From: Deltaproteobacteria bacterium
GTDB taxonomy: Bacteria > Desulfobacterota > Deferrimicrobia > Deferrimicrobiales > Deferrimicrobiaceae
Direction: 5' to 3'
Length of the DNA stretch: 51,553 nucleotides
NCBI GenBank assembly: GCA_016220005.1
Contig: JACRIV010000022.1
Span: 1 to 51,553, forward strand
The first letter of the stretch is position 1. Each line of letters begins with the position of its first letter. Positions 1-51,553 of the stretch are shown in pieces. A program made the translations under genes and the position numbers. The notes under the pieces are model-generated. The model was given only the letters and a program-made list of their open reading frames with translations. It was not told the DNA's origin and did no database searches.

Positions 1-112
1 CGCTCGGACGTCCTTGTCCGAGGCGAAGCGGGCGGCCTCGGCAGCTTCCGCGGCCCTCCATGGCCGCTCTTCCTCCTGCTCGTCGGCGCTGCCTCGGAGC
101 TCGCATCCTCCG
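1..112 (-). other. Unresolved sequence at window edge, possibly a truncated coding region
   Basis: Downstream of the methyltransferase gene on the minus strand, all three minus frames stay open to the window edge. One frame starts at a TTG overlapping the methyltransferase stop. Another reads ERPWRAAEAAEAARFASDKD, which looks helix-forming and protein-like. I recognise no family and cannot choose the frame or start from about 110 bases. Confidence 0.25.
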
Positions 113-841
113 TCAAGTTGGCTCGCCGGTTGGATGCTCGCTCCCCACGACGCCGACGTACAGGGTCACGATGCCGAAGGTGAGCGGGCGGCGGGCGACC
201 GAAGCGCAGCCCGCGTCGCGCATCATCTCCGCGAAGGCGCGCGGGGGAGGGAACTCCTGCACGGACCGGGGGAGATAGGCATAGGCGCTCCTCTTCGAGA
301 AGAGCCCCCCGATCCGCGGGAGAACCTGCCTGAAGTAGAAACGGTAGAGGGCGCCGAAGAGCGCCCCCTCCGGCTCCGAAAACTCGAGCACGACGACCTG
401 CCCTCCGGCCCGGACCACCCGGCACATCTCCGAGAGTCCCCGCGCGCGGTCCGCCACGTTACGGATCCCGAAGGCGATCGAGGCGGAGTCGAAGGCGCCG
501 TCCCGGAACGGGAGCGCCTCCCCGGGGGCGCGGACGAAGGCGATCCTCCCCGCCGCGCCGGCGCGGTCCGCTTTCCCCCGCCCGATCCGCATCATCTCGA
601 TGGAAATGTCCGAGCCGACGACTCGGGCTTCGCTTCCTTTCCGCCGCAGGATCTCCAGCGCCACGTCGGCGGTCCCCGTGGCCACGTCCAGGTGTCTCCC
701 CCCCCGGGCCGGAAGGATCAGCGACGCCGCTTCCCTCCGCCAACTCCGGTCCCTGCCGCAGGAGAGGAGCCGGTTGAGAAAGTCGTACCGCGGCGCGATA
801 GCGGAAAACATCTCGCCGATCCTGCGGTTCCGTTCGTCCAT
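113..841 (-). CDS. ubiE: UbiE/MenG-type demethylmenaquinone (ubiquinone) C-methyltransferase
   Basis: SAM-dependent C-methyltransferase of quinone biosynthesis, 242 aa, close to the usual UbiE length. Visible family marks are the N-terminal FSAIAPRYDFLNRLLS segment, the SAM-binding motif I LDVATGTADVAL, the post-motif acidic residue in VGSDIS, and FGIRNV followed by VLEFSEPEG. An in-frame TTG lies three codons upstream (850). The ATG at 841 is preferred because the GGGGAAAG purine run is about 11 bases away from it and only 2 bases from the TTG. It is the last complete minus-strand gene before the window edge, and no other quinone gene is visible. In an organism of this type the likely product is menaquinone, but the sequence does not separate the two substrates. 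Confidence 0.9.
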   Translation of the reverse strand: MDERNRRIGEMFSAIAPRYDFLNRLLSCGRDRSWRREAASLILPARGGRHLDVATGTADVALEILRRKGSEARVVGSDISIEMMRIGRGKADRAGAAGRIAFVRAPGEALPFRDGAFDSASIAFGIRNVADRARGLSEMCRVVRAGGQVVVLEFSEPEGALFGALYRFYFRQVLPRIGGLFSKRSAYAYLPRSVQEFPPPRAFAEMMRDAGCASVARRPLTFGIVTLYVGVVGSEHPTGEPT

Positions 842-1032
842 CCGATGCAATGCTTTCCCCGACGAGGAGCTCGAAGTGCTTCAGTATACCAGTCCCGCCA
901 TGGCGCGGGCGGGGGAACTATCCGCCGCGGCACGGGTTTAAATATCCATGGGAAGAGAACGGGAAATGAATTTTCCGACCCTCCTGCCTCGTCTAATAGT
1001 ACGGTGACGGAGAGGGAAGGGGCCCTCGGAAG

Positions 1033-2757
1033 ATGAAACGTGCCTGCGGTTTCCTGATCGCGTTTATCGCTGTTGCGGCACTGTCGTCCTCGACGCCGAT
1101 CCGCGCGGCCGAACTCGACACGGAAGCGGTCGAACTCGACAGGGAGGAGGAAGGGTTTTCTGCCTACTCGGTGGCCCGCCTGAAGATTTTCGAAGGGTCC
1201 GCCTGGGTTCGCCTCCCCGATTCCGGAGAATGGGAGGAGTACTCCACCAACACGCCCATACCCGAACGGGCGCGGATCAACGTTCCCGAGGGATCGGAAG
1301 CGGAGCTCCAGTTCCATGGCGGGCAGTTCGTTCTGCTGACCGGCGGGACGGACGTGGACGTCAGGAAGTTCGATGAGGAAGGGACGGCGTTCCGGCTCCG
1401 GTCGGGAGAGATCCGCTTCGACCTTCCGGCGGATGATTTCTCGCCGGTGAGCGTGGCGGTTCCAGGCGGCAAGGCGAACTTCTCCGTCCCGGGGCGCTAC
1501 TGGCTGGACGTCCGGGACGACAGGGAGACGCGGCTCGTCGTTCGCTCGGGGGAAGGGGCGGTCACCGTAAACAAGGGCGAGTTCCGCGTCAAGGCCGGTG
1601 AGCAGGCCCTGATCGGCCGGGATGTGCGGATCAGCGCCTATTCCGGAAAGGGCGACGAAGGTTATGCGCCGCCCTCTCCTCTGTCCGAGGAAGAAAAGAA
1701 GGCAGGGGTCCCCCCGGCGGCGGCGAATGAACTCCGCGACTACGGGGAGTGGGTCCACAGCGACGATTACGGCTGGGTCTGGCGTCCCCGAGTCGCCCCC
1801 GACTGGACCCCCTATTACTACGGGCGTTGGGTGTGGGTGTCGCCGTACGGATGGACCTGGGTGTCGAACGAGCCGTGGGGCTGGTACCCCTACCATTTCG
1901 GGTGGTGGGTGGCCGATCCTTTCTTCGGGTGGATCTGGTGCCCCTTCCACTCGTTCGTGTCGGTGAGCTTCGTGTTCGGGCATGTACACTTCGTCCATTT
2001 CCACAGGACGGCATTCTTCTTCCCCGCGACGGTCCGGTTCGTGCGGGACGGCCGATTCGTGCGGTGGCTGCCGTTGCGTCCGGGAGAGCGCTTCGTCCGG
2101 TCGACGTTTACGCGGACCGATACGCGGCTGGCGCGCTGGGACAGGCCGCTGGACCGCGGAAGGGTCTTCGTCCGGGCCGAGGGGGAGCGGGGGAAGCGGG
2201 GTTGGCGCGACTGGACAACGGCGCAGCGGGAGCGCACGGCGGCGGCCGATCGCGGCCGCGACGTGAGAGTGCGGCTGGCGCCTCCTCGCGGGGAAGGGCC
2301 GATGCGCGATGACGGATCCGCCGTCCGGAAGGGGATGGGGACGCGCCCCGACAGGCAGGAGCGGTTCCGCGGACGCGAGTTCCGGGGAAGGGAGGGTCGC
2401 TCCCCCCGCGGCAGCCTTGCTCCCGAGAACCGGCGAGGCGGGGGAGACCGGGGGGTTCGCACGGAAAGCGCAAGACCCCCGCGGTCCGAGCGGTCGGGGA
2501 GGAATTTCCGGGAAGGAATGCCGCCCGCCCGGATGAGCGCGCCTCCTCCTCCCACGGGCCCCAGGCATTTCACGGGCGAACGCGGGTTCTCCCGTCTCGG
2601 CCCGGGGGGTTCCATAAGGATGGAGAGCGCCGGCGGTTTACGCGGCCCGGCGGAGCGGTTTCAGACGCGGGGCTCGGTCCCCGGCAGGGGCGGAGGCGAG
2701 CGTTTCGATTCCGGCGGCCGGGGCGGTCACGGTTTCTCCGGCGGCGGCCGGCGGTGA
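1033..2757 (+). CDS. Secreted FecR-domain protein with W/Y-rich DUF6600-like region and Arg/Gly-rich tail
   Basis: 574 aa with an N-terminal signal peptide (about residues 1-26, ending near IRAAE), so probably exported. Residues of about 50-200 resemble a FecR-type beta domain (SAWVRLPDSGEW, LRSGEIRFDL, VRSGEGAVTV). About 235-330 is extremely aromatic, with repeated YGxWVW/YGWTW/WGWYPYHFGWW units typical of DUF6600 proteins. Beyond about 370 the chain is Arg/Gly/Pro-rich and probably disordered, ending in RGGHGFSGGGRR. A purine-rich stretch precedes the ATG. The function of this family is not established. The FecR part suggests envelope sensing or a structural role, but no sigma factor or TonB receptor gene is nearby. 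It converges on the lipoprotein gene at 2792-3088. Confidence 0.8.
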   Translation: MKRACGFLIAFIAVAALSSSTPIRAAELDTEAVELDREEEGFSAYSVARLKIFEGSAWVRLPDSGEWEEYSTNTPIPERARINVPEGSEAELQFHGGQFVLLTGGTDVDVRKFDEEGTAFRLRSGEIRFDLPADDFSPVSVAVPGGKANFSVPGRYWLDVRDDRETRLVVRSGEGAVTVNKGEFRVKAGEQALIGRDVRISAYSGKGDEGYAPPSPLSEEEKKAGVPPAAANELRDYGEWVHSDDYGWVWRPRVAPDWTPYYYGRWVWVSPYGWTWVSNEPWGWYPYHFGWWVADPFFGWIWCPFHSFVSVSFVFGHVHFVHFHRTAFFFPATVRFVRDGRFVRWLPLRPGERFVRSTFTRTDTRLARWDRPLDRGRVFVRAEGERGKRGWRDWTTAQRERTAAADRGRDVRVRLAPPRGEGPMRDDGSAVRKGMGTRPDRQERFRGREFRGREGRSPRGSLAPENRRGGGDRGVRTESARPPRSERSGRNFREGMPPARMSAPPPPTGPRHFTGERGFSRLGPGGSIRMESAGGLRGPAERFQTRGSVPGRGGGERFDSGGRGGHGFSGGGRR

Positions 2758-2791
2758 GTAAGGGATCAGGCGGGCGGACACGCTGCTTTCG

Positions 2792-3088
2792 TCAAGGGGT
2801 ATCTTCAGGCCGGAGCGGCTCCCCGGAATCCGGCGGAGGGAACGTCACCTCGAAAAGCGTCAGCCAGCGGCCGCGGTATTCGTCGCCGACCGAGGGCGGC
2901 TCCGCAGGCGGCCGGGCAGGCTGTTCCGCCCTCATTCTCACATTGGGAGATTCCACAGGCGGCAGCCTTACCTCGACCTTCGGCTTGTCGGGACGCACGG
3001 CCTGCTTTTCCCGGGCGCATCCCCCCAGGACGGCCATGATCGCCAGGATCAATGCGGCGAGCAGGACGACGAGGAAACCTCGCTTCAT
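2792..3088 (-). CDS. Small predicted lipoprotein, function unknown
   Basis: 98 aa. A basic N-terminus, a hydrophobic stretch (residues of about 4-21) and the lipobox VLGGC predict lipidation at Cys23 or so. The mature part is short, Pro- and charge-rich (KPKVEVRLPP, SVGDEYRGRWLTLFEVTFPP) and shows no family I recognise. A strong GAGGAGG site lies upstream of the ATG. It converges with the FecR/DUF6600 gene 34 bases away. Confidence 0.65.
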   Translation of the reverse strand: MKRGFLVVLLAALILAIMAVLGGCAREKQAVRPDKPKVEVRLPPVESPNVRMRAEQPARPPAEPPSVGDEYRGRWLTLFEVTFPPPDSGEPLRPEDTP

Positions 3089-3193
3089 GGCCGTTGCCTC
3101 CTCTTTCCGATTTCATTCTACGCCGAATCCTGCAGCGAAGAGTGATGGGTGCACGTGCGGGTGTGGTTTAATAATAAGAGGAGGACTCAGACG

Positions 3194-3343
3194 TTGACGA
3201 TTCACGCGGGGCCGCTTCTTGCGAGCCTGATCGAAATCGAGGAAGGGTTGCCCGTTCCCGCGGGGCCAAGCAGTTACGTTCCCCTCGTTCTGGCCGTGCT
3301 GGGATTTCTCCTCACGCTGCTGTTTGCGCGACGGGAAGGCTGA
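3194..3343 (+). CDS. Predicted 49-aa single-pass membrane protein (TTG start)
   Basis: A GAGGAGG ribosome binding site 8 bases upstream supports the TTG at 3194 rather than the earlier ATG at 3149. The product has a short N-terminal part with an acidic patch (IEIEEGLPVP), one hydrophobic helix (YVPLVLAVLGFLLTLLFA) and a basic C-terminus (RREG), consistent with one membrane pass and the C-terminus in the cytoplasm. An AT-rich stretch (TTTAATAATAAG) just upstream could hold a -10 element. The last 70 bases overlap the 3' end of the convergent tRNA nucleotidyltransferase gene, which lowers confidence. Confidence 0.4.
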   Translation: MTIHAGPLLASLIEIEEGLPVPAGPSSYVPLVLAVLGFLLTLLFARREG

Positions 3344-4815
3344 ACAAGGAGAGGGCCGGGCGCAGCCCTTCCCTTCAGGAAGATCCTACGGACGAGGTTT
3401 TCTGCCTCTTCCTCCGTCCCGACCCTGCCTGCAAGCGTGGCCTCCCGCACCTCTTCCAGGATCTCCTCCATCCGTGGACCCGCCGGGATTCCGATCGCGA
3501 GGAGGTCCCTTCCCGACAGGAGCGGCTTGAGTCGAGCGGCCTTCCGCAGGATCGGACCGAAATCGGTCTTCCGCCGCCCGGCGGACTCCCGGACGGCGTC
3601 GTAGAGGACCTGAAGGTGGCGGGGCGATTCCCACCTGCCGAAGATGGACTCGATCCGGGCGTTGCGGTTTCTTGCCGGCAGTCCATGCGCGAGCCGGCCC
3701 AGGTCTTCCAGCAGCTGGACGACGCGGCGCACCTGGGGGAAATGGAGGCGTCTTGCGGCGGCTTCCGTCTGCGGCAGGCGAAAAACCCTCCTGACGGTCG
3801 GGCCGGGCCGGTCCGCCCGACCACGCCGCGAAGACCACGGGGCTCCTCCCTGGGCGAGGTTCCTGCATTCCGCTTCGGCGAACTCCACGAGCAGGTTGGC
3901 AAGGAGCAGCGTCTCCGGCAGCGGCCGGCCGAGCGATCTTTCCATGATCGCGTATCGCCGCTCCATTCTCGGAGGGGAGTAGCCTTTCCGGCCGGGCGCT
4001 CCCGGAAAGAGGATCCGCAGGATCCCCGCGCGGTGGAGGTCCCGGACGGTCCCTTCCGGGTTTGCGGCGAGCGACCGGAGCAGCTCGCCGATCACCCGCT
4101 CGCCCGAGATGGTTCCCAGGAGCTGCGGCGCGGCCTTGCGGATCGCGTCCCAGGTCCTCTTCTCGATGAAGTAGCCTTTCCTCTCGTTCTTCTGGCGGAT
4201 GGCGCGCAGCATCCGCAGCGGGTCCTCCCGGTAGCGCTCCGCAGGGTTTCCCACACCGCGGATCCGCTTACGCCGCAGGTCCTCGAGCCCGCCGAAGAAG
4301 TCGATCACTTCGCCGGAAAGGCGGTTTCCCGCGAAAAGGAATCGGAAGATCAGGCTGTTGATCGTGAAGTCGCGCCGGGAGGCGTCTTCCCGCGCGTCGA
4401 TGCCGTCCGTGCGGACGTCGAACTGCCGATGCCCCGGCCCGGTGGAATGCTCGGTCCGAGCCAATGCGATGTCGATGTCCTCTTCCGACCAGGCGGCGGA
4501 CACCTTGTATACCGCGAACTGCCTGCCGGCCTGCAGGATGCGGCGGATGCCGAGATCGGCCGCGGGGAGAGACCCGAGCGCTCGACCGAGAGGGCCGAAC
4601 TGCACGCCGGTGACCATCAGGTCGACGTCTTTTCCCGGACAGCCCTCGATGAGGTCCCGGACGAACCCCCCCACGAGGTAGGTCGAGCCGCCCGCGGCGG
4701 CGGCGGCGCGGCAGAACGATTCCAGGAACCTCCACAGAGCCTTGCGCCTGCGGAGCGCGCGCAGGACACGGAAGGATGTTTCCTTCGGGACGGGGATACC
4801 GTACGGTTCGACCAC
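3274..4815 (-). CDS. CCA tRNA nucleotidyltransferase / poly(A) polymerase family protein
   Basis: 513 aa class II nucleotidyltransferase that would add C and/or A to tRNA 3' ends. Seen: LVGGFVRD, the metal-binding GKDVDLMV, RRDFTINSL, DFFGGLEDL and RYREDPLRMLRAIR, followed by a C-terminal tRNA-binding half without an HD domain. The GTG start at 4815 is chosen because AGGGAGG lies 8 bases upstream and the sequence farther upstream is antisense to the macrodomain gene. Related bacteria can split CCA addition between separate CC- and A-adding enzymes, or have a poly(A) polymerase paralogue, so the exact specificity is open. It is divergent from the macrodomain gene, and its 3' end overlaps a small plus-strand ORF. 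Confidence 0.85.
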   Translation of the reverse strand: MVEPYGIPVPKETSFRVLRALRRRKALWRFLESFCRAAAAAGGSTYLVGGFVRDLIEGCPGKDVDLMVTGVQFGPLGRALGSLPAADLGIRRILQAGRQFAVYKVSAAWSEEDIDIALARTEHSTGPGHRQFDVRTDGIDAREDASRRDFTINSLIFRFLFAGNRLSGEVIDFFGGLEDLRRKRIRGVGNPAERYREDPLRMLRAIRQKNERKGYFIEKRTWDAIRKAAPQLLGTISGERVIGELLRSLAANPEGTVRDLHRAGILRILFPGAPGRKGYSPPRMERRYAIMERSLGRPLPETLLLANLLVEFAEAECRNLAQGGAPWSSRRGRADRPGPTVRRVFRLPQTEAAARRLHFPQVRRVVQLLEDLGRLAHGLPARNRNARIESIFGRWESPRHLQVLYDAVRESAGRRKTDFGPILRKAARLKPLLSGRDLLAIGIPAGPRMEEILEEVREATLAGRVGTEEEAENLVRRIFLKGRAAPGPLLVQPSRRANSSVRRNPSTARTRGT

Positions 4816-4941
4816 GTCTTCGGCCTCCCTTTGACTCCCGATTCTACCGTTTTCTGCCGCCTTTCGGCGAGAATTAAACGTCTTCCGGAAAGGAAAAGCG
4901 CGGAGGGATTGCCGGGAAAATATGCACGGGAGGTGAAGGAC

Positions 4942-5484
4942 ATGGAACGCGAGTTCGGGGACAGAAAGATCCAGCTGGTCCTGGGGGACATCACCGAGGA
5001 GAGGAGCGACGCGATCGTTAACGCCGCCAATTCCTCCCTCCTCGGGGGAGGGGGCGTGGACGGAGCGATCCACAGGGCGGGGGGGCCGGCCATCCTCGAG
5101 GAGTGCAAGGCGATACGGCAGCGCTGCGGCGAATGCCCCCCCGGGATGGCGGTGATCACGACGGGAGGGCGGCTTGCCGCCAGGTACGTCATCCATACGG
5201 TCGGCCCGGTGTGGAGGGGCGGAAGGGCGGGGGAGGAGTCCCTGCTCTCCTCCTGCTACCGGAACTCCCTGCGCCTGGCGGCGGAGAAGGGGTTGTCGTC
5301 GGTCGCCTTCCCGTCGATCAGCACGGGGATCTACGGCTTTCCCGCGGCGAAAGCCGCCCCGGTGGCGCTTGGGGCCGTCGCACGGTTTCTTTCGGAGGAG
5401 GAGCGGTCTCCGTCGATCGTCCGTTTCGTCCTGTTCGACGAAGGGACCTTCCATACCTACAGCGAGGCGTTGGCGGATCTCTAG
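4942..5484 (+). CDS. Macrodomain (ADP-ribose-binding) protein
   Basis: 180 aa stand-alone macrodomain of the YmdB/Appr-1''-p processing type. Seen: the ligand-binding AIVNAANSSLLGGGGVDGAIHRAGG (quoted here in its two known blocks, AIVNAANSSLLGG and GVDGAIHRAGG), VIHTVGPVW, and the phosphate loop PSISTGIYGFP. Such proteins hydrolyse or bind O-acetyl-ADP-ribose, ADP-ribose-1''-phosphate or ADP-ribosylated residues. The start follows a strong GGGAGGTGAAGG site. It is divergent from the tRNA nucleotidyltransferase gene. Its stop shares the palindrome CTAG with the stop of the convergent APS-kinase-like gene. Confidence 0.9.
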   Translation: MEREFGDRKIQLVLGDITEERSDAIVNAANSSLLGGGGVDGAIHRAGGPAILEECKAIRQRCGECPPGMAVITTGGRLAARYVIHTVGPVWRGGRAGEESLLSSCYRNSLRLAAEKGLSSVAFPSISTGIYGFPAAKAAPVALGAVARFLSEEERSPSIVRFVLFDEGTFHTYSEALADL

Positions 5485-6032
5485 CTCGTCAGGTATCCCT
5501 TCCCGATGAGCCGGGCCACGATCCGTCGCGCTCCCTCCCCGGGCGACTCCCCGTCGCCGCGCACGACCACGTCCGGGCGCAGCGGCGGCTCGTACTCGGC
5601 TTGGACGCCGGGCACGCCGGAGGCGGCCCCCTCCCTGGCGCTTCGGTAGATCCCCTTGGGATCGCGGGCCGCACACACCGAGAGGGGGCAGTCCACGTAG
5701 ACTTCCAGGAACCTGGATATCTGGCGCCTTGCCCTGTCCCTGTAAGAGCGGCGGATGGCCGTGGCGTCGAAGATGACCGACACCCCGTGCTCGGTGAGAA
5801 GCCGCCCGATGTAGGCCATCCCCCCGTAGAAGACGTCCCGCTCCGCCTCGTCGTAGCGCGGAGCGGGGGTGAAGATCCGGCGGAGGACGTCCGACTCCAG
5901 GACCGCGAAGTTCGTTCCCCGGCTTGCGAGCTCCCGGGCCAGCGCCGCGGCGAGGGTCGATTTCCCCGAGGCGGGCAGGCCCGTGATCCAGACGGCGAAT
6001 CCCGGTTGCAATGACTTAGTGCTGCGCTTCAT
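5481..6032 (-). CDS. Adenylylsulfate kinase-like P-loop kinase
   Basis: 183 aa of the CysC fold: Walker A GLPASGKST near residue 20, VYVDCPLSVC, DPKGIYRSAREG and a YEPPLRPD segment, as in APS kinases. Other APS-kinase motifs are altered: the usual LDGDxLR reads LESDVLR and the FISPYR region reads DATAIRRSYRDRAR. The substrate may therefore not be adenylylsulfate. No sulfate adenylyltransferase is present. It lies downstream of a phosphotransferase gene on the same strand, separated by an inverted-repeat element (6015-6203). The ATG used here lies inside the terminal repeat of that element, so the first seven or so codons come from it. Confidence 0.75.
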   Translation of the reverse strand: MKRSTKSLQPGFAVWITGLPASGKSTLAAALARELASRGTNFAVLESDVLRRIFTPAPRYDEAERDVFYGGMAYIGRLLTEHGVSVIFDATAIRRSYRDRARRQISRFLEVYVDCPLSVCAARDPKGIYRSAREGAASGVPGVQAEYEPPLRPDVVVRGDGESPGEGARRIVARLIGKGYLTS

Positions 6033-6203
6033 AATTACGGCGACGTATTTGTTTTCGACACGGCACCGAGAGCGTCGATGCGCCGGTCCGGCAAGGCGCG
6101 CGACTGAGGCGTACTGTTAAAGTACGGCGCAAGGAGCGCAACGCAGCCCGACCGGATGCAGCGGCGCTCGAATGCAGGCGTAATTATGAAACGCAGCACT
6201 TAG
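6015..6203. repeat. Dispersed inverted-repeat element, copy B1
   Basis: A 189 bp element bounded by 25 bp terminal inverted repeats (6015-6039 and 6179-6203; 23 of 25 positions match, core TGCTGCG...TTCATAATTACG). Inside is a short hairpin (CGTACT/AGTACG) followed by AAGGAGCGCAACGCAG. The interior aligns by eye, on the opposite strand, with the repeat at the end of the window (51415-51553). One end contains the TAA stop of the phosphotransferase gene and the other the ATG of the APS-kinase-like gene. It looks like a MITE-like or REP-like element with no coding capacity of its own. Confidence 0.75.
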
Positions 6204-7288
6204 GCTCCGCAGTAGACGTTCACGATCGCCGGGTCGAACGCGTCCGCGTCGAGCACCGCCTCGATGAACGCGAAGAGCTTCCGCCGCACCCCGTCGGACA
6301 GGCTGGGGTACCAGACCGGGCTGGCCATCACGAGCCCCCGGAACGCGTAGAAGGGCGCCGCGACCTCCAGGATCTCCCTGTCGTCGCTTCTTTCCAGGTA
6401 TCGGTCCCAGAACCCGCGGAACAGGGTTTCGAAGGGACCGGTGAGGCGGCCGCTCCGCTGGAGGGAGCAGAACAGGTAGTTGCCGGTGAGGGAGGTGACG
6501 TCGTCGGCCGCGTCGCCCCATTCCCCCCGGGAGCGGTCCAGCACGCTGAAGTCCGTCCCTTCCCGGAACAGGATGTTGTACGGGTGGAAATCGCCGTGGA
6601 CCTGGCGCAGCCGGTGGGTGCGCTCGGAAAGCCGCCAGCGCCACGCGACGCAGCGATGTTCGACTGCTTCCAGCAGTTCGCGGGTGATGAACCCGTGCCG
6701 GGGCGGATAGCTGTCGGCAAGTCCCATGATGCACTCGCCGTGGCCCACCAGTTCGCGGACGCGCCGAATGTAGAGCCCGGGATCGCTCCCCCGGATCCGG
6801 TGGATGCCTGCCAGGTAATCGCACAGGGCGTCGGCCCGCGCCAGGTCGAGGTCCGTGAGGGGCCCGCCTTCCTGCAGGCGGGCCAGGTCGTGGATGTAGG
6901 CCTTCCCCTCCACGTACTCCATGAAGAGGAACAGCTCCTCCGCCTTCCCGAGGGAGAGGAGGCTTCCTTCCTTCTGAAAGGCGCCCACGTCCAGCGAACG
7001 CGCGTGCCGGGGGAGGCGGTTGAACGCGCTGTAGTCCCACAGGAGCATCTGGGCGCGGTCCGACATGTGTTCGTGCCCGAAGGGGCCGGGGGAGAGGGTC
7101 TCCACCACGGCCCGGCGCCGCTTCCCCGCGACTTCGTACTCGACCAGGACCGGCATGCCGTAGCCGTATCCCTTGATGGCTCCCGTGCGGATATGCTCCC
7201 CGAGGAGAGAGAGGCGAAGGACCTGCACAGGCTTGCCGTGAAGGGCCGAAAGGTAAGGCTCGAGGTTCTCCCGGCTGAGATCCGGCAT
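6200..7288 (-). CDS. APH-family phosphotransferase (substrate unknown)
   Basis: 362 aa. The C-terminal half carries the phosphotransferase catalytic loop VHGDFHPYNILF and the downstream metal-binding acidic segment (FSVLDRSRGEWGDAADDV), and the N-terminal half has ELFLFMEYVEGKAY as the hinge. This is the fold of aminoglycoside, choline and homoserine kinases. Nothing identifies the substrate, and antibiotic resistance should not be assumed. It is followed by the APS-kinase-like gene and preceded 13 bases upstream by a DinB-like gene, so the three are probably cotranscribed. Its stop codon lies within the terminal repeat of element B1. Confidence 0.8.
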   Translation of the reverse strand: MPDLSRENLEPYLSALHGKPVQVLRLSLLGEHIRTGAIKGYGYGMPVLVEYEVAGKRRRAVVETLSPGPFGHEHMSDRAQMLLWDYSAFNRLPRHARSLDVGAFQKEGSLLSLGKAEELFLFMEYVEGKAYIHDLARLQEGGPLTDLDLARADALCDYLAGIHRIRGSDPGLYIRRVRELVGHGECIMGLADSYPPRHGFITRELLEAVEHRCVAWRWRLSERTHRLRQVHGDFHPYNILFREGTDFSVLDRSRGEWGDAADDVTSLTGNYLFCSLQRSGRLTGPFETLFRGFWDRYLERSDDREILEVAAPFYAFRGLVMASPVWYPSLSDGVRRKLFAFIEAVLDADAFDPAIVNVYCGA

Positions 7289-7301
7289 TCGGGCGCCTGC
7301 C

Positions 7302-7808
7302 TTATTCGGAGAGGATCTGTTTCAGGTGATTGATGTCGTGGCGCGCCATCCGGGCGGCGAGCTCCTCGAGCGTCAGCCGGCCCGATTCCGGGTGGACTCC
7401 CGTGCGCTTCATCCGCTCCCCGTCAAGTGCCGACAGGAGGGCGACGTTTTCGGCCCGGAGCCCGGCGAACCGGGAGACGAGTTTCCTTGCGTCCTTCTCC
7501 CGGAAGGGCCGCAGCCCGCTGACCCACTTTTCCTGGTCGAAGAAGGAGATGTTCGGGTCGTCCTCGCAGAGGATCTTCCGGATACGGAAGGTCATGACCG
7601 TCTCGGTGTCCAGCATGTGCGCCAGGATGTCCCGGCGGGACCAGTCCGCCTCCGAGCTGCGCCCGGAAAGCCGTTGCGGGGTGGCGGTTGCGGCGATCTT
7701 CCGCAGGAGCGCCGGCATCCGGCGCAGGATCCCGAGGACGTCCCCTTCGTCCAGCTTTTCCTCCAGGGACTCGATCCATCCCATTCCGGCCTTCGCCGCC
7801 ACGGCCAT
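7302..7808 (-). CDS. DinB-like (YfiT/DUF664 superfamily) four-helix protein
   Basis: 168 aa helical protein with the three spaced histidines of DinB-type metal-binding bundles: one in ILAHMLDTET and two in RHDINHLKQI near the C-terminus. Members include thiol S-transferases and many uncharacterised proteins. The family name does not imply the DinB DNA polymerase. The ATG at 7808 is chosen over 7835 because a GGAG site lies 8 bases before it. It heads the minus-strand run with the phosphotransferase and the APS-kinase-like kinase. The 270 bp upstream, to the small ORF at 8078, hold no gene I can support. Confidence 0.75.
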   Translation of the reverse strand: MAVAAKAGMGWIESLEEKLDEGDVLGILRRMPALLRKIAATATPQRLSGRSSEADWSRRDILAHMLDTETVMTFRIRKILCEDDPNISFFDQEKWVSGLRPFREKDARKLVSRFAGLRAENVALLSALDGERMKRTGVHPESGRLTLEELAARMARHDINHLKQILSE

Positions 7809-8077
7809 CCAGCATCTCCTTCGTTCCAGCAACATTTTACACTAACAAAAATGCCGTGCCGACGAACGGTTGGTTTTCCCAAGAAACCATTTATCGCATT
7901 TTATCCAAGGGGAAAACAACAAGGCGTTTGGGATGGCCCGTTTCCTCAGTGGAGGACCTCGGAAGATGGGTGGCGTGCCGGTTTTCAACATTCGCTTGAT
8001 GGAAATTGTTGCTGGCTTGTAAGGTATTCTCGCAACCTGGCGACTCATCGACAAGTGGAAAGCGAAAGGAGGGGGCC

Positions 8078-8173
8078 ATGCCGTCATTCGACTTCGATCT
8101 CGGGATCCTCGGCCTCCGTTTCCTCTTCGACCTGAAGGGGCGGGCCTGCACGCCGGAAGAGGTGTCCGAATGA
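8078..8173 (+). CDS. 31-aa upstream ORF coupled to the TVP38 gene
   Basis: Preceded by a strong AAAGGAGG site, this ORF encodes a 31-residue peptide (starts MPSFDFDLGILG, ends CTPEEVSE) whose TGA overlaps the ATG of the TVP38-type gene as ATGA. I recognise no family. It could be a leader peptide setting translation of the downstream gene or a genuine small protein. The strong ribosome site and exact coupling are the only evidence. Confidence 0.45.
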   Translation: MPSFDFDLGILGLRFLFDLKGRACTPEEVSE

Positions 8174-8874
8174 GCGCCAGGAAAATCCTGATCCTCCTCG
8201 TGTTTGCGGTGGTTGCGGGCGCGTTTTATTACTTTGACGTGGGAAGGCACCTGACGCTTGCGAGCCTGAAGGCGAACCGGGCGCGCCTGGAGGACCTGCG
8301 CGCCGCGCACGCCTTCCTCCTTGCCGCGGTGTTCGTCCTTGTCTACATTGTCCAAACCGCTTTCTCCCTGCCGGGGGCGGCCATCCTTTCCCTTGCGTCG
8401 GGGGCGATTTTCGGGGTTTTCCAGGGGACGCTTTATGTCGTGACGGGCGCAACCGTCGGGGCGGTCCTGGCCTTTCTGGTGAGCCGGACCCTGCTGCGCG
8501 ATTGGGTGGTGAGGAAATTCGGCGGCCGGATGGAGGGGATCGACAGAGGGCTTCGTGAAAGCGGGCTCTCCTATCTTCTCTTCCTGCGCCTGGTCCCCGC
8601 GTTCCCCTTCTTCCTGGTCAACCTGGCCTGCGGCGTCACGGGTCTGCCGCTGCGCATCTATGCCCTCGGGACGCTGTTCGGAATCATGCCGGGGAGCTTG
8701 GTCTTCGTGAACGCCGGCGCGAGCCTGGCGGCCATCGAAAGCGTAGGCCAGGTGGCCGGGCCGCGCGTACTCGGATCTTTTGCGTTGCTGGGATTGTTCG
8801 CCCTCCTCCCCACGATTTTCAAGGCCGTAAAAAAGCGCCGGGAGGGGCGGGCGCACCCCGCGGAAAGGCGGTGA
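8170..8874 (+). CDS. TVP38/TMEM64 (DedA superfamily) membrane protein
   Basis: 234 aa integral membrane protein. A first helix (residues of about 5-22) is followed by the VTT-domain core: LPGAAILSLASGAIFG, a GATVGAVLAFLVSR helix, FLRLVPAFPFFLVNLACG, and a GIMPGSLVFVNAG segment, with a basic tail (KAVKKRREGR). Family members are proposed lipid or small-solute transporters or scramblases; the substrate is not predictable here. Translation is probably coupled to the 31-aa ORF upstream. In other bacteria such genes often accompany mercuric-reductase-type genes, and decayed small metal-resistance-type genes lie just downstream on the other strand. Confidence 0.85.
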   Translation: MSARKILILLVFAVVAGAFYYFDVGRHLTLASLKANRARLEDLRAAHAFLLAAVFVLVYIVQTAFSLPGAAILSLASGAIFGVFQGTLYVVTGATVGAVLAFLVSRTLLRDWVVRKFGGRMEGIDRGLRESGLSYLLFLRLVPAFPFFLVNLACGVTGLPLRIYALGTLFGIMPGSLVFVNAGASLAAIESVGQVAGPRVLGSFALLGLFALLPTIFKAVKKRREGRAHPAERR

Positions 8875-8904
8875 TGCGATGCGGGGATTCAAGACCGGAC
8901 GCCT

Positions 8905-8979
8905 CAGTGCGTGCTCGACCATCTCCGCCGCGGAGACGTGGTTGGGGCACCCTTCGAAGTAAAGGATTTCGACCCTCAT
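8905..8979 (-). pseudogene. Truncated thioredoxin-fold small protein remnant
   Basis: An ATG at 8979 opens MRVEILYFEGCPNHVSAAEM, which matches the N-terminus of small thioredoxin-like proteins found next to mercury/arsenic-type genes. Similarity ends after about 25 residues and the frame then runs into sequence antisense to the TVP38 gene, so the rest has been lost. The start overlaps the stop of the upstream HMA-like remnant as ATGA, which suggests the two were once an operon. Confidence 0.55.
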
Positions 8980-9190
8980 CGCTTTCCACCTTCCGGAACG
9001 ACCATGGACGGGAAGCCCGCCTTGGTCGTCCCCTGCACCAGCCGTTCCACGCGAACCCTCGCCGGGTCGTAAGTGACCACGGCCTGCGGCGGGCTCAATG
9101 TCACTTTGCGTCCTTGACTCCCTCGATCCGGCCTTCGATACCCTCTCCTGGAAATCGCAGTGTGTAGCCGAGGGCCGCCGAGTCATCCAT
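8976..9190 (-). pseudogene. Frameshifted heavy-metal-associated (MerP/CopZ-like) domain gene
   Basis: From the ATG at 9190 the frame reads 29 codons and ends ...RIEGVKDAK before a TGA. The next frame continues directly with VTLSPPQAVVTYDPARV and GTTKAGFPSMVV, the second half of an HMA fold. One missing base near 9103 therefore splits one domain. The CxxC metal site expected near the start is absent (PGEGIEG instead). The sequence shows a small metallochaperone-like gene in decay. Confidence 0.55.
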
Positions 9191-9240
9191 GCGTTGTTGG
9201 GAAAGTCCTAAAGCGCGTCAGCGTGGAAGGTCCCGGCGGA

Positions 9241-12200
9241 TCATCGGAAGTCCCGCGACCGCGCGACCAGGTCTCCCAGCAGGGGGCTCAGGTCCGCAAG
9301 CCGCCGCGCGACCAGGTGGACCACCGCTCCTTCCCGCTCCACCTTCCCCGAAACGGCCAGAAGCTGCGAGTCCAGAAGTTCCTTCCGCTGCTTCTCGGCA
9401 AGGTCCCGCCAGACCACCACGTTGGCCGTGCCCGTCTCGTCTTCCAGGGTGACGAAGGTGACGCCGCTTTTCGTCCCGGGCCTCTGGCGTGTGATGACGA
9501 GACCCGCGGCCCACGCCGGGCGGCCGTGGGGAAGCCCGTTGACCTGGACGGCGGAAAGGATTCCGCGGCGGGTAAGCCGCTCTCGCAGGAGCGCCAGGGG
9601 GTGGCGGCCCAGGGTCAGGCCCAGGGCGGCGTAATCCGCCGCCAGCTCTTCCCCTTCGGTGGGGCGAGGCAACTCCGGCGTCTTCCCGGAGGTCGAAACT
9701 CCCCGGAGCAGGGGCAAAGGATCCGGGTCCGTCCCCAGCACCTCCCAGCGGGCCAGGCGGCGATGGCCCGCAAGCCCCTGCAGGGCGCCGGCTTTGGCCA
9801 GGCACGCCAGGTCGCGCCGGGAGAGATTGGCCCGAAGGGCCAGGTCCTCCACATCGGCAAAGGGCCTCTCCTTCCGCGCCTTCACCAGGCGCCCCGCCCC
9901 CGCGCGGCTTAACCCCTTCACCATCAGGAGCCCCAGGCGGATCGCCGGCTGCGGTTCCCGGCTTGGCCCGCATTTCTCGCCGGGCTCCGTCGCGAGGGGG
10001 TGGAGACGGGCGCGGATACAAGGCGCGCGAACTTCGGGCGACGCAGACGTAGTTGACGCTACGTCGAGGAGAGCGAAGGAGCGCAACGCAGTAGACATGC
10101 CCGTATCCGCCGCCGCAGCAGGAGGCTGGTGAGAAATGCGGGCAAGCTCCAGGGTACATTCCCACTCGCTTTCGAGCGCGTCGGCCGGACGCACCGTAAC
10201 GCCGTGGCGCCCGGCGTCCTGCACGAGCTGGGAAGGGGCGTAGAAGCCCATGGGCTGGCTGTTCAGAAGCGCGCAGGTGAAGGCCGCGGGCTCGTGACAT
10301 TTGAGCCAGGCGGAAACGTAGACCAGGAGGGCGAAGCTCGCCGCATGGGACTCGGGAAAGCCGTACTCGCCGAAGCCTTGGATCTGCTTGTAGATCTGGC
10401 GGGCAAACTCCTCGGGGTAGCCCCGCTTTCGCATCCCTTCTATGAGGCGCGCTTCGAAGGGCTCGAGGCCCCCCTTCCTTCGCCATGCGGCCATGGCCCG
10501 GCGAAGCTGATCGGCCTCTCCGGGAGAGAATCCCGCGGCGACCATGGCGAGCTTCATCACCTGCTCCTGGAAGATGGGGACCCCTAACGTCCGCTCCAGC
10601 ACCTCGCGCACCTCGGGACCGGGATAGGTGACGGCCTCCGTCCCCTGGCGCCGCCGAAGATAAGGATGGACCATCTGGCCCTGGATCGGCCCCGGCCGGA
10701 CGATGGCCACCTCGATGACCAGGTCGTAGAACGTGCCGGGCCTCAGGCGGGGGAGCATGGCCATCTGGGCCCGGGACTCGATCTGGAAGACCCCCACGGT
10801 GTCGGCCCGCCGGACCATCTCGTACACCCTCGGGTCCTCGGCCGGGATGTCCGCCAGGGTCATCGGTTTACTCCGCACCTTCGAGACGAGGCCGATGGCA
10901 CGGTGAAGGGCGGAAAGCATCCCTAAGCCCAGGCAATCCACCTTGAGGAGGCCCAGGGCTTCCAGATCGTCCTTGTCCCACTGGATCACGGTGCGTTCGG
11001 GCATGGAGGCATTCTCGATGGGGACCAGGCGGGAGAGAGGCCTCCGGGAGATGACGAAGCCGCCCACGTGCTGGGAGAGGTGCCGGGGGAACCCCAGGAT
11101 CTCTCCGGCGAGGGCCAGGAGCCTCGCGATCACCGGATTGCGCGGATCGAAGCCCGCTTCGGCAAGGCGCGCCGCGGCATGATCCCTCCCGTCCCACCAG
11201 GAGAAGTGCCGGGCGATCCGGTCCACCTGGACAAGATCGAGCCCCAAGGCCTTTCCCACGTCCCTCAAGGCGCTTTTGGGACGGTAGGTGATCACCGTGG
11301 CGGCCAGCGCCGCCCGGTCGCGGCCGTACTTCCGGTAAATGTATTGGATCACTTCCTCGCGCCGCTGGTGCTCGAAGTCCACGTCGATGTCGGGGGGCTC
11401 GTTCCGCTCCCGCGATACGAACCGCTCGAAGAGCATCTCCATGCGGGCCGGGTCCACCTCGGTGATCCCCAGGCAGAAGGCCACCGCCGAGTTGGCCGCA
11501 GACCCCCGCCCCTGGCAGAGGATCCCCTGCTCGCGGGCGAACCGGACGACGTCGTGGACCGTGAGGAAGTAGGGCTCGTAGCGAAGCTCGGCGATAAGCG
11601 ACAGCTCGTGCTCGACCTGTCTTACGACTTTCTCCGGCGGGCCTTGCGGCCAGCGCTGCCGCATCCCTTCCCGGGTCAGCTTCCGCAGCCAGGTTGCGGC
11701 GGTTTCGCCGGGAGGCACCAACTCGTCGGGGTACTCATACCGGAGCTCGTCCAGGGAGAAGGAGCACCGCTCGGCGACCCGGAGGGTCTCTGATAGAAGG
11801 TGCGGCGGGTAGATCCGGGCCAGCTCTTCCCGGCGGCGCAGATGGCGCTCGCCGTTCGGGAAAAGGGCGTGGCCGGCCTTGGCCACCGGGATTCCCAGGC
11901 GGATGGCGGTGAGCGTGTCCTGCAGCGCCCGGCGCTCCCGCACGTGCAGGTGCACGTCGCCGGCCGCCGTCAGGGGAAGGCCGAAACGGCGGCCCAGGTC
12001 CGCAAGCGAGTCGATCAGCGCCCGGTCGTCGGGGCCGCACAGGCTTTCCGCCGCGATCCAGGCCCGGCCGGCAAAGACTTCGGCCAGGAATCGAGCCCCT
12101 TCCCGGTTCGAAGCCTCCTCTGCCCCGGGAAGAAACAGGGCCAGGCACCCGGGGAGTCCCGCAAGGGCCAGGAGATCGGACCGGTCGAGACGGTAGCTTC

Positions 12201-12510
12201 CCTTGTCCGCCGACCGGCGGCCCCGGGTGATGAGCTCGCAGAGGTTTCCGTATCCTTCCCGGTCCTGCGCCAGAAAGACGATTCGAATGCCCTCCGCAAG
12301 CCGGACCTCGCTGCCGATAAGGAGCTTGAGCTTCTTCCCCCGCGCCGCCACGTGGGCCCGGACCGCTCCGGCCAGGGAGCACTCGTCGGTCAGGGCCAGG
12401 GCTTCGTAGCCCAGCTCAAAGGCCCTCTCCACCAGCTCCTCGGGATGGGAAGCGCCCCGAAGGAAGGTGAAGTTGCTTACGGCGTGAAGCTCCGCGTACC
12501 TAGCCCGCAT
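9241..12510 (-). CDS. dnaE2: Error-prone DNA polymerase DnaE2 (ImuC), carrying an in-frame repeat insertion
   Basis: 1089 aa alpha-subunit-type translesion polymerase. N-terminal PHP domain ([19 protein letters not shown], to about residue 200), polymerase core with catalytic PPDIDVDF (residues 372-379), GRGSAANS before it, then helix-hairpin-helix and an OB fold near the C-terminus. It works with ImuA and ImuB in SOS mutagenesis. Residues of about 790-849 are not family sequence. They translate repeat copy A1 and separate WECTLEL from [14 protein letters not shown], segments that normally almost adjoin. The ATG at 12510 lies inside repeat copy A2, which also supplies an AGGAGG site 10 bases upstream. 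The insertion is open throughout, so the product may still be made; whether it is active is unknown. Confidence 0.9.
9966..10143. repeat. Dispersed palindromic element, copy A1 (inside dnaE2)
   Basis: 178 bp with terminal inverted repeats GCCCGCATTTCTC...GAGAAATGCGGGC and an internal hairpin (GACGTAGT...GCTACGTC). Nearly identical to copies A2 (12503-12680) and A3 (14127-14303), but inverted relative to both. It is read through without a stop as about 60 codons of dnaE2 (peptide begins ARISHQPP, ends EKCGP). Confidence 0.9.
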
Positions 12511-12680
12511 TTCTCACCAGCCTCCTGCTGCGGCGGCGGATACGGGCATGTCTACTGCGTTGCGCTCCTTCGTTCTCCTCGACGTAGTGTCAACTACGTC
12601 TGCGTCGCCCGAAGTTCGCGCGCCTTGTATCCACGCCCGTCTCCACCGCCTCGCTACGGAGCCCGGCGAGAAATGCGGGC
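12503..12680. repeat. Dispersed palindromic element, copy A2 (imuB/dnaE2 junction)
   Basis: 178 bp copy filling practically the whole imuB-dnaE2 gap. It has the same 13-15 bp terminal inverted repeats and is flanked by TA on both sides (TAG...CTA). Its minus-strand end carries AGGAGG, 10 bases, then the ATG used by dnaE2 (AAATGCGGGC). The opposite strand keeps the same open frame that is translated in copy A1. Confidence 0.9.
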
Positions 12681-12686
12681 TAGCGC

Positions 12687-14114
12687 TCATCCGAAGATCC
12701 CGTGCAGGTACCATCCCCGCTTCCCCCCTCGCTCCCGGAAGATCCAGAGCCGCGCGCCCCGGGAATCCTCGGCCACGAAGTAGTCCCTCCGCACGTCCTC
12801 CCCGTCCCACCAGCCGGCCTCGATGCGCTCCGGGCCGGTAAGCAGGGTCAGCTCCTTGCGTTCCAGCGGCGCCGGCCTGGGCAGAAGCCAGAGGGGCCGG
12901 CGCCCGAAGCGAAGGGAAGGAAGAATCGGCTCATCCCCGCGCTCCGGCTCCATCAGGACGAAGGCCCGCTCCGGCCGGTGCTCCGCCGCCGGCCGCAAGC
13001 CCTGGACGGCCGCGTCCCCCAGACGCGCCCGGAGCCGCTCCAATAGCTCCGGCCAGGCTTCCGAGACCTGCCGCGCCGGCTCTTTCCAGAGTTCCCGGTT
13101 GGCCGGCGCCAGGGGCAGGACGGTTTCCACGGAAAGCCCCACGGCCGAAACGGGCTCGGGGATTCTTGTCCTGCAAAGCCGCTCCCGCAGAAGCCCCAGG
13201 AGGCGTCCTGTATCCCGGGACGGTGAAAGAAGCCCCACCTCGATGCGGGTGCGGCGTCCTTCCCGGTGCGAGAGGGTGAGACGAAGCTCTCCGGCTCCTC
13301 CTCCCCGGGCTTCGAGATACCCTTCCAACTCCAAAAGAAGCCGCCGGACGGCGAAAAGGAGGGGCTCCGCGGCGGATACCTCGGTCAAAAGGGGAAGGCG
13401 TCCTTCGAACCGGGGAGGAAGCACAAAGGGATTCCTCGGGTCGGGATGCCGGCCCAGGGCCCGATCGAGGTATCGCGGCAACTCCCCGCCGAAACGGCGG
13501 TCAAGACCCGGGCGGGGCAGCTTCAGGCAATCGCCGAGGCAGCCCACCCCCAACCCCCGCAGGGCCTCGAGCGTGTCCGGCGGAAAGTCGAGCGCATCGA
13601 GGGGAACGGCAAAGAGCTCGGGTGTAAGCCTTTCCATCCCGGTCACCCGGGCTCCGGGCCTGGCCCGGGCCAGGAGGGCGGCTCCCAGCGGCGTGGGAGC
13701 CAGGGCGACCTGCGCCGTGTAGCCGAGGTCCCGGATCCCTTCCTCGACCTTGCCCACGAGATTTTCCATGCCTCGGAACAGTCTCAGGCTTCCCGCCACC
13801 TCGAGCACGACTTCCCGGGGGGGCGCAAGGCTTACGACAGGAGTGAACCGGCCGGCCCAGGCGGCCAGCCGCGCCAGGGCCGCGGCCTCGGAGACCTCAT
13901 CCCGCTGGAAGACGGAAAGGCCTCGCGCCAGGGCGTGGGCGGCGCTTAAGGCCATCCCGGGTCGAATCCCCGCACTCCGGGCCCCGACGCTCGGGACCAC
14001 GACGAGCTCCCGCGTCCCTTTGCCGGCGGCCACCACGAAAGGCTCTCGGACGGTTCCCGTGCGGGAGAAGACTTCTGCGGGAAGCCGCGGCAGATGGAGA
14101 CATAGCCAGAGCAT
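12687..14114 (-). CDS. imuB: ImuB, Y-family polymerase-like adaptor of the mutasome
   Basis: 475 aa from the ATG at 14114 (MLWLCLHLPRLPAEVF, the usual ImuB N-terminus). An alternative ATG at 14141 lies inside repeat copy A3. ImuB proteins resemble DinB/UmuC polymerases but lack catalytic acidic residues; they bridge ImuA, DnaE2 and the sliding clamp. Seen: the DinB-like palm region (GIRPGMALSAAHAL), a little-finger-like domain (VLPPRFEGRLPLLTE), and the characteristic C-terminus IEAGWWDG...RDYFVAED...WYLHGIFG. RRPLWLL near residue 410 could be a clamp-binding motif. It lies between imuA and dnaE2 with repeat elements on both sides. Confidence 0.9.
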   Translation of the reverse strand: MLWLCLHLPRLPAEVFSRTGTVREPFVVAAGKGTRELVVVPSVGARSAGIRPGMALSAAHALARGLSVFQRDEVSEAAALARLAAWAGRFTPVVSLAPPREVVLEVAGSLRLFRGMENLVGKVEEGIRDLGYTAQVALAPTPLGAALLARARPGARVTGMERLTPELFAVPLDALDFPPDTLEALRGLGVGCLGDCLKLPRPGLDRRFGGELPRYLDRALGRHPDPRNPFVLPPRFEGRLPLLTEVSAAEPLLFAVRRLLLELEGYLEARGGGAGELRLTLSHREGRRTRIEVGLLSPSRDTGRLLGLLRERLCRTRIPEPVSAVGLSVETVLPLAPANRELWKEPARQVSEAWPELLERLRARLGDAAVQGLRPAAEHRPERAFVLMEPERGDEPILPSLRFGRRPLWLLPRPAPLERKELTLLTGPERIEAGWWDGEDVRRDYFVAEDSRGARLWIFRERGGKRGWYLHGIFG

Positions 14115-14126
14115 GGTCAGGAACAA

Positions 14127-14303
14127 GCCCGCATTTCCCACCAGGCTTCTGCTGCGGCGGCGGATACGGGCATGTCTACTGCGTTGCGCTCGGTCGGGCT
14201 CCTCGCCGTAGTGTCAACTACGTCTGCGGTGCCCTCGGTCGCGCGCCTTGTATCCACGCCCGTCTCCACCGCCTCGCTACGAACCCTGGTGAGAAATGCG
14301 GGC
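14127..14303. repeat. Dispersed palindromic element, copy A3 (imuA/imuB junction)
   Basis: 177 bp copy, same orientation as A2, with the same terminal repeats and internal hairpin but more substitutions. It contains the last eight codons and the stop of imuA (ARISHQGS, the same peptide start as the dnaE2 insertion) and the alternative ATG of imuB. The AGGAGG of A2 is degraded here to AGAAGC. Confidence 0.85.
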
Positions 14304-14912
14304 TAGGGGAACTTCCGCGCTTCTTCCCGCCCGGCCCCGGCCTTTGAGCACTTCCACCATCACCCCGCGGGGAGAGGGGGCAAGCCGCAGGCGAAGCGCC
14401 GCCGGGGAGTGGCGGCCGGCGGGCAGCGAAGGCCGGAAGAGAAGCCCCAGGCAACCGCCTTTCTCGGCGGCAAGCGTAAGGCGGCGAAGGCTGCGGTCGT
14501 CGCACTCCCCGGGCCAGGCGAGCACGGCCCCGCAGGCGCCCGATCGCAAGGCCAGCTCCGCCGCCCAGAGCCGGTCCCGGTTCGTCCCGGCGTAAACCAC
14601 CAGGACCCGGGAAAGCCGTAACCCCGAGGCGGCAAGGGCCGGCGCGTAAGGGAGGTAGGGGGGATCGATCCAGGCGATCCGCCGCCCGTCGCCGAGTCCG
14701 ACCAGGGCGGGCAGCAGGAGGCGCATCTCGCCGATCCCTTCATTGGAAAGGAGGATTTCGGTCACGGCCCCTGCGGGCCACCCTCCGCCGGGAAGCAGGG
14801 CGTCCAGGGCCGCAAAGCCGGTGGGAAGGGCCGCCCGGCCCGCGCCCGCTCCTCTCCCGTCCCCCAGCCAGAGGTCCGGGTGCCCAAGCAGCGCTTGCAA
14901 CGCCTCTTTCAT
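14277..14912 (-). CDS. imuA: ImuA, RecA-like protein of the SOS mutagenesis cassette
   Basis: 211 aa, RecA/SulA-related partner of ImuB and DnaE2. Seen: [26 protein letters not shown], here in two blocks ([16 protein letters not shown] and GAVTEIL), [17 protein letters not shown] and [13 protein letters not shown]. These are ImuA hallmarks, with a Walker A less canonical than that of RecA. The ATG at 14912 overlaps the lexA stop as ATGA, so translation is probably coupled. The last eight residues come from repeat copy A3, so the original C-terminus was replaced or trimmed by the insertion. Confidence 0.85.
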
Positions 14913-15526
14913 GGCTTTATCCCGTTCCGGAGCACTCCCACGCCGATTCCTTCGATCGCAAGCTCCGTGCGGCCGAGGTCGATCGCGATCGGGGCGAAGT
15001 CGGGGTTTTCCGGCAACAGGCGGACCCTTCGGCCCTGCCTTTGAAAGCGCTTGACGGTCACCTCGTCCTGCAGGCGCGCCACGACGACCTGCCCGTTGAA
15101 CGCCTCGGAGGTGCGGCGCACCGCCAGGAGGTCCCCGTCCAGGATCCCCGCGTCCCGCATGCTTTCTCCCACGACCCGGAGGAGATAGTCGGCCCGGGGG
15201 TGAAACAGGCCGGGGTCGATGCGGTAGTGCTCCTCGATGTTCTCCTCGGCCAGGATCGGACGCCCCGCGGCCACCCGGCCCACCACGGGGAGGCTCCCCG
15301 TCTGCCCGGCGCCCCGTTCCGCCAGGCGGATCCCCCGGGAGGCGCCCGGCAGAAGCTCGATCGCCTCTTTTCGCGCCAGGGCCTTTACGTGCTCCTCCGC
15401 GGCGTTCGCCGACCGGAAGCCCAGGCCCCGGGCGATCTCGGCCCGGGTGGGGGGAAAGCCGGCCTTTTCCTGGAACTTCCGGATCCACCGAAGAACTTCC
15501 TCTTGCCGCGGCGTCAGCGGGCCCAT
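14909..15526 (-). CDS. lexA: LexA SOS repressor
   Basis: 205 aa repressor-protease. The N-terminal winged helix ([32 protein letters not shown]) binds operators. The Ala87-Gly88 cleavage site lies in VAAG, with catalytic Ser122 ([11 protein letters not shown]) and Lys159 (VTVKRF). On RecA-ssDNA activation it would cleave itself and release the imuA-imuB-dnaE2 cassette that follows on the same strand. An E. coli-type LexA box lies 11 bases upstream of the start, so it represses its own operon. GGAGG precedes the ATG. Confidence 0.95.
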
Positions 15527-15537
15527 GGGTCCTCCAT

Positions 15538-15582
15538 TACTGTATGTATATACAGTATAGAGCGGGGGGGCGAAGAGGACAA
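15538..15582 (-). promoter_or_regulatory. lexA promoter with overlapping LexA (SOS) box
   Basis: On the minus strand, TTGTCC (15582-15577), a 17-base spacer and TATACT (15559-15554) form a good sigma70-type promoter. The palindrome TACTGTATGTATATACAGTA (15538-15557, plus-strand reading) fits the CTGT-N8-ACAG SOS box and covers the -10 and predicted start site near 15547. The GGAGG of lexA follows directly. Confidence 0.9.
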
Positions 15583-15698
15583 GGGGGCGATTCCCCGCAT
15601 GTGCTTACTGCGGGATATGTTCGGACGCACGTTGTCGGGTGGGTATCGTCGCCGGCGCGACTGATGTCGTCAATGGTTTCGACGGAATCGGGAAGGGA

Positions 15699-15773
15699 TG
15701 GAGCCGACGGCCGGGATTGAACCGGCAACCTGCTGATTACGAATCAGCTGCTCTACCGTTGAGCTACGTCGGC
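15699..15773 (-). tRNA. tRNA-Thr (anticodon CGU)
   Basis: 75 nt with encoded CCA. Acceptor stem GCCGACG/CGTCGGC, D arm GCTC...GAGC, anticodon stem GCTGA/TCAGC with loop TTCGTAA (anticodon at 15741-15739, CGT, reading ACG), and T arm GCCGG-TTCAATC-CCGGC all pair. It lies 49 bases downstream of the RNase G gene on the same strand. The 140 bases between it and the lexA promoter contain no gene. Confidence 0.95.
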
Positions 15774-15822
15774 CCGATCGGGTTGGTGCGTTCGGACAGA
15801 CTAAGAACTGCGCGGCCGAAAG

Positions 15823-17352
15823 TCAAGCGTGCTCGATCTGGTACTGCTCGATGTGCAGCTTGTCGGACGCCGAGATGTTGACCTTCATGCCGTACCGGTT
15901 CTCCAGGAGCTCGAGGAACCGGCGCTCCTCCCCGAACATCTCCTCGGCGAGCGCCGGGTGCACATAGAGAGAGACCTGCTTCCCCGAGAGGAGCGCCCCC
16001 TGCCGCTCGAGGGCCCGGAATATTTCGTAGCAGATCGTCTTCTTCGACTTGATGACCCCTTCTCCGGAGCAGTAGGGGCAGGCCTCCGAAAGCGACCGAG
16101 CCAGGCTCTCGCGCACGCGCTTGCGCGTCATTTCCACCAGGCCCAGCTCGGAGATCTTGCAGATGGTCGTCTTGCTGCGGTCGGCCCGCAGCGTGTCGAC
16201 CAGCGCCTGGTACACCTTCTCCCGGTTCTCCTCGCTCTTCATGTCGATGAAGTCGATGATGATGATCCCGCCGATGTTGCGGAGGCGGAGCTGGTAGACG
16301 ATCTCCTTGACCGCCTCCAGGTTGATCTTGGCCGTGGTCTCTTCCAGCGAGGTCCGCCCGACGTACTTGCCCGTGTTGACGTCGATCACGGTCAGCGCCT
16401 CGGTCTGCTCGATGACGATGTATCCGCCGCTCTTGAGCCACACCTTCTTGTCGAGGGCGCGCGCAAGCTCGATCTCGACGCCGTGGTGCTCGAAGATCGG
16501 CTGCGGCCCGTCATAGAGCTCGATCCGGTCCTGGATGCGCGGGAAGAACTGGTTCGCGAACCCGCGGATGCGCCCGAACTCCTCCTCGGAGTCCACCATG
16601 ATCCGGTCCATGTCCGCGGAGAAGAGGTCCCGGACGGCCCGCAGGGACAGCGACAACTCCCGGTGGACGAGGGACGGGGCGCTCGACGCCTCGCTCTTCT
16701 TCCGGACCGCCTCCCACAGGCAGACGAGGTAGTCCATGTCCGCTTTGAGCTCGTCTTCCGACTTCCCTTCCGCGGCCGTCCTGACGATCGCACCCATCCC
16801 CTCGGGGCGGATCTTCTCCACGAGGCCGGTCAGGCGCTCCCGCTCCTCCGGGTCGTCGATCCGGCGCGAGATGCCGATGTGGGTGGACCACGTGAGCAGG
16901 ACGAGGTACCGCCCGGGCAGGGTGATGTGGCTGGTGATGCGCGCCCCCTTGGTTCCCAGCGGTTCTTTGGCCACCTGCACGAGAATGTGCTGTCCCTCGC
17001 GGATGAGCCCCTCGATCGGCGGAAGGAAATGCTCCTGCGGGTACCGGGCCGCCCGGATGCCGATGTCCTCGGGCAGGACCGACTCCTCGCCGCCGTCGGA
17101 GTCGAACTCGAGCTGGGGGGTGACGAAGTCGCCGGCGAACAGGAAGCCCGCCTTGTCCATCCCGATGTCCACGAAGGCGGCCTGCATCCCGGGGAGGACG
17201 CGGATGACCTTCCCCTTGTAAATGTTGCCGACGATGTTCTGGTCGCCCTTGCGCTCGAGAAGGAACTCCACGAGGATCCCGGATTCCAGGGTCGCCACGC
17301 GGGTCTCGTACGGCTCGGCATTGATCACTATGAGCTTGTTGGCCTTCTGCAT
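15823..17352 (-). CDS. rng: Ribonuclease G (RNase E/G family)
   Basis: 509 aa, the length of RNase G without the long C-terminal scaffold of RNase E. Order: S1 domain (residues of about 35-120, GNIYKGKVIRVLPGMQAAFVDIG, shown here as family sequence GNIYKGKV and AAFVDIG), 5' sensor/RNase H-like region, and the catalytic aspartates in TVIDVNTGKYVG and IIDFIDMK. CPYCSGEG is the zinc-link motif of the dimer. It processes rRNA and degrades mRNA. The start lies one base after the stop of the radical SAM gene (TAGAATG), with AGGAAG as ribosome site, so the two form an operon. Confidence 0.95.
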   Translation of the reverse strand: MQKANKLIVINAEPYETRVATLESGILVEFLLERKGDQNIVGNIYKGKVIRVLPGMQAAFVDIGMDKAGFLFAGDFVTPQLEFDSDGGEESVLPEDIGIRAARYPQEHFLPPIEGLIREGQHILVQVAKEPLGTKGARITSHITLPGRYLVLLTWSTHIGISRRIDDPEERERLTGLVEKIRPEGMGAIVRTAAEGKSEDELKADMDYLVCLWEAVRKKSEASSAPSLVHRELSLSLRAVRDLFSADMDRIMVDSEEEFGRIRGFANQFFPRIQDRIELYDGPQPIFEHHGVEIELARALDKKVWLKSGGYIVIEQTEALTVIDVNTGKYVGRTSLEETTAKINLEAVKEIVYQLRLRNIGGIIIIDFIDMKSEENREKVYQALVDTLRADRSKTTICKISELGLVEMTRKRVRESLARSLSEACPYCSGEGVIKSKKTICYEIFRALERQGALLSGKQVSLYVHPALAEEMFGEERRFLELLENRYGMKVNISASDKLHIEQYQIEHA

Positions 17353-17353
17353 T

Positions 17354-19858
17354 CTACTTCTTCCTGCGCGGGATGAGCTCCGCGGATATTTTCGTCGGGA
17401 TGAACCGGTCGGGCGAAAGCGTCACTCCCAGGAGCGCCGACGCGGCGTCCAGAGGCCGGACTCCCTTTCCCGTTCCATGGATGATTGTAATGAAGAGCGC
17501 GTTCCCGTTCATCATGAATTTGGACACCAGCGGCTTCAGGTCGATCGCCGACCGGGTGTCCTCCCGGTCGACCGTCGCCTCGAAGTCCGCAGAGGACGCG
17601 AGAGCCTCCCACGCCTGCGCGGCCCGTGCCGGGGTCGCCTCTTCCGGAAACCGGAAGGAGGGGAGGGCCTCGATGCGGTACGTGCAGGCGAGGTCGAAAT
17701 CGGAGAGGCGGGCCCCCCCGGGAGGCTCGTTGCGGGCGGAGACGACCGCTACCCCGTCGGGCAGGACCGGCGGCAGTTTCCGTTCGATCTCCGCGGCGGT
17801 GACAGGCAGCGAGAACTCCGCCTCCAAATACTCGGACAGGCTCGATGTTCCCACGGGCAGGGCTGGGGAAAAGGACAGGCGGGGGGCGGGGTTGAACCCC
17901 TGGCTGTAGGCCACCGGGAGCCCAGCGCGGCGCAGGGCGCGCCCCCACAGGGACTGGATCTCCAGCCCCGAGAGGAAACGCGCCGGCCCCTCCTTCGCGT
18001 ATCGGATGCGGACGATGTGGCGCCCGGAAGGCGCCGCCGGAACGGCAGCGCCTCCCGGCGTTCCCGCCGCCGGCGGAGGCGCCGTTTCTTCGGCCTGCGC
18101 GAGAGAGGAGTACGTGACGTTCGAGAGCCCGGGGGGGCAGGCGCCGCAGGCGGAGCATCCGCCGGCGCGGCAGTCGGGGGTCGCCTTCCCGGTGCGCGCC
18201 TTCTCCCGCTCGTCGAGGAGGAACGCGCGGTCGATCCCGGCGTCCACGAAGTCCCACGGAAGGGGACCGGCCGGGTCCCGCTCCCCGAGATACGGCAGGC
18301 CGTCGATCACTTCCTGGTCGAACGCCGCCCGCCACGCCTCGGGGCGGAACGATTCGGTCCAGGCGTCGAACCGCGCGCCGAGCCGGTAGGCCCGCAGGAT
18401 GACGCCGGACAGCCGTGCATCCCCCCGGGAGAAGATCCCTTCGAGCACGGAGACCTCCGGGGAGTGGAACTTCACCTCCACGTTCCGGTCGCGGGCGACC
18501 TCCTTCCGGACGATCGCCACGCGCTCCTCGATCTCCTCCCTTCCGATCTGCCGTTCCCACTGGAACGGCGTGTGCGGCTTGGGCACGAAGGCCGAGAGGC
18601 TGAGCGTAATCGTGTTCCGCCTTCCGTGACGGCGCGCGATTCCCGCCACCTTCCGGGCGAGCATCCCGATCGCCGCGACGTCCCCGGCCGTCTCACCGGG
18701 GAGCCCGACCATGAAGTAGAGCTTGATGCTCCGCCACCCGTTGCCGAAGATCCAGTCGGCGGACCGGAGCAGCTCCTCGTCCCGGATGTCCTTGTTGACG
18801 GACTGCCGGAGCCGTTCCGTGCCCGCTTCCGGCGCCAGCGTGAACCCGGTCTTCCGGACCTTCCGGATCTGGCGGACGGTGTTCTCGCGGAGGGCGTCGA
18901 GCCGGAGGGAGGGCAGCGAAACGGAGATCCGCTCGGGCGAGAGCGTCTCCATCGCCTCCGCGATCAGGCGGTCGATGCAGCCGTAATCCGCGGCCGACAG
19001 GGAGAGGAGGCCGACTTCGTCGTATCCGGTCCTTGGCGCCACCTCCTGCAGGTAACGCAGGAGGAGGAGAGGGTCCCTTTCCCGGACGGGCCGGTAGACG
19101 TATCCCGCCTGGCAGAACCGGCACCCCCTCGTGCACCCGCGGGAGATCTCGACGCTCAGGCGGTCGTGGACAACGCGCATCGCGGGCAGGATCGGGGCGG
19201 GGATCAGGGGTGACTTCGCAAGGTCCGGCAGGACGCGCCGGGCGACGCGCCGGGAGACGCCGGGGACGTACACCCCCTCGATCCGGGAGAGGGCGCGCAG
19301 CAGGGCCTCCCGCCCTTCGTAACGCCGCTTCCACGCCTCCACGCAGGATAGGATCTCCAGGACCGCCTCCTCGCCGTCTCCCACCAGGAGCGCGTCGAAG
19401 AACGCCTCGACGGGCGCCGGGTTGAGGGTGCACACCCCGCCGCCCAGGACGAGCGGGTCCTTCTCTCCGCGCTCCCGGCGGAGCAGGGGGATCCCGGACA
19501 GGTCGAGCATGGCGAGGACGTTCGTGTAGGTCAGCTCGTAGCAGAGGGAGAATCCGAAAATGTCGAAGTCCCTCGCCGGCCGCCCGGATTCGAGGGAGCA
19601 AAGCGGCATTGCGTTCGAACGGAGGTGCTCCTCCATGTCGCGCCAGGGAGCGAAGACGCGCTCGCAAAGCGTTTCAGGACGGGAGTTCAGGATCTCGTGG
19701 AGCAGCAGGATTCCCAGGTGGGACATCCCGATTTCGTACACGTCGGGAAACGCCAGCAGGATCCGGATATTCGCATCCTCCCAGGGGAGGAGCGCGCGCC
19801 GGACCTCGCTCCCGCTGTAGCGGGAAGGTTTCTGGACATTCGGAGGAATGGTTCTCAT
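17354..19858 (-). CDS. B12-binding-type radical SAM protein fused to a DUF2344 domain
   Basis: 834 aa. The N-terminal part resembles the TIGR03960 family: a cobalamin-binding-like Rossmann region followed by a radical SAM core with the cluster motif CTRGCRFC (Cys242, 246, 249). After about residue 560 comes a Cys-rich link (CRAGGCSACGACPPG) and then the TIGR03936/DUF2344 domain (RIRYAKEGPARFLSGLE, SQGFNPAPRLSF). The two parts are separate genes in some bacteria. The activity is unknown; proximity to RNase G genes suggests RNA or ribosome modification, but this is inference. AGGAAAA precedes the ATG. It is divergent from the ATPase-kinase gene across 66 AT-rich bases. Confidence 0.9.
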   Translation of the reverse strand: MRTIPPNVQKPSRYSGSEVRRALLPWEDANIRILLAFPDVYEIGMSHLGILLLHEILNSRPETLCERVFAPWRDMEEHLRSNAMPLCSLESGRPARDFDIFGFSLCYELTYTNVLAMLDLSGIPLLRRERGEKDPLVLGGGVCTLNPAPVEAFFDALLVGDGEEAVLEILSCVEAWKRRYEGREALLRALSRIEGVYVPGVSRRVARRVLPDLAKSPLIPAPILPAMRVVHDRLSVEISRGCTRGCRFCQAGYVYRPVRERDPLLLLRYLQEVAPRTGYDEVGLLSLSAADYGCIDRLIAEAMETLSPERISVSLPSLRLDALRENTVRQIRKVRKTGFTLAPEAGTERLRQSVNKDIRDEELLRSADWIFGNGWRSIKLYFMVGLPGETAGDVAAIGMLARKVAGIARRHGRRNTITLSLSAFVPKPHTPFQWERQIGREEIEERVAIVRKEVARDRNVEVKFHSPEVSVLEGIFSRGDARLSGVILRAYRLGARFDAWTESFRPEAWRAAFDQEVIDGLPYLGERDPAGPLPWDFVDAGIDRAFLLDEREKARTGKATPDCRAGGCSACGACPPGLSNVTYSSLAQAEETAPPPAAGTPGGAAVPAAPSGRHIVRIRYAKEGPARFLSGLEIQSLWGRALRRAGLPVAYSQGFNPAPRLSFSPALPVGTSSLSEYLEAEFSLPVTAAEIERKLPPVLPDGVAVVSARNEPPGGARLSDFDLACTYRIEALPSFRFPEEATPARAAQAWEALASSADFEATVDREDTRSAIDLKPLVSKFMMNGNALFITIIHGTGKGVRPLDAASALLGVTLSPDRFIPTKISAELIPRRKK

Positions 19859-19884
19859 GTTTTTCCTACATTCCCAACTAATTT

Positions 19885-19913
19885 TTGAAAAATCAATGGT
19901 TTCAAGTTAAATT
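19885..19913 (+). promoter_or_regulatory. Predicted sigma70-type promoter of the ATPase/STAS/HD-GYP operon
   Basis: TTGAAA (19885-19890), 17 bases, TAAATT (19908-19913) in an AT-rich gap of an otherwise GC-rich region. Predicted start near 19920 leaves only about five bases before the ATG at 19925. The TTGAAA/TTTCAA pair (19885-19905) is also an imperfect palindrome that could serve the divergent radical SAM gene or a regulator. Confidence 0.5.
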
Positions 19914-19924
19914 AGGACGATGAC

Positions 19925-22243
19925 ATGCGCGACAGGAGTCGCCCTGCAGTGCGTCTGATATGGAACCGGGGAGCCGGCTTCTCGTTCCGGCCGGAGGAAT
20001 TCTACGGCCGGGAGGAAGAGCTGACTACCCTCATGCGGGTGTGCCTCGAGGGGAAGTCCGGGATCGGAGCGTCCGTGATGATCTACGGGCCCCCGAACAT
20101 CGGAAAGACCTCCCTTCTTCTGAAGCTGAAACACGAACTCCAGTCCCTCCCGGAAGCGGCCTCGCCGCCGCGCCCCTTCCCCTTCTACTTCTCGTTCAGC
20201 AAGATCCTTTCCCATCCCCTGGCCCTTTCCCAGCATTTCCTGCAGGAGTTCCTGTGGCAGGTTCTGGTGTTTCTCGGGGAGTCCCCGCCGGCGGCGTTCG
20301 ACGCCGAGGCAATGTGCGAGAGCCTGGGGACTTACGGGCTGACCGATTACCGCGAATGCCTGGACGCCCATCGCCGGCACTCGGAGGGAGGCGACGGCCT
20401 CTCCGCGCTGGTGAACGCCTTTTCCTTCCCGTTCACGTTCGGGGGAGGGATCTTCTACCCCGTTTTCCTCTTCGACGACTTCCAGTATACGTGCAAACTG
20501 CAGAACATTCCCGACGGCGCCATCCTTTCGATCCTGCGGCCGTACATCAAGTCCGGGCATTACCCCATGGTCATCTCGGGTTCCTCGCCGGGTCACGTGA
20601 CGTCCTCCCTCAAGCGGGAAGGGCTGTTCGGCTCGTTCCATCTGATGGAAATCGACGGCCTCTCGCCGGCGGCCTCGGAGAGGCTGTGGGCTTTCCTCTT
20701 CGAACGGCGGAAGGTCCGGATGCCCGGCCACATCCAGGCGCGCGCCTCGGCGAGGCTGGGCCACGTGCCGATCTACCAGCGGATGTTCGCCGAGGAGATT
20801 TCGTTCCGCAACGCGCAGATCGCCGACGAGGTCGGTTTCGAGAACCTGTTCGCCCTCTCCGTCACCGAGGGGCAGCTCAACCGGTACTGGCGCGAGTTCT
20901 TCGAGAACGCCTTCCCGGACCGCATCCAGCGCGCCCGGGCCATCAAGTTCCTGAAGCGTGTCATGTGCGATCAGTTCCCCCTCGACACCTTCGAGGGAGC
21001 GCTCTCCCTTCTTGGGACCTCCACCGAGGAGGGGGGGAAGATTTTGTCGTCGCTCGAGTTCAAGGGGCTGATGAAATCCGATTTCGAGCACCTCCGATTC
21101 ATCGGCGATCCCGTGTTGGCCGACTTCCTCTTCTGGGGGTTCGAGCGTGGCGTCCTCGGGAAGAGCTCCTCCCAGGTCGCCGCCGCACTGGTGCAGTCCA
21201 AGCTGTCCCGCGCGGCGCCCGCCCCGGAGGTCGGGGACCGGGAGAGGTGGGTCGCCGTCATCAAGGAGCTGATGCGGAGATGGGACCGTCGCGAGGTCCC
21301 GACGCTCCTGTTCCGCTTCGGCGGTTTCCGGGAAAAGTTCGAGGGAAAAGGGCTCCTGGAGGTGGTGATCGGGATGGAGAAGGAGCAGCAGAAGCTTCGG
21401 CTCCCCAAGATCAGCTCCGTCTCGACGGGCTACAGGACCCGCCGCGGCGGGCCCCGCTTCGATTTCGACCTCGTGGCCTACGGGTTCCTCGACGCGGACT
21501 TCTCCGAGGAGAACCTGGTGATCTGGGCGGTGGACGTGACGACGGAGAAGACGCTCGGCGTCACGGCGGTGGAGCACTTCGAGAATCGCTGCCGGCTGCT
21601 GGGCCTGGAGAAAGGACTGCGCCCGGAGCAGCTCCGGAAGTGGATCCTGTTCGAGGGATCGGTCGATCCCGCGGCGGTCGACCGGGTTGCGCAGCACGAC
21701 ATCTACCTTACGCACCGCTCCCAGATGCGTCTCTTCCTGAACCTTTTCGACATGGAGGAGATCGCCTTCGGCCCCGAGGCGCAGAAGACGGTCGAGGTTC
21801 CGCAGGGATCGGAGCCGCTGGAATTCGAGCTGGTGCTGCCGATGAAGGCGGACACGGAGGTCGTCGCGGCCCGCGTGGCGGAGGAGATTGCGGCTTACGC
21901 ATCCCTCGACAAGGACACGGTCGACCGGATCAAGATGGCGCTCATCGAGGCGTGCATCAACGCGTTCGAGCACAGCGGGGCCGAGTCGGGGAAGGTTCGG
22001 CTGCGGTATATCCTCTCCCCCGAGAAGATCGAGCTCTACGTCCAGGACGAAGGGAAGGGCTTCCGCGGCGGGGGGCCGGCGGAGGAGCCTAAGCGCAACA
22101 GGGGGTGGGGCCTGAAGCTCATCCGGGAGCTCGTGGACGACGTGGAGATCATGACGGGCGAAAGGGGAACCATCGTCAGGATGGTGAAGTTCCTCGGTCC
22201 CGAATCCGACAAGGAGGGAGCGGGGCCTCCGGGTCCCGAGTGA
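19925..22243 (+). CDS. AAA/ATPase_2-like ATPase fused to a C-terminal RsbW-type histidine-kinase-like ATPase
   Basis: 772 aa. N-terminal P-loop domain: FYGREEEL, Walker A GPPNIGKTS (55-63), Walker B VFLFDDF (180-186), sensor-like VISGSSPG. A winged-helix-like part follows (about 320-410, ending FIGDPVLADFLFWGF), as in archaeal-type ATPase_2/DUF234 proteins. The middle contains FDFDLVAYGF (Asp513, Asp515) and VDVTTEK (537-542), spaced like a PD-(D/E)xK nuclease core, though this is a weak match. From about 633 there is an RsbW-type GHKL domain: N box EACINAFEH (Asn679), G1 DEGKGF (Asp708), G2 GWGLKLI. A STAS gene starts six bases downstream and an HD-GYP gene follows. Likely role: a switch coupling an ATPase sensor to phosphorylation of the STAS protein. 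Confidence 0.75.
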   Translation: MRDRSRPAVRLIWNRGAGFSFRPEEFYGREEELTTLMRVCLEGKSGIGASVMIYGPPNIGKTSLLLKLKHELQSLPEAASPPRPFPFYFSFSKILSHPLALSQHFLQEFLWQVLVFLGESPPAAFDAEAMCESLGTYGLTDYRECLDAHRRHSEGGDGLSALVNAFSFPFTFGGGIFYPVFLFDDFQYTCKLQNIPDGAILSILRPYIKSGHYPMVISGSSPGHVTSSLKREGLFGSFHLMEIDGLSPAASERLWAFLFERRKVRMPGHIQARASARLGHVPIYQRMFAEEISFRNAQIADEVGFENLFALSVTEGQLNRYWREFFENAFPDRIQRARAIKFLKRVMCDQFPLDTFEGALSLLGTSTEEGGKILSSLEFKGLMKSDFEHLRFIGDPVLADFLFWGFERGVLGKSSSQVAAALVQSKLSRAAPAPEVGDRERWVAVIKELMRRWDRREVPTLLFRFGGFREKFEGKGLLEVVIGMEKEQQKLRLPKISSVSTGYRTRRGGPRFDFDLVAYGFLDADFSEENLVIWAVDVTTEKTLGVTAVEHFENRCRLLGLEKGLRPEQLRKWILFEGSVDPAAVDRVAQHDIYLTHRSQMRLFLNLFDMEEIAFGPEAQKTVEVPQGSEPLEFELVLPMKADTEVVAARVAEEIAAYASLDKDTVDRIKMALIEACINAFEHSGAESGKVRLRYILSPEKIELYVQDEGKGFRGGGPAEEPKRNRGWGLKLIRELVDDVEIMTGERGTIVRMVKFLGPESDKEGAGPPGPE

Positions 22244-22249
22244 GAGCCA

Positions 22250-22603
22250 GTGAGCTACTTGACGATCAGGACGCGCACGGCGGGCGATGCGCTCGTCGTG
22301 TACATCGACGGGTACCTGAACAGCCTCATGGGCGAGGAAGTGGAGCGGGTCGTCCAGGACACTCTCGACGCCGGCGGCAGGAAGGTCCTCCTGAACTTCG
22401 AGGGGACGAAGCTGATCAACAGCATCGGGATCTCGATCATCATCGGAATCGTGGAGAAGATCATGGAGCGCAACGGGGTGCTCGCCTTCTGCTCCCTTTC
22501 CCGCATCAACAGGGAGCTGTTCCAGATGACCGGGGTCGCCCGGTACGTCCACGCCTACGACATGGAGGAGGAGGCTCTTGGATATTTCGGTCATTCCGCC
22601 TGA
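22250..22603 (+). CDS. STAS-domain anti-sigma factor antagonist (SpoIIAA/RsbV-like)
   Basis: 117 aa, nearly a bare STAS domain. GDALVVYIDGYLNS forms the first strands, and KLINSIGISIIIG carries Ser58 at the position phosphorylated by RsbW-type kinases. GTG start six bases after the upstream stop. The preceding gene ends in an RsbW-type kinase domain, so the two form a natural kinase-substrate pair. No sigma factor gene is present, so the final target may be the HD-GYP protein or another partner. Its 3' end overlaps the HD-GYP start by 26 bases. Confidence 0.85.
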   Translation: MSYLTIRTRTAGDALVVYIDGYLNSLMGEEVERVVQDTLDAGGRKVLLNFEGTKLINSIGISIIIGIVEKIMERNGVLAFCSLSRINRELFQMTGVARYVHAYDMEEEALGYFGHSA

Positions 22604-23882
22604 GATCGGCCTTTTCGAGGCGAAGCCCCCGCCTCCTGCGGGCGGGCGGGAGATCTTCAAGCTCAGGGCGCTGCGGGACTTCACCCTGTGCTTCGCGCGG
22701 GGCCGCGACTTCGACGAATCCCTCCGGCTCGCCCTCATGGTCGTCCTGGGGACCTGTTCCATCGCGAAGGGAGCCCTGTTCCTGGAGGAGGACGGCGAGT
22801 TCCGGGTACAGGTCTCCCGGGGGCTTCCGCCGGGGATCCCCCCGCTCGAGGAATCGCGGAACCTGCTCATGTCGCTGCGGCGCGCGGTCCGGCCCGTCTG
22901 CGTGAATCGCCGCGCGACGGCCGCCGCGATCAGGAAGGCGGTCGCCGAAGTCGAGCGGGCCGTGCCCGCGTTTCCGGTGGAATACCTGTGCCCCCTCGGC
23001 ACGAAGAACGGCCCCCTGGGGTTCCTCCTTCTCGGTTGCCCGATCACCGGGGAAGGTCTCACCGTGCGGCAGCGGGAAACCTTAAGCGTGATGGCGTCCA
23101 TCCTGTCCTCCTATATCACCAACCAGCGCGTGGTGCGGGATATGTCCCGCCTGAACGACGTCCTCCGGTTCCAGGTGCAGGAGAACGAGCGCCTGCTCGA
23201 GGGGATGCAGGAGATCTATCTCGACACCATCCGCGCGCTGGCGACCGCCGTCGAGGCCAAGGACCCGTACACCCGGGGGCATTCCGAGCGCGTCGCGAAG
23301 ATCTCGGTGTCCATCGCCAAGGGGCTTATGCTCCCCGAAAAGGACATCCAGGCGGTCCGCATCGCCTCCATCCTCCACGACGTCGGCAAGATCGGGACCT
23401 CCCGGTCCATCCTGACCAAGCCCTCCTCCCTGACCGCGGAGGAGCGGGAGGAGATCCGGAAGCACCCACGGGTGAGCTTCGACATCCTCTCGGAGATCCG
23501 GTTCCCCTATCCGAACGTCGCGCTCCTGGCGAGGGGCCACCACGAATGGCTGGACGGCTCGGGCTACCCGGACGGTAAGCGGGAGCCCCAGATCCCCGTG
23601 GGGGCGCGCATCATCGCCCTGGCGGACGCCTTCGACGCCATGGTCTCCGACCGTCCCTACCGCTCCAGCCTGACGCTGCTGCATGCCCTGGGGGAGATCC
23701 GTGCCTGCCTGCACAGCCACTACGACGCCGGCGTCGCCCGGATGTTCTTCCGGCACGTGCGGAGGGAGGTAACGGGCGAACTGCCCGACGGCCCCGTGCT
23801 CACGGGGCTGGTGAAGGGCTATTCGCGCACGGACGCCGTCGAGTTCATCGACCGGGCGCTCCGGGAGCTCGGACCCAACTGA
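22578..23882 (+). CDS. GAF-like plus HD-GYP domain protein (predicted cyclic-di-GMP phosphodiesterase)
   Basis: 434 aa. Residues of about 25-200 look like a GAF sensor (LRLALMVVLGTCSIAKGALFL, in family blocks LALMVVLGT and KGALFLEEDG; GPLGFLLLG). A coiled linker (about 205-225) leads to the HD-GYP domain: HSERVAKIS, ILHDVGKIG (His267-Asp268), HHEWLDGSGYP (321-331), DAFDAMVSDRPYR. All usual metal ligands and the GYP motif are present, so c-di-GMP hydrolysis is likely. TTG start at 22578 with GGAGGAGGAGG just upstream, overlapping the STAS gene. Its stop lies in the first copy of the direct repeat at 23871. Confidence 0.85.
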   Translation: MDISVIPPEIGLFEAKPPPPAGGREIFKLRALRDFTLCFARGRDFDESLRLALMVVLGTCSIAKGALFLEEDGEFRVQVSRGLPPGIPPLEESRNLLMSLRRAVRPVCVNRRATAAAIRKAVAEVERAVPAFPVEYLCPLGTKNGPLGFLLLGCPITGEGLTVRQRETLSVMASILSSYITNQRVVRDMSRLNDVLRFQVQENERLLEGMQEIYLDTIRALATAVEAKDPYTRGHSERVAKISVSIAKGLMLPEKDIQAVRIASILHDVGKIGTSRSILTKPSSLTAEEREEIRKHPRVSFDILSEIRFPYPNVALLARGHHEWLDGSGYPDGKREPQIPVGARIIALADAFDAMVSDRPYRSSLTLLHALGEIRACLHSHYDAGVARMFFRHVRREVTGELPDGPVLTGLVKGYSRTDAVEFIDRALRELGPN

Positions 23883-24050
23883 TTAGGGTAGATTGGCGGA
23901 GGGTCCGAGCTCCGAGGGGCCGCCGACCGATCAGGGAGGAACAGCCGGCATGGATGCCGGCGGCAGGCCCCGAGGCGGGCGGCGCAGCGAACCCACGGAT
24001 GGGTGAGCGCGAGCCGCCGGACCCAACTGATTAGGGTAGATTGACGGAGG
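23871..24050. repeat. Direct-repeat-flanked hairpin element (family C)
   Basis: Two 32-base direct repeats (23871-23902 and 24019-24050, one mismatch; core CTGATTAGGGTAGATTG) flank 116 bases. These contain a perfect small hairpin CCGGCAT-GG-ATGCCGG (near 23945-23960) and a long imperfect one at 23978-24018 with stem ACCCA/TGGGT inside GGCGGC...GCCGCC. The first repeat includes the stop of the HD-GYP gene. There is no coding potential. It resembles the interior of dispersed structured repeats, with AGCGAACCCA...TGGGTGAGCGCGAG at its core. Confidence 0.7.
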
Positions 24051-24069
24051 AAGCCGGAGCGCGAGCGGG

Positions 24070-24864
24070 CTAGCAGCCCCCAAGATCCGCCAGAAGGGAC
24101 CGGAGGGCCGAAAGTCCCCGGTGGAAGTGCTCTATTCGGTGGGGCTCCAGGGTCAGGATGGGGGACGCCCCGGCGTCCAGGGCGGCAAGGAGGACGCCGC
24201 GGAAGTTGATCGATCCCTCGCCCACCGGGAGGTGATCGTCCCTCAGGCCCCGGTTGTCGTGGATGTGCATCTCCCTGATCCCGGGGCCGAACGCCTCCAC
24301 CCACTTGTGGACAGGGACGCGGGAGAACAGGGTTGCGTGTCCCGCGTCGAGGCAGAACCCCAGGCGCTTCGACCCGATCGCCTCGCTCAAGCGGAGCAGA
24401 TGGTCGGGAACCTCGTCGAACACGTTCTCCACGAAAAGATCGACTCCGTGCGCCTCCGCCGTCTCGAGGACCTCCTCGAAGGTCCTCCTTGCGGGCTCGA
24501 ACCACTTGTCCGGGTCGTGGTCGAAGATCCAGCCGGAGTAACCGCCGTGGATCACGATCCCGCGGGGACGGAAGGCCGGTGCGAGCGCCACCGCCTGCCG
24601 CAGCCGGCGGACCGCCAGACGGCGGGCCTCCTCGTCGCGGGCGCCCGGCCAGATGTCCTCGAAAGGCGCATGGAACGTAACGCTTCGGACACCCGCCCTT
24701 ACGAGGGCCTCCCCGGCGGTTTCCGCGCGGCGCGGCGCAAGGGAATCGAGCACGTTGCCCGAAAAGTAGATTTCGGGACCGACGCCGAGCTCGGCGATGA
24801 AGCGCGCCGTATCGGCCGCCTCCAGCATCGGGAAGGGAACGGTTGCGTGGATGGTCCAGTCCAT
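24070..24864 (-). CDS. Xylose isomerase-like TIM-barrel protein (sugar phosphate isomerase/epimerase family)
   Basis: 264 aa. Metal-site segments of the family are in order: VTFHAPF, GIVIHGGY, FVENVFDE (Glu), CLDAGHA (Asp/His), MHIHDNRGLRDDHLPVGEG and LTLEPH (final Glu). These fit an endonuclease IV/sugar-epimerase-type barrel. The substrate cannot be deduced. It is divergent from the GntR regulator across 136 bases that contain a palindromic operator candidate, so it may be in the same regulon, although it is not part of the selA operon. It lies downstream of repeat C. Confidence 0.75.
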   Translation of the reverse strand: MDWTIHATVPFPMLEAADTARFIAELGVGPEIYFSGNVLDSLAPRRAETAGEALVRAGVRSVTFHAPFEDIWPGARDEEARRLAVRRLRQAVALAPAFRPRGIVIHGGYSGWIFDHDPDKWFEPARRTFEEVLETAEAHGVDLFVENVFDEVPDHLLRLSEAIGSKRLGFCLDAGHATLFSRVPVHKWVEAFGPGIREMHIHDNRGLRDDHLPVGEGSINFRGVLLAALDAGASPILTLEPHRIEHFHRGLSALRSLLADLGGC

Positions 24865-24919
24865 GGCCTCGTGAGAAGATACCTCATCCCGCGCGCCCGG
24901 GCAACCTCATGGAAAACCC

Positions 24920-24963
24920 TTGACACATCAATATCTACTGAATAAATGTATACTGCATACATT
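24920..24963 (+). promoter_or_regulatory. Palindromic operator candidate and promoter upstream of the GntR gene
   Basis: A 19-base palindrome (24945-24963) has arms AATGTAT and ATACATT around ACTGC, the kind of site bound by FadR/VanR-type GntR dimers. TTGACA at 24920-24925 is a perfect -35. A TAAATG -10 candidate sits 17 bases on, while TATACT (24949-24954) is better but 23 bases away. In either case the palindrome would cover the -10, which suggests autorepression. Confidence 0.5.
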
Positions 24964-25000
24964 AACCGGCAACCCGTGATGTAGGATAAGGGGGAATACC

Positions 25001-25669
25001 GTGCTGCAGAAGCTGAAGATCCAGATCGACAACCACATGACGCTGCGGGAGAAGATCGTCGAGACCGTCCGCAGCGCAATCGTCAACGGGCAGATCCCGG
25101 CCGGCACCCGCGTGGCGGAGCCCGATCTTGCGGACCGCTTCGGCATCAGCAGGACGCCGATCCGGGAGGCGTTCCGCCAACTGGAATCCGAGGGATTCAT
25201 CACGGTCATCCCCCGCAAGGGCGCCATCGTCGCCTCCCTGTCGGCCAAGGACATCTCCGACTTCTACGACCTGAAGATGGTGCTCGAGGGCTACGCGGCC
25301 CGCTGCGCGGCCAGGACGCTCACGGAGAAGGAACTGTTGAAGATGGAGACGGTGAACCGCCAGATGGAGGCGGCGTCGGCCAAGAAGGACGTTCGCAGGG
25401 TGCTGGCCCTTCACAATGAATTCCACGACATCTTCCTCAAGGCGTGCGGCAACGAGAAGCTCCACACCCTTGTCCAGAACATGGTGATGCAGTTCCAGCG
25501 GTTCCGGCTGATCCTCTCCATGCGCGGCCGGATCGAGGGTTCGATAAGGCAGCACCGGGAGATCATCGAGGCGTTCCGGAAGCGGGATGCCGCCCTGGCC
25601 GAGTCCCTCGTCATGAAGAACGCCCAATACGGGAAGAAGATCCTTCTCAGGGAACTGGCGAAAGGATGA
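25001..25669 (+). CDS. GntR family (FadR/FCD subfamily) transcriptional regulator
   Basis: 222 aa. N-terminal winged helix (TLREKIVETVRSAIVNGQIPAGTRV region, ending SRTPIREAFRQLESEGF, residues of about 12-80) and a helical FCD effector domain with the metal-binding histidine pattern (LHNEFHD, IRQHREIIEAF). GTG start with AAGGGGG seven bases upstream. Its stop overlaps the selA start as ATGA, so the two are translationally coupled. FCD domains usually bind small organic acids; the ligand here is unknown. A regulator joined to selA raises the possibility of conditional selenoprotein synthesis. Confidence 0.9.
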   Translation: MLQKLKIQIDNHMTLREKIVETVRSAIVNGQIPAGTRVAEPDLADRFGISRTPIREAFRQLESEGFITVIPRKGAIVASLSAKDISDFYDLKMVLEGYAARCAARTLTEKELLKMETVNRQMEAASAKKDVRRVLALHNEFHDIFLKACGNEKLHTLVQNMVMQFQRFRLILSMRGRIEGSIRQHREIIEAFRKRDAALAESLVMKNAQYGKKILLRELAKG

Positions 25670-27096
25670 GCCGGGGCGCGTTGCCCATGCCCGATCCGGA
25701 ACGACTGCGAAACATCCCTTCCGTCGCCTCTCTGCTCGAAACCCGGGAAATCCGGCAGGCCCTCCTGCGCCACCCGCGCCCCGTCGTCGTGGGGGCGATC
25801 CGCAGGGCCCTGTCCGCCCTCCGGGCCGAGGTCGCCCCGGGCGGAACCCCTCCCCGCAGCCGGGAGGAATGGACGGAGCTCCTCCTCTCCCGTATCCCCG
25901 CCGAGATCGCCGTCGCGGAGGAGCCTTCGCTGCGGCGGGTCATCAACGCGACCGGGGTCGTCATCCACACCAATCTGGGCCGGGCTCCGCTGCCCGAGGA
26001 AGGGATCCGCGCCGTTTCCGAGACCGCCGGCGGGTACTCCAACCTGGAGTTCGACCTTGCCTCCGGAAGCCGCTTCTCCCGGCTGGTCCACGTCGAGGAG
26101 CTGATCCTTACGCTCACGGGGGCCGAGTCGGCGCATGTCGTGAACAACAACGCCGCGGCGGTGCTCCTCTGTCTTGCGGGGCTGGCCCGCGGGAGGGACG
26201 TCCTCGTGAGCCGGGGGGAGCTGGTGGAGATCGGCGGGTCGTTCCGAATCCCCGACATCATGGCCGAGAGCGGCGCCAACCTCGTCGAGGTGGGCACGAC
26301 CAACCGGACGCGCATCGAGGACTACGAGCGAGCGGCGACCGCCCGCACGGCCCTTTTATTGAAGGTCCACCGCTCCAACTTCAGCATGACCGGCTTCACC
26401 GAGGAGGTCGCCGCCCGCGAGCTGGCCTCCCTGGGCGACCGTCTGGGGATTCCGGTGATGGAGGACCTGGGGTCGGGGGCGATCTTCGATTTTTCCTCCG
26501 CGGGGATACCTGGGACGCCGACCGTGCGCCAGGCCCTTGCGCTCGGACCGGGGATCGTGACCGTCAGCGGGGACAAGCTCCTGGGCGGCCCGCAGGCCGG
26601 GATCATCGTCGGGCGCAAGGCCCTGGTGGATCCTCTCAAGAAGCACCCCCTCTCCCGGGCGCTCCGGATCGACAAGCTGTGCCTGGCAGCCCTCGCCGCC
26701 ACGCTGCGCCTTTACGCGGACGACCGCAGGGCGGTCGCCCGCGTCCCGGTCCTTTCGATGATGCTTGCGGGTGAACCCGCCGTGCGCGCCCGGGCGCGGA
26801 AGCTCATCCGGCGCCTGAAGCGGGAAAGCGGCGCGGGGCTGTCGCTCTCCGTGGAGCGGGCGTTCTCTTCTCCAGGCGGCGGGGCGATGCCCGACGTGGA
26901 GATCCCCACCGCCTGCGTCGCCGTCTCCCACGAGACCATGCGCGTCGAGGAACTGGAGGCGAGGCTCCGGCTGGGAAGCCCTTCCGTCGTCGGTCGGATC
27001 GAGAAGGGGAAGCTGCTCCTCGACATGCGGACGGTCCGCGGCGGCGAGATCCCCGAGCTCGCCGCGGCATTGCTCTCGGCCGCCAGCGTTGAATGA
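25666..27096 (+). CDS. selA: L-seryl-tRNA(Sec) selenium transferase
   Basis: 476 aa PLP enzyme converting Ser-tRNA(Sec) to Sec-tRNA(Sec) with selenophosphate. Seen: INATGVVIHTNLGRAPL, VVNNNAAAVLL, MEDLGSGAIFDF, and SGDKLLGGPQAG with the PLP-binding Lys304. Length is normal. The ATG at 25666 overlaps the GntR stop; an internal ATG at 25687 is possible. No selB, selC or selD is in the window, which is unusual because selB often follows selA. Selenocysteine use by this organism is therefore implied, with the rest of the machinery elsewhere. Confidence 0.95.
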   Translation: MSRGALPMPDPERLRNIPSVASLLETREIRQALLRHPRPVVVGAIRRALSALRAEVAPGGTPPRSREEWTELLLSRIPAEIAVAEEPSLRRVINATGVVIHTNLGRAPLPEEGIRAVSETAGGYSNLEFDLASGSRFSRLVHVEELILTLTGAESAHVVNNNAAAVLLCLAGLARGRDVLVSRGELVEIGGSFRIPDIMAESGANLVEVGTTNRTRIEDYERAATARTALLLKVHRSNFSMTGFTEEVAARELASLGDRLGIPVMEDLGSGAIFDFSSAGIPGTPTVRQALALGPGIVTVSGDKLLGGPQAGIIVGRKALVDPLKKHPLSRALRIDKLCLAALAATLRLYADDRRAVARVPVLSMMLAGEPAVRARARKLIRRLKRESGAGLSLSVERAFSSPGGGAMPDVEIPTACVAVSHETMRVEELEARLRLGSPSVVGRIEKGKLLLDMRTVRGGEIPELAAALLSAASVE

Positions 27097-27142
27097 GTGT
27101 CCCCCGCCAGGAGTGTCCCCCCGCACCGGCTCAAGTTCTCTG

Positions 27143-27172
27143 TTGAACGAGAGACCCTCAGCGATGTATAAA
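27143..27172 (+). promoter_or_regulatory. Predicted promoter placing the HNH gene on a leaderless mRNA
   Basis: TTGAAC (27143-27148), 18 bases, TATAAA (27167-27172). The predicted start falls at about 27178-27179, on the ATG of the HNH gene, and no ribosome binding site is visible before that ATG. The 82-base gap also holds two near-identical GTGTCCCCC stretches just after selA. Confidence 0.5.
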
Positions 27173-27177
27173 TTAGC

Positions 27178-27774
27178 ATGTTGAATTCCGGCGTCCTCGT
27201 CCTTAACCGGGCTTTCTTTCCCGTCCACGTCACGAATGTCCGCCGGGCGTTCTGCCTCCTCTATTCCGGCCTTGCGAAGGCCATCAACTCCCGGTACGAA
27301 ATGTACGATTTCAAGTCCTGGAGCGAGCTTTCCATCCATACGAACGACGAGGCGGTCGGCCTGGTGGGGAGGATGATCCGGGTTCCCCGGGTTGTCGTGC
27401 TGGTTGCCTACGACCGGGTCCCCCGGCGCACCGTCCGGTTCAGCCGCCACAACATTTTCGTGCGGGACAGGAACACCTGCCAATACTGCGGAAAGACCCA
27501 TCCCCGGAACGAGCTGAACCTGGACCACGTCGTCCCCCGGTCGCGGGGGGGGAAGACCACGTGGGAGAACATCGTCTGCAGCTGCGTCCCGTGCAACAAG
27601 CGGAAAGGGGGGATGCTGCCGGACGAGACGGGCATGAGGACGATCGCGCGCCCCGCGCGGCCCCGCTGGACCCCCGCATACGCTTTCTCCCTCCGAACCC
27701 CGATCCACCGGGAATGGGTGCCGTTCCTGAACCTGGTCGACTTCACCTACTGGAACCTCGAACTCGAAAGTTGA
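27178..27774 (+). CDS. HNH endonuclease family protein
   Basis: 198 aa. The HNH core lies at about 99-142: CQYCGK, LDHVVPRSRGG, WENIVCSCVPCNKRKGG, giving the paired CxxC zinc ligands and the His of the beta-beta-alpha-metal fold. The N-terminal 90 residues (SGVLVLNRAFFPVHVTN...) are typical of a stand-alone family common in soil bacteria and deltaproteobacteria. Its role is uncertain, and no restriction methylase or phage gene is nearby. The stop overlaps the TTG of aroE as TTGA. Confidence 0.85.
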   Translation: MLNSGVLVLNRAFFPVHVTNVRRAFCLLYSGLAKAINSRYEMYDFKSWSELSIHTNDEAVGLVGRMIRVPRVVVLVAYDRVPRRTVRFSRHNIFVRDRNTCQYCGKTHPRNELNLDHVVPRSRGGKTTWENIVCSCVPCNKRKGGMLPDETGMRTIARPARPRWTPAYAFSLRTPIHREWVPFLNLVDFTYWNLELES

Positions 27775-28649
27775 GGTATTCGGAAAAAAGGTCAGGGCGC
27801 GGTTTCCTGGAATCCCTTCTGTTCATCGTAGGCCACCCCCTTTCGCACTCGCTGAGCCCCGCGATGCACAACGGCGTGATCGCGCGCCGGGGCCTTCCCC
27901 TTCGGTATGTCGCGGTGGACCTCCCGAAGGGGGTCCTGCCCGACTTCTTCCGCGTCGTCAGGGCGGGGAACTTCCTCGGCGGAAACGTGACCATCCCGCA
28001 CAAGGAGGAAGCCGCCGCCCTTGCCGACGACCGGTCGGAGGCGGTCGAGGTGTGCGGGGCCGCCAACGTGATCCGGGCAAAGGGGGGGCGTCTCCTCGCC
28101 GGGAACACCGACGGGCGGGGTTTCCTCGACGCCGTGCAGGGGGCGGGCTGGGGGAGGCGCTTCCGGCGGGTCGTGATCCTCGGGGCGGGCGGGTCGGCCC
28201 GGGGGATCGCCTACGAGCTTTGCCGCAGCGGCGCTGGGGAAATGGCGATCCTCAACCGCAACCCGGCGCGGGCCGAGGAGATCGCCGGTCTCCTCCGTCC
28301 CCGGTTCCATGGGGCGTCGATTACCGTCGGGGAGCTGCAACGTACCGTAATGATAAGAGAATTCCAGGGGGCCGACCTGATCGTCCAATGCACTTCCCTG
28401 GGCCTTTCCGGGGAGTGGGAAAATTTTCCGGTGGGGGGGGTAGAGAAGACGTGCCGCCTTGCCGATATAGTGTATCGGAAGGGAGGTACCCTCCTCGTGC
28501 GCCGGATGAGAAGGAGGGGGATCCCCGCGATCGACGGCCTGGCGATGCTGGCCCACCAGGCGGCAAGGAGCTTCTTTCTCTGGACGGGGGTCCGGGCCCC
28601 GGCCGAGGAATTTCTCTCGATAGCGCAAAAAACTATTGCGGGCAGATGA
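27771..28649 (+). CDS. aroE: Shikimate dehydrogenase
   Basis: 292 aa NADPH-dependent reductase of the shikimate pathway (3-dehydroshikimate to shikimate). Seen: GHPLSHSLSPAMHN, NVTIPHKE with catalytic Lys78, NTDGRGF with Asp114, the dinucleotide loop GAGGSARG and the C-terminal DGLAMLAHQAARSF. The TTG at 27771, overlapping the HNH stop, gives an N-terminus of normal length; no ATG is available before the family sequence begins. The usual NATPLG motif reads QCTSLGLSG, a mild variation. It is followed by the pilus genes after 51 AT-rich bases. Confidence 0.9.
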   Translation: MRYSEKRSGRGFLESLLFIVGHPLSHSLSPAMHNGVIARRGLPLRYVAVDLPKGVLPDFFRVVRAGNFLGGNVTIPHKEEAAALADDRSEAVEVCGAANVIRAKGGRLLAGNTDGRGFLDAVQGAGWGRRFRRVVILGAGGSARGIAYELCRSGAGEMAILNRNPARAEEIAGLLRPRFHGASITVGELQRTVMIREFQGADLIVQCTSLGLSGEWENFPVGGVEKTCRLADIVYRKGGTLLVRRMRRRGIPAIDGLAMLAHQAARSFFLWTGVRAPAEEFLSIAQKTIAGR

Positions 28650-28700
28650 TTAAATTATGCTAAATTTAGTTTAATTTAGTTCCTATTTGGTGACTTTTCC

Positions 28701-30398
28701 ATGTCCGTGATGGCTACCAAGATCGGGGAGATGCTCCTCAAGGGGAACCTGATCACCCCCGACCAGTTGCGGAGCGCCCTCGAGACGCAGAAGAAGACCA
28801 AGGAGCGGATCGGCTCGGTCCTCGTCAAGACCGGCTTCATCAAGGAGCAGGAGCTCCTCTCCTTCCTCGGTCGCCAGTTCAACGTCCCCGTCGTCGACCT
28901 CGGGAAGTACGAGATCAACGCCGAGATCGTCCGCCTGCTCCCCGAGGAGATGGTCCAGAAGCATCTGGCGCTCCCGATCAACCGCGTCGGGGCGAAGCTG
29001 ATCGTGGCGGTGGCCGACCCCTCGAACATGGCGATCATCGACGCCATCGGCTTCAAGACCGGGTACGCGGTGGAGCTGGTGCTGGCCTCCGAGCGGGACA
29101 TCACCACGGCGATCAACAAGTTCTTCGACCAGTCGCTCGAGTTCAAGGACATCATCTCGGAGCTGGACGAGGACCTCGAGGTCGTGCGCGAGGAGGAAGT
29201 CGATTCCCTCGAGATGGAGCGCGGGATCGACGACGCCCCGGTCGTCAAGCTCGCCAACTTCATCCTCACCGACGCCATCAAGCGACGCGCGTCGGACATC
29301 CACATCGAGCCGTACGAGAAGGAGTTCCGCGTCCGGTACCGCGTGGACGGGGTGCTCTACGAGGTGATGCGCCCCCCTCTCAAGCTGCGCAACGCCCTCT
29401 CGTCCCGCCTCAAGATCATGTCCAGCTTGGACATCGCCGAGCGGCGGCTGCCCCAGGACGGCAGGATCAAGCTCAAGGTCGGGAAGGGGAGGGAGATGGA
29501 CTTCCGCGTCAGCACCCTGCCGACCATCTACGGGGAGAAGATCGTCCTCCGGCTCCTGGACAAGGCCAGCCTCCAGCTCGACATGACCAAGCTCGGCTTC
29601 GAGGCGGAGGCGCTGAAGGACTTCCAGGAGGCGATCCACCGTCCGTACGGGATGATCCTGGTCACCGGCCCCACCGGCTCGGGAAAGACGACCACTCTCT
29701 ATTCGGCGCTCTCGGACCTGAACAAGACCACCGACAACATCTCCACCGCCGAGGACCCCGTGGAGTACAACTTCGCGGGGATCAACCAGGTGCAGATCAA
29801 GGAGGAGATCGGGCTGACCTTCGCGGGGGCGCTGCGCTCCTTCCTGCGGCAGGACCCGGACATCATCATGGTGGGGGAGATCCGGGACTACGAGACCGCC
29901 GAGATCGCCGTGAAGGCGGCACTCACGGGGCACCTGGTCCTCTCGACGCTCCACACGAACGACGCGCCGAGCACCATCACCCGTCTGCTGAACATGGGGA
30001 TCGAGCCGTTCCTCGTCTCCTCCTCCCTCAACCTCATCGTCGCACAGCGCCTGGCGCGCCGGATCTGCGGGCACTGCAAGGAGGAGACGAAGATCCCCCC
30101 GAAGGCGCTCCTGGACGCCGGGACGAAGCCCGAAAGGCTGAAGCACGCCCGCACCTGTCGCGGCAAGGGGTGCGACGAGTGCAACGGCACCGGGTTCCGC
30201 GGGCGCGTCGCCCTCTATGAAGTGATGCCGGTCAAGGAGGACCTCAAGGATCTCATCCTGCGCGGAGGGGGGGCGATCGAGGTCAAGCGGGAGGCGGTAC
30301 GGCTCGGGATGAAGAGCCTCCGCCAGGCGGGCCTGTCGAAGGTGGAGGAAGGGGTCACCACGCTCGAGGAAGTGCTGCGCGTGACCGCCCCCGATTAA
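28701..30398 (+). CDS. pilB: Type IV pilus assembly ATPase PilB
   Basis: 565 aa extension motor of the type IVa pilus. An N-terminal MshEN/GSPII-E domain (KIGEMLLKGNLIT, about 1-150) precedes the secretion ATPase core: Walker A GPTGSGKTT (323-331), Asp box, Walker B VGEIRD, His box LSTLHTND. The C-terminal tetracysteine zinc motif is present (CGHCKEE, CRGKGCDECNGTGFRGR, quoted in part). MshEN domains in other PilB-type ATPases bind c-di-GMP, so the HD-GYP gene at 22.6 kb may bear on pilus output, which is inference. The AT-rich 51-base gap upstream probably holds a promoter, but no consensus is clear. Confidence 0.95.
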   Translation: MSVMATKIGEMLLKGNLITPDQLRSALETQKKTKERIGSVLVKTGFIKEQELLSFLGRQFNVPVVDLGKYEINAEIVRLLPEEMVQKHLALPINRVGAKLIVAVADPSNMAIIDAIGFKTGYAVELVLASERDITTAINKFFDQSLEFKDIISELDEDLEVVREEEVDSLEMERGIDDAPVVKLANFILTDAIKRRASDIHIEPYEKEFRVRYRVDGVLYEVMRPPLKLRNALSSRLKIMSSLDIAERRLPQDGRIKLKVGKGREMDFRVSTLPTIYGEKIVLRLLDKASLQLDMTKLGFEAEALKDFQEAIHRPYGMILVTGPTGSGKTTTLYSALSDLNKTTDNISTAEDPVEYNFAGINQVQIKEEIGLTFAGALRSFLRQDPDIIMVGEIRDYETAEIAVKAALTGHLVLSTLHTNDAPSTITRLLNMGIEPFLVSSSLNLIVAQRLARRICGHCKEETKIPPKALLDAGTKPERLKHARTCRGKGCDECNGTGFRGRVALYEVMPVKEDLKDLILRGGGAIEVKREAVRLGMKSLRQAGLSKVEEGVTTLEEVLRVTAPD

Positions 30399-30425
30399 GC
30401 GGGGGAGAACGGGGAGACGACACCT

Positions 30426-31523
30426 ATGGTATCCATGCACGAGATGCTCAGCATGATGTACGAAAAAGGCGCCTCCGACCTGCACGTCACGACCGGGATC
30501 GCCCCGACCATCCGCGTGGACGGCCGCCTGATCCCTCTTCCCTCCGAGCCGCTCACCCCGACGGACACCAAGCGGCTCTGCTACAGCATCCTGACCGAGG
30601 CGCAGAAGCAGCGTTTCGAGGAGGAGTGGGAGCTCGACCTCTCCTTCGGCGTGAAGGGGTTGAGCCGTTTCCGCGCCAACGTCTACTTGCAGCGGGGGGC
30701 CGTGGCGGGGGCGTTCCGGACGATCCCGTTCCGCGTGCGGACCTTCGAGGAGCTGGGGCTGCCGGCGATCCTGAAGGACCTGTGCAAGAAGCCCAGGGGG
30801 CTCGTGCTGGTGACGGGCCCGACCGGCTCGGGGAAATCGACCACCCTGGCCGCGATGATCGACAAGATCAACACGGAGCGGCAGGAGCACATCGTGACGA
30901 TCGAGGACCCGATCGAGTACCTGCACCCCCACAAGAAGTGCGTGATCAACCAGCGCGAGGTGAACGCGGACACGATGAGCTTCAAGAAGGCCTTGAAGCA
31001 CATCCTGCGGCAGGACCCGGACGTCGTGCTCATCGGGGAGATGCGGGACCTGGAGACGATCGAGGCGGCGCTGACCGTGGCGGAGACCGGACACCTGGTC
31101 TTCGCCACCCTGCACACCAACTCGTGCGTTCAGACAATCAACCGCATCCTGGACGTCTTTCCCCCCTACCAGCAGCCCCAGGTCCGGGCGCAGCTCTCGT
31201 TCGTCCTGGAGGGGGTCGTCTCCCAGATCCTCCTGCCCAAGGCTTCGGGTACCGGGCGGGTGCTCTGCCTGGAAGTCATGATCCCCAATCCCGCGATACG
31301 GAACCTGATCCGCGAGGAGAAGGTCCACCAGATCTACTCGCAGATGCAGGTGGGGCAGGCCAAGTTCGGGATGCAGACCATGAACCAGTCGCTGATCGCC
31401 GCGTACCTGCGGCGGGAGATAACGCTCGACGATGCAGTGGGGAGAAGCACCGACCCCGAGGAATTCCGGAACCTGCTCTCGGCGGCCCAGAGCTCGCCGC
31501 ACGGCGCCGGGAGAAAGATGTAG
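30426..31523 (+). CDS. pilT: Type IV pilus retraction ATPase PilT
   Basis: 365 aa hexameric retraction motor. Seen: N-terminal PAS-like domain (GASDLHVTTGIAPTIRVDG, quoted in part), Walker A GPTGSGKSTT (131-140), IEDPIEY Asp box, Walker B LIGEMRDLET, FATLHTNS His box and the AIRNLIREEK region typical of PilT rather than PilB. No tetracysteine motif. It lies 27 bases after pilB on the same strand, the usual order in deltaproteobacteria. Confidence 0.95.
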   Translation: MVSMHEMLSMMYEKGASDLHVTTGIAPTIRVDGRLIPLPSEPLTPTDTKRLCYSILTEAQKQRFEEEWELDLSFGVKGLSRFRANVYLQRGAVAGAFRTIPFRVRTFEELGLPAILKDLCKKPRGLVLVTGPTGSGKSTTLAAMIDKINTERQEHIVTIEDPIEYLHPHKKCVINQREVNADTMSFKKALKHILRQDPDVVLIGEMRDLETIEAALTVAETGHLVFATLHTNSCVQTINRILDVFPPYQQPQVRAQLSFVLEGVVSQILLPKASGTGRVLCLEVMIPNPAIRNLIREEKVHQIYSQMQVGQAKFGMQTMNQSLIAAYLRREITLDDAVGRSTDPEEFRNLLSAAQSSPHGAGRKM

Positions 31524-31544
31524 AGGGCAGACGCGGAGGATACG

Positions 31545-32756
31545 ATGCCGAAATTCGTTTGGGAAGGCAAGACGAGGGCGGGGGGGACGACGACCGGGGA
31601 GCTCGAGGCGCCCAACGAGGCGTTCGTCCTGGCGCAGTTGCGCAGGCAGCAGATCGTCCCCGTGAAGGTCAAGCCCAAGGCCAAGGACCTGGGTTTCAAG
31701 CTCCCCTCGTTCCGGGCCACGGTCGGCCAGAAGGAGCTGGCGATCTTCACCCGCCAGTTCGCCACGATGATCGACGCGGGGCTGCCGCTCGTCCAGTGCC
31801 TGGACATCCTCGGGATGCAGCAGGAGAACCAGGCGTTCAAGAAGACCATCCTCAAGGTGAAGGAGGACGTCGAGAGCGGCTCGACCTTCGCCGACGCGCT
31901 GGGGAAGCACCCGAAGGTCTTCGACGAGCTCTTCGTAAACCTGGTGGCCGCGGGGGAGGTCGGCGGGATCCTCGACACGATCCTTTCGCGCCTCGCCGCC
32001 TACATCGAGAAGGCGATGAAGCTCGCCAAGAAGATCAAGGGGGCGATGGTGTACCCCTCCACCATCGTCGCGGTGGCGGTCATCGTCACCGTGGTCCTGC
32101 TGGTCTACGTCATCCCGATCTTCGGGAAGATGTTCGCGGACTTCGGCCAGGCCCTTCCGGCACCCACCCAGTTCGTCCTCGGGCTCTCTGCCTTCACTCG
32201 GAAGTATTTCCTGTTGATGCTGGTCGCCCTCGCCCTGATCGTCGTCGCCGTCCGGTGGTACTACGCCAGGGAGGGCGGCCGCCGGAACATCGACCGCCTC
32301 CTTCTCAGGCTGCCCGTCGTGGGGAGCCTCCTCCAGAGGATCGCGGTGGCCCGGTTCTCGCGCACTCTGGGCACGATGGTGAGCAGCGGCGTCCCGATCC
32401 TGGAGGGCATGGACATCGTCGCGAAGTCCGCCGGGAACAAGGTCATCGAGGAGGCCATCGTGCGGGCCCGGATGAGCATCAGCGAGGGGAAGACGATCGC
32501 CGATCCGCTGGCCGAGAGCAAGGTGTTCCCGGTGATGGTCACCCAGATGGTGGCGGTCGGGGAGGCCACGGGCGCCCTCGACACGATGCTCAACAAGATC
32601 GCCGATTTCTACGATGACGAGGTCGACGCGGCCGTTGAGGCCCTGACCGCCCTGCTCGAGCCGATGCTCATGATCTTCCTGGGCGTCGTCATCGGCGGCC
32701 TGGTCATCGCGATGTACCTGCCGATCTTCAAGCTGGCCGGCGTCGTGGGGGGGTAA
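31545..32756 (+). CDS. pilC: Type IV pilus inner-membrane platform protein PilC
   Basis: 403 aa with two GspF-type cytoplasmic repeats (FTRQFATMIDAGLPLVQCL and FSRTLGTMVSSGVPILEGM, each 19 residues) separated by membrane segments (ATIVAVAVIVTVVLLVYVIP region near 170-195 and FLLMLVALALIVVAV near 220-235), and a third helix at the C-terminus (LMIFLGVVIGGLVIAMYLP). It anchors PilB and PilT to the pilus base. Starts 22 bases after pilT. Confidence 0.95.
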   Translation: MPKFVWEGKTRAGGTTTGELEAPNEAFVLAQLRRQQIVPVKVKPKAKDLGFKLPSFRATVGQKELAIFTRQFATMIDAGLPLVQCLDILGMQQENQAFKKTILKVKEDVESGSTFADALGKHPKVFDELFVNLVAAGEVGGILDTILSRLAAYIEKAMKLAKKIKGAMVYPSTIVAVAVIVTVVLLVYVIPIFGKMFADFGQALPAPTQFVLGLSAFTRKYFLLMLVALALIVVAVRWYYAREGGRRNIDRLLLRLPVVGSLLQRIAVARFSRTLGTMVSSGVPILEGMDIVAKSAGNKVIEEAIVRARMSISEGKTIADPLAESKVFPVMVTQMVAVGEATGALDTMLNKIADFYDDEVDAAVEALTALLEPMLMIFLGVVIGGLVIAMYLPIFKLAGVVGG

Positions 32757-32759
32757 GAG

Positions 32760-34436
32760 TTGTCCTCGCTCCCCGTCGGAGGGCGGGGGGAGGAGGCGCC
32801 CGGCGGGCGCAACCTCCTGCTGGTGCGAACCGGGATCACCTTTGCGCTTCTGGCCTCGGTGGTTTCGGTCCACTTCCAGGAGCCCGAGCTCTTCCTGGCC
32901 GGGGGGTTCAAGTACCTCTACGCCGCGGTCGTGCTCTCTTACGGCTGGCTGCTGCTCCGGTTCGCCCTGTGGGGGAGCATGGAGCTCCCCGGTCCGCTCC
33001 CGTTCGTCCAGGCGCTGGTGGACGTGGCGTTCGTCTCGATCATCGTCTTCGCCACGGGCCTCTACGACAGCGTCTTCGCCTTCATGTACGTCGTCATCAT
33101 CCTGCTGGGGAGCCTGGAGCTGTTCCTTAAGGGGGCGATGATCTGGGCGGTCTTCTCCGCGACCTCCTACGTGTCGCTGCTGTACCTCCAGATGAAAGGG
33201 GCAATCGTCCCGCCCGGGGCCGAGGACGTGCACCTGGGGTGGGCACAGTTCCTCCGTCCCACCCTGACCAACTCCATCGGGTTCCTTCTGACCGGGGTGC
33301 TGTCGGGCCTTCTCGGGGAAGACATCCGGAAGACCCGCCAGCGCGTGGAGGCCCAGGAACACGACCTGCGGAAGCTGGAGTCGTTCCACAAGCACGTGGT
33401 CGACAACATCCCTTCCGGGATCCTGACCGCCGACACGCAGGGCCGGGTCAACCTCATCAACAATACGGCTTGCGGCATCCTGGGGGTCGGGATGGAACAG
33501 GTGACCGGAAAGCCGGTCGAGGAGGTCCTCGCCGGGCTGGAGCTCATGGACCCACGGGGCGAGTCGCGGATGCCCCGGCCGGAGATCGTCTTCCGCCGTG
33601 CGGACGGAGCGGAAATCTTCCTCGGCTTTTCCGCATCTCCCCTGAAGGATGCGCGTGGGCGCGTGATCGGAAGGGTCGTGATCTTCCAGGACCTCACACC
33701 GGTGAAGCAGATGGAGGAGCGGGTCCGGATCGCAGACCGTCTCGCCGGCGTGGGCGAGCTCGCGGCGGGGCTTGCCCACGAGATACGGAACCCCCTGACG
33801 TCCATAGCCGGCTCCTCGCAGATGCTCAGGGAGTCGCCCGACCTTCCGGAAGACGCCCGGACGCTCCTGGACATCATCGAGCGGGAGAGTACGCGGCTGA
33901 ACGTGCTCATAACGGACTTCCTCGCCTACACGGGCCCGTCGTTGCGCAACGTGGGCCCCGTGGACATGGCGAACCTGATCGGGGAGGTCGCCGAGGCGGT
34001 CCGCGCGGGAGAGGCGAGGGAGAAGGGGGTGGAGGTTTCGATGCCGCCCCTGGGGACCTTGCTCGTCGAGGGGGATCCCGAGCAGCTGAAGCAGGTCCTG
34101 TGGAACCTGGTGCGGAACGCCGTCCAGGCGACGCCCGCCGGAGGGCACGTCCGGCTGGACCTGTTCCCCCAGGTCCGGCACGGCGAGCGGTATGCGGTGA
34201 CCACGGTGAGCGATACCGGGATCGGGATCGACCCCAAGGTCACAGGGAAGATCTTCAACCCGTTCTTCACCACGAAGGAGGGAGGAACGGGGCTGGGGTT
34301 GGCCATCTCCCAGAGGATCATCCAGATGCATCGGGGGTTCATCGAGGTGCGTTCCATGCCCGGGCACGGGACCATCTTCTCGGTCTTCCTTCCCGAGAGG
34401 GGAGGCATCGCCCATGCAGGCGGCGCCGCTTCCTGA
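32760..34436 (+). CDS. pilS: PilS-like membrane sensor histidine kinase with PAS domain
   Basis: 558 aa. About six hydrophobic segments lie in residues 20-190, followed by a coiled linker, a PAS domain (VVDNIPSGILTADTQGRVN, about 215-320) and a HisKA/HATPase core: phospho-acceptor His340 in LAHEIRNPLTS, N box LVRNAVQAT, G1 DTGIGI, G2 GTGLGLAIS. This is the PilS layout, and the gene follows pilC by three bases. A TTG start is used; no ATG is available. Its NtrC-type partner PilR and the pilin gene, which usually follow, are missing here: the 3' end instead overlaps trmFO by 23 bases. Confidence 0.85.
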   Translation: MSSLPVGGRGEEAPGGRNLLLVRTGITFALLASVVSVHFQEPELFLAGGFKYLYAAVVLSYGWLLLRFALWGSMELPGPLPFVQALVDVAFVSIIVFATGLYDSVFAFMYVVIILLGSLELFLKGAMIWAVFSATSYVSLLYLQMKGAIVPPGAEDVHLGWAQFLRPTLTNSIGFLLTGVLSGLLGEDIRKTRQRVEAQEHDLRKLESFHKHVVDNIPSGILTADTQGRVNLINNTACGILGVGMEQVTGKPVEEVLAGLELMDPRGESRMPRPEIVFRRADGAEIFLGFSASPLKDARGRVIGRVVIFQDLTPVKQMEERVRIADRLAGVGELAAGLAHEIRNPLTSIAGSSQMLRESPDLPEDARTLLDIIERESTRLNVLITDFLAYTGPSLRNVGPVDMANLIGEVAEAVRAGEAREKGVEVSMPPLGTLLVEGDPEQLKQVLWNLVRNAVQATPAGGHVRLDLFPQVRHGERYAVTTVSDTGIGIDPKVTGKIFNPFFTTKEGGTGLGLAISQRIIQMHRGFIEVRSMPGHGTIFSVFLPERGGIAHAGGAAS

Positions 34437-35760
34437 GACGGGCGTCACCGTCGTCGGGGCGGGCCTTGCGGGCTCCGAGGCCGCCCTGGTCCTCTCCGCC
34501 GCGGGGATCCGGGTCGACCTCGTGGAGATGCGCCCCGGCGCCTCCACCCCGGCACACCGGACGGGCTGGTTCGCGGAGCTGGTGTGCAGCAACTCCCTCG
34601 GGTCGGAGGAGCTCGAGTCCGGGAAGGGGCTCCTGAAGGAGGAGCTGCGCCTGCTCGGATCGAACCTCCTGCGCTTGGCGGAGCCCGCCCGGGTCCCCGC
34701 CGGCAAAGCCCTGGCGGTGGACCGGGACGCCTTCGGCAGGGCGGTGACCGCGGCGGTCCTCTCCCGCCCCACCGTCCGGGTGATCGAGCGCGAAGAGACG
34801 TCGATCCCCGACGCGCCGCTGGTCATATTGGCGTGCGGCCCCCTCCCCTCCGAGGCGCTCTCTTCGTCGATCCGTTCCCTGTTGGGAGACGGAGGCTACT
34901 ATTTTTATGACGCCATCTCCCCGATCGTAGACGCCTCCACGATCGACATGGACAGTGGGTTCTTCGCCGATCGTTACGGGGCGGGCGCGAGGGATTACCT
35001 GAACCTTCCGATGACGCGGGAACAGTATGAGGTTTTCCTCTCGGCGCTCCTTTCGGCCCGCGTGGTTCCCCCGAGGGAGTTCGAGGAGGAGCGGTACTTC
35101 GAATCCTGCATGCCGATCGAGACGATCGCCCGCCGGGGGCCCGAGACGCTTCTTTTCGGCCCGATGCGCCCGGTGGGCCTTCGGGACCCGCGCACGGGGA
35201 AGATCCCTCATGCGGTCGTCCAGCTCCGAAAGGAAAACGCGGCGGGGACGATGCTGAACCTCGTCGGCTTCCAGACTAAGCTCGCCTATCCGGAGCAGGA
35301 GCGCGTCTTCTCCCTGATCCCCGGGCTCTCCGGGGCGAAGTTCCTGCGCTACGGATCCGTCCACCGGAACAGCTTCCTCGACGCGCGGCGCCACCTCCAT
35401 CCGTGGCTCGAGTGCCGCCGGCGGCCGGGGCTTTTCTTCGCGGGGCAGATCACCGGGGTGGAAGGGTACGTCGAATCGATCGCCGCGGGGTTCGTCGCAG
35501 CCGTATCGGCGGCGGCGATCGCCGCGGGCGGCGAGCCGCCGCGGTTCCCCGAGGCCTCGATGACCGGCTCGCTCGTTCGCCACATCACCTCGCCCCGGCC
35601 GGGAGACTTCCAGCCGATGAACGCCAACTTCGGCCTCCTCCCCACGTCTGCCCCCGGCAGGAAGCGGGAGCGGAAGGCGAGGCAGGCGGCTGCGGCCCTC
35701 TCCGCAATCGAGGAATTCCGCAGAAGCTTCTTCAAATTTAATCCCTTGTGTGTTACATAA
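34414..35760 (+). CDS. trmFO: Folate-dependent tRNA (uracil-54-C5)-methyltransferase TrmFO
   Basis: 448 aa FAD enzyme making m5U54 in the T loop with methylene-tetrahydrofolate. Seen: FAD-binding VVGAGLAGSEAAL, FAELVCSNSLGS, YFYDAISPIVD, CMPIETIARRG (conserved Cys), FFAGQITGVEGYVESIAAG and NANFGLLP. trmFO-xerC-hslV-hslU is a known conserved order, also seen around codV-clpQ-clpY in Firmicutes. The start overlaps pilS. Confidence 0.95.
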   Translation: MQAAPLPETGVTVVGAGLAGSEAALVLSAAGIRVDLVEMRPGASTPAHRTGWFAELVCSNSLGSEELESGKGLLKEELRLLGSNLLRLAEPARVPAGKALAVDRDAFGRAVTAAVLSRPTVRVIEREETSIPDAPLVILACGPLPSEALSSSIRSLLGDGGYYFYDAISPIVDASTIDMDSGFFADRYGAGARDYLNLPMTREQYEVFLSALLSARVVPPREFEEERYFESCMPIETIARRGPETLLFGPMRPVGLRDPRTGKIPHAVVQLRKENAAGTMLNLVGFQTKLAYPEQERVFSLIPGLSGAKFLRYGSVHRNSFLDARRHLHPWLECRRRPGLFFAGQITGVEGYVESIAAGFVAAVSAAAIAAGGEPPRFPEASMTGSLVRHITSPRPGDFQPMNANFGLLPTSAPGRKRERKARQAAAALSAIEEFRRSFFKFNPLCVT

Positions 35761-35796
35761 ATCTTTTCCTTTCATAAGGAAGGGCGGGTCAAGGAA

Positions 35797-36729
35797 TTGG
35801 GTACTGCTATCGGCCAATTCTCGCAGTTCCTCCTCTCGGAGCGGAACGCCTCCCCGGAGACGGTAAGGGCCTACCTGCGCGAGGTTTCCGACCTGCGCGC
35901 CTTTCTCGCGGAGACGGATGGGAGGGATCCCGAGGCGGGGGGGGGCGGCGGCTGGAAAAGCGTGACCGTGGCGGACCTGCGCCGGTTCTTCTCCGCGAAG
36001 TGCCCCGGCTTGTCGGCTTCAGCGATGGCGAGGAAGATCTCCTCCATCCGGTCGTTCTTCTCCTTTCTCGTCGGCCAGGGGCTGATCCCGGGCAACCCCG
36101 CCGCGGGGATCGGCGCCCCGCGCAGGCAGGCGCGGCTTCCCGGGTTCCTCCCCGTGGACGAGGTGATGGACCTCCTGCGCGCGCTGCCACGGGAAGGGGA
36201 GCGTCAGTTGCGCGACGCCGCGATCCTGGAGCTGCTCTACTCCTCCGGCCTGCGGGTCGGGGAGCTGGTCTCCCTCCGCCGGGAGGACGTCTCCCTCGAG
36301 GAGGGGACCGTGCGGGTGTCCGGGAAGGGGCGCAAGGTCCGGATCGTTCCGGTCGGCGAGAAGGCCCTGCAGGCGATCGGGGAATATCTGGCGTCCCGCG
36401 AATCGCACGGGAATTTTCCGGGGTCTTCCGCACGGGATGGGCTCTTCCGCAATCTCCGGGGAGGAGTCTTGACGGCGCGCAGCGTAAGGCGGATTCTCGA
36501 CGAGGCGCTCAGGCACGCGAAGATCGGCAGGCGCCTCTCCCCGCACGGGCTGCGCCATACCTTCGCCACCCACCTCCTGGAGTCGGGCGCCGATCTGCGG
36601 GCCATCCAGGAGATGCTGGGGCACGCGTCGCTGTCTACGACCCAGCGGTACGCGAGGGTCAACGTGAGCCACCTCGTGCGTGCCTACGAAGCGGCGCACC
36701 CGCTGGCGCGGGGAGGGAGGCGGTCATGA
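35797..36729 (+). CDS. xerC: Tyrosine recombinase XerC
   Basis: 310 aa site-specific recombinase for chromosome-dimer resolution. N-terminal SAM-like core-binding domain ([19 protein letters not shown]) and catalytic domain with Arg153 (SGLRVGEL), Lys177 or Lys180 (GKGRKVR), His250/Arg253 ([12 protein letters not shown]), His276 (LGHAS) and nucleophile Tyr285. All active-site residues are present. TTG start with AAGGAAGGG about 11 bases upstream. Position between trmFO and hslV supports the housekeeping XerC role over a phage integrase. Confidence 0.9.
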
Positions 36730-37268
36730 CCGGGACGCGGGGAACGACGATCGTGGCTGTGTCCCGCGGCGGGCGCGTCGCGATGGCCGGGGACGGGCAG
36801 GTGACTATGGGGAGCACGATCCTCAAGCACACGGCGCGCAAGATCCGCCGCCTGCACGAGGACCGGGTCCTGGCGGGATTCGCGGGCGCCACCGCGGACG
36901 CCATGACGCTCTTCGAGAAGTTCGAGGGGAAGCTCTCCGAATTCCGCGGCAATCTCCGGCGGTCGGCGGTCGAGCTTGCGAAGGAGTGGAGGACGGACAG
37001 GGTGCTGCGGCGGCTCGACGCCGTGATGGTCGTGACGGACGGACGGGACCTGATGCTCCTCTCCGGAAGCGGGGACGTCGTGGAGCCCGACGACGGGGTG
37101 ATCGGTGTGGGTTCCGGGGGCCCCTTCGCCCTTGCGGCGGCGCGCGCCATGCTGCTGCACACTGACAGGCCGGCCTTGGAGATCGCCCGCGAGGCGCTTC
37201 GGATCGCCTCCGAGATCTGCATTTACACAAACGCGAACGTGGCGGCCGAGGAGATCGCGGCGCCATGA
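36726..37268 (+). CDS. hslV: ATP-dependent protease peptidase subunit HslV (ClpQ)
   Basis: 180 aa. The precursor MTGTRG is removed to expose the N-terminal nucleophile Thr7 in [16 protein letters not shown] and the [13 protein letters not shown] segment are typical. It forms the proteolytic double ring with HslU. The ATG overlaps the xerC stop (ATGA), and its own stop overlaps the hslU start in the same way, so xerC-hslV-hslU are likely coupled in translation. Confidence 0.95.
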
Positions 37269-38647
37269 GGCGGGGACCGAAGGAAGCGCCGGGGGGCCGC
37301 ACGCTCATCCCCAGGGAGATCGTGGCGGAGCTTTCCCGCCACATCGTCGGGCAGCAGAAGGCCAAGCGCGCCGTGGCGATCGCGCTCCGGAACCGCTGGC
37401 GCAGGCTGCAGGTGCCGGACGAGCTGCGGGAGGAGATCGCGCCGAAGAACATCATCATGGTGGGCCCCACCGGCGTGGGGAAGACCGAGATCGCGCGGCG
37501 GCTCTCGCGGCTGGCCCAGGCGCCGTTCATCAAGGTCGAGGCGTCCAAGTTCACCGAGGTAGGGTACGTGGGCCGCGACGTGGAGTCGATCATCCGCGAC
37601 CTGGCCGAGATCGCGGTGCACATGGTCCGGATGGAGGAGATGGAACGGGTGGCCGAGAAGGCCCGCGCGAGCGCGGAGGAGCGGCTCCTGGACCTGCTGC
37701 TCCCCCCGAGGCCGGGGCGTCATGTGGAGGCTCAACCGGCAGCGGCGGATTCCGCCGCTTCGGAGTCGCGCGAAAGGCTGCGCGCGATGCTCAGGGAGGG
37801 AAAGCTCTCGGACGGGACGGTCGAGATCGAGGTCCGGGAGAGCGCCGTCCCCGCCATCGACCTGATCGGCATCTCGGGCGGCGGCGGGGTGGAGGGGCTC
37901 GAGGGGAACCTCCAGGAGATGCTCGGAAACCTCTTCCCGAAGAAGGTGCGAAGGAAGCGGATGCGCGTCCCGGAGGCGCTCTCCTTCCTCGAGAAGGAGG
38001 AAGCCGCCCGGATGGTCGACATGGACCGGGTGAAGCAGCTGGCGATCGAGCGGACGGAGCAGGCGGGGATCGTCTTCCTCGACGAGATCGACAAGATCGC
38101 GGGGCGGGAATCGACGGCGGGACCGGATGTTTCGCGCCAGGGAGTGCAGCGCGACCTGCTCCCGATCGTGGAGGGCTCGAACGTGAACACGAAATACGGG
38201 ATGGTCCGCACCGACCACATCCTTTTCATCGCGGCGGGCGCGTTCCACATGTCGAAGCCTTCCGACCTCATCCCGGAGCTCCAGGGCAGGTTCCCTATCC
38301 GGGTGGAGCTGGATTCGCTCTCGAAGGTGGACTTCGTGCGGATCCTGACGGAGCCGCACGGCGCGCTTACCCGCCAATATGCGGAGCTGCTGAAGGCCGA
38401 AGGGGTGACGCTTACGTTCGCCCCGGAGGCTGTGGAACGGATCGCGGAGATGGCCTGCGAGGTGAACGACCGGACGGAGAACATCGGCGCCAGGCGCCTC
38501 TACACGATCATGGAGAAGCTGCTGGAGGACCTCCTGTTCTCGGCTCCGGAAATCGGCGGCCAGGAGATCGTGATCCGGAGGCCTTACGTGGACGAGAAGC
38601 TTTCGGACATCGTGCGGGACGTGGACTTGAGCCGGTACATCCTGTAA
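37265..38647 (+). CDS. hslU: HslU (ClpY) ATPase subunit of the HslVU protease
   Basis: 460 aa AAA+ unfoldase. Seen: [20 protein letters not shown] start of the family, Walker [10 protein letters not shown] (67-75), pore motif [10 protein letters not shown], an intermediate domain (about 110-240), Walker [10 protein letters not shown], sensor [18 protein letters not shown] and the C-terminal DLSRYIL that docks into HslV. Complete and of usual length. Together with HslV it degrades misfolded and regulatory proteins. Confidence 0.95.
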
Positions 38648-38660
38648 GCCGCAGGGCGGG

Positions 38661-39551
38661 ATGAGGGGGATGAAAGGATACATCCAGAAGGCCGAGACGC
38701 TCATCGAGGCGCTGCCGTACATCCGGGAGTTCTACGGGAAAACGGTGGTCGTCAAATACGGCGGGGCGGCGATGGCGGGCGAGGAGCGGATGGCCTCGTT
38801 CGCCGAGGACGTCGTCCTCCTCCAGTACGTGGGGCTGCGGCCGGTCGTCGTGCACGGGGGCGGTCCGCAGATCGACCGCCTGCTCGCGAAGCTCTCGATC
38901 CCCTCGGAGAGGAAGGAGGGGCTGCGGGTCACCTCTCCGGACGCGATGGAAGTGGTGGAGATGGTGCTGGGCGGGACCGTCAACAAGAAGATCGTGGCGC
39001 TCATCAACCGGTTCGGCGGGAAGGCGGTCGGCCTCACGGGGAAGGACGGCGGTCTGATCCAGGCGAGGAAGTATTCCGCCCCCGGGCGCGGCGGGGCTCC
39101 GCTCGACCTGGGGCTCGTGGGGGAGGTGACGGGCGTCAACCCCGACGTGCTCCGGACCCTGGAGCGCGACGGCTTCGTGCCGGTCATCGCGCCGATCGGT
39201 GTGGGGAGCGACGGAGACGCGTACAACATCAACGGGGACACTGCAGCGGCCGAGGTCGCGGCGGCCCTGTCCGCGGAGAAGCTCATCCTCCTTACGGACG
39301 TTGCGGGGGTCCTGGACGGGGAAGGAAAGCTGGTTTCCACCATGACGATCGACGCCGCGGCCGATGCGATGCGGGAGGGGGCGATCACCGGGGGGATGAT
39401 CCCCAAGGTGGAATGCGGGCTGACAGCTCTCCGGAAGGGCGTGAGGAAGGTCCACATCCTGGACGGGCGAGTCCCCCACAGTGTCCTTCTCGAAATATTC
39501 ACCGACGCCGGGATCGGCACGGAGATCACCCGGACGTCGGCGGAAGGATAG
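38661..39551 (+). CDS. argB: Acetylglutamate kinase
   Basis: 296 aa amino-acid kinase phosphorylating N-acetylglutamate. Seen: VVKYGGAAM, VVVHGGGPQID, the sugar/phosphate loop GLTGKDGGLIQARK, and NINGDTAAAEVAAAL. An alternative ATG lies three codons in. It is the first of the arginine genes; argC and argJ/argA are not in the window. An N-terminal helix (YIQKAETLIEALPYI) resembles that of arginine-inhibited forms, so feedback inhibition is plausible. Confidence 0.95.
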   Translation: MRGMKGYIQKAETLIEALPYIREFYGKTVVVKYGGAAMAGEERMASFAEDVVLLQYVGLRPVVVHGGGPQIDRLLAKLSIPSERKEGLRVTSPDAMEVVEMVLGGTVNKKIVALINRFGGKAVGLTGKDGGLIQARKYSAPGRGGAPLDLGLVGEVTGVNPDVLRTLERDGFVPVIAPIGVGSDGDAYNINGDTAAAEVAAALSAEKLILLTDVAGVLDGEGKLVSTMTIDAAADAMREGAITGGMIPKVECGLTALRKGVRKVHILDGRVPHSVLLEIFTDAGIGTEITRTSAEG

Positions 39552-39557
39552 GAGCGG

Positions 39558-40757
39558 ATGCTCTCGAACGACATCGTGGCCTTGACTGCGAAATACCAGA
39601 TGCGGAACTACTCGCGCTTCCCCGTCGTCTTCGTGCGCGGAGAGGGGGCGCGGCTTTTCGATGCGGAAGGGAGGGAGTACCTGGACCTCCTCGGCGGCAT
39701 CGCCGTGGCGATCATCGGGCACGCCCATCCCGCCGTCTCCCGGGCCGTCGCGCTCCAGGTGAAGAACCTGGTTCACGTCTCCAACCTCTTCCACGTGCCG
39801 GTCCAGTCGGAGCTGGGGAGGATCGTCTCGGAGTCCACCATCGGGGGCCGGGTCTTCTTCTGCAACAGCGGGACCGAGGCCAACGAGGCGGCGATCAAGC
39901 TCGCCCGGAAATGGGCGGCGGACGGGGGCAAGCGGGGGGCGTACGAGATCGTGGTGGCGGAAGGGTCGTTCCACGGCCGTACGTACGGCGGGCTCTCCGC
40001 CACGGCGCAGCCCAAGTACCACGTGGGGTTCGAGCCGATGCTCCCCGGGTTCCGCACGGTTCCGTTCGGCGATGTCGCGGCGCTCGAGGACGCATTGACG
40101 GAGAGCACCTGCGCGCTTCTCATCGAGCCCATACAGGGGGAAAGCGGGGTGCGGATGCACCCGCCGGGGTACCTAAAGGAGGCCGAGCGGCTGTGCCGGC
40201 AGACCGGGACCCTCCTCATGGTCGACGAGATCCAGACGGCGCTCGGCCGCACCGGGGCGATGCTCGCGAGCAGCAGGTTCGGCATCTCTCCCGACGTCGT
40301 CACCCTGGCGAAGGGGCTGGCGAACGGCCTGCCCCTCGGGGCCGTGGTCGCGCGCGAGGACGTGGCCGCCGCATTCGGACCCGGCTCCCACGGGAGCACC
40401 TTCGGCGGGAACCCCGTCTGCTGCGCCGCGGCGAAGGCGGTCTTCGAGACGATCGGCGCGCCGGGTTTCTGCGACGAGGTCCTGCGGATGGGCGACATCC
40501 TCAGGGAAGGGCTCTCCGAGATCGCGTCCCGGCGGACCGACGTGCGGAAGATCCGGGGGCTGGGCCTCATGCTCGCCATGGAGATGGAAGGGGAGACGAA
40601 GGAGATCGCGGGCCGGTGCCTGGAGAACGGGCTTGTCGTGGGAAGCGTGGCGGGGAACGTGCTCCGTTTCCTTCCGCCCCTGACGATCACGGCGGGGGAG
40701 ATCCGGCACGGGCTGGCGATCCTGCGCGACTCCCTCCCCGCGGGAGGGAGGAAGTGA
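39558..40757 (+). CDS. argD: Acetylornithine aminotransferase
   Basis: 399 aa class III aminotransferase. Seen: YLDLLGGIAVAIIGHAHP, FFCNSGTEANEAAIKLAR, LIEPIQGESGV, VDEIQTALGRTG, PLP lysine Lys252 in TLAKGLANG and the GSHGSTFGGNPV loop. It could also serve as succinyl-DAP aminotransferase in some bacteria, but dapL at 49.2 kb makes that unnecessary here. Six bases after argB; its stop overlaps the GTG of argF. Confidence 0.95.
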   Translation: MLSNDIVALTAKYQMRNYSRFPVVFVRGEGARLFDAEGREYLDLLGGIAVAIIGHAHPAVSRAVALQVKNLVHVSNLFHVPVQSELGRIVSESTIGGRVFFCNSGTEANEAAIKLARKWAADGGKRGAYEIVVAEGSFHGRTYGGLSATAQPKYHVGFEPMLPGFRTVPFGDVAALEDALTESTCALLIEPIQGESGVRMHPPGYLKEAERLCRQTGTLLMVDEIQTALGRTGAMLASSRFGISPDVVTLAKGLANGLPLGAVVAREDVAAAFGPGSHGSTFGGNPVCCAAAKAVFETIGAPGFCDEVLRMGDILREGLSEIASRRTDVRKIRGLGLMLAMEMEGETKEIAGRCLENGLVVGSVAGNVLRFLPPLTITAGEIRHGLAILRDSLPAGGRK

Positions 40758-41668
40758 AGAAGGACTTCCTCCGGATCCTGGACCTGTCCGACAGGGAGCT
40801 CCTCTCCCTCCTGGCTGCCGGGCAGGCGTGGAAGCGCCGGGGCGCGCGGCGCGGGGCGCCGCGACCGCTCCTGGGGAAGACGTTGGCGATGATCTTCCAG
40901 AAAGCGTCCACGCGGACCCGGGTGTCTTTCGAGGTCGGGATGGCCCGCCTGGGCGGGCATGCCCTTTTTCTCTCCCCCGCGGATACGCAGATCGGGCGCG
41001 GAGAGCCGGTCCGCGACACCGCCCGGGTCCTCTCCCGGTACGTGGACGGGATCATGATCCGGACCTTCGAGCAGGAGACGGTGGAGGAGATGGCATCGCA
41101 CGCGGCCGTCCCGGTCATCAACGGCCTGACCGACAGCCACCACCCGTGTCAGGTCCTTGCCGACCTGATGACGGCGAAGGAGCGCGGGTTCGACCTCCGC
41201 CGGATGAAGGTGGCTTTCATCGGGGACGGCAACAATGTGGCCAATTCCTGGGTCGAGGCGGCGAATCTCTTGGGCTTCTCCCTCCGCCTGGCATGCCCGA
41301 AAGGATTCGAGCCGGACGCAGGGGTAATGCGGGAGGCCGAAGGCCTGGGGAGGGGGGACGTGCGCATCGTCCGCGACCCGGCGGAGGCGGCGCGGGACGC
41401 CCACATCCTGTACACGGACGTCTGGACGAGCATGGGGCAGGAGAAGGAGCGTCGGCGACGCCTTGCGGCGTTCCGCGGATACCGCATCGACGCCTCCCTT
41501 CTTTCGGCGGCCGCGAAAGGCGCGATCGTCATGCACTGCCTGCCCGCCCATCGCGGGGAGGAGATCACGGATGAGGTGATGGAGGGGCCGCGGTCCGCCG
41601 TGTTCGACGAGGCGGAAAACAGGATGCACGTCCAGATGGCCCTTCTCTCGAAGCTCATCCCACATTAA
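40754..41668 (+). CDS. argF: Ornithine carbamoyltransferase
   Basis: 304 aa. Carbamoyl phosphate site STRTR, DSHHPCQVLADL (HPCQ), ornithine loop HCLPAHRGEE and VWTSMGQE are all present, which separates it from aspartate carbamoyltransferase and from acetylornithine transcarbamylases. GTG start overlapping the argD stop (GTGA), with GGGAGGGAGG upstream, suggesting translational coupling. Confidence 0.95.
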   Translation: MKKDFLRILDLSDRELLSLLAAGQAWKRRGARRGAPRPLLGKTLAMIFQKASTRTRVSFEVGMARLGGHALFLSPADTQIGRGEPVRDTARVLSRYVDGIMIRTFEQETVEEMASHAAVPVINGLTDSHHPCQVLADLMTAKERGFDLRRMKVAFIGDGNNVANSWVEAANLLGFSLRLACPKGFEPDAGVMREAEGLGRGDVRIVRDPAEAARDAHILYTDVWTSMGQEKERRRRLAAFRGYRIDASLLSAAAKGAIVMHCLPAHRGEEITDEVMEGPRSAVFDEAENRMHVQMALLSKLIPH

Positions 41669-41686
41669 CCGACGGAGGGATCCACA

Positions 41687-42895
41687 TTGGAAAAGGTCAG
41701 GAAGGTGGTGCTCGCGTATTCCGGAGGGCTCGACACCTCGGTCATCCTGCGGTGGCTGATCGAAAAGTACGGCTGCGAGGTGATCGCCTTCGTGGCCGAC
41801 TTGGGACAGGGGGAGGAGCTAGGCGCCGTCCGCGCGAAGGCGAAGAGGACCGGCGCATCGAAGGTGTACGTGGAGGACGTCAAGGACGAGTTCGTCCGCG
41901 ACTTCATCTTCCCGTCCCTCATGGCCAACGCGGTCTACGAAGGGTCCTACCTCCTGGGTACCTCCATCGCCCGCCCCCTCATCGCGAAGAAGCAGATCGA
42001 AGTGGTGCGGAAGGAGAAGGCCGAGGCCGTTTCCCACGGCGCCACCGGCAAGGGGAACGACCAGGTGCGGTTCGAGCTCACCTATTACGCCCTCATGCCC
42101 GGGATCCGCGTGATCGTGCCCTGGCGGGAATGGGAGTTCTCCTCCCGTACCGACCTCGTGAACTACGCCAGGAAGCACGGCATTCCCACGCCGGTCACCG
42201 CGAAGAAGCCGTACTCCAGCGACCGGAACCTGATGCACATCAGCTTCGAGGGCGGGATCCTCGAGGACCCCTGGGCGGAGCCGCCCGAGGACATGTTCGT
42301 GTTGACGCGGTCCCCGGAGAAAGCTCCCGGCAAGCCCGTTTACGTGGAGGTGGACTTCGTCCGCGGAATCCCGACCGCAGTCGACGGGAAGAAGATGGGC
42401 CCCGCCAGGCTGTTGGCCCACCTGAACCGGATCGGGGGGATCCACGGGATCGGGCGGGTGGACCTGGTGGAGAACCGCTACGTGGGGATGAAGTCGCACG
42501 GGGTTTACGAGACGCCGGGCGGGACGATCCTCCACGTTGCGCACCGGGCGGTCGAGTCGATCACCCTGGACCGGGAGGTGATGCACCTGCGGGACTCGCT
42601 GATCCCGAAGTTCGCGGAGCTTATCTACTACGGCTACTGGTATTCGCCGGAGATGGAACTGCTCAAGACGACGGTCGAGAAGACGCAGGATAACGTGACC
42701 GGCACGGCGCGGCTCAAGCTGTACAAGGGGAACTGCATGGTCGTCGGGCGGAAGAGCCCGGTCTCCCTCTACCGGACCGATTTCGCCACCTTCGAGAAGG
42801 AGACCGTGTTCAACCAGGCGGACGCCACCGGGTTCATCAAGATCAACGCGCTGCGCCTGAAGATCCGCTCGATGCTCAAGAACGGGAAAGGTTAG
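41687..42895 (+). CDS. argG: Argininosuccinate synthase
   Basis: 402 aa. ATP pyrophosphatase loop [36 protein letters not shown] and [11 protein letters not shown](F)EGG follow family order. TTG start with GGAGGGA about seven bases upstream. It joins citrulline and aspartate using ATP. It lies between argF and argH in the usual order. Confidence 0.95.
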
Positions 42896-42902
42896 GGAGG
42901 AG

Positions 42903-44276
42903 ATGGCGAAGAATAAGGCATGGGGCGGGCGTTTCGGCGATCGGACGGACCGGTTCGTCGAGGAGTTCACCGCTTCGATCCCGTTCGATATCCTCCTCTA
43001 CCGGCAGGACATCGCCGGGAGCATCGCCCACGCGCGCATGCTCGGCAAGCAGAAGATCATCCCCCGCAAGGAGGCGGACCGGATCGCCTCCGCGCTCTCC
43101 GCGATCCGGGAGGAGATCGAGTCGGGAAAGATCTCCTTCGACCTGTCGCAGGAAGACATCCACATGGCGGTGGAGCGGCGGCTCATCCGGAAGGTGGGCA
43201 AGATCGGCGGGAAGCTCCACACCGGAAGGAGCCGGAACGATCAGGTGGCGCTGGACCTGCGGCTCTACCTGCGGGACGAGATCGACGAGATCCTGATCCT
43301 GTTCTCCAAGGTCAAGGAGCGGGTCCGCCTTCGCGCCGAGGAGCTGTTCGGCGTGGTGATGCCCGGCTACACCCACGTGCAGCGGGCCCAGCCGGTGCTC
43401 TTATCCCACTACCTGCTGGCCTACCACGAGATGTTCGGCCGCGACGAGGACCGGTTCCGGGATGCGCGCCGGCGGGCGAACGTCTCGCCCCTCGGGGCGG
43501 GGGCGCTCGCCGGCACCACGTTTCCTCTCGACCGGGAGTTCGTGGCCGGCGAGCTCGGGATGGAGGGAGTGTGCGAGAACAGCATCGACGCCGTCTCGGA
43601 CCGCGATTTCGCCGCCGACTTCCTTTACGCCTGCGCGGTGACGCTGATGCACCTGTCGCGTTTCTCCGAGGAGATGGTCTACTGGTCCTCCGCGGAGTTC
43701 GGATTCCTGTCCCTGCCCGATTCTCTCTGCACGGGGAGCAGCATCATGCCGCAGAAGAGGAACCCCGACGTGCCGGAACTGATCAGGGGGAAAACGGGCC
43801 GGTGCTACGGCAACCTCCTGAACCTCCTGACGATCATGAAAGGGCTGCCCCTTTCCTATAACCGGGACATGCAGGAGGACAAGGAGCCTGTGTTCGATTC
43901 GGCACGCACGGTCAAGGAATCGCTGATCGGGGCCGCCCTGCTCATCCAGGGGATGGTCGTGAACGAGGAGCGGATGCGGACGGCGTGCGACGACGGCTTC
44001 CTGACGGCGACCGACCTTGCCGACTACCTGGCGCGCAAAGGGGTTCCGTTCCGGAAGGCCCACGAGATCACGGGGCGGATCGTCCGCTACTGCGAGGAGA
44101 ACCGGAAGCGGCTCAAGGACTTGAGCCTCAAGGAGCTGCGCTCCTTCCACCCCAGGATCGGCGAGGACGTGCGGGATGCGATCTCCCTTTCCCATTCCGT
44201 CCGCCTCCGCAAAACGCGCGGGGGGACCGGCCCGGAAAAGGTCCGCAACCGCCTCGAGGAGCTCAAGAAGAAATGA
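42903..44276 (+). CDS. argH: Argininosuccinate lyase
   Basis: 457 aa fumarase-superfamily enzyme releasing arginine and fumarate. Seen: [10 protein letters not shown] start, [23 protein letters not shown]-type [18 protein letters not shown], and the signature [12 protein letters not shown] with the catalytic Ser. Seven bases after argG. The stop overlaps the start of the small lipoprotein gene. Confidence 0.95.
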
Positions 44277-44416
44277 ACCGGCGCGCCTTTAAAACCGTTT
44301 TCGCCGCTTTTCTCATACTGGCTCTGGGTGCGGCCCTTGGCTGCGGGCGAAAGGCGAAGCCTGAACCGCTGCGCACCGCGGCGGAATCCTCTCTCATATC
44401 AACCGGGTCGAGGTGA
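44273..44416 (+). CDS. Small LptM (YifL)-like lipoprotein
   Basis: 47 aa. Basic N-terminus, hydrophobic stretch [11 protein letters not shown] and lipobox ALGC at Cys24, followed by [10 protein letters not shown], which resembles the GCGxKGPL start of mature LptM/YifL lipoproteins. In many proteobacteria such a tiny lipoprotein lies directly upstream of lysA or dapF, as here. LptM matures the LPS transporter LptD in E. coli; whether this one does is inferred from position and shape. ATG overlaps the argH stop. Confidence 0.7.
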
Positions 44417-44420
44417 GTCG

Positions 44421-45713
44421 ATGCATCATTTCGAAGTCAAGCGCGGCGAATTGCACTGCGAGGGCGTACCGTTGCGCCGGATCGCCGAGGCGGTGGGGAC
44501 CCCCGTTTACGTCTACAGCCATGCCACGCTTTCGCACCATTACAAAGTGTTCGACGGCGCGTTCGCCGGGATCCCCCACGTGATCTGCTACTCGATGAAG
44601 GCCAACTCCAACGGGTCGGTGATCCGGACGTTCGCGAACCTGGGCGGCGGAGTGGACATCGTGTCCGGCGGCGAGCTTGCGAGGGCGCTCGCCGCGGGGG
44701 CGCCTTCGTCGAAGATCGTTTACTCCGGCGTGGGGAAGAAGATCTGGGAGATCGAGGACGCCCTGCGGCGGGGGATTCTCATGTTCAACGTGGAGTCCCG
44801 CGAAGAGCTGGAGACGATCGACGCGGTGGCCGGAAGGATGCGGAAGAGGGCGCCGGTCTCCCTGCGCGTCAACCCCGACGTCGATCCGAAGACCCACCCC
44901 TACATTTCCACCGGGCTCAAGAAGAACAAGTTCGGGATCCACATCGACCAGGCGATCAGGGATTACGAGTGGGCCGCGAGGCGCCGGCACATCGAGGTCG
45001 TCGGGGTCGACTGCCACATCGGCTCCCAGTTGACCGAGATCTCCCCCTTCGTGGACGCCGCGGGAAGGATCCGCGTCCTGGTAGACCGGCTGATCCGGAA
45101 GGGGATGGCGATACGCCTGATCGACGTCGGCGGCGGGCTGGGGATCACTTATAACGAGGAGATCCCTCCTCACCCCAGGCAGTATGCGGAAGCGATCGTG
45201 CGCGCCTTCACCGGGCTTTCCGTCACCCTCGTGCTGGAGCCGGGGAGAGTGCTTGTGGGCAACGCCGGGGTCCTCCTCACCCGCCTCCTGTACACGAAAG
45301 TCGTCCCTTCCCCCAAGGGGAAGGGGAAGAAGCACTTCTTCATCGCGGATGCCGCGATGAATGACCTTGCCCGTCCGTCCCTCTACGGCTCCTACCACGC
45401 CATCGTTCCCGTGGCGGGGACCGGGAGGGGGAGGGTCACCGCCGACGTGGTCGGTCCGATCTGCGAGTCGGGGGATTTCCTCGCGAAGGACCGGGTGCTC
45501 CCCCCGTTCGCGTCGGGAGACCTGCTTGCCGTCATGAGCGCCGGGGCGTACGGGTTCTCGATGTCCTCCAACTACAACTCCCGCCCGAGGGCGGCCGAGG
45601 TGATGGTCTCCGGCTCGCGGTTCGAGGTGGTGCGCGAAAGGGAATCGGTGCGGGACCTCGTCCGGGGGGAGAGGACGGCGTCGTTCCTCGCGGGACGAAA
45701 ACGGAAGTCTTAG
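44421..45713 (+). CDS. lysA: Diaminopimelate decarboxylase
   Basis: 430 aa PLP enzyme converting meso-DAP to lysine. PLP lysine Lys60 in [37 protein letters not shown], the dimer-partner Cys in [10 protein letters not shown] and [12 protein letters not shown] near the C-terminus. ATG at 44421 with GAGGTGA upstream, four bases after the lipoprotein stop. It is the last gene before the terminator at 45739. Confidence 0.95.
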
Positions 45714-45738
45714 TGCCACCTTTCCCAAGTACGGTCGC

Positions 45739-45792
45739 AAACGGGCTGACATCCGGAGGCGCCTCCGGCGGCATGGCGTGTGCCCGTTTTTT
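45739..45792 (+). terminator. Likely intrinsic terminator after lysA
   Basis: Outer stem AAACGGGC...GCCCGTTT followed by a run of six T, enclosing the perfect 16-base palindrome CCGGAGGCGCCTCCGG (45753-45768). It would end the long upstream transcript before the dapF promoter. Confidence 0.6.
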
Positions 45793-45817
45793 CGACATGG
45801 GGTACCCGGCCCGATGT

Positions 45818-45847
45818 TTGGAACAAGCTCCGGGTATCTGTTAAGAT
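45818..45847 (+). promoter_or_regulatory. Predicted sigma70-type promoter of the dapF operon
   Basis: TTGGAA (45818-45823), 18 bases, TAAGAT (45842-45847). Predicted start near 45854, 25 bases before the dapF ATG. Its position just after a terminator supports it. Confidence 0.55.
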
Positions 45848-45878
45848 AGGAACTCATTTTTCGACGGTCGGGGATTCG

Positions 45879-46706
45879 ATGAGGAAAGGGATTCCGTTTT
45901 CCAAGCTGAACGGCAGCGGGAACGATTTCCTGGTGGTGGACAACCGGCGGGGGATCCTGCGGGGAGTCGATCTCCCGGCGCTCGTCGGGAAGGTCTGCGA
46001 CCGCTCGCGGTCCATCGGCGCCGACGGGATGATCTTCATCGAGAAGTCGCGCCGGGCCGATTTCCGCTGGCAGTTCTACAACGCCGACGGCTCCAGGGCG
46101 GAGATGTGCGGAAACGGCGGGCGTTGCGCTGCGCGGTACGCGGTCGAGCGGAGGATCGCGCGCCGGAAGCTCGCCTTCGAGACGGACGCCGGCCTCATCC
46201 GCGCCGAGGTGTCGGGCCGTCGGGTCAAGCTCCAGATGGTCCCGCCCCACGGCCTGGCGCTGTCGAAGACGCTCACGCTCGGGGGAAGGAAGATCGCCTA
46301 CTCGTTCCTGAACACCGGCGTCCCGCACGCCGTCCTGTTCGTCCCGGATCTTTCGAAGATCGACCTTCCGGGAACGGGAAGGAGGATCCGGACGCACCGC
46401 GCCTTCGCCCCCCGGGGGACCAACGTCAATTTCGTGAAGGTAAAGGACGGCACGGTGTGGGTCCGCACGTACGAACGCGGCGTGGAAGGGGAGACGCTGG
46501 CCTGCGGGACGGGCGCCGTGGCGTGCGGCATCCTTTCCGCCGTCCATGGCTACGTCCGCCCTCCGGTCTCCGTGCGTACCCGCGGAGGAGAAGTGCTGAC
46601 GATCCACTTCGACCTGGAGAAGAAAGGGTTCGGCGAGGTGTACCTGGAAGGCGACACCTCGTGGTCGTGCGACGGGCTGATTTTCGAGGAAGCGTACCGT
46701 TACTGA
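45879..46706 (+). CDS. dapF: Diaminopimelate epimerase
   Basis: 275 aa cofactor-independent epimerase making meso-DAP from LL-DAP. Seen: LNGSGNDFLVVDN, the active-site Cys77 in MCGNGGRC and Cys209 in ACGTGAVAC, and NTGVPHAVLFV. This enzyme is needed because dapL yields the LL isomer. First gene of the second lysine operon. Confidence 0.95.
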   Translation: MRKGIPFSKLNGSGNDFLVVDNRRGILRGVDLPALVGKVCDRSRSIGADGMIFIEKSRRADFRWQFYNADGSRAEMCGNGGRCAARYAVERRIARRKLAFETDAGLIRAEVSGRRVKLQMVPPHGLALSKTLTLGGRKIAYSFLNTGVPHAVLFVPDLSKIDLPGTGRRIRTHRAFAPRGTNVNFVKVKDGTVWVRTYERGVEGETLACGTGAVACGILSAVHGYVRPPVSVRTRGGEVLTIHFDLEKKGFGEVYLEGDTSWSCDGLIFEEAYRY

Positions 46707-46722
46707 AAAGGAGGAAGACACG

Positions 46723-47595
46723 ATGTTTCACGGGGCGATCGTCGCGACCGTCACGCCGTTCCTGAACGGGAAGCTGGACAGGAAGGGATTGAAGAAGCTG
46801 GTGGAGTTCCAGATCCGGAACGGGACGGACGGCATTGTCCCTTGCGGAACGACGGGCGAGTCGGCGACCCTCGCCTACGAGGAGCACGAGGCCGTCATCG
46901 ACGTCGTCGTCGATGCCGCGGACGGGCGCGTGCCGGTGATCGCGGGCACGGGATCGAACAATACGAAGGAAGCGATCGTCCTGACCAAGTACGCGAAGAA
47001 GGCCGGGGCCGATGCGGCCCTGGTCATCACGCCGTATTACAACAAGCCGACTCAGGAAGGGCTCTACCGGCACTTCCGCGCCGTCGCCGAATCGACCGAC
47101 ATCCCGATCGTCCTGTACAACGTGCCGGGACGGACCGGCGTGAACATGACCGCCGAGACGGTGGCCCGGCTTGCCGAGGTGAAGAACATCGTGGGGGTCA
47201 AGGAGGCTTCGGGGAACCTGAACCAGGCATGCGACATCATCCGCATGACCCCGAAGAAGTTCTGCGTGCTCTCGGGGGACGACGCCCTCTTCTTCCCGAT
47301 GATGGCGCTGGGGGCGAAGGGGGTGATCTCCGTGACGTCGAACGTGGCGCCGAAGGCGATGGCGGACCTCTATGACGCTTACGTCATTGGGGAAATCTCT
47401 CGCGCACGGGAGATCCACTATCGGCTCTGGCCGCTGTTCCACGTTCTCTTCGTCGAGACCAACCCGATCCCGGTGAAGACCGGGCTCTCGATCATGAAGA
47501 TGATCCGGGAGGAGTTCCGGCTGCCCCTGTGCCCGATGTCCGAGGCCAACCGGAAGAAGCTGGCGGCCGTGATCTCCGATCTCGGGCTGGCGTAG
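46723..47595 (+). CDS. dapA: 4-hydroxy-tetrahydrodipicolinate synthase
   Basis: 290 aa TIM barrel condensing pyruvate and aspartate semialdehyde. Seen: GTTGESATL, TPYYNKPTQEGLYRHF, LYNVPGRTGVNM and Schiff-base Lys160 in GVKEASGN. A good AAAGGAGGAAG site precedes the ATG. Sixteen bases after dapF. Confidence 0.95.
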   Translation: MFHGAIVATVTPFLNGKLDRKGLKKLVEFQIRNGTDGIVPCGTTGESATLAYEEHEAVIDVVVDAADGRVPVIAGTGSNNTKEAIVLTKYAKKAGADAALVITPYYNKPTQEGLYRHFRAVAESTDIPIVLYNVPGRTGVNMTAETVARLAEVKNIVGVKEASGNLNQACDIIRMTPKKFCVLSGDDALFFPMMALGAKGVISVTSNVAPKAMADLYDAYVIGEISRAREIHYRLWPLFHVLFVETNPIPVKTGLSIMKMIREEFRLPLCPMSEANRKKLAAVISDLGLA

Positions 47596-47604
47596 GCGGC
47601 CCCC

Positions 47605-48408
47605 ATGGCCGGCGTCGCCGTCTGCGGGGCGATGGGCAGGATGGGGAGGGCCGTCCTCGGCGTGCTTGCGTCGCGCCCCTCGGGGCTCGCGCTTTCGGCG
47701 GCGGTGGAGGTCCCGGGCCACCCCCTCCTGGGGCAGGACGCGTTCGAGGCAGCGGGAGCGGGGAAGGCCGGCGTCGCGATCACGGACGACTTCTCCCGTG
47801 CGATCTCGGACGCCGACGTGGCGATCGACTTCACCCATGCCGCGTCGTCGGTGGGGCACGCGCGTCGGGCGGCGGCGGCGGGGAAGGCCATCGTCATCGG
47901 GAGCACCGGGTTCACCCCGGAGCAGCTCGCGGAGGTGAGGGGGGCGGCGAAGGGGATCCCGTGCGTCCTGTCGCCCAACATGAGCGTGGGGGTGAACCTC
48001 ATGTTCAAGGTGGCCGCCGACGTCGCACGGGTCCTCGGCGAGGACTACGACGTCGAGATCGTCGAGGTCCACCACCGCTTCAAGAAGGACTCCCCCTCCG
48101 GGACGGCGGTGAAGCTCGCCGACTCCGTGGCGGAGGCGCTCGGACGCGAGATGAAGGACGTCGGGGTCTACGGGCGGAAGGGGATCGTGGGGGAGCGCAC
48201 CCGGAACGAGATCGGCGTCTTCGCGGTCCGTGCGGGGGACGTCGTCGGAGAGCACACGCTCATCTTCGGCGGGATCGGCGAGCGGTTCGAGATCACTCAC
48301 CGCGCCCACAGCCGGGAGACCTTTGCCCGGGGCGCCGTCCGCGCGGCCGCGTGGGTGGTGGGGAAGCCCAACGGCCTCTACGACATGCGGGATGTTCTCG
48401 GGCTGTGA
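47605..48408 (+). CDS. dapB: 4-hydroxy-tetrahydrodipicolinate reductase
   Basis: 267 aa. Dinucleotide loop [33 protein letters not shown], and the catalytic signature [15 protein letters not shown]. The product, tetrahydrodipicolinate, is the substrate of dapL two genes on. Nine bases after dapA. Confidence 0.95.
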
Positions 48409-48412
48409 TCCC

Positions 48413-49177
48413 TTGAAGATCCTGCGTTTCGAGAAGGCGGGGAAGACCGCCTGGGGCGTCGTGAATCCGGAGAGCGGGGAGATCCGGGAGATCGCCGGCC
48501 CTCCGTTCGACGGCATTCGATATGCCGGAGGCACGCAGCGCCTCTCCGAAGTCCGCCTGCTCGCTCCCGTCGTCCCTTCCAAGATCGTCGCCGTGGGGCT
48601 GAACTACAAGGACCACGCCCGCGAGATGGGAAAGAAGATCCCGGCGGAGCCCCTTCTCTTCCTCAAGGCGCCATCCGCCCTGAACCGCCCCGGGGGAGAC
48701 GTCGTGTACCCGTCCGCGACGCAGCGGCTGGATTTCGAAGCCGAGCTGGCCGTGGTCATCGGGAAGGTCGCGAAGAACGTCAAGGAGCAGGATGCGCCCC
48801 CGGTCATTCTCGGATACACCTGCATCAACGACGTGACCGCCCGGGACCTCCAGGCGAAGGACGGGTTGTACGCTCGCGCGAAGGGGTTCGACACCTTTGC
48901 GCCGATCGGGCCGTGGATCGAGACGGACCTCGACCCCTCGGCGCTCCGGGTCCGGTGCCTCGTGAACGGGGAGGCGAGGCAGGACGGGAACACGAGGGAG
49001 ATGGGCGCTTCCGTCGGAAGACTGGTGGAGTTCATCTCGCACGTCATGACGCTGTACCCGGGAGACGTCATCGCCACCGGGACGCCTCCCGGAGTGGGTC
49101 CGGTCAAGGTGGGGGACGTCATGACCGTCGAGGTGGAGGGAATCGGCTCCCTGACCAACCGGGTCGTGGCGCCGTAA
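48413..49177 (+). CDS. Fumarylacetoacetate hydrolase (FAH) family protein
   Basis: 254 aa. Family core: [29 protein letters not shown], metal-site [37 protein letters not shown] and [15 protein letters not shown]. Members include acylpyruvate hydrolases, oxaloacetate decarboxylases/tautomerases and 2-hydroxyhepta-2,4-diene-1,7-dioate isomerases. TTG start four bases after dapB; no ATG precedes the family sequence. Placement between dapB and dapL suggests a link to oxaloacetate or keto-acid quality control in lysine synthesis, but no sequence feature fixes the substrate. Confidence 0.85.
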
Positions 49178-49203
49178 TCATCGAACAAGGGAGAGAAAAA
49201 GAC

Positions 49204-50373
49204 ATGGGCCGTTTCAACCTGTCCCGCCGCATCCGGGCGCTTCCGCCCTACCTGTTCGCCGAGCTCGACCGGAAGAAGCAGGAGGTCAGGGCCCGGGGGG
49301 TGGACATCATCGACCTGGGCGTGGGGGACCCCGACCGGCCGACGCCCCGGTTCATCGTGGAACGGCTGAAGCGGGAGGCGGCCGTCTCCGCCAACCACCA
49401 GTACCCGTCCTACGAAGGACTGCCGCAGTTCCGGACGGCGGCCGCGGCGTGGTACAAGGAGCGGTTCGGCGTGTCCCTCGACCCGGGGAACGAGGTCGTG
49501 GCGCTCATCGGGTCCAAGGAGGGGATCGCCCATTTCCCCCTCGCCTTCGTCAATCCCGGCGACGTCGTCCTGGTGCCCGACCCGGGCTATCCGGTCTACC
49601 ACATTTCCACGATGTTCGCGGGAGGGAAGTCCCACTTCCTGCCCCTCGAGCGGGAGAACGGCTTCCTGCCCGAGCTTGCGAAGATACCCGCCAAGGCGCT
49701 CGCGAAGGCGAAGATCCTGTTCATCAACTACCCGAACAACCCCACGTCGGCGATCGCCGACCGGAAGTTCTACAGGAAGGTGCTCGCCTTCGCGGAGGAG
49801 CACGACCTCATCGTCGCCCACGACGTGGCGTACACGGAGATCTACTTCGACGGCGTAAAGCCGATGAGCATTCTCGAGCTCCCGGGGGCGAAGAAACGCT
49901 GCATCGAGTTCCACTCCCTCTCCAAGACGTACAACATGACCGGCTGGCGGATCGGCTTTGCGGTGGGAAACCCCGAACTCGTCGGGGGCCTGGGGAAGAT
50001 CAAGACCAACGTGGACAGCGGGGTCTTCCAGGCGGTCCAGGGGGCGGCCATCGCGGCGCTTACGTCCGGGCAGGATGCCGCCGACGCGATCCGCAGGACC
50101 TATCAGGAGCGCAGGGACGTGCTCATCCCCGGGCTGCGGGCCCTGGGCCTGGACCCTGTCATGCCGAGAGCGACCTTCTACGTGTGGATCCCCGTCCCGA
50201 AAGGGTACACCTCGGCGTCGTTCTGCGAGCACCTGCTCACCCGGGCGGGGATCGTCACGACCCCCGGGAACGGCTTCGGAAAGAGCGGGGAAGGGTACGT
50301 CCGCATCGCGTTGACCAAGGAGAAGGGCCGGATCCGCGAGGCGCTCGACCGGATGAAGCGCGTGGGGCTTTAA
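49204..50373 (+). CDS. dapL: LL-diaminopimelate aminotransferase
   Basis: 389 aa class I aminotransferase. The N-terminus (ALPPYLFAELDRKK), DLGVGDPDRPTP, YPSYEGLPQFR, GSKEGIAHFPLAFVNPGD (quoted in part), NYPNNPTSA, PLP lysine Lys241 in SLSKTYNMTGWR, and NVDSGVFQAVQ match the DapL (MTH52/deltaproteobacterial type) family. It converts tetrahydrodipicolinate directly to LL-DAP, bypassing acylated intermediates; no dapD or dapE is seen. GGGAGAG precedes the ATG. Confidence 0.9.
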   Translation: MGRFNLSRRIRALPPYLFAELDRKKQEVRARGVDIIDLGVGDPDRPTPRFIVERLKREAAVSANHQYPSYEGLPQFRTAAAAWYKERFGVSLDPGNEVVALIGSKEGIAHFPLAFVNPGDVVLVPDPGYPVYHISTMFAGGKSHFLPLERENGFLPELAKIPAKALAKAKILFINYPNNPTSAIADRKFYRKVLAFAEEHDLIVAHDVAYTEIYFDGVKPMSILELPGAKKRCIEFHSLSKTYNMTGWRIGFAVGNPELVGGLGKIKTNVDSGVFQAVQGAAIAALTSGQDAADAIRRTYQERRDVLIPGLRALGLDPVMPRATFYVWIPVPKGYTSASFCEHLLTRAGIVTTPGNGFGKSGEGYVRIALTKEKGRIREALDRMKRVGL

Positions 50374-50380
50374 GAAACCG

Positions 50381-50860
50381 TTGCGAGGCGAAGTGATCCT
50401 GCTCCTGGGGAGCAACAAGGGGCGGCGGGTGCAAAAGCTCCGGGAGGGTCTTGCGGCGCTGTCCCGGGCGGTGGACGTCGCCCGGGTTTCCCGCACCTAC
50501 GCGAGCGAGCCGTGGGGAAGGGCGAACCAGCCGTGGTTCCTCAACCTGGCGGTTCGGGGGACGAGCCGCTTTTCCCCCGACGCCCTTCTTTTCTTTGCGA
50601 AAGAGGCGGAGGCTGCGGCGGGGCGGAAAGGGGGGGGAAGATGGGGCCCGCGGGAGCTGGATATTGATATCCTGTTGATGGGAGAGAGAGTCGTGCGCGA
50701 ACCTCATCTCGTGATCCCCCACCCGGGCCTGGCCGTACGTCGTTTCTGCCTGGCGCCGGTTGCGGAAATCGCTCCCGGGGTGGCTGTGCCCCCGGGGGAC
50801 AAGACCGTTCGGGATCTCCTGGAGGCGTGCAGGGATCCCCTCGAGGTATTGGCGATATGA
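50381..50860 (+). CDS. folK: 2-amino-4-hydroxy-6-hydroxymethyldihydropteridine pyrophosphokinase
   Basis: 159 aa folate enzyme. Seen: LLLGSNKGRRVQKLREGL, SRTYASEPWG, QPWFLNLAV, RWGPRELDIDILLMGE (the LDIDIL metal signature) and HLVIPHPGLAVRRFCLAPVAEI (quoted from the family block). TTG start, seven bases after dapL. The stop overlaps the next ATG (ATGA). Confidence 0.9.
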   Translation: MRGEVILLLGSNKGRRVQKLREGLAALSRAVDVARVSRTYASEPWGRANQPWFLNLAVRGTSRFSPDALLFFAKEAEAAAGRKGGGRWGPRELDIDILLMGERVVREPHLVIPHPGLAVRRFCLAPVAEIAPGVAVPPGDKTVRDLLEACRDPLEVLAI

Positions 50861-51414
50861 AGCTTTCGTGGAAATGTGTCGCGGCGGGTGCAATGGTGCT
50901 CACCCTCCTTTCGGCCGGCGGATGCCGAAAGAAGGAGGCTCCTCCCTCCGGGGAAGGGGAGGCGATCAACCTCAACGCCCTCTCCCAGATCGACAACTAC
51001 AAGGAGATCCTCAAAAAGGACCCGAACAATCTGCAAGCTCTCATCAGCATCGGGAACCTCTATTTCGACACGCGGCAGGATATCCTGGCGATCGAGCATT
51101 ACAAGAAAGCGCTCGCGATCGACCCCCGTAACGTGAACGTCCGCACCGACATGGCGGTCTGCTACCGGCGGGCGGGGAATCCGGACCGGGCCGTTGAGGA
51201 ACTGAAAAAGGCGATCTCGATGGACCCGCGGCACGCCCAGTCCCGTTATAACCTCGGGATCATCCTGATCCACGACAAAAACGACGTCGAGGGGGGGCTT
51301 CGGGCCTGGGAGGCGCTGCTGGAGAATGTGCCCAATTACCCTTACCGCGACTCTCTCAGGAACGAAATCGCCAGGATGCGGGGAATGCGCGATTCGACGA
51401 AGCAGAAGTTCTAG
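50857..51414 (+). CDS. TPR-repeat lipoprotein
   Basis: 185 aa. Signal sequence with lipobox LSAGGC, then after a short linker at least three tetratricopeptide repeats (NLQALISIGNLYFDTRQ, NVNVRTDMAVCYRRAGN, HAQSRYNLGIILIHDKN). Likely an outer- or inner-membrane-anchored scaffold with unknown partner. ATG at 50857 overlaps the folK stop; an upstream in-frame ATG (50827) would disturb the signal peptide. Last gene of the dapF operon. Confidence 0.75.
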   Translation: MKLSWKCVAAGAMVLTLLSAGGCRKKEAPPSGEGEAINLNALSQIDNYKEILKKDPNNLQALISIGNLYFDTRQDILAIEHYKKALAIDPRNVNVRTDMAVCYRRAGNPDRAVEELKKAISMDPRHAQSRYNLGIILIHDKNDVEGGLRAWEALLENVPNYPYRDSLRNEIARMRGMRDSTKQKF

Positions 51415-51553
51415 TGCACCGTCTCGCAAATATCTTGGCATTCGAGCGCCGCTGCATCCGCTCCAGCTTCGTTGCGCTCGTTCGCCGTACTCTCCCAGTA
51501 CGCCTTCACTTGCGCGCCTCGCTGGCGCGGCGCATCGACGCTCTCGGTGCGTC
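51415..51553. repeat. Dispersed hairpin repeat, copy B2 (runs off the window)
   Basis: Starting directly after the TAG of the TPR lipoprotein gene, this 139-base stretch matches, on the reverse strand, the interior of element B1: shared blocks are CGAGAGCGTCGATGCGCC, a CGTACT...AGTACG hairpin, GAGCGCAACG and GGATGCAGCGGCGCTCGAAT. Outer parts are more diverged. The element may continue beyond the window. Confidence 0.75.

Follow-up and report, generated by a model that had tools for sequence, protein, structure and literature searches.

A serine kinase fused to a STAND-like ATPase and encoded with STAS and HD-GYP proteins: a candidate partner switch for c-di-GMP enzymes in an uncultured Deltaproteobacteria bacterium

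Partner switches formed by an RsbW-type serine kinase and its STAS protein normally use a PP2C phosphatase. The tie between partner switching and c-di-GMP is already known, and the systems found in the literature (PMC7647112, PMC5085249, PMC12143880), namely SiaABCD, HsbRAD, BgrUVW-BgrR, and MtT-MtG, all use cyclases. In SiaABCD of Pseudomonas aeruginosa (PMC7647112, PMC8457831), the kinase and the phospho-switch protein are encoded beside the c-di-GMP enzyme that they control. In the HptB-HsbR-HsbA-HsbD system of P. aeruginosa (PMC5085249), a STAS-type anti-anti-sigma protein, phosphorylated at Ser56, which is equivalent to Ser58 of the STAS protein described here, binds a diguanylate cyclase. 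RsbT/RsbW-type kinases are tied to GGDEF enzymes in MtR/S/T-MtG of Moorella and BgrUVW-BgrR of Sinorhizobium, according to PMC7647112 and PMC12143880. The literature search returned no paper uniting partner switching, HD-GYP, and STAS, and the statement of the first-pass annotation that no described system carries such an ATPase in front of the kinase agrees with the literature searched.

The module analyzed here occupies positions 19925–23882 of the window, the whole 51,553-nt stretch of contig JACRIV010000022.1 from an uncultured Deltaproteobacteria bacterium. The three genes were found where the first-pass annotation had placed them, and the promoter that it had assigned to the module corresponds to a promoter-like site 5' of the fusion gene (Table 1). 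The ATPase-kinase gene and the STAS gene are separated by six bases, while the HD-GYP gene overlaps the STAS gene by 26 bases, with GGAGGAGG directly upstream of the HD-GYP gene. The module could best be read as a partner switch for c-di-GMP enzymes that is gated by a STAND-like ATPase, a reading to which we assign a probability of roughly 60%.

Table 1. Positions of the module features within the window
Feature	Position	Strand	Basis or remark
Candidate sigma-70-like promoter, TTGAAA-17-TAAATT	19885..19913	+	Consensus match only, 9/12 positions; within the 66-bp gap to a divergent radical-SAM gene
ATPase - PD-(D/E)XK-like - RsbW-type kinase fusion, 772 aa	19925..22243	+	ATG start
P-loop ATPase core, ATPase_2/STAND-like, residues about 20-260	19982..20704	+	AAA_16; best fold matches 2QEN, 2FNA
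Walker A GPPNIGKT, residues 55-62	20087..20110	+	G55, G60, K61 invariant in 28 homologs
Walker B acidic pair D184 D185	20474..20479	+	Invariant (homolog alignment)
Helical/winged-helix-like region, residues 261-430	20705..21214	+	AlphaFold secondary structure
Degenerate PD-(D/E)XK (restriction-endonuclease-like) domain, residues 432-612	21218..21760	+	AlphaFold/Foldseek
RsbW/SpoIIAB-type serine kinase domain, residues 632-757	21818..22195	+	HATPase_c_2; RsbW 6M36 profile match
Kinase N-box EACINAFEH (E675, N679, H683)	21947..21973	+	Near-invariant
Kinase G1 box DEGKGF (D708)	22046..22063	+	Asn instead in distant fused clade
Kinase G2 box RGWGL	22100..22114	+	
STAS (SpoIIAA/RsbV-like) protein, 117 aa	22250..22603	+	GTG start
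Ser58 codon (NSIG motif)	22421..22423	+	SpoIIAA phospho-serine position in alignment
GAF-like + HD-GYP predicted c-di-GMP phosphodiesterase, 434 aa	22578..23882	+	TTG start
HD-GYP catalytic domain	23205..23762	+	HD, HH, GYP motifs aligned to PmGH (4MCW)

Domain analysis of the fusion revealed an N-terminal match to AAA_16 with 36.6 bits (Pfam cut-off 32.6), whereas the ATPase_2 score of 24.7 bits remained under its cut-off of 33.2. The AlphaFold model of the whole fusion had a mean pLDDT of 79.7, and its top structural matches in Foldseek were two archaeal ATPases (2QEN, 2FNA), with NLR resistosomes, Cdc6/Orc1, and RsbW ranking next. Together with the invariant Walker motifs, these fold matches bear out the P-loop ATPase of ATPase_2 type that had been proposed from the sequence. 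Neither of the two outcomes that the first-pass annotation had named as refuting, an N-terminus outside this ATPase class or a gene order shared with no relative, was observed. DUF234 (PF03008), which had also been suggested, had no Pfam match in the fusion; a PD-(D/E)XK-like fold was found there by AlphaFold and Foldseek at a marginal E value. When folded alone, this middle domain reached a pLDDT of 82, and most of its top Foldseek matches were restriction-endonuclease-like (1Y88, AspBHI, MspJI, Can2/Card1, and RPB5), with E values of only about 2e-3. We read it as a putative pseudo-nuclease because the usual nuclease catalytic residues are not conserved in the homolog alignment. This domain was not mentioned in the first-pass annotation. 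Residues 647–755 match HATPase_c_2 with 80 bits, the C-terminal domain lies closest to RsbW and SpoIIAB in NCBIfam, and a profile built from 28 homologs matched RsbW 6M36 in the PDB at E=3e-21. The N, G1, and G2 boxes of the RsbW/SpoIIAB family are all present in the window protein, which confirms an RsbW-type kinase on the same polypeptide as the ATPase. An anti-phage defence system was also considered and rejected, since neither the ATPase nor the STAS protein matched any PADLOC model; the HD-GYP protein gave only weak cross-matches of its HD domain to Cas3 models.

The second gene matches Pfam STAS with 42.9 bits and the SpoIIAA family of NCBIfam. Ser58 of this protein, which directly follows the fusion as predicted, falls on the phospho-serine position of SpoIIAA and is kept in all aligned relatives except for one Thr. 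The dependence between kinase and STAS protein could be followed in two genomes of the class (G017 and G018) that have lost the STAS gene and the following gene, so that a GntR gene comes after the ATPase gene. Their kinase domains have lost the G1 or G2 motifs, leaving the ATP motifs broken, and the identity between the two proteins is 76% in the ATPase, 80% in the pseudo-nuclease, and only 54% in the kinase. Between the window and homologs that keep the STAS protein, kinase identity exceeds ATPase identity by 3–19 points, and a member of the same genus as G017 and G018 (G019) retains STAS together with an intact kinase. Once the STAS protein was gone, constraint was thus lifted from the kinase alone, in keeping with the matched pair that had been proposed. 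The ATPase part remains conserved after STAS loss without a working kinase, and it must therefore have some further role of its own, a point against the best reading.

The fusion was found in 24 of the 26 genomes of the window's class. In an even draw from the phylum it was present in 23 of 394 genomes, and its distribution is therefore patchy. A collection scan revealed full-length relatives at 22–26% identity in other MAGs labelled Deltaproteobacteria, a Rokubacterium, and a Brocadiaceae. The order ATPase-kinase, STAS, HD-GYP is kept in every one of the 21 distant loci whose downstream sequence is long enough to show it. A local or chance arrangement of genes was rejected on the ground that the order is kept across lineages, and the single functional unit anticipated by the first-pass annotation is upheld in this respect. 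The distant relatives further carry a GGDEF diguanylate cyclase gene directly 5' of the ATPase gene (20/21 loci, the exception being the Brocadiaceae locus), usually overlapping the start of the ATPase gene by about 10 bases. The product of this gene is a GAF-GGDEF protein, with a PocR sensor domain in four of five examined, and the GGEEF motif was intact in all seven cyclases checked. The first-pass annotation did not mention the GGDEF gene of the distant relatives. The operon in the window contains no diguanylate cyclase, and in the window's class the f2 genome (G025) carries the HD-GYP gene with no upstream GGDEF.

The third gene matches HD_5 with 124.8 bits (Pfam), and its HD-GYP catalytic residues all aligned with those of PmGH and of a 3'3'-cGAMP phosphodiesterase (5Z7C). 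Of the predicted GAF/HD-GYP architecture, the GAF part is under the Pfam threshold in the window and detectable in orthologs. The HD-GYP gene is ancestral, being found in f2 and in every distant locus, and it has been lost two or three times within the class, where half of the members have no HD-GYP at the locus. Its relocation could be rejected, as a search of the genomes without it at the locus revealed no ortholog elsewhere at E <= 1e-50. The kinase and STAS protein mostly keep their motifs after these losses, so the STAS protein has another output there; this counts against the best reading. The HD-GYP enzyme is thus probably an old output of the STAS protein and not its sole one. As for the c-di-GMP role claimed earlier, the link itself is strengthened by the GGDEF gene that precedes most distant copies, while control of c-di-GMP breakdown by the STAS protein stays an inferred step, given that half of the class does without the enzyme.

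The dispensability of HD-GYP in half of the class also favours the strongest rival explanation, in which the kinase-STAS pair would switch a different target (a flagellar sigma/anti-sigma pair, for instance, or some other enzyme of signalling), with the HD-GYP gene only co-transcribed. Sigma factors are what classical RsbW/RsbV pairs act on, and FlgM is a further binding partner of HsbA (PMC5085249). Against this explanation, the arrangement of four genes that includes both c-di-GMP enzymes survives at 22–26% identity, and control of a SigB/F/G factor was rejected since none exceeded the TIGR02980 cut-off in the 26 class genomes, where weaker sigma-factor matches do exist. We regard this explanation as unlikely, at somewhat better than one chance in five.

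The EACINAFEH and NSIG motifs also mark a wider group of free-standing pairs, to which the kinase and STAS protein are related. A SpoIIE PP2C is present in 40 of 46 such loci; a GAF/PAS class III cyclase is often added in Bacteroidota and Marinimicrobia, and a GGDEF protein in the Sericytochromatia-like loci. With locus L071 counted as fused, the kinase tree unites the free-standing kinases in a single clade (95/91). The tree as built requires two changes of the fused label, with L071 as the exception; this locus is a fragment that ends at a contig edge and is followed by HD-GYP. Two separate fusion events were rejected for this reason, and on the original tree a single event would suffice with L071 counted as fused. 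That free-standing pairs, too, have nucleotide cyclases or GGDEF proteins as neighbours speaks for the best reading. If this reading is right, the wider family, whose free-standing members occur in many phyla next to class III nucleotide cyclases, GGDEF proteins, and SpoIIE proteins, may control second messengers in general.

Genome searches revealed no SpoIIE-type PP2C in 25 of the 26 class genomes, the one exception being a weak match, and none in 15 of 17 distant holders of the fusion. PP2C_2 was found in 4 of 27 genomes tested. The searches can be taken to work, since the positive controls were matched in Bacillus, Synechococcus, and others. A phosphatase encoded elsewhere in the genome was thus sought in two families and was mostly absent, and gaps in draft genomes could not account for so regular a pattern. 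The first-pass annotation had not mentioned this absence, which leaves the phosphorylation cycle without a known reset and likewise counts against the best reading. The absence of PP2C would suit a kinase domain that binds the STAS protein in a nucleotide-gated manner, as an adaptor that leaves no lasting phosphate and needs no phosphatase. The replacement of the G1-box Asp by Asn throughout the distant fused clade points the same way; ATP use there may be weakened or changed, which is another point against the best reading. The canonical G1 box is, however, kept in the window's class, and Ser58 is conserved, as is the N-box Glu, which makes the adaptor explanation improbable. It is more improbable still that HD-GYP, a metal phosphohydrolase third in the operon, replaces PP2C by dephosphorylating the STAS protein: PP2C is missing here and frequent in the free-standing loci, but the known substrates of HD-GYP domains are cyclic dinucleotides, and the residues needed to hydrolyse them are intact. 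Moreover, kinase and STAS persist in lineages that lack HD-GYP, and c-di-GMP is what the additional GGDEF gene of the distant loci points to.

Under the preferred reading of an ATPase-gated partner switch, a signal would be read by the P-loop ATPase, helical, and pseudo-nuclease parts and would shift the protein to another nucleotide state or assembly, as its fold class and invariant Walker motifs suggest. This change would gate the C-terminal kinase, which would bind the STAS protein and phosphorylate Ser58; the motifs and the joint decay of kinase and STAS argue strongly for this step. The free or phosphorylated STAS protein would then bind the neighbouring c-di-GMP enzymes, that is, HD-GYP in the window and both the GGDEF cyclase and HD-GYP in the distant clade, where one switch would set c-di-GMP levels. 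The conservation of the four genes and the precedents of SiaABCD, HsbA-HsbD, and MtT-MtG are consistent with this binding. The usual SpoIIE/RsbU phosphatase is not the means of reset, as the genome searches show. A fuller version, in which the STAND-like NTPase directly gates the serine kinase without any PP2C, a single STAS protein sets c-di-GMP by acting on GGDEF and HD-GYP of the same operon, and reset comes from cycling of the NTPase or from a phosphatase that escaped recognition, is put forward tentatively, with the odds rather against it.

STAND-like NTPases are mostly known as parts of immune systems and of transcription factors. If the preferred reading is true, a protein kinase switch can be under the direct control of such an NTPase, and both the synthesis and the breakdown of c-di-GMP come within reach of partner switching. 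A switch free of PP2C also raises the testable question of how reset occurs.

Compared with SiaABCD, in which SiaA is a PP2C and the output is a cyclase, the window module has no PP2C and carries a phosphodiesterase. Its kinase and switch proteins match the RsbW and STAS families, with no match to the SiaB or SiaC families of NCBIfam, and the kinase is fused to an ATPase, a fusion not described for SiaB (PMC7647112, PMC8457831). HsbR (PMC5085249) differs in being a response regulator that acts as kinase and as phosphatase, in a system that targets a cyclase and contains no ATPase. The MtR/S/T-MtG and BgrUVW-BgrR systems have a stressosome or PP2C-based input, with no ATPase fusion and no HD-GYP, as described in PMC7647112 and PMC12143880. 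In structure, the N-terminal 400 residues come closest to the archaeal ATPase_2 proteins PABY2304 (2QEN) and SSO1545 (2FNA) and to the STAND NTPases, whereas the C-terminal parts of the window protein are the pseudo-nuclease and the serine kinase, and its Pfam ATPase_2 score is under the cut-off. The Bacillus pairs SpoIIAB-SpoIIAA and RsbW-RsbV share the kinase and STAS folds, the motifs, and the phospho-serine position, but they act on sigma factors, use the SpoIIE or RsbU phosphatase, and have a free-standing kinase. The window module would work in the manner of the known c-di-GMP partner switches, from which it is set apart by the lack of PP2C, by the fusion of its kinase to a STAND-like ATPase, and by an operon that encodes a phosphodiesterase, accompanied in relatives by a cyclase.

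The radical SAM fusion gene, which is divergent from the switch operon, remained beside it in the class Deferrimicrobia, including family f2, and the CbiR-like gene, convergent with the HD-GYP gene, adjoined the switch locus across much of the class. A dispersed intergenic repeat was observed 3' of the HD-GYP gene; 33 further copies, partial or whole, could be found in the same genome at 72–98% identity, and a search of Rfam matched the repeat to no family.

Features flanking the switch operon in the window
Feature	Position	Strand	Remarks
B12-binding radical SAM fusion	17357-19858	-	TIGR03960/TIGR03936
Dispersed intergenic repeat	23876-24066		unit about 120 bp
CbiR-like TIM-barrel gene	24073-24864	-	75 bits, under the NCBIfam cut-off of 105

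Examination of the G1 box, an ATP-site motif of the kinase, revealed Asn in place of Asp in every kinase of the distant fused clade (loci L035-L051 and L055), which may represent altered nucleotide use. The Asp was retained in the free-standing kinases and in the window's class.

Pairs of a free-standing RsbW-like kinase and an NSIG-type STAS protein were also seen beside signalling enzymes. At L053, L056, L062, and L063, from Sericytochromatia/Cyanobacteria-like genomes, a GGDEF protein lay closely 3' of the pair, and SpoIIE was not found within the fetched loci. A GAF/PAS class III nucleotide cyclase adjoined such pairs at L069, L080-L087, L089-L092, and L095, with SpoIIE proteins close by; this arrangement may be a cAMP/cGMP counterpart of the window's switch.
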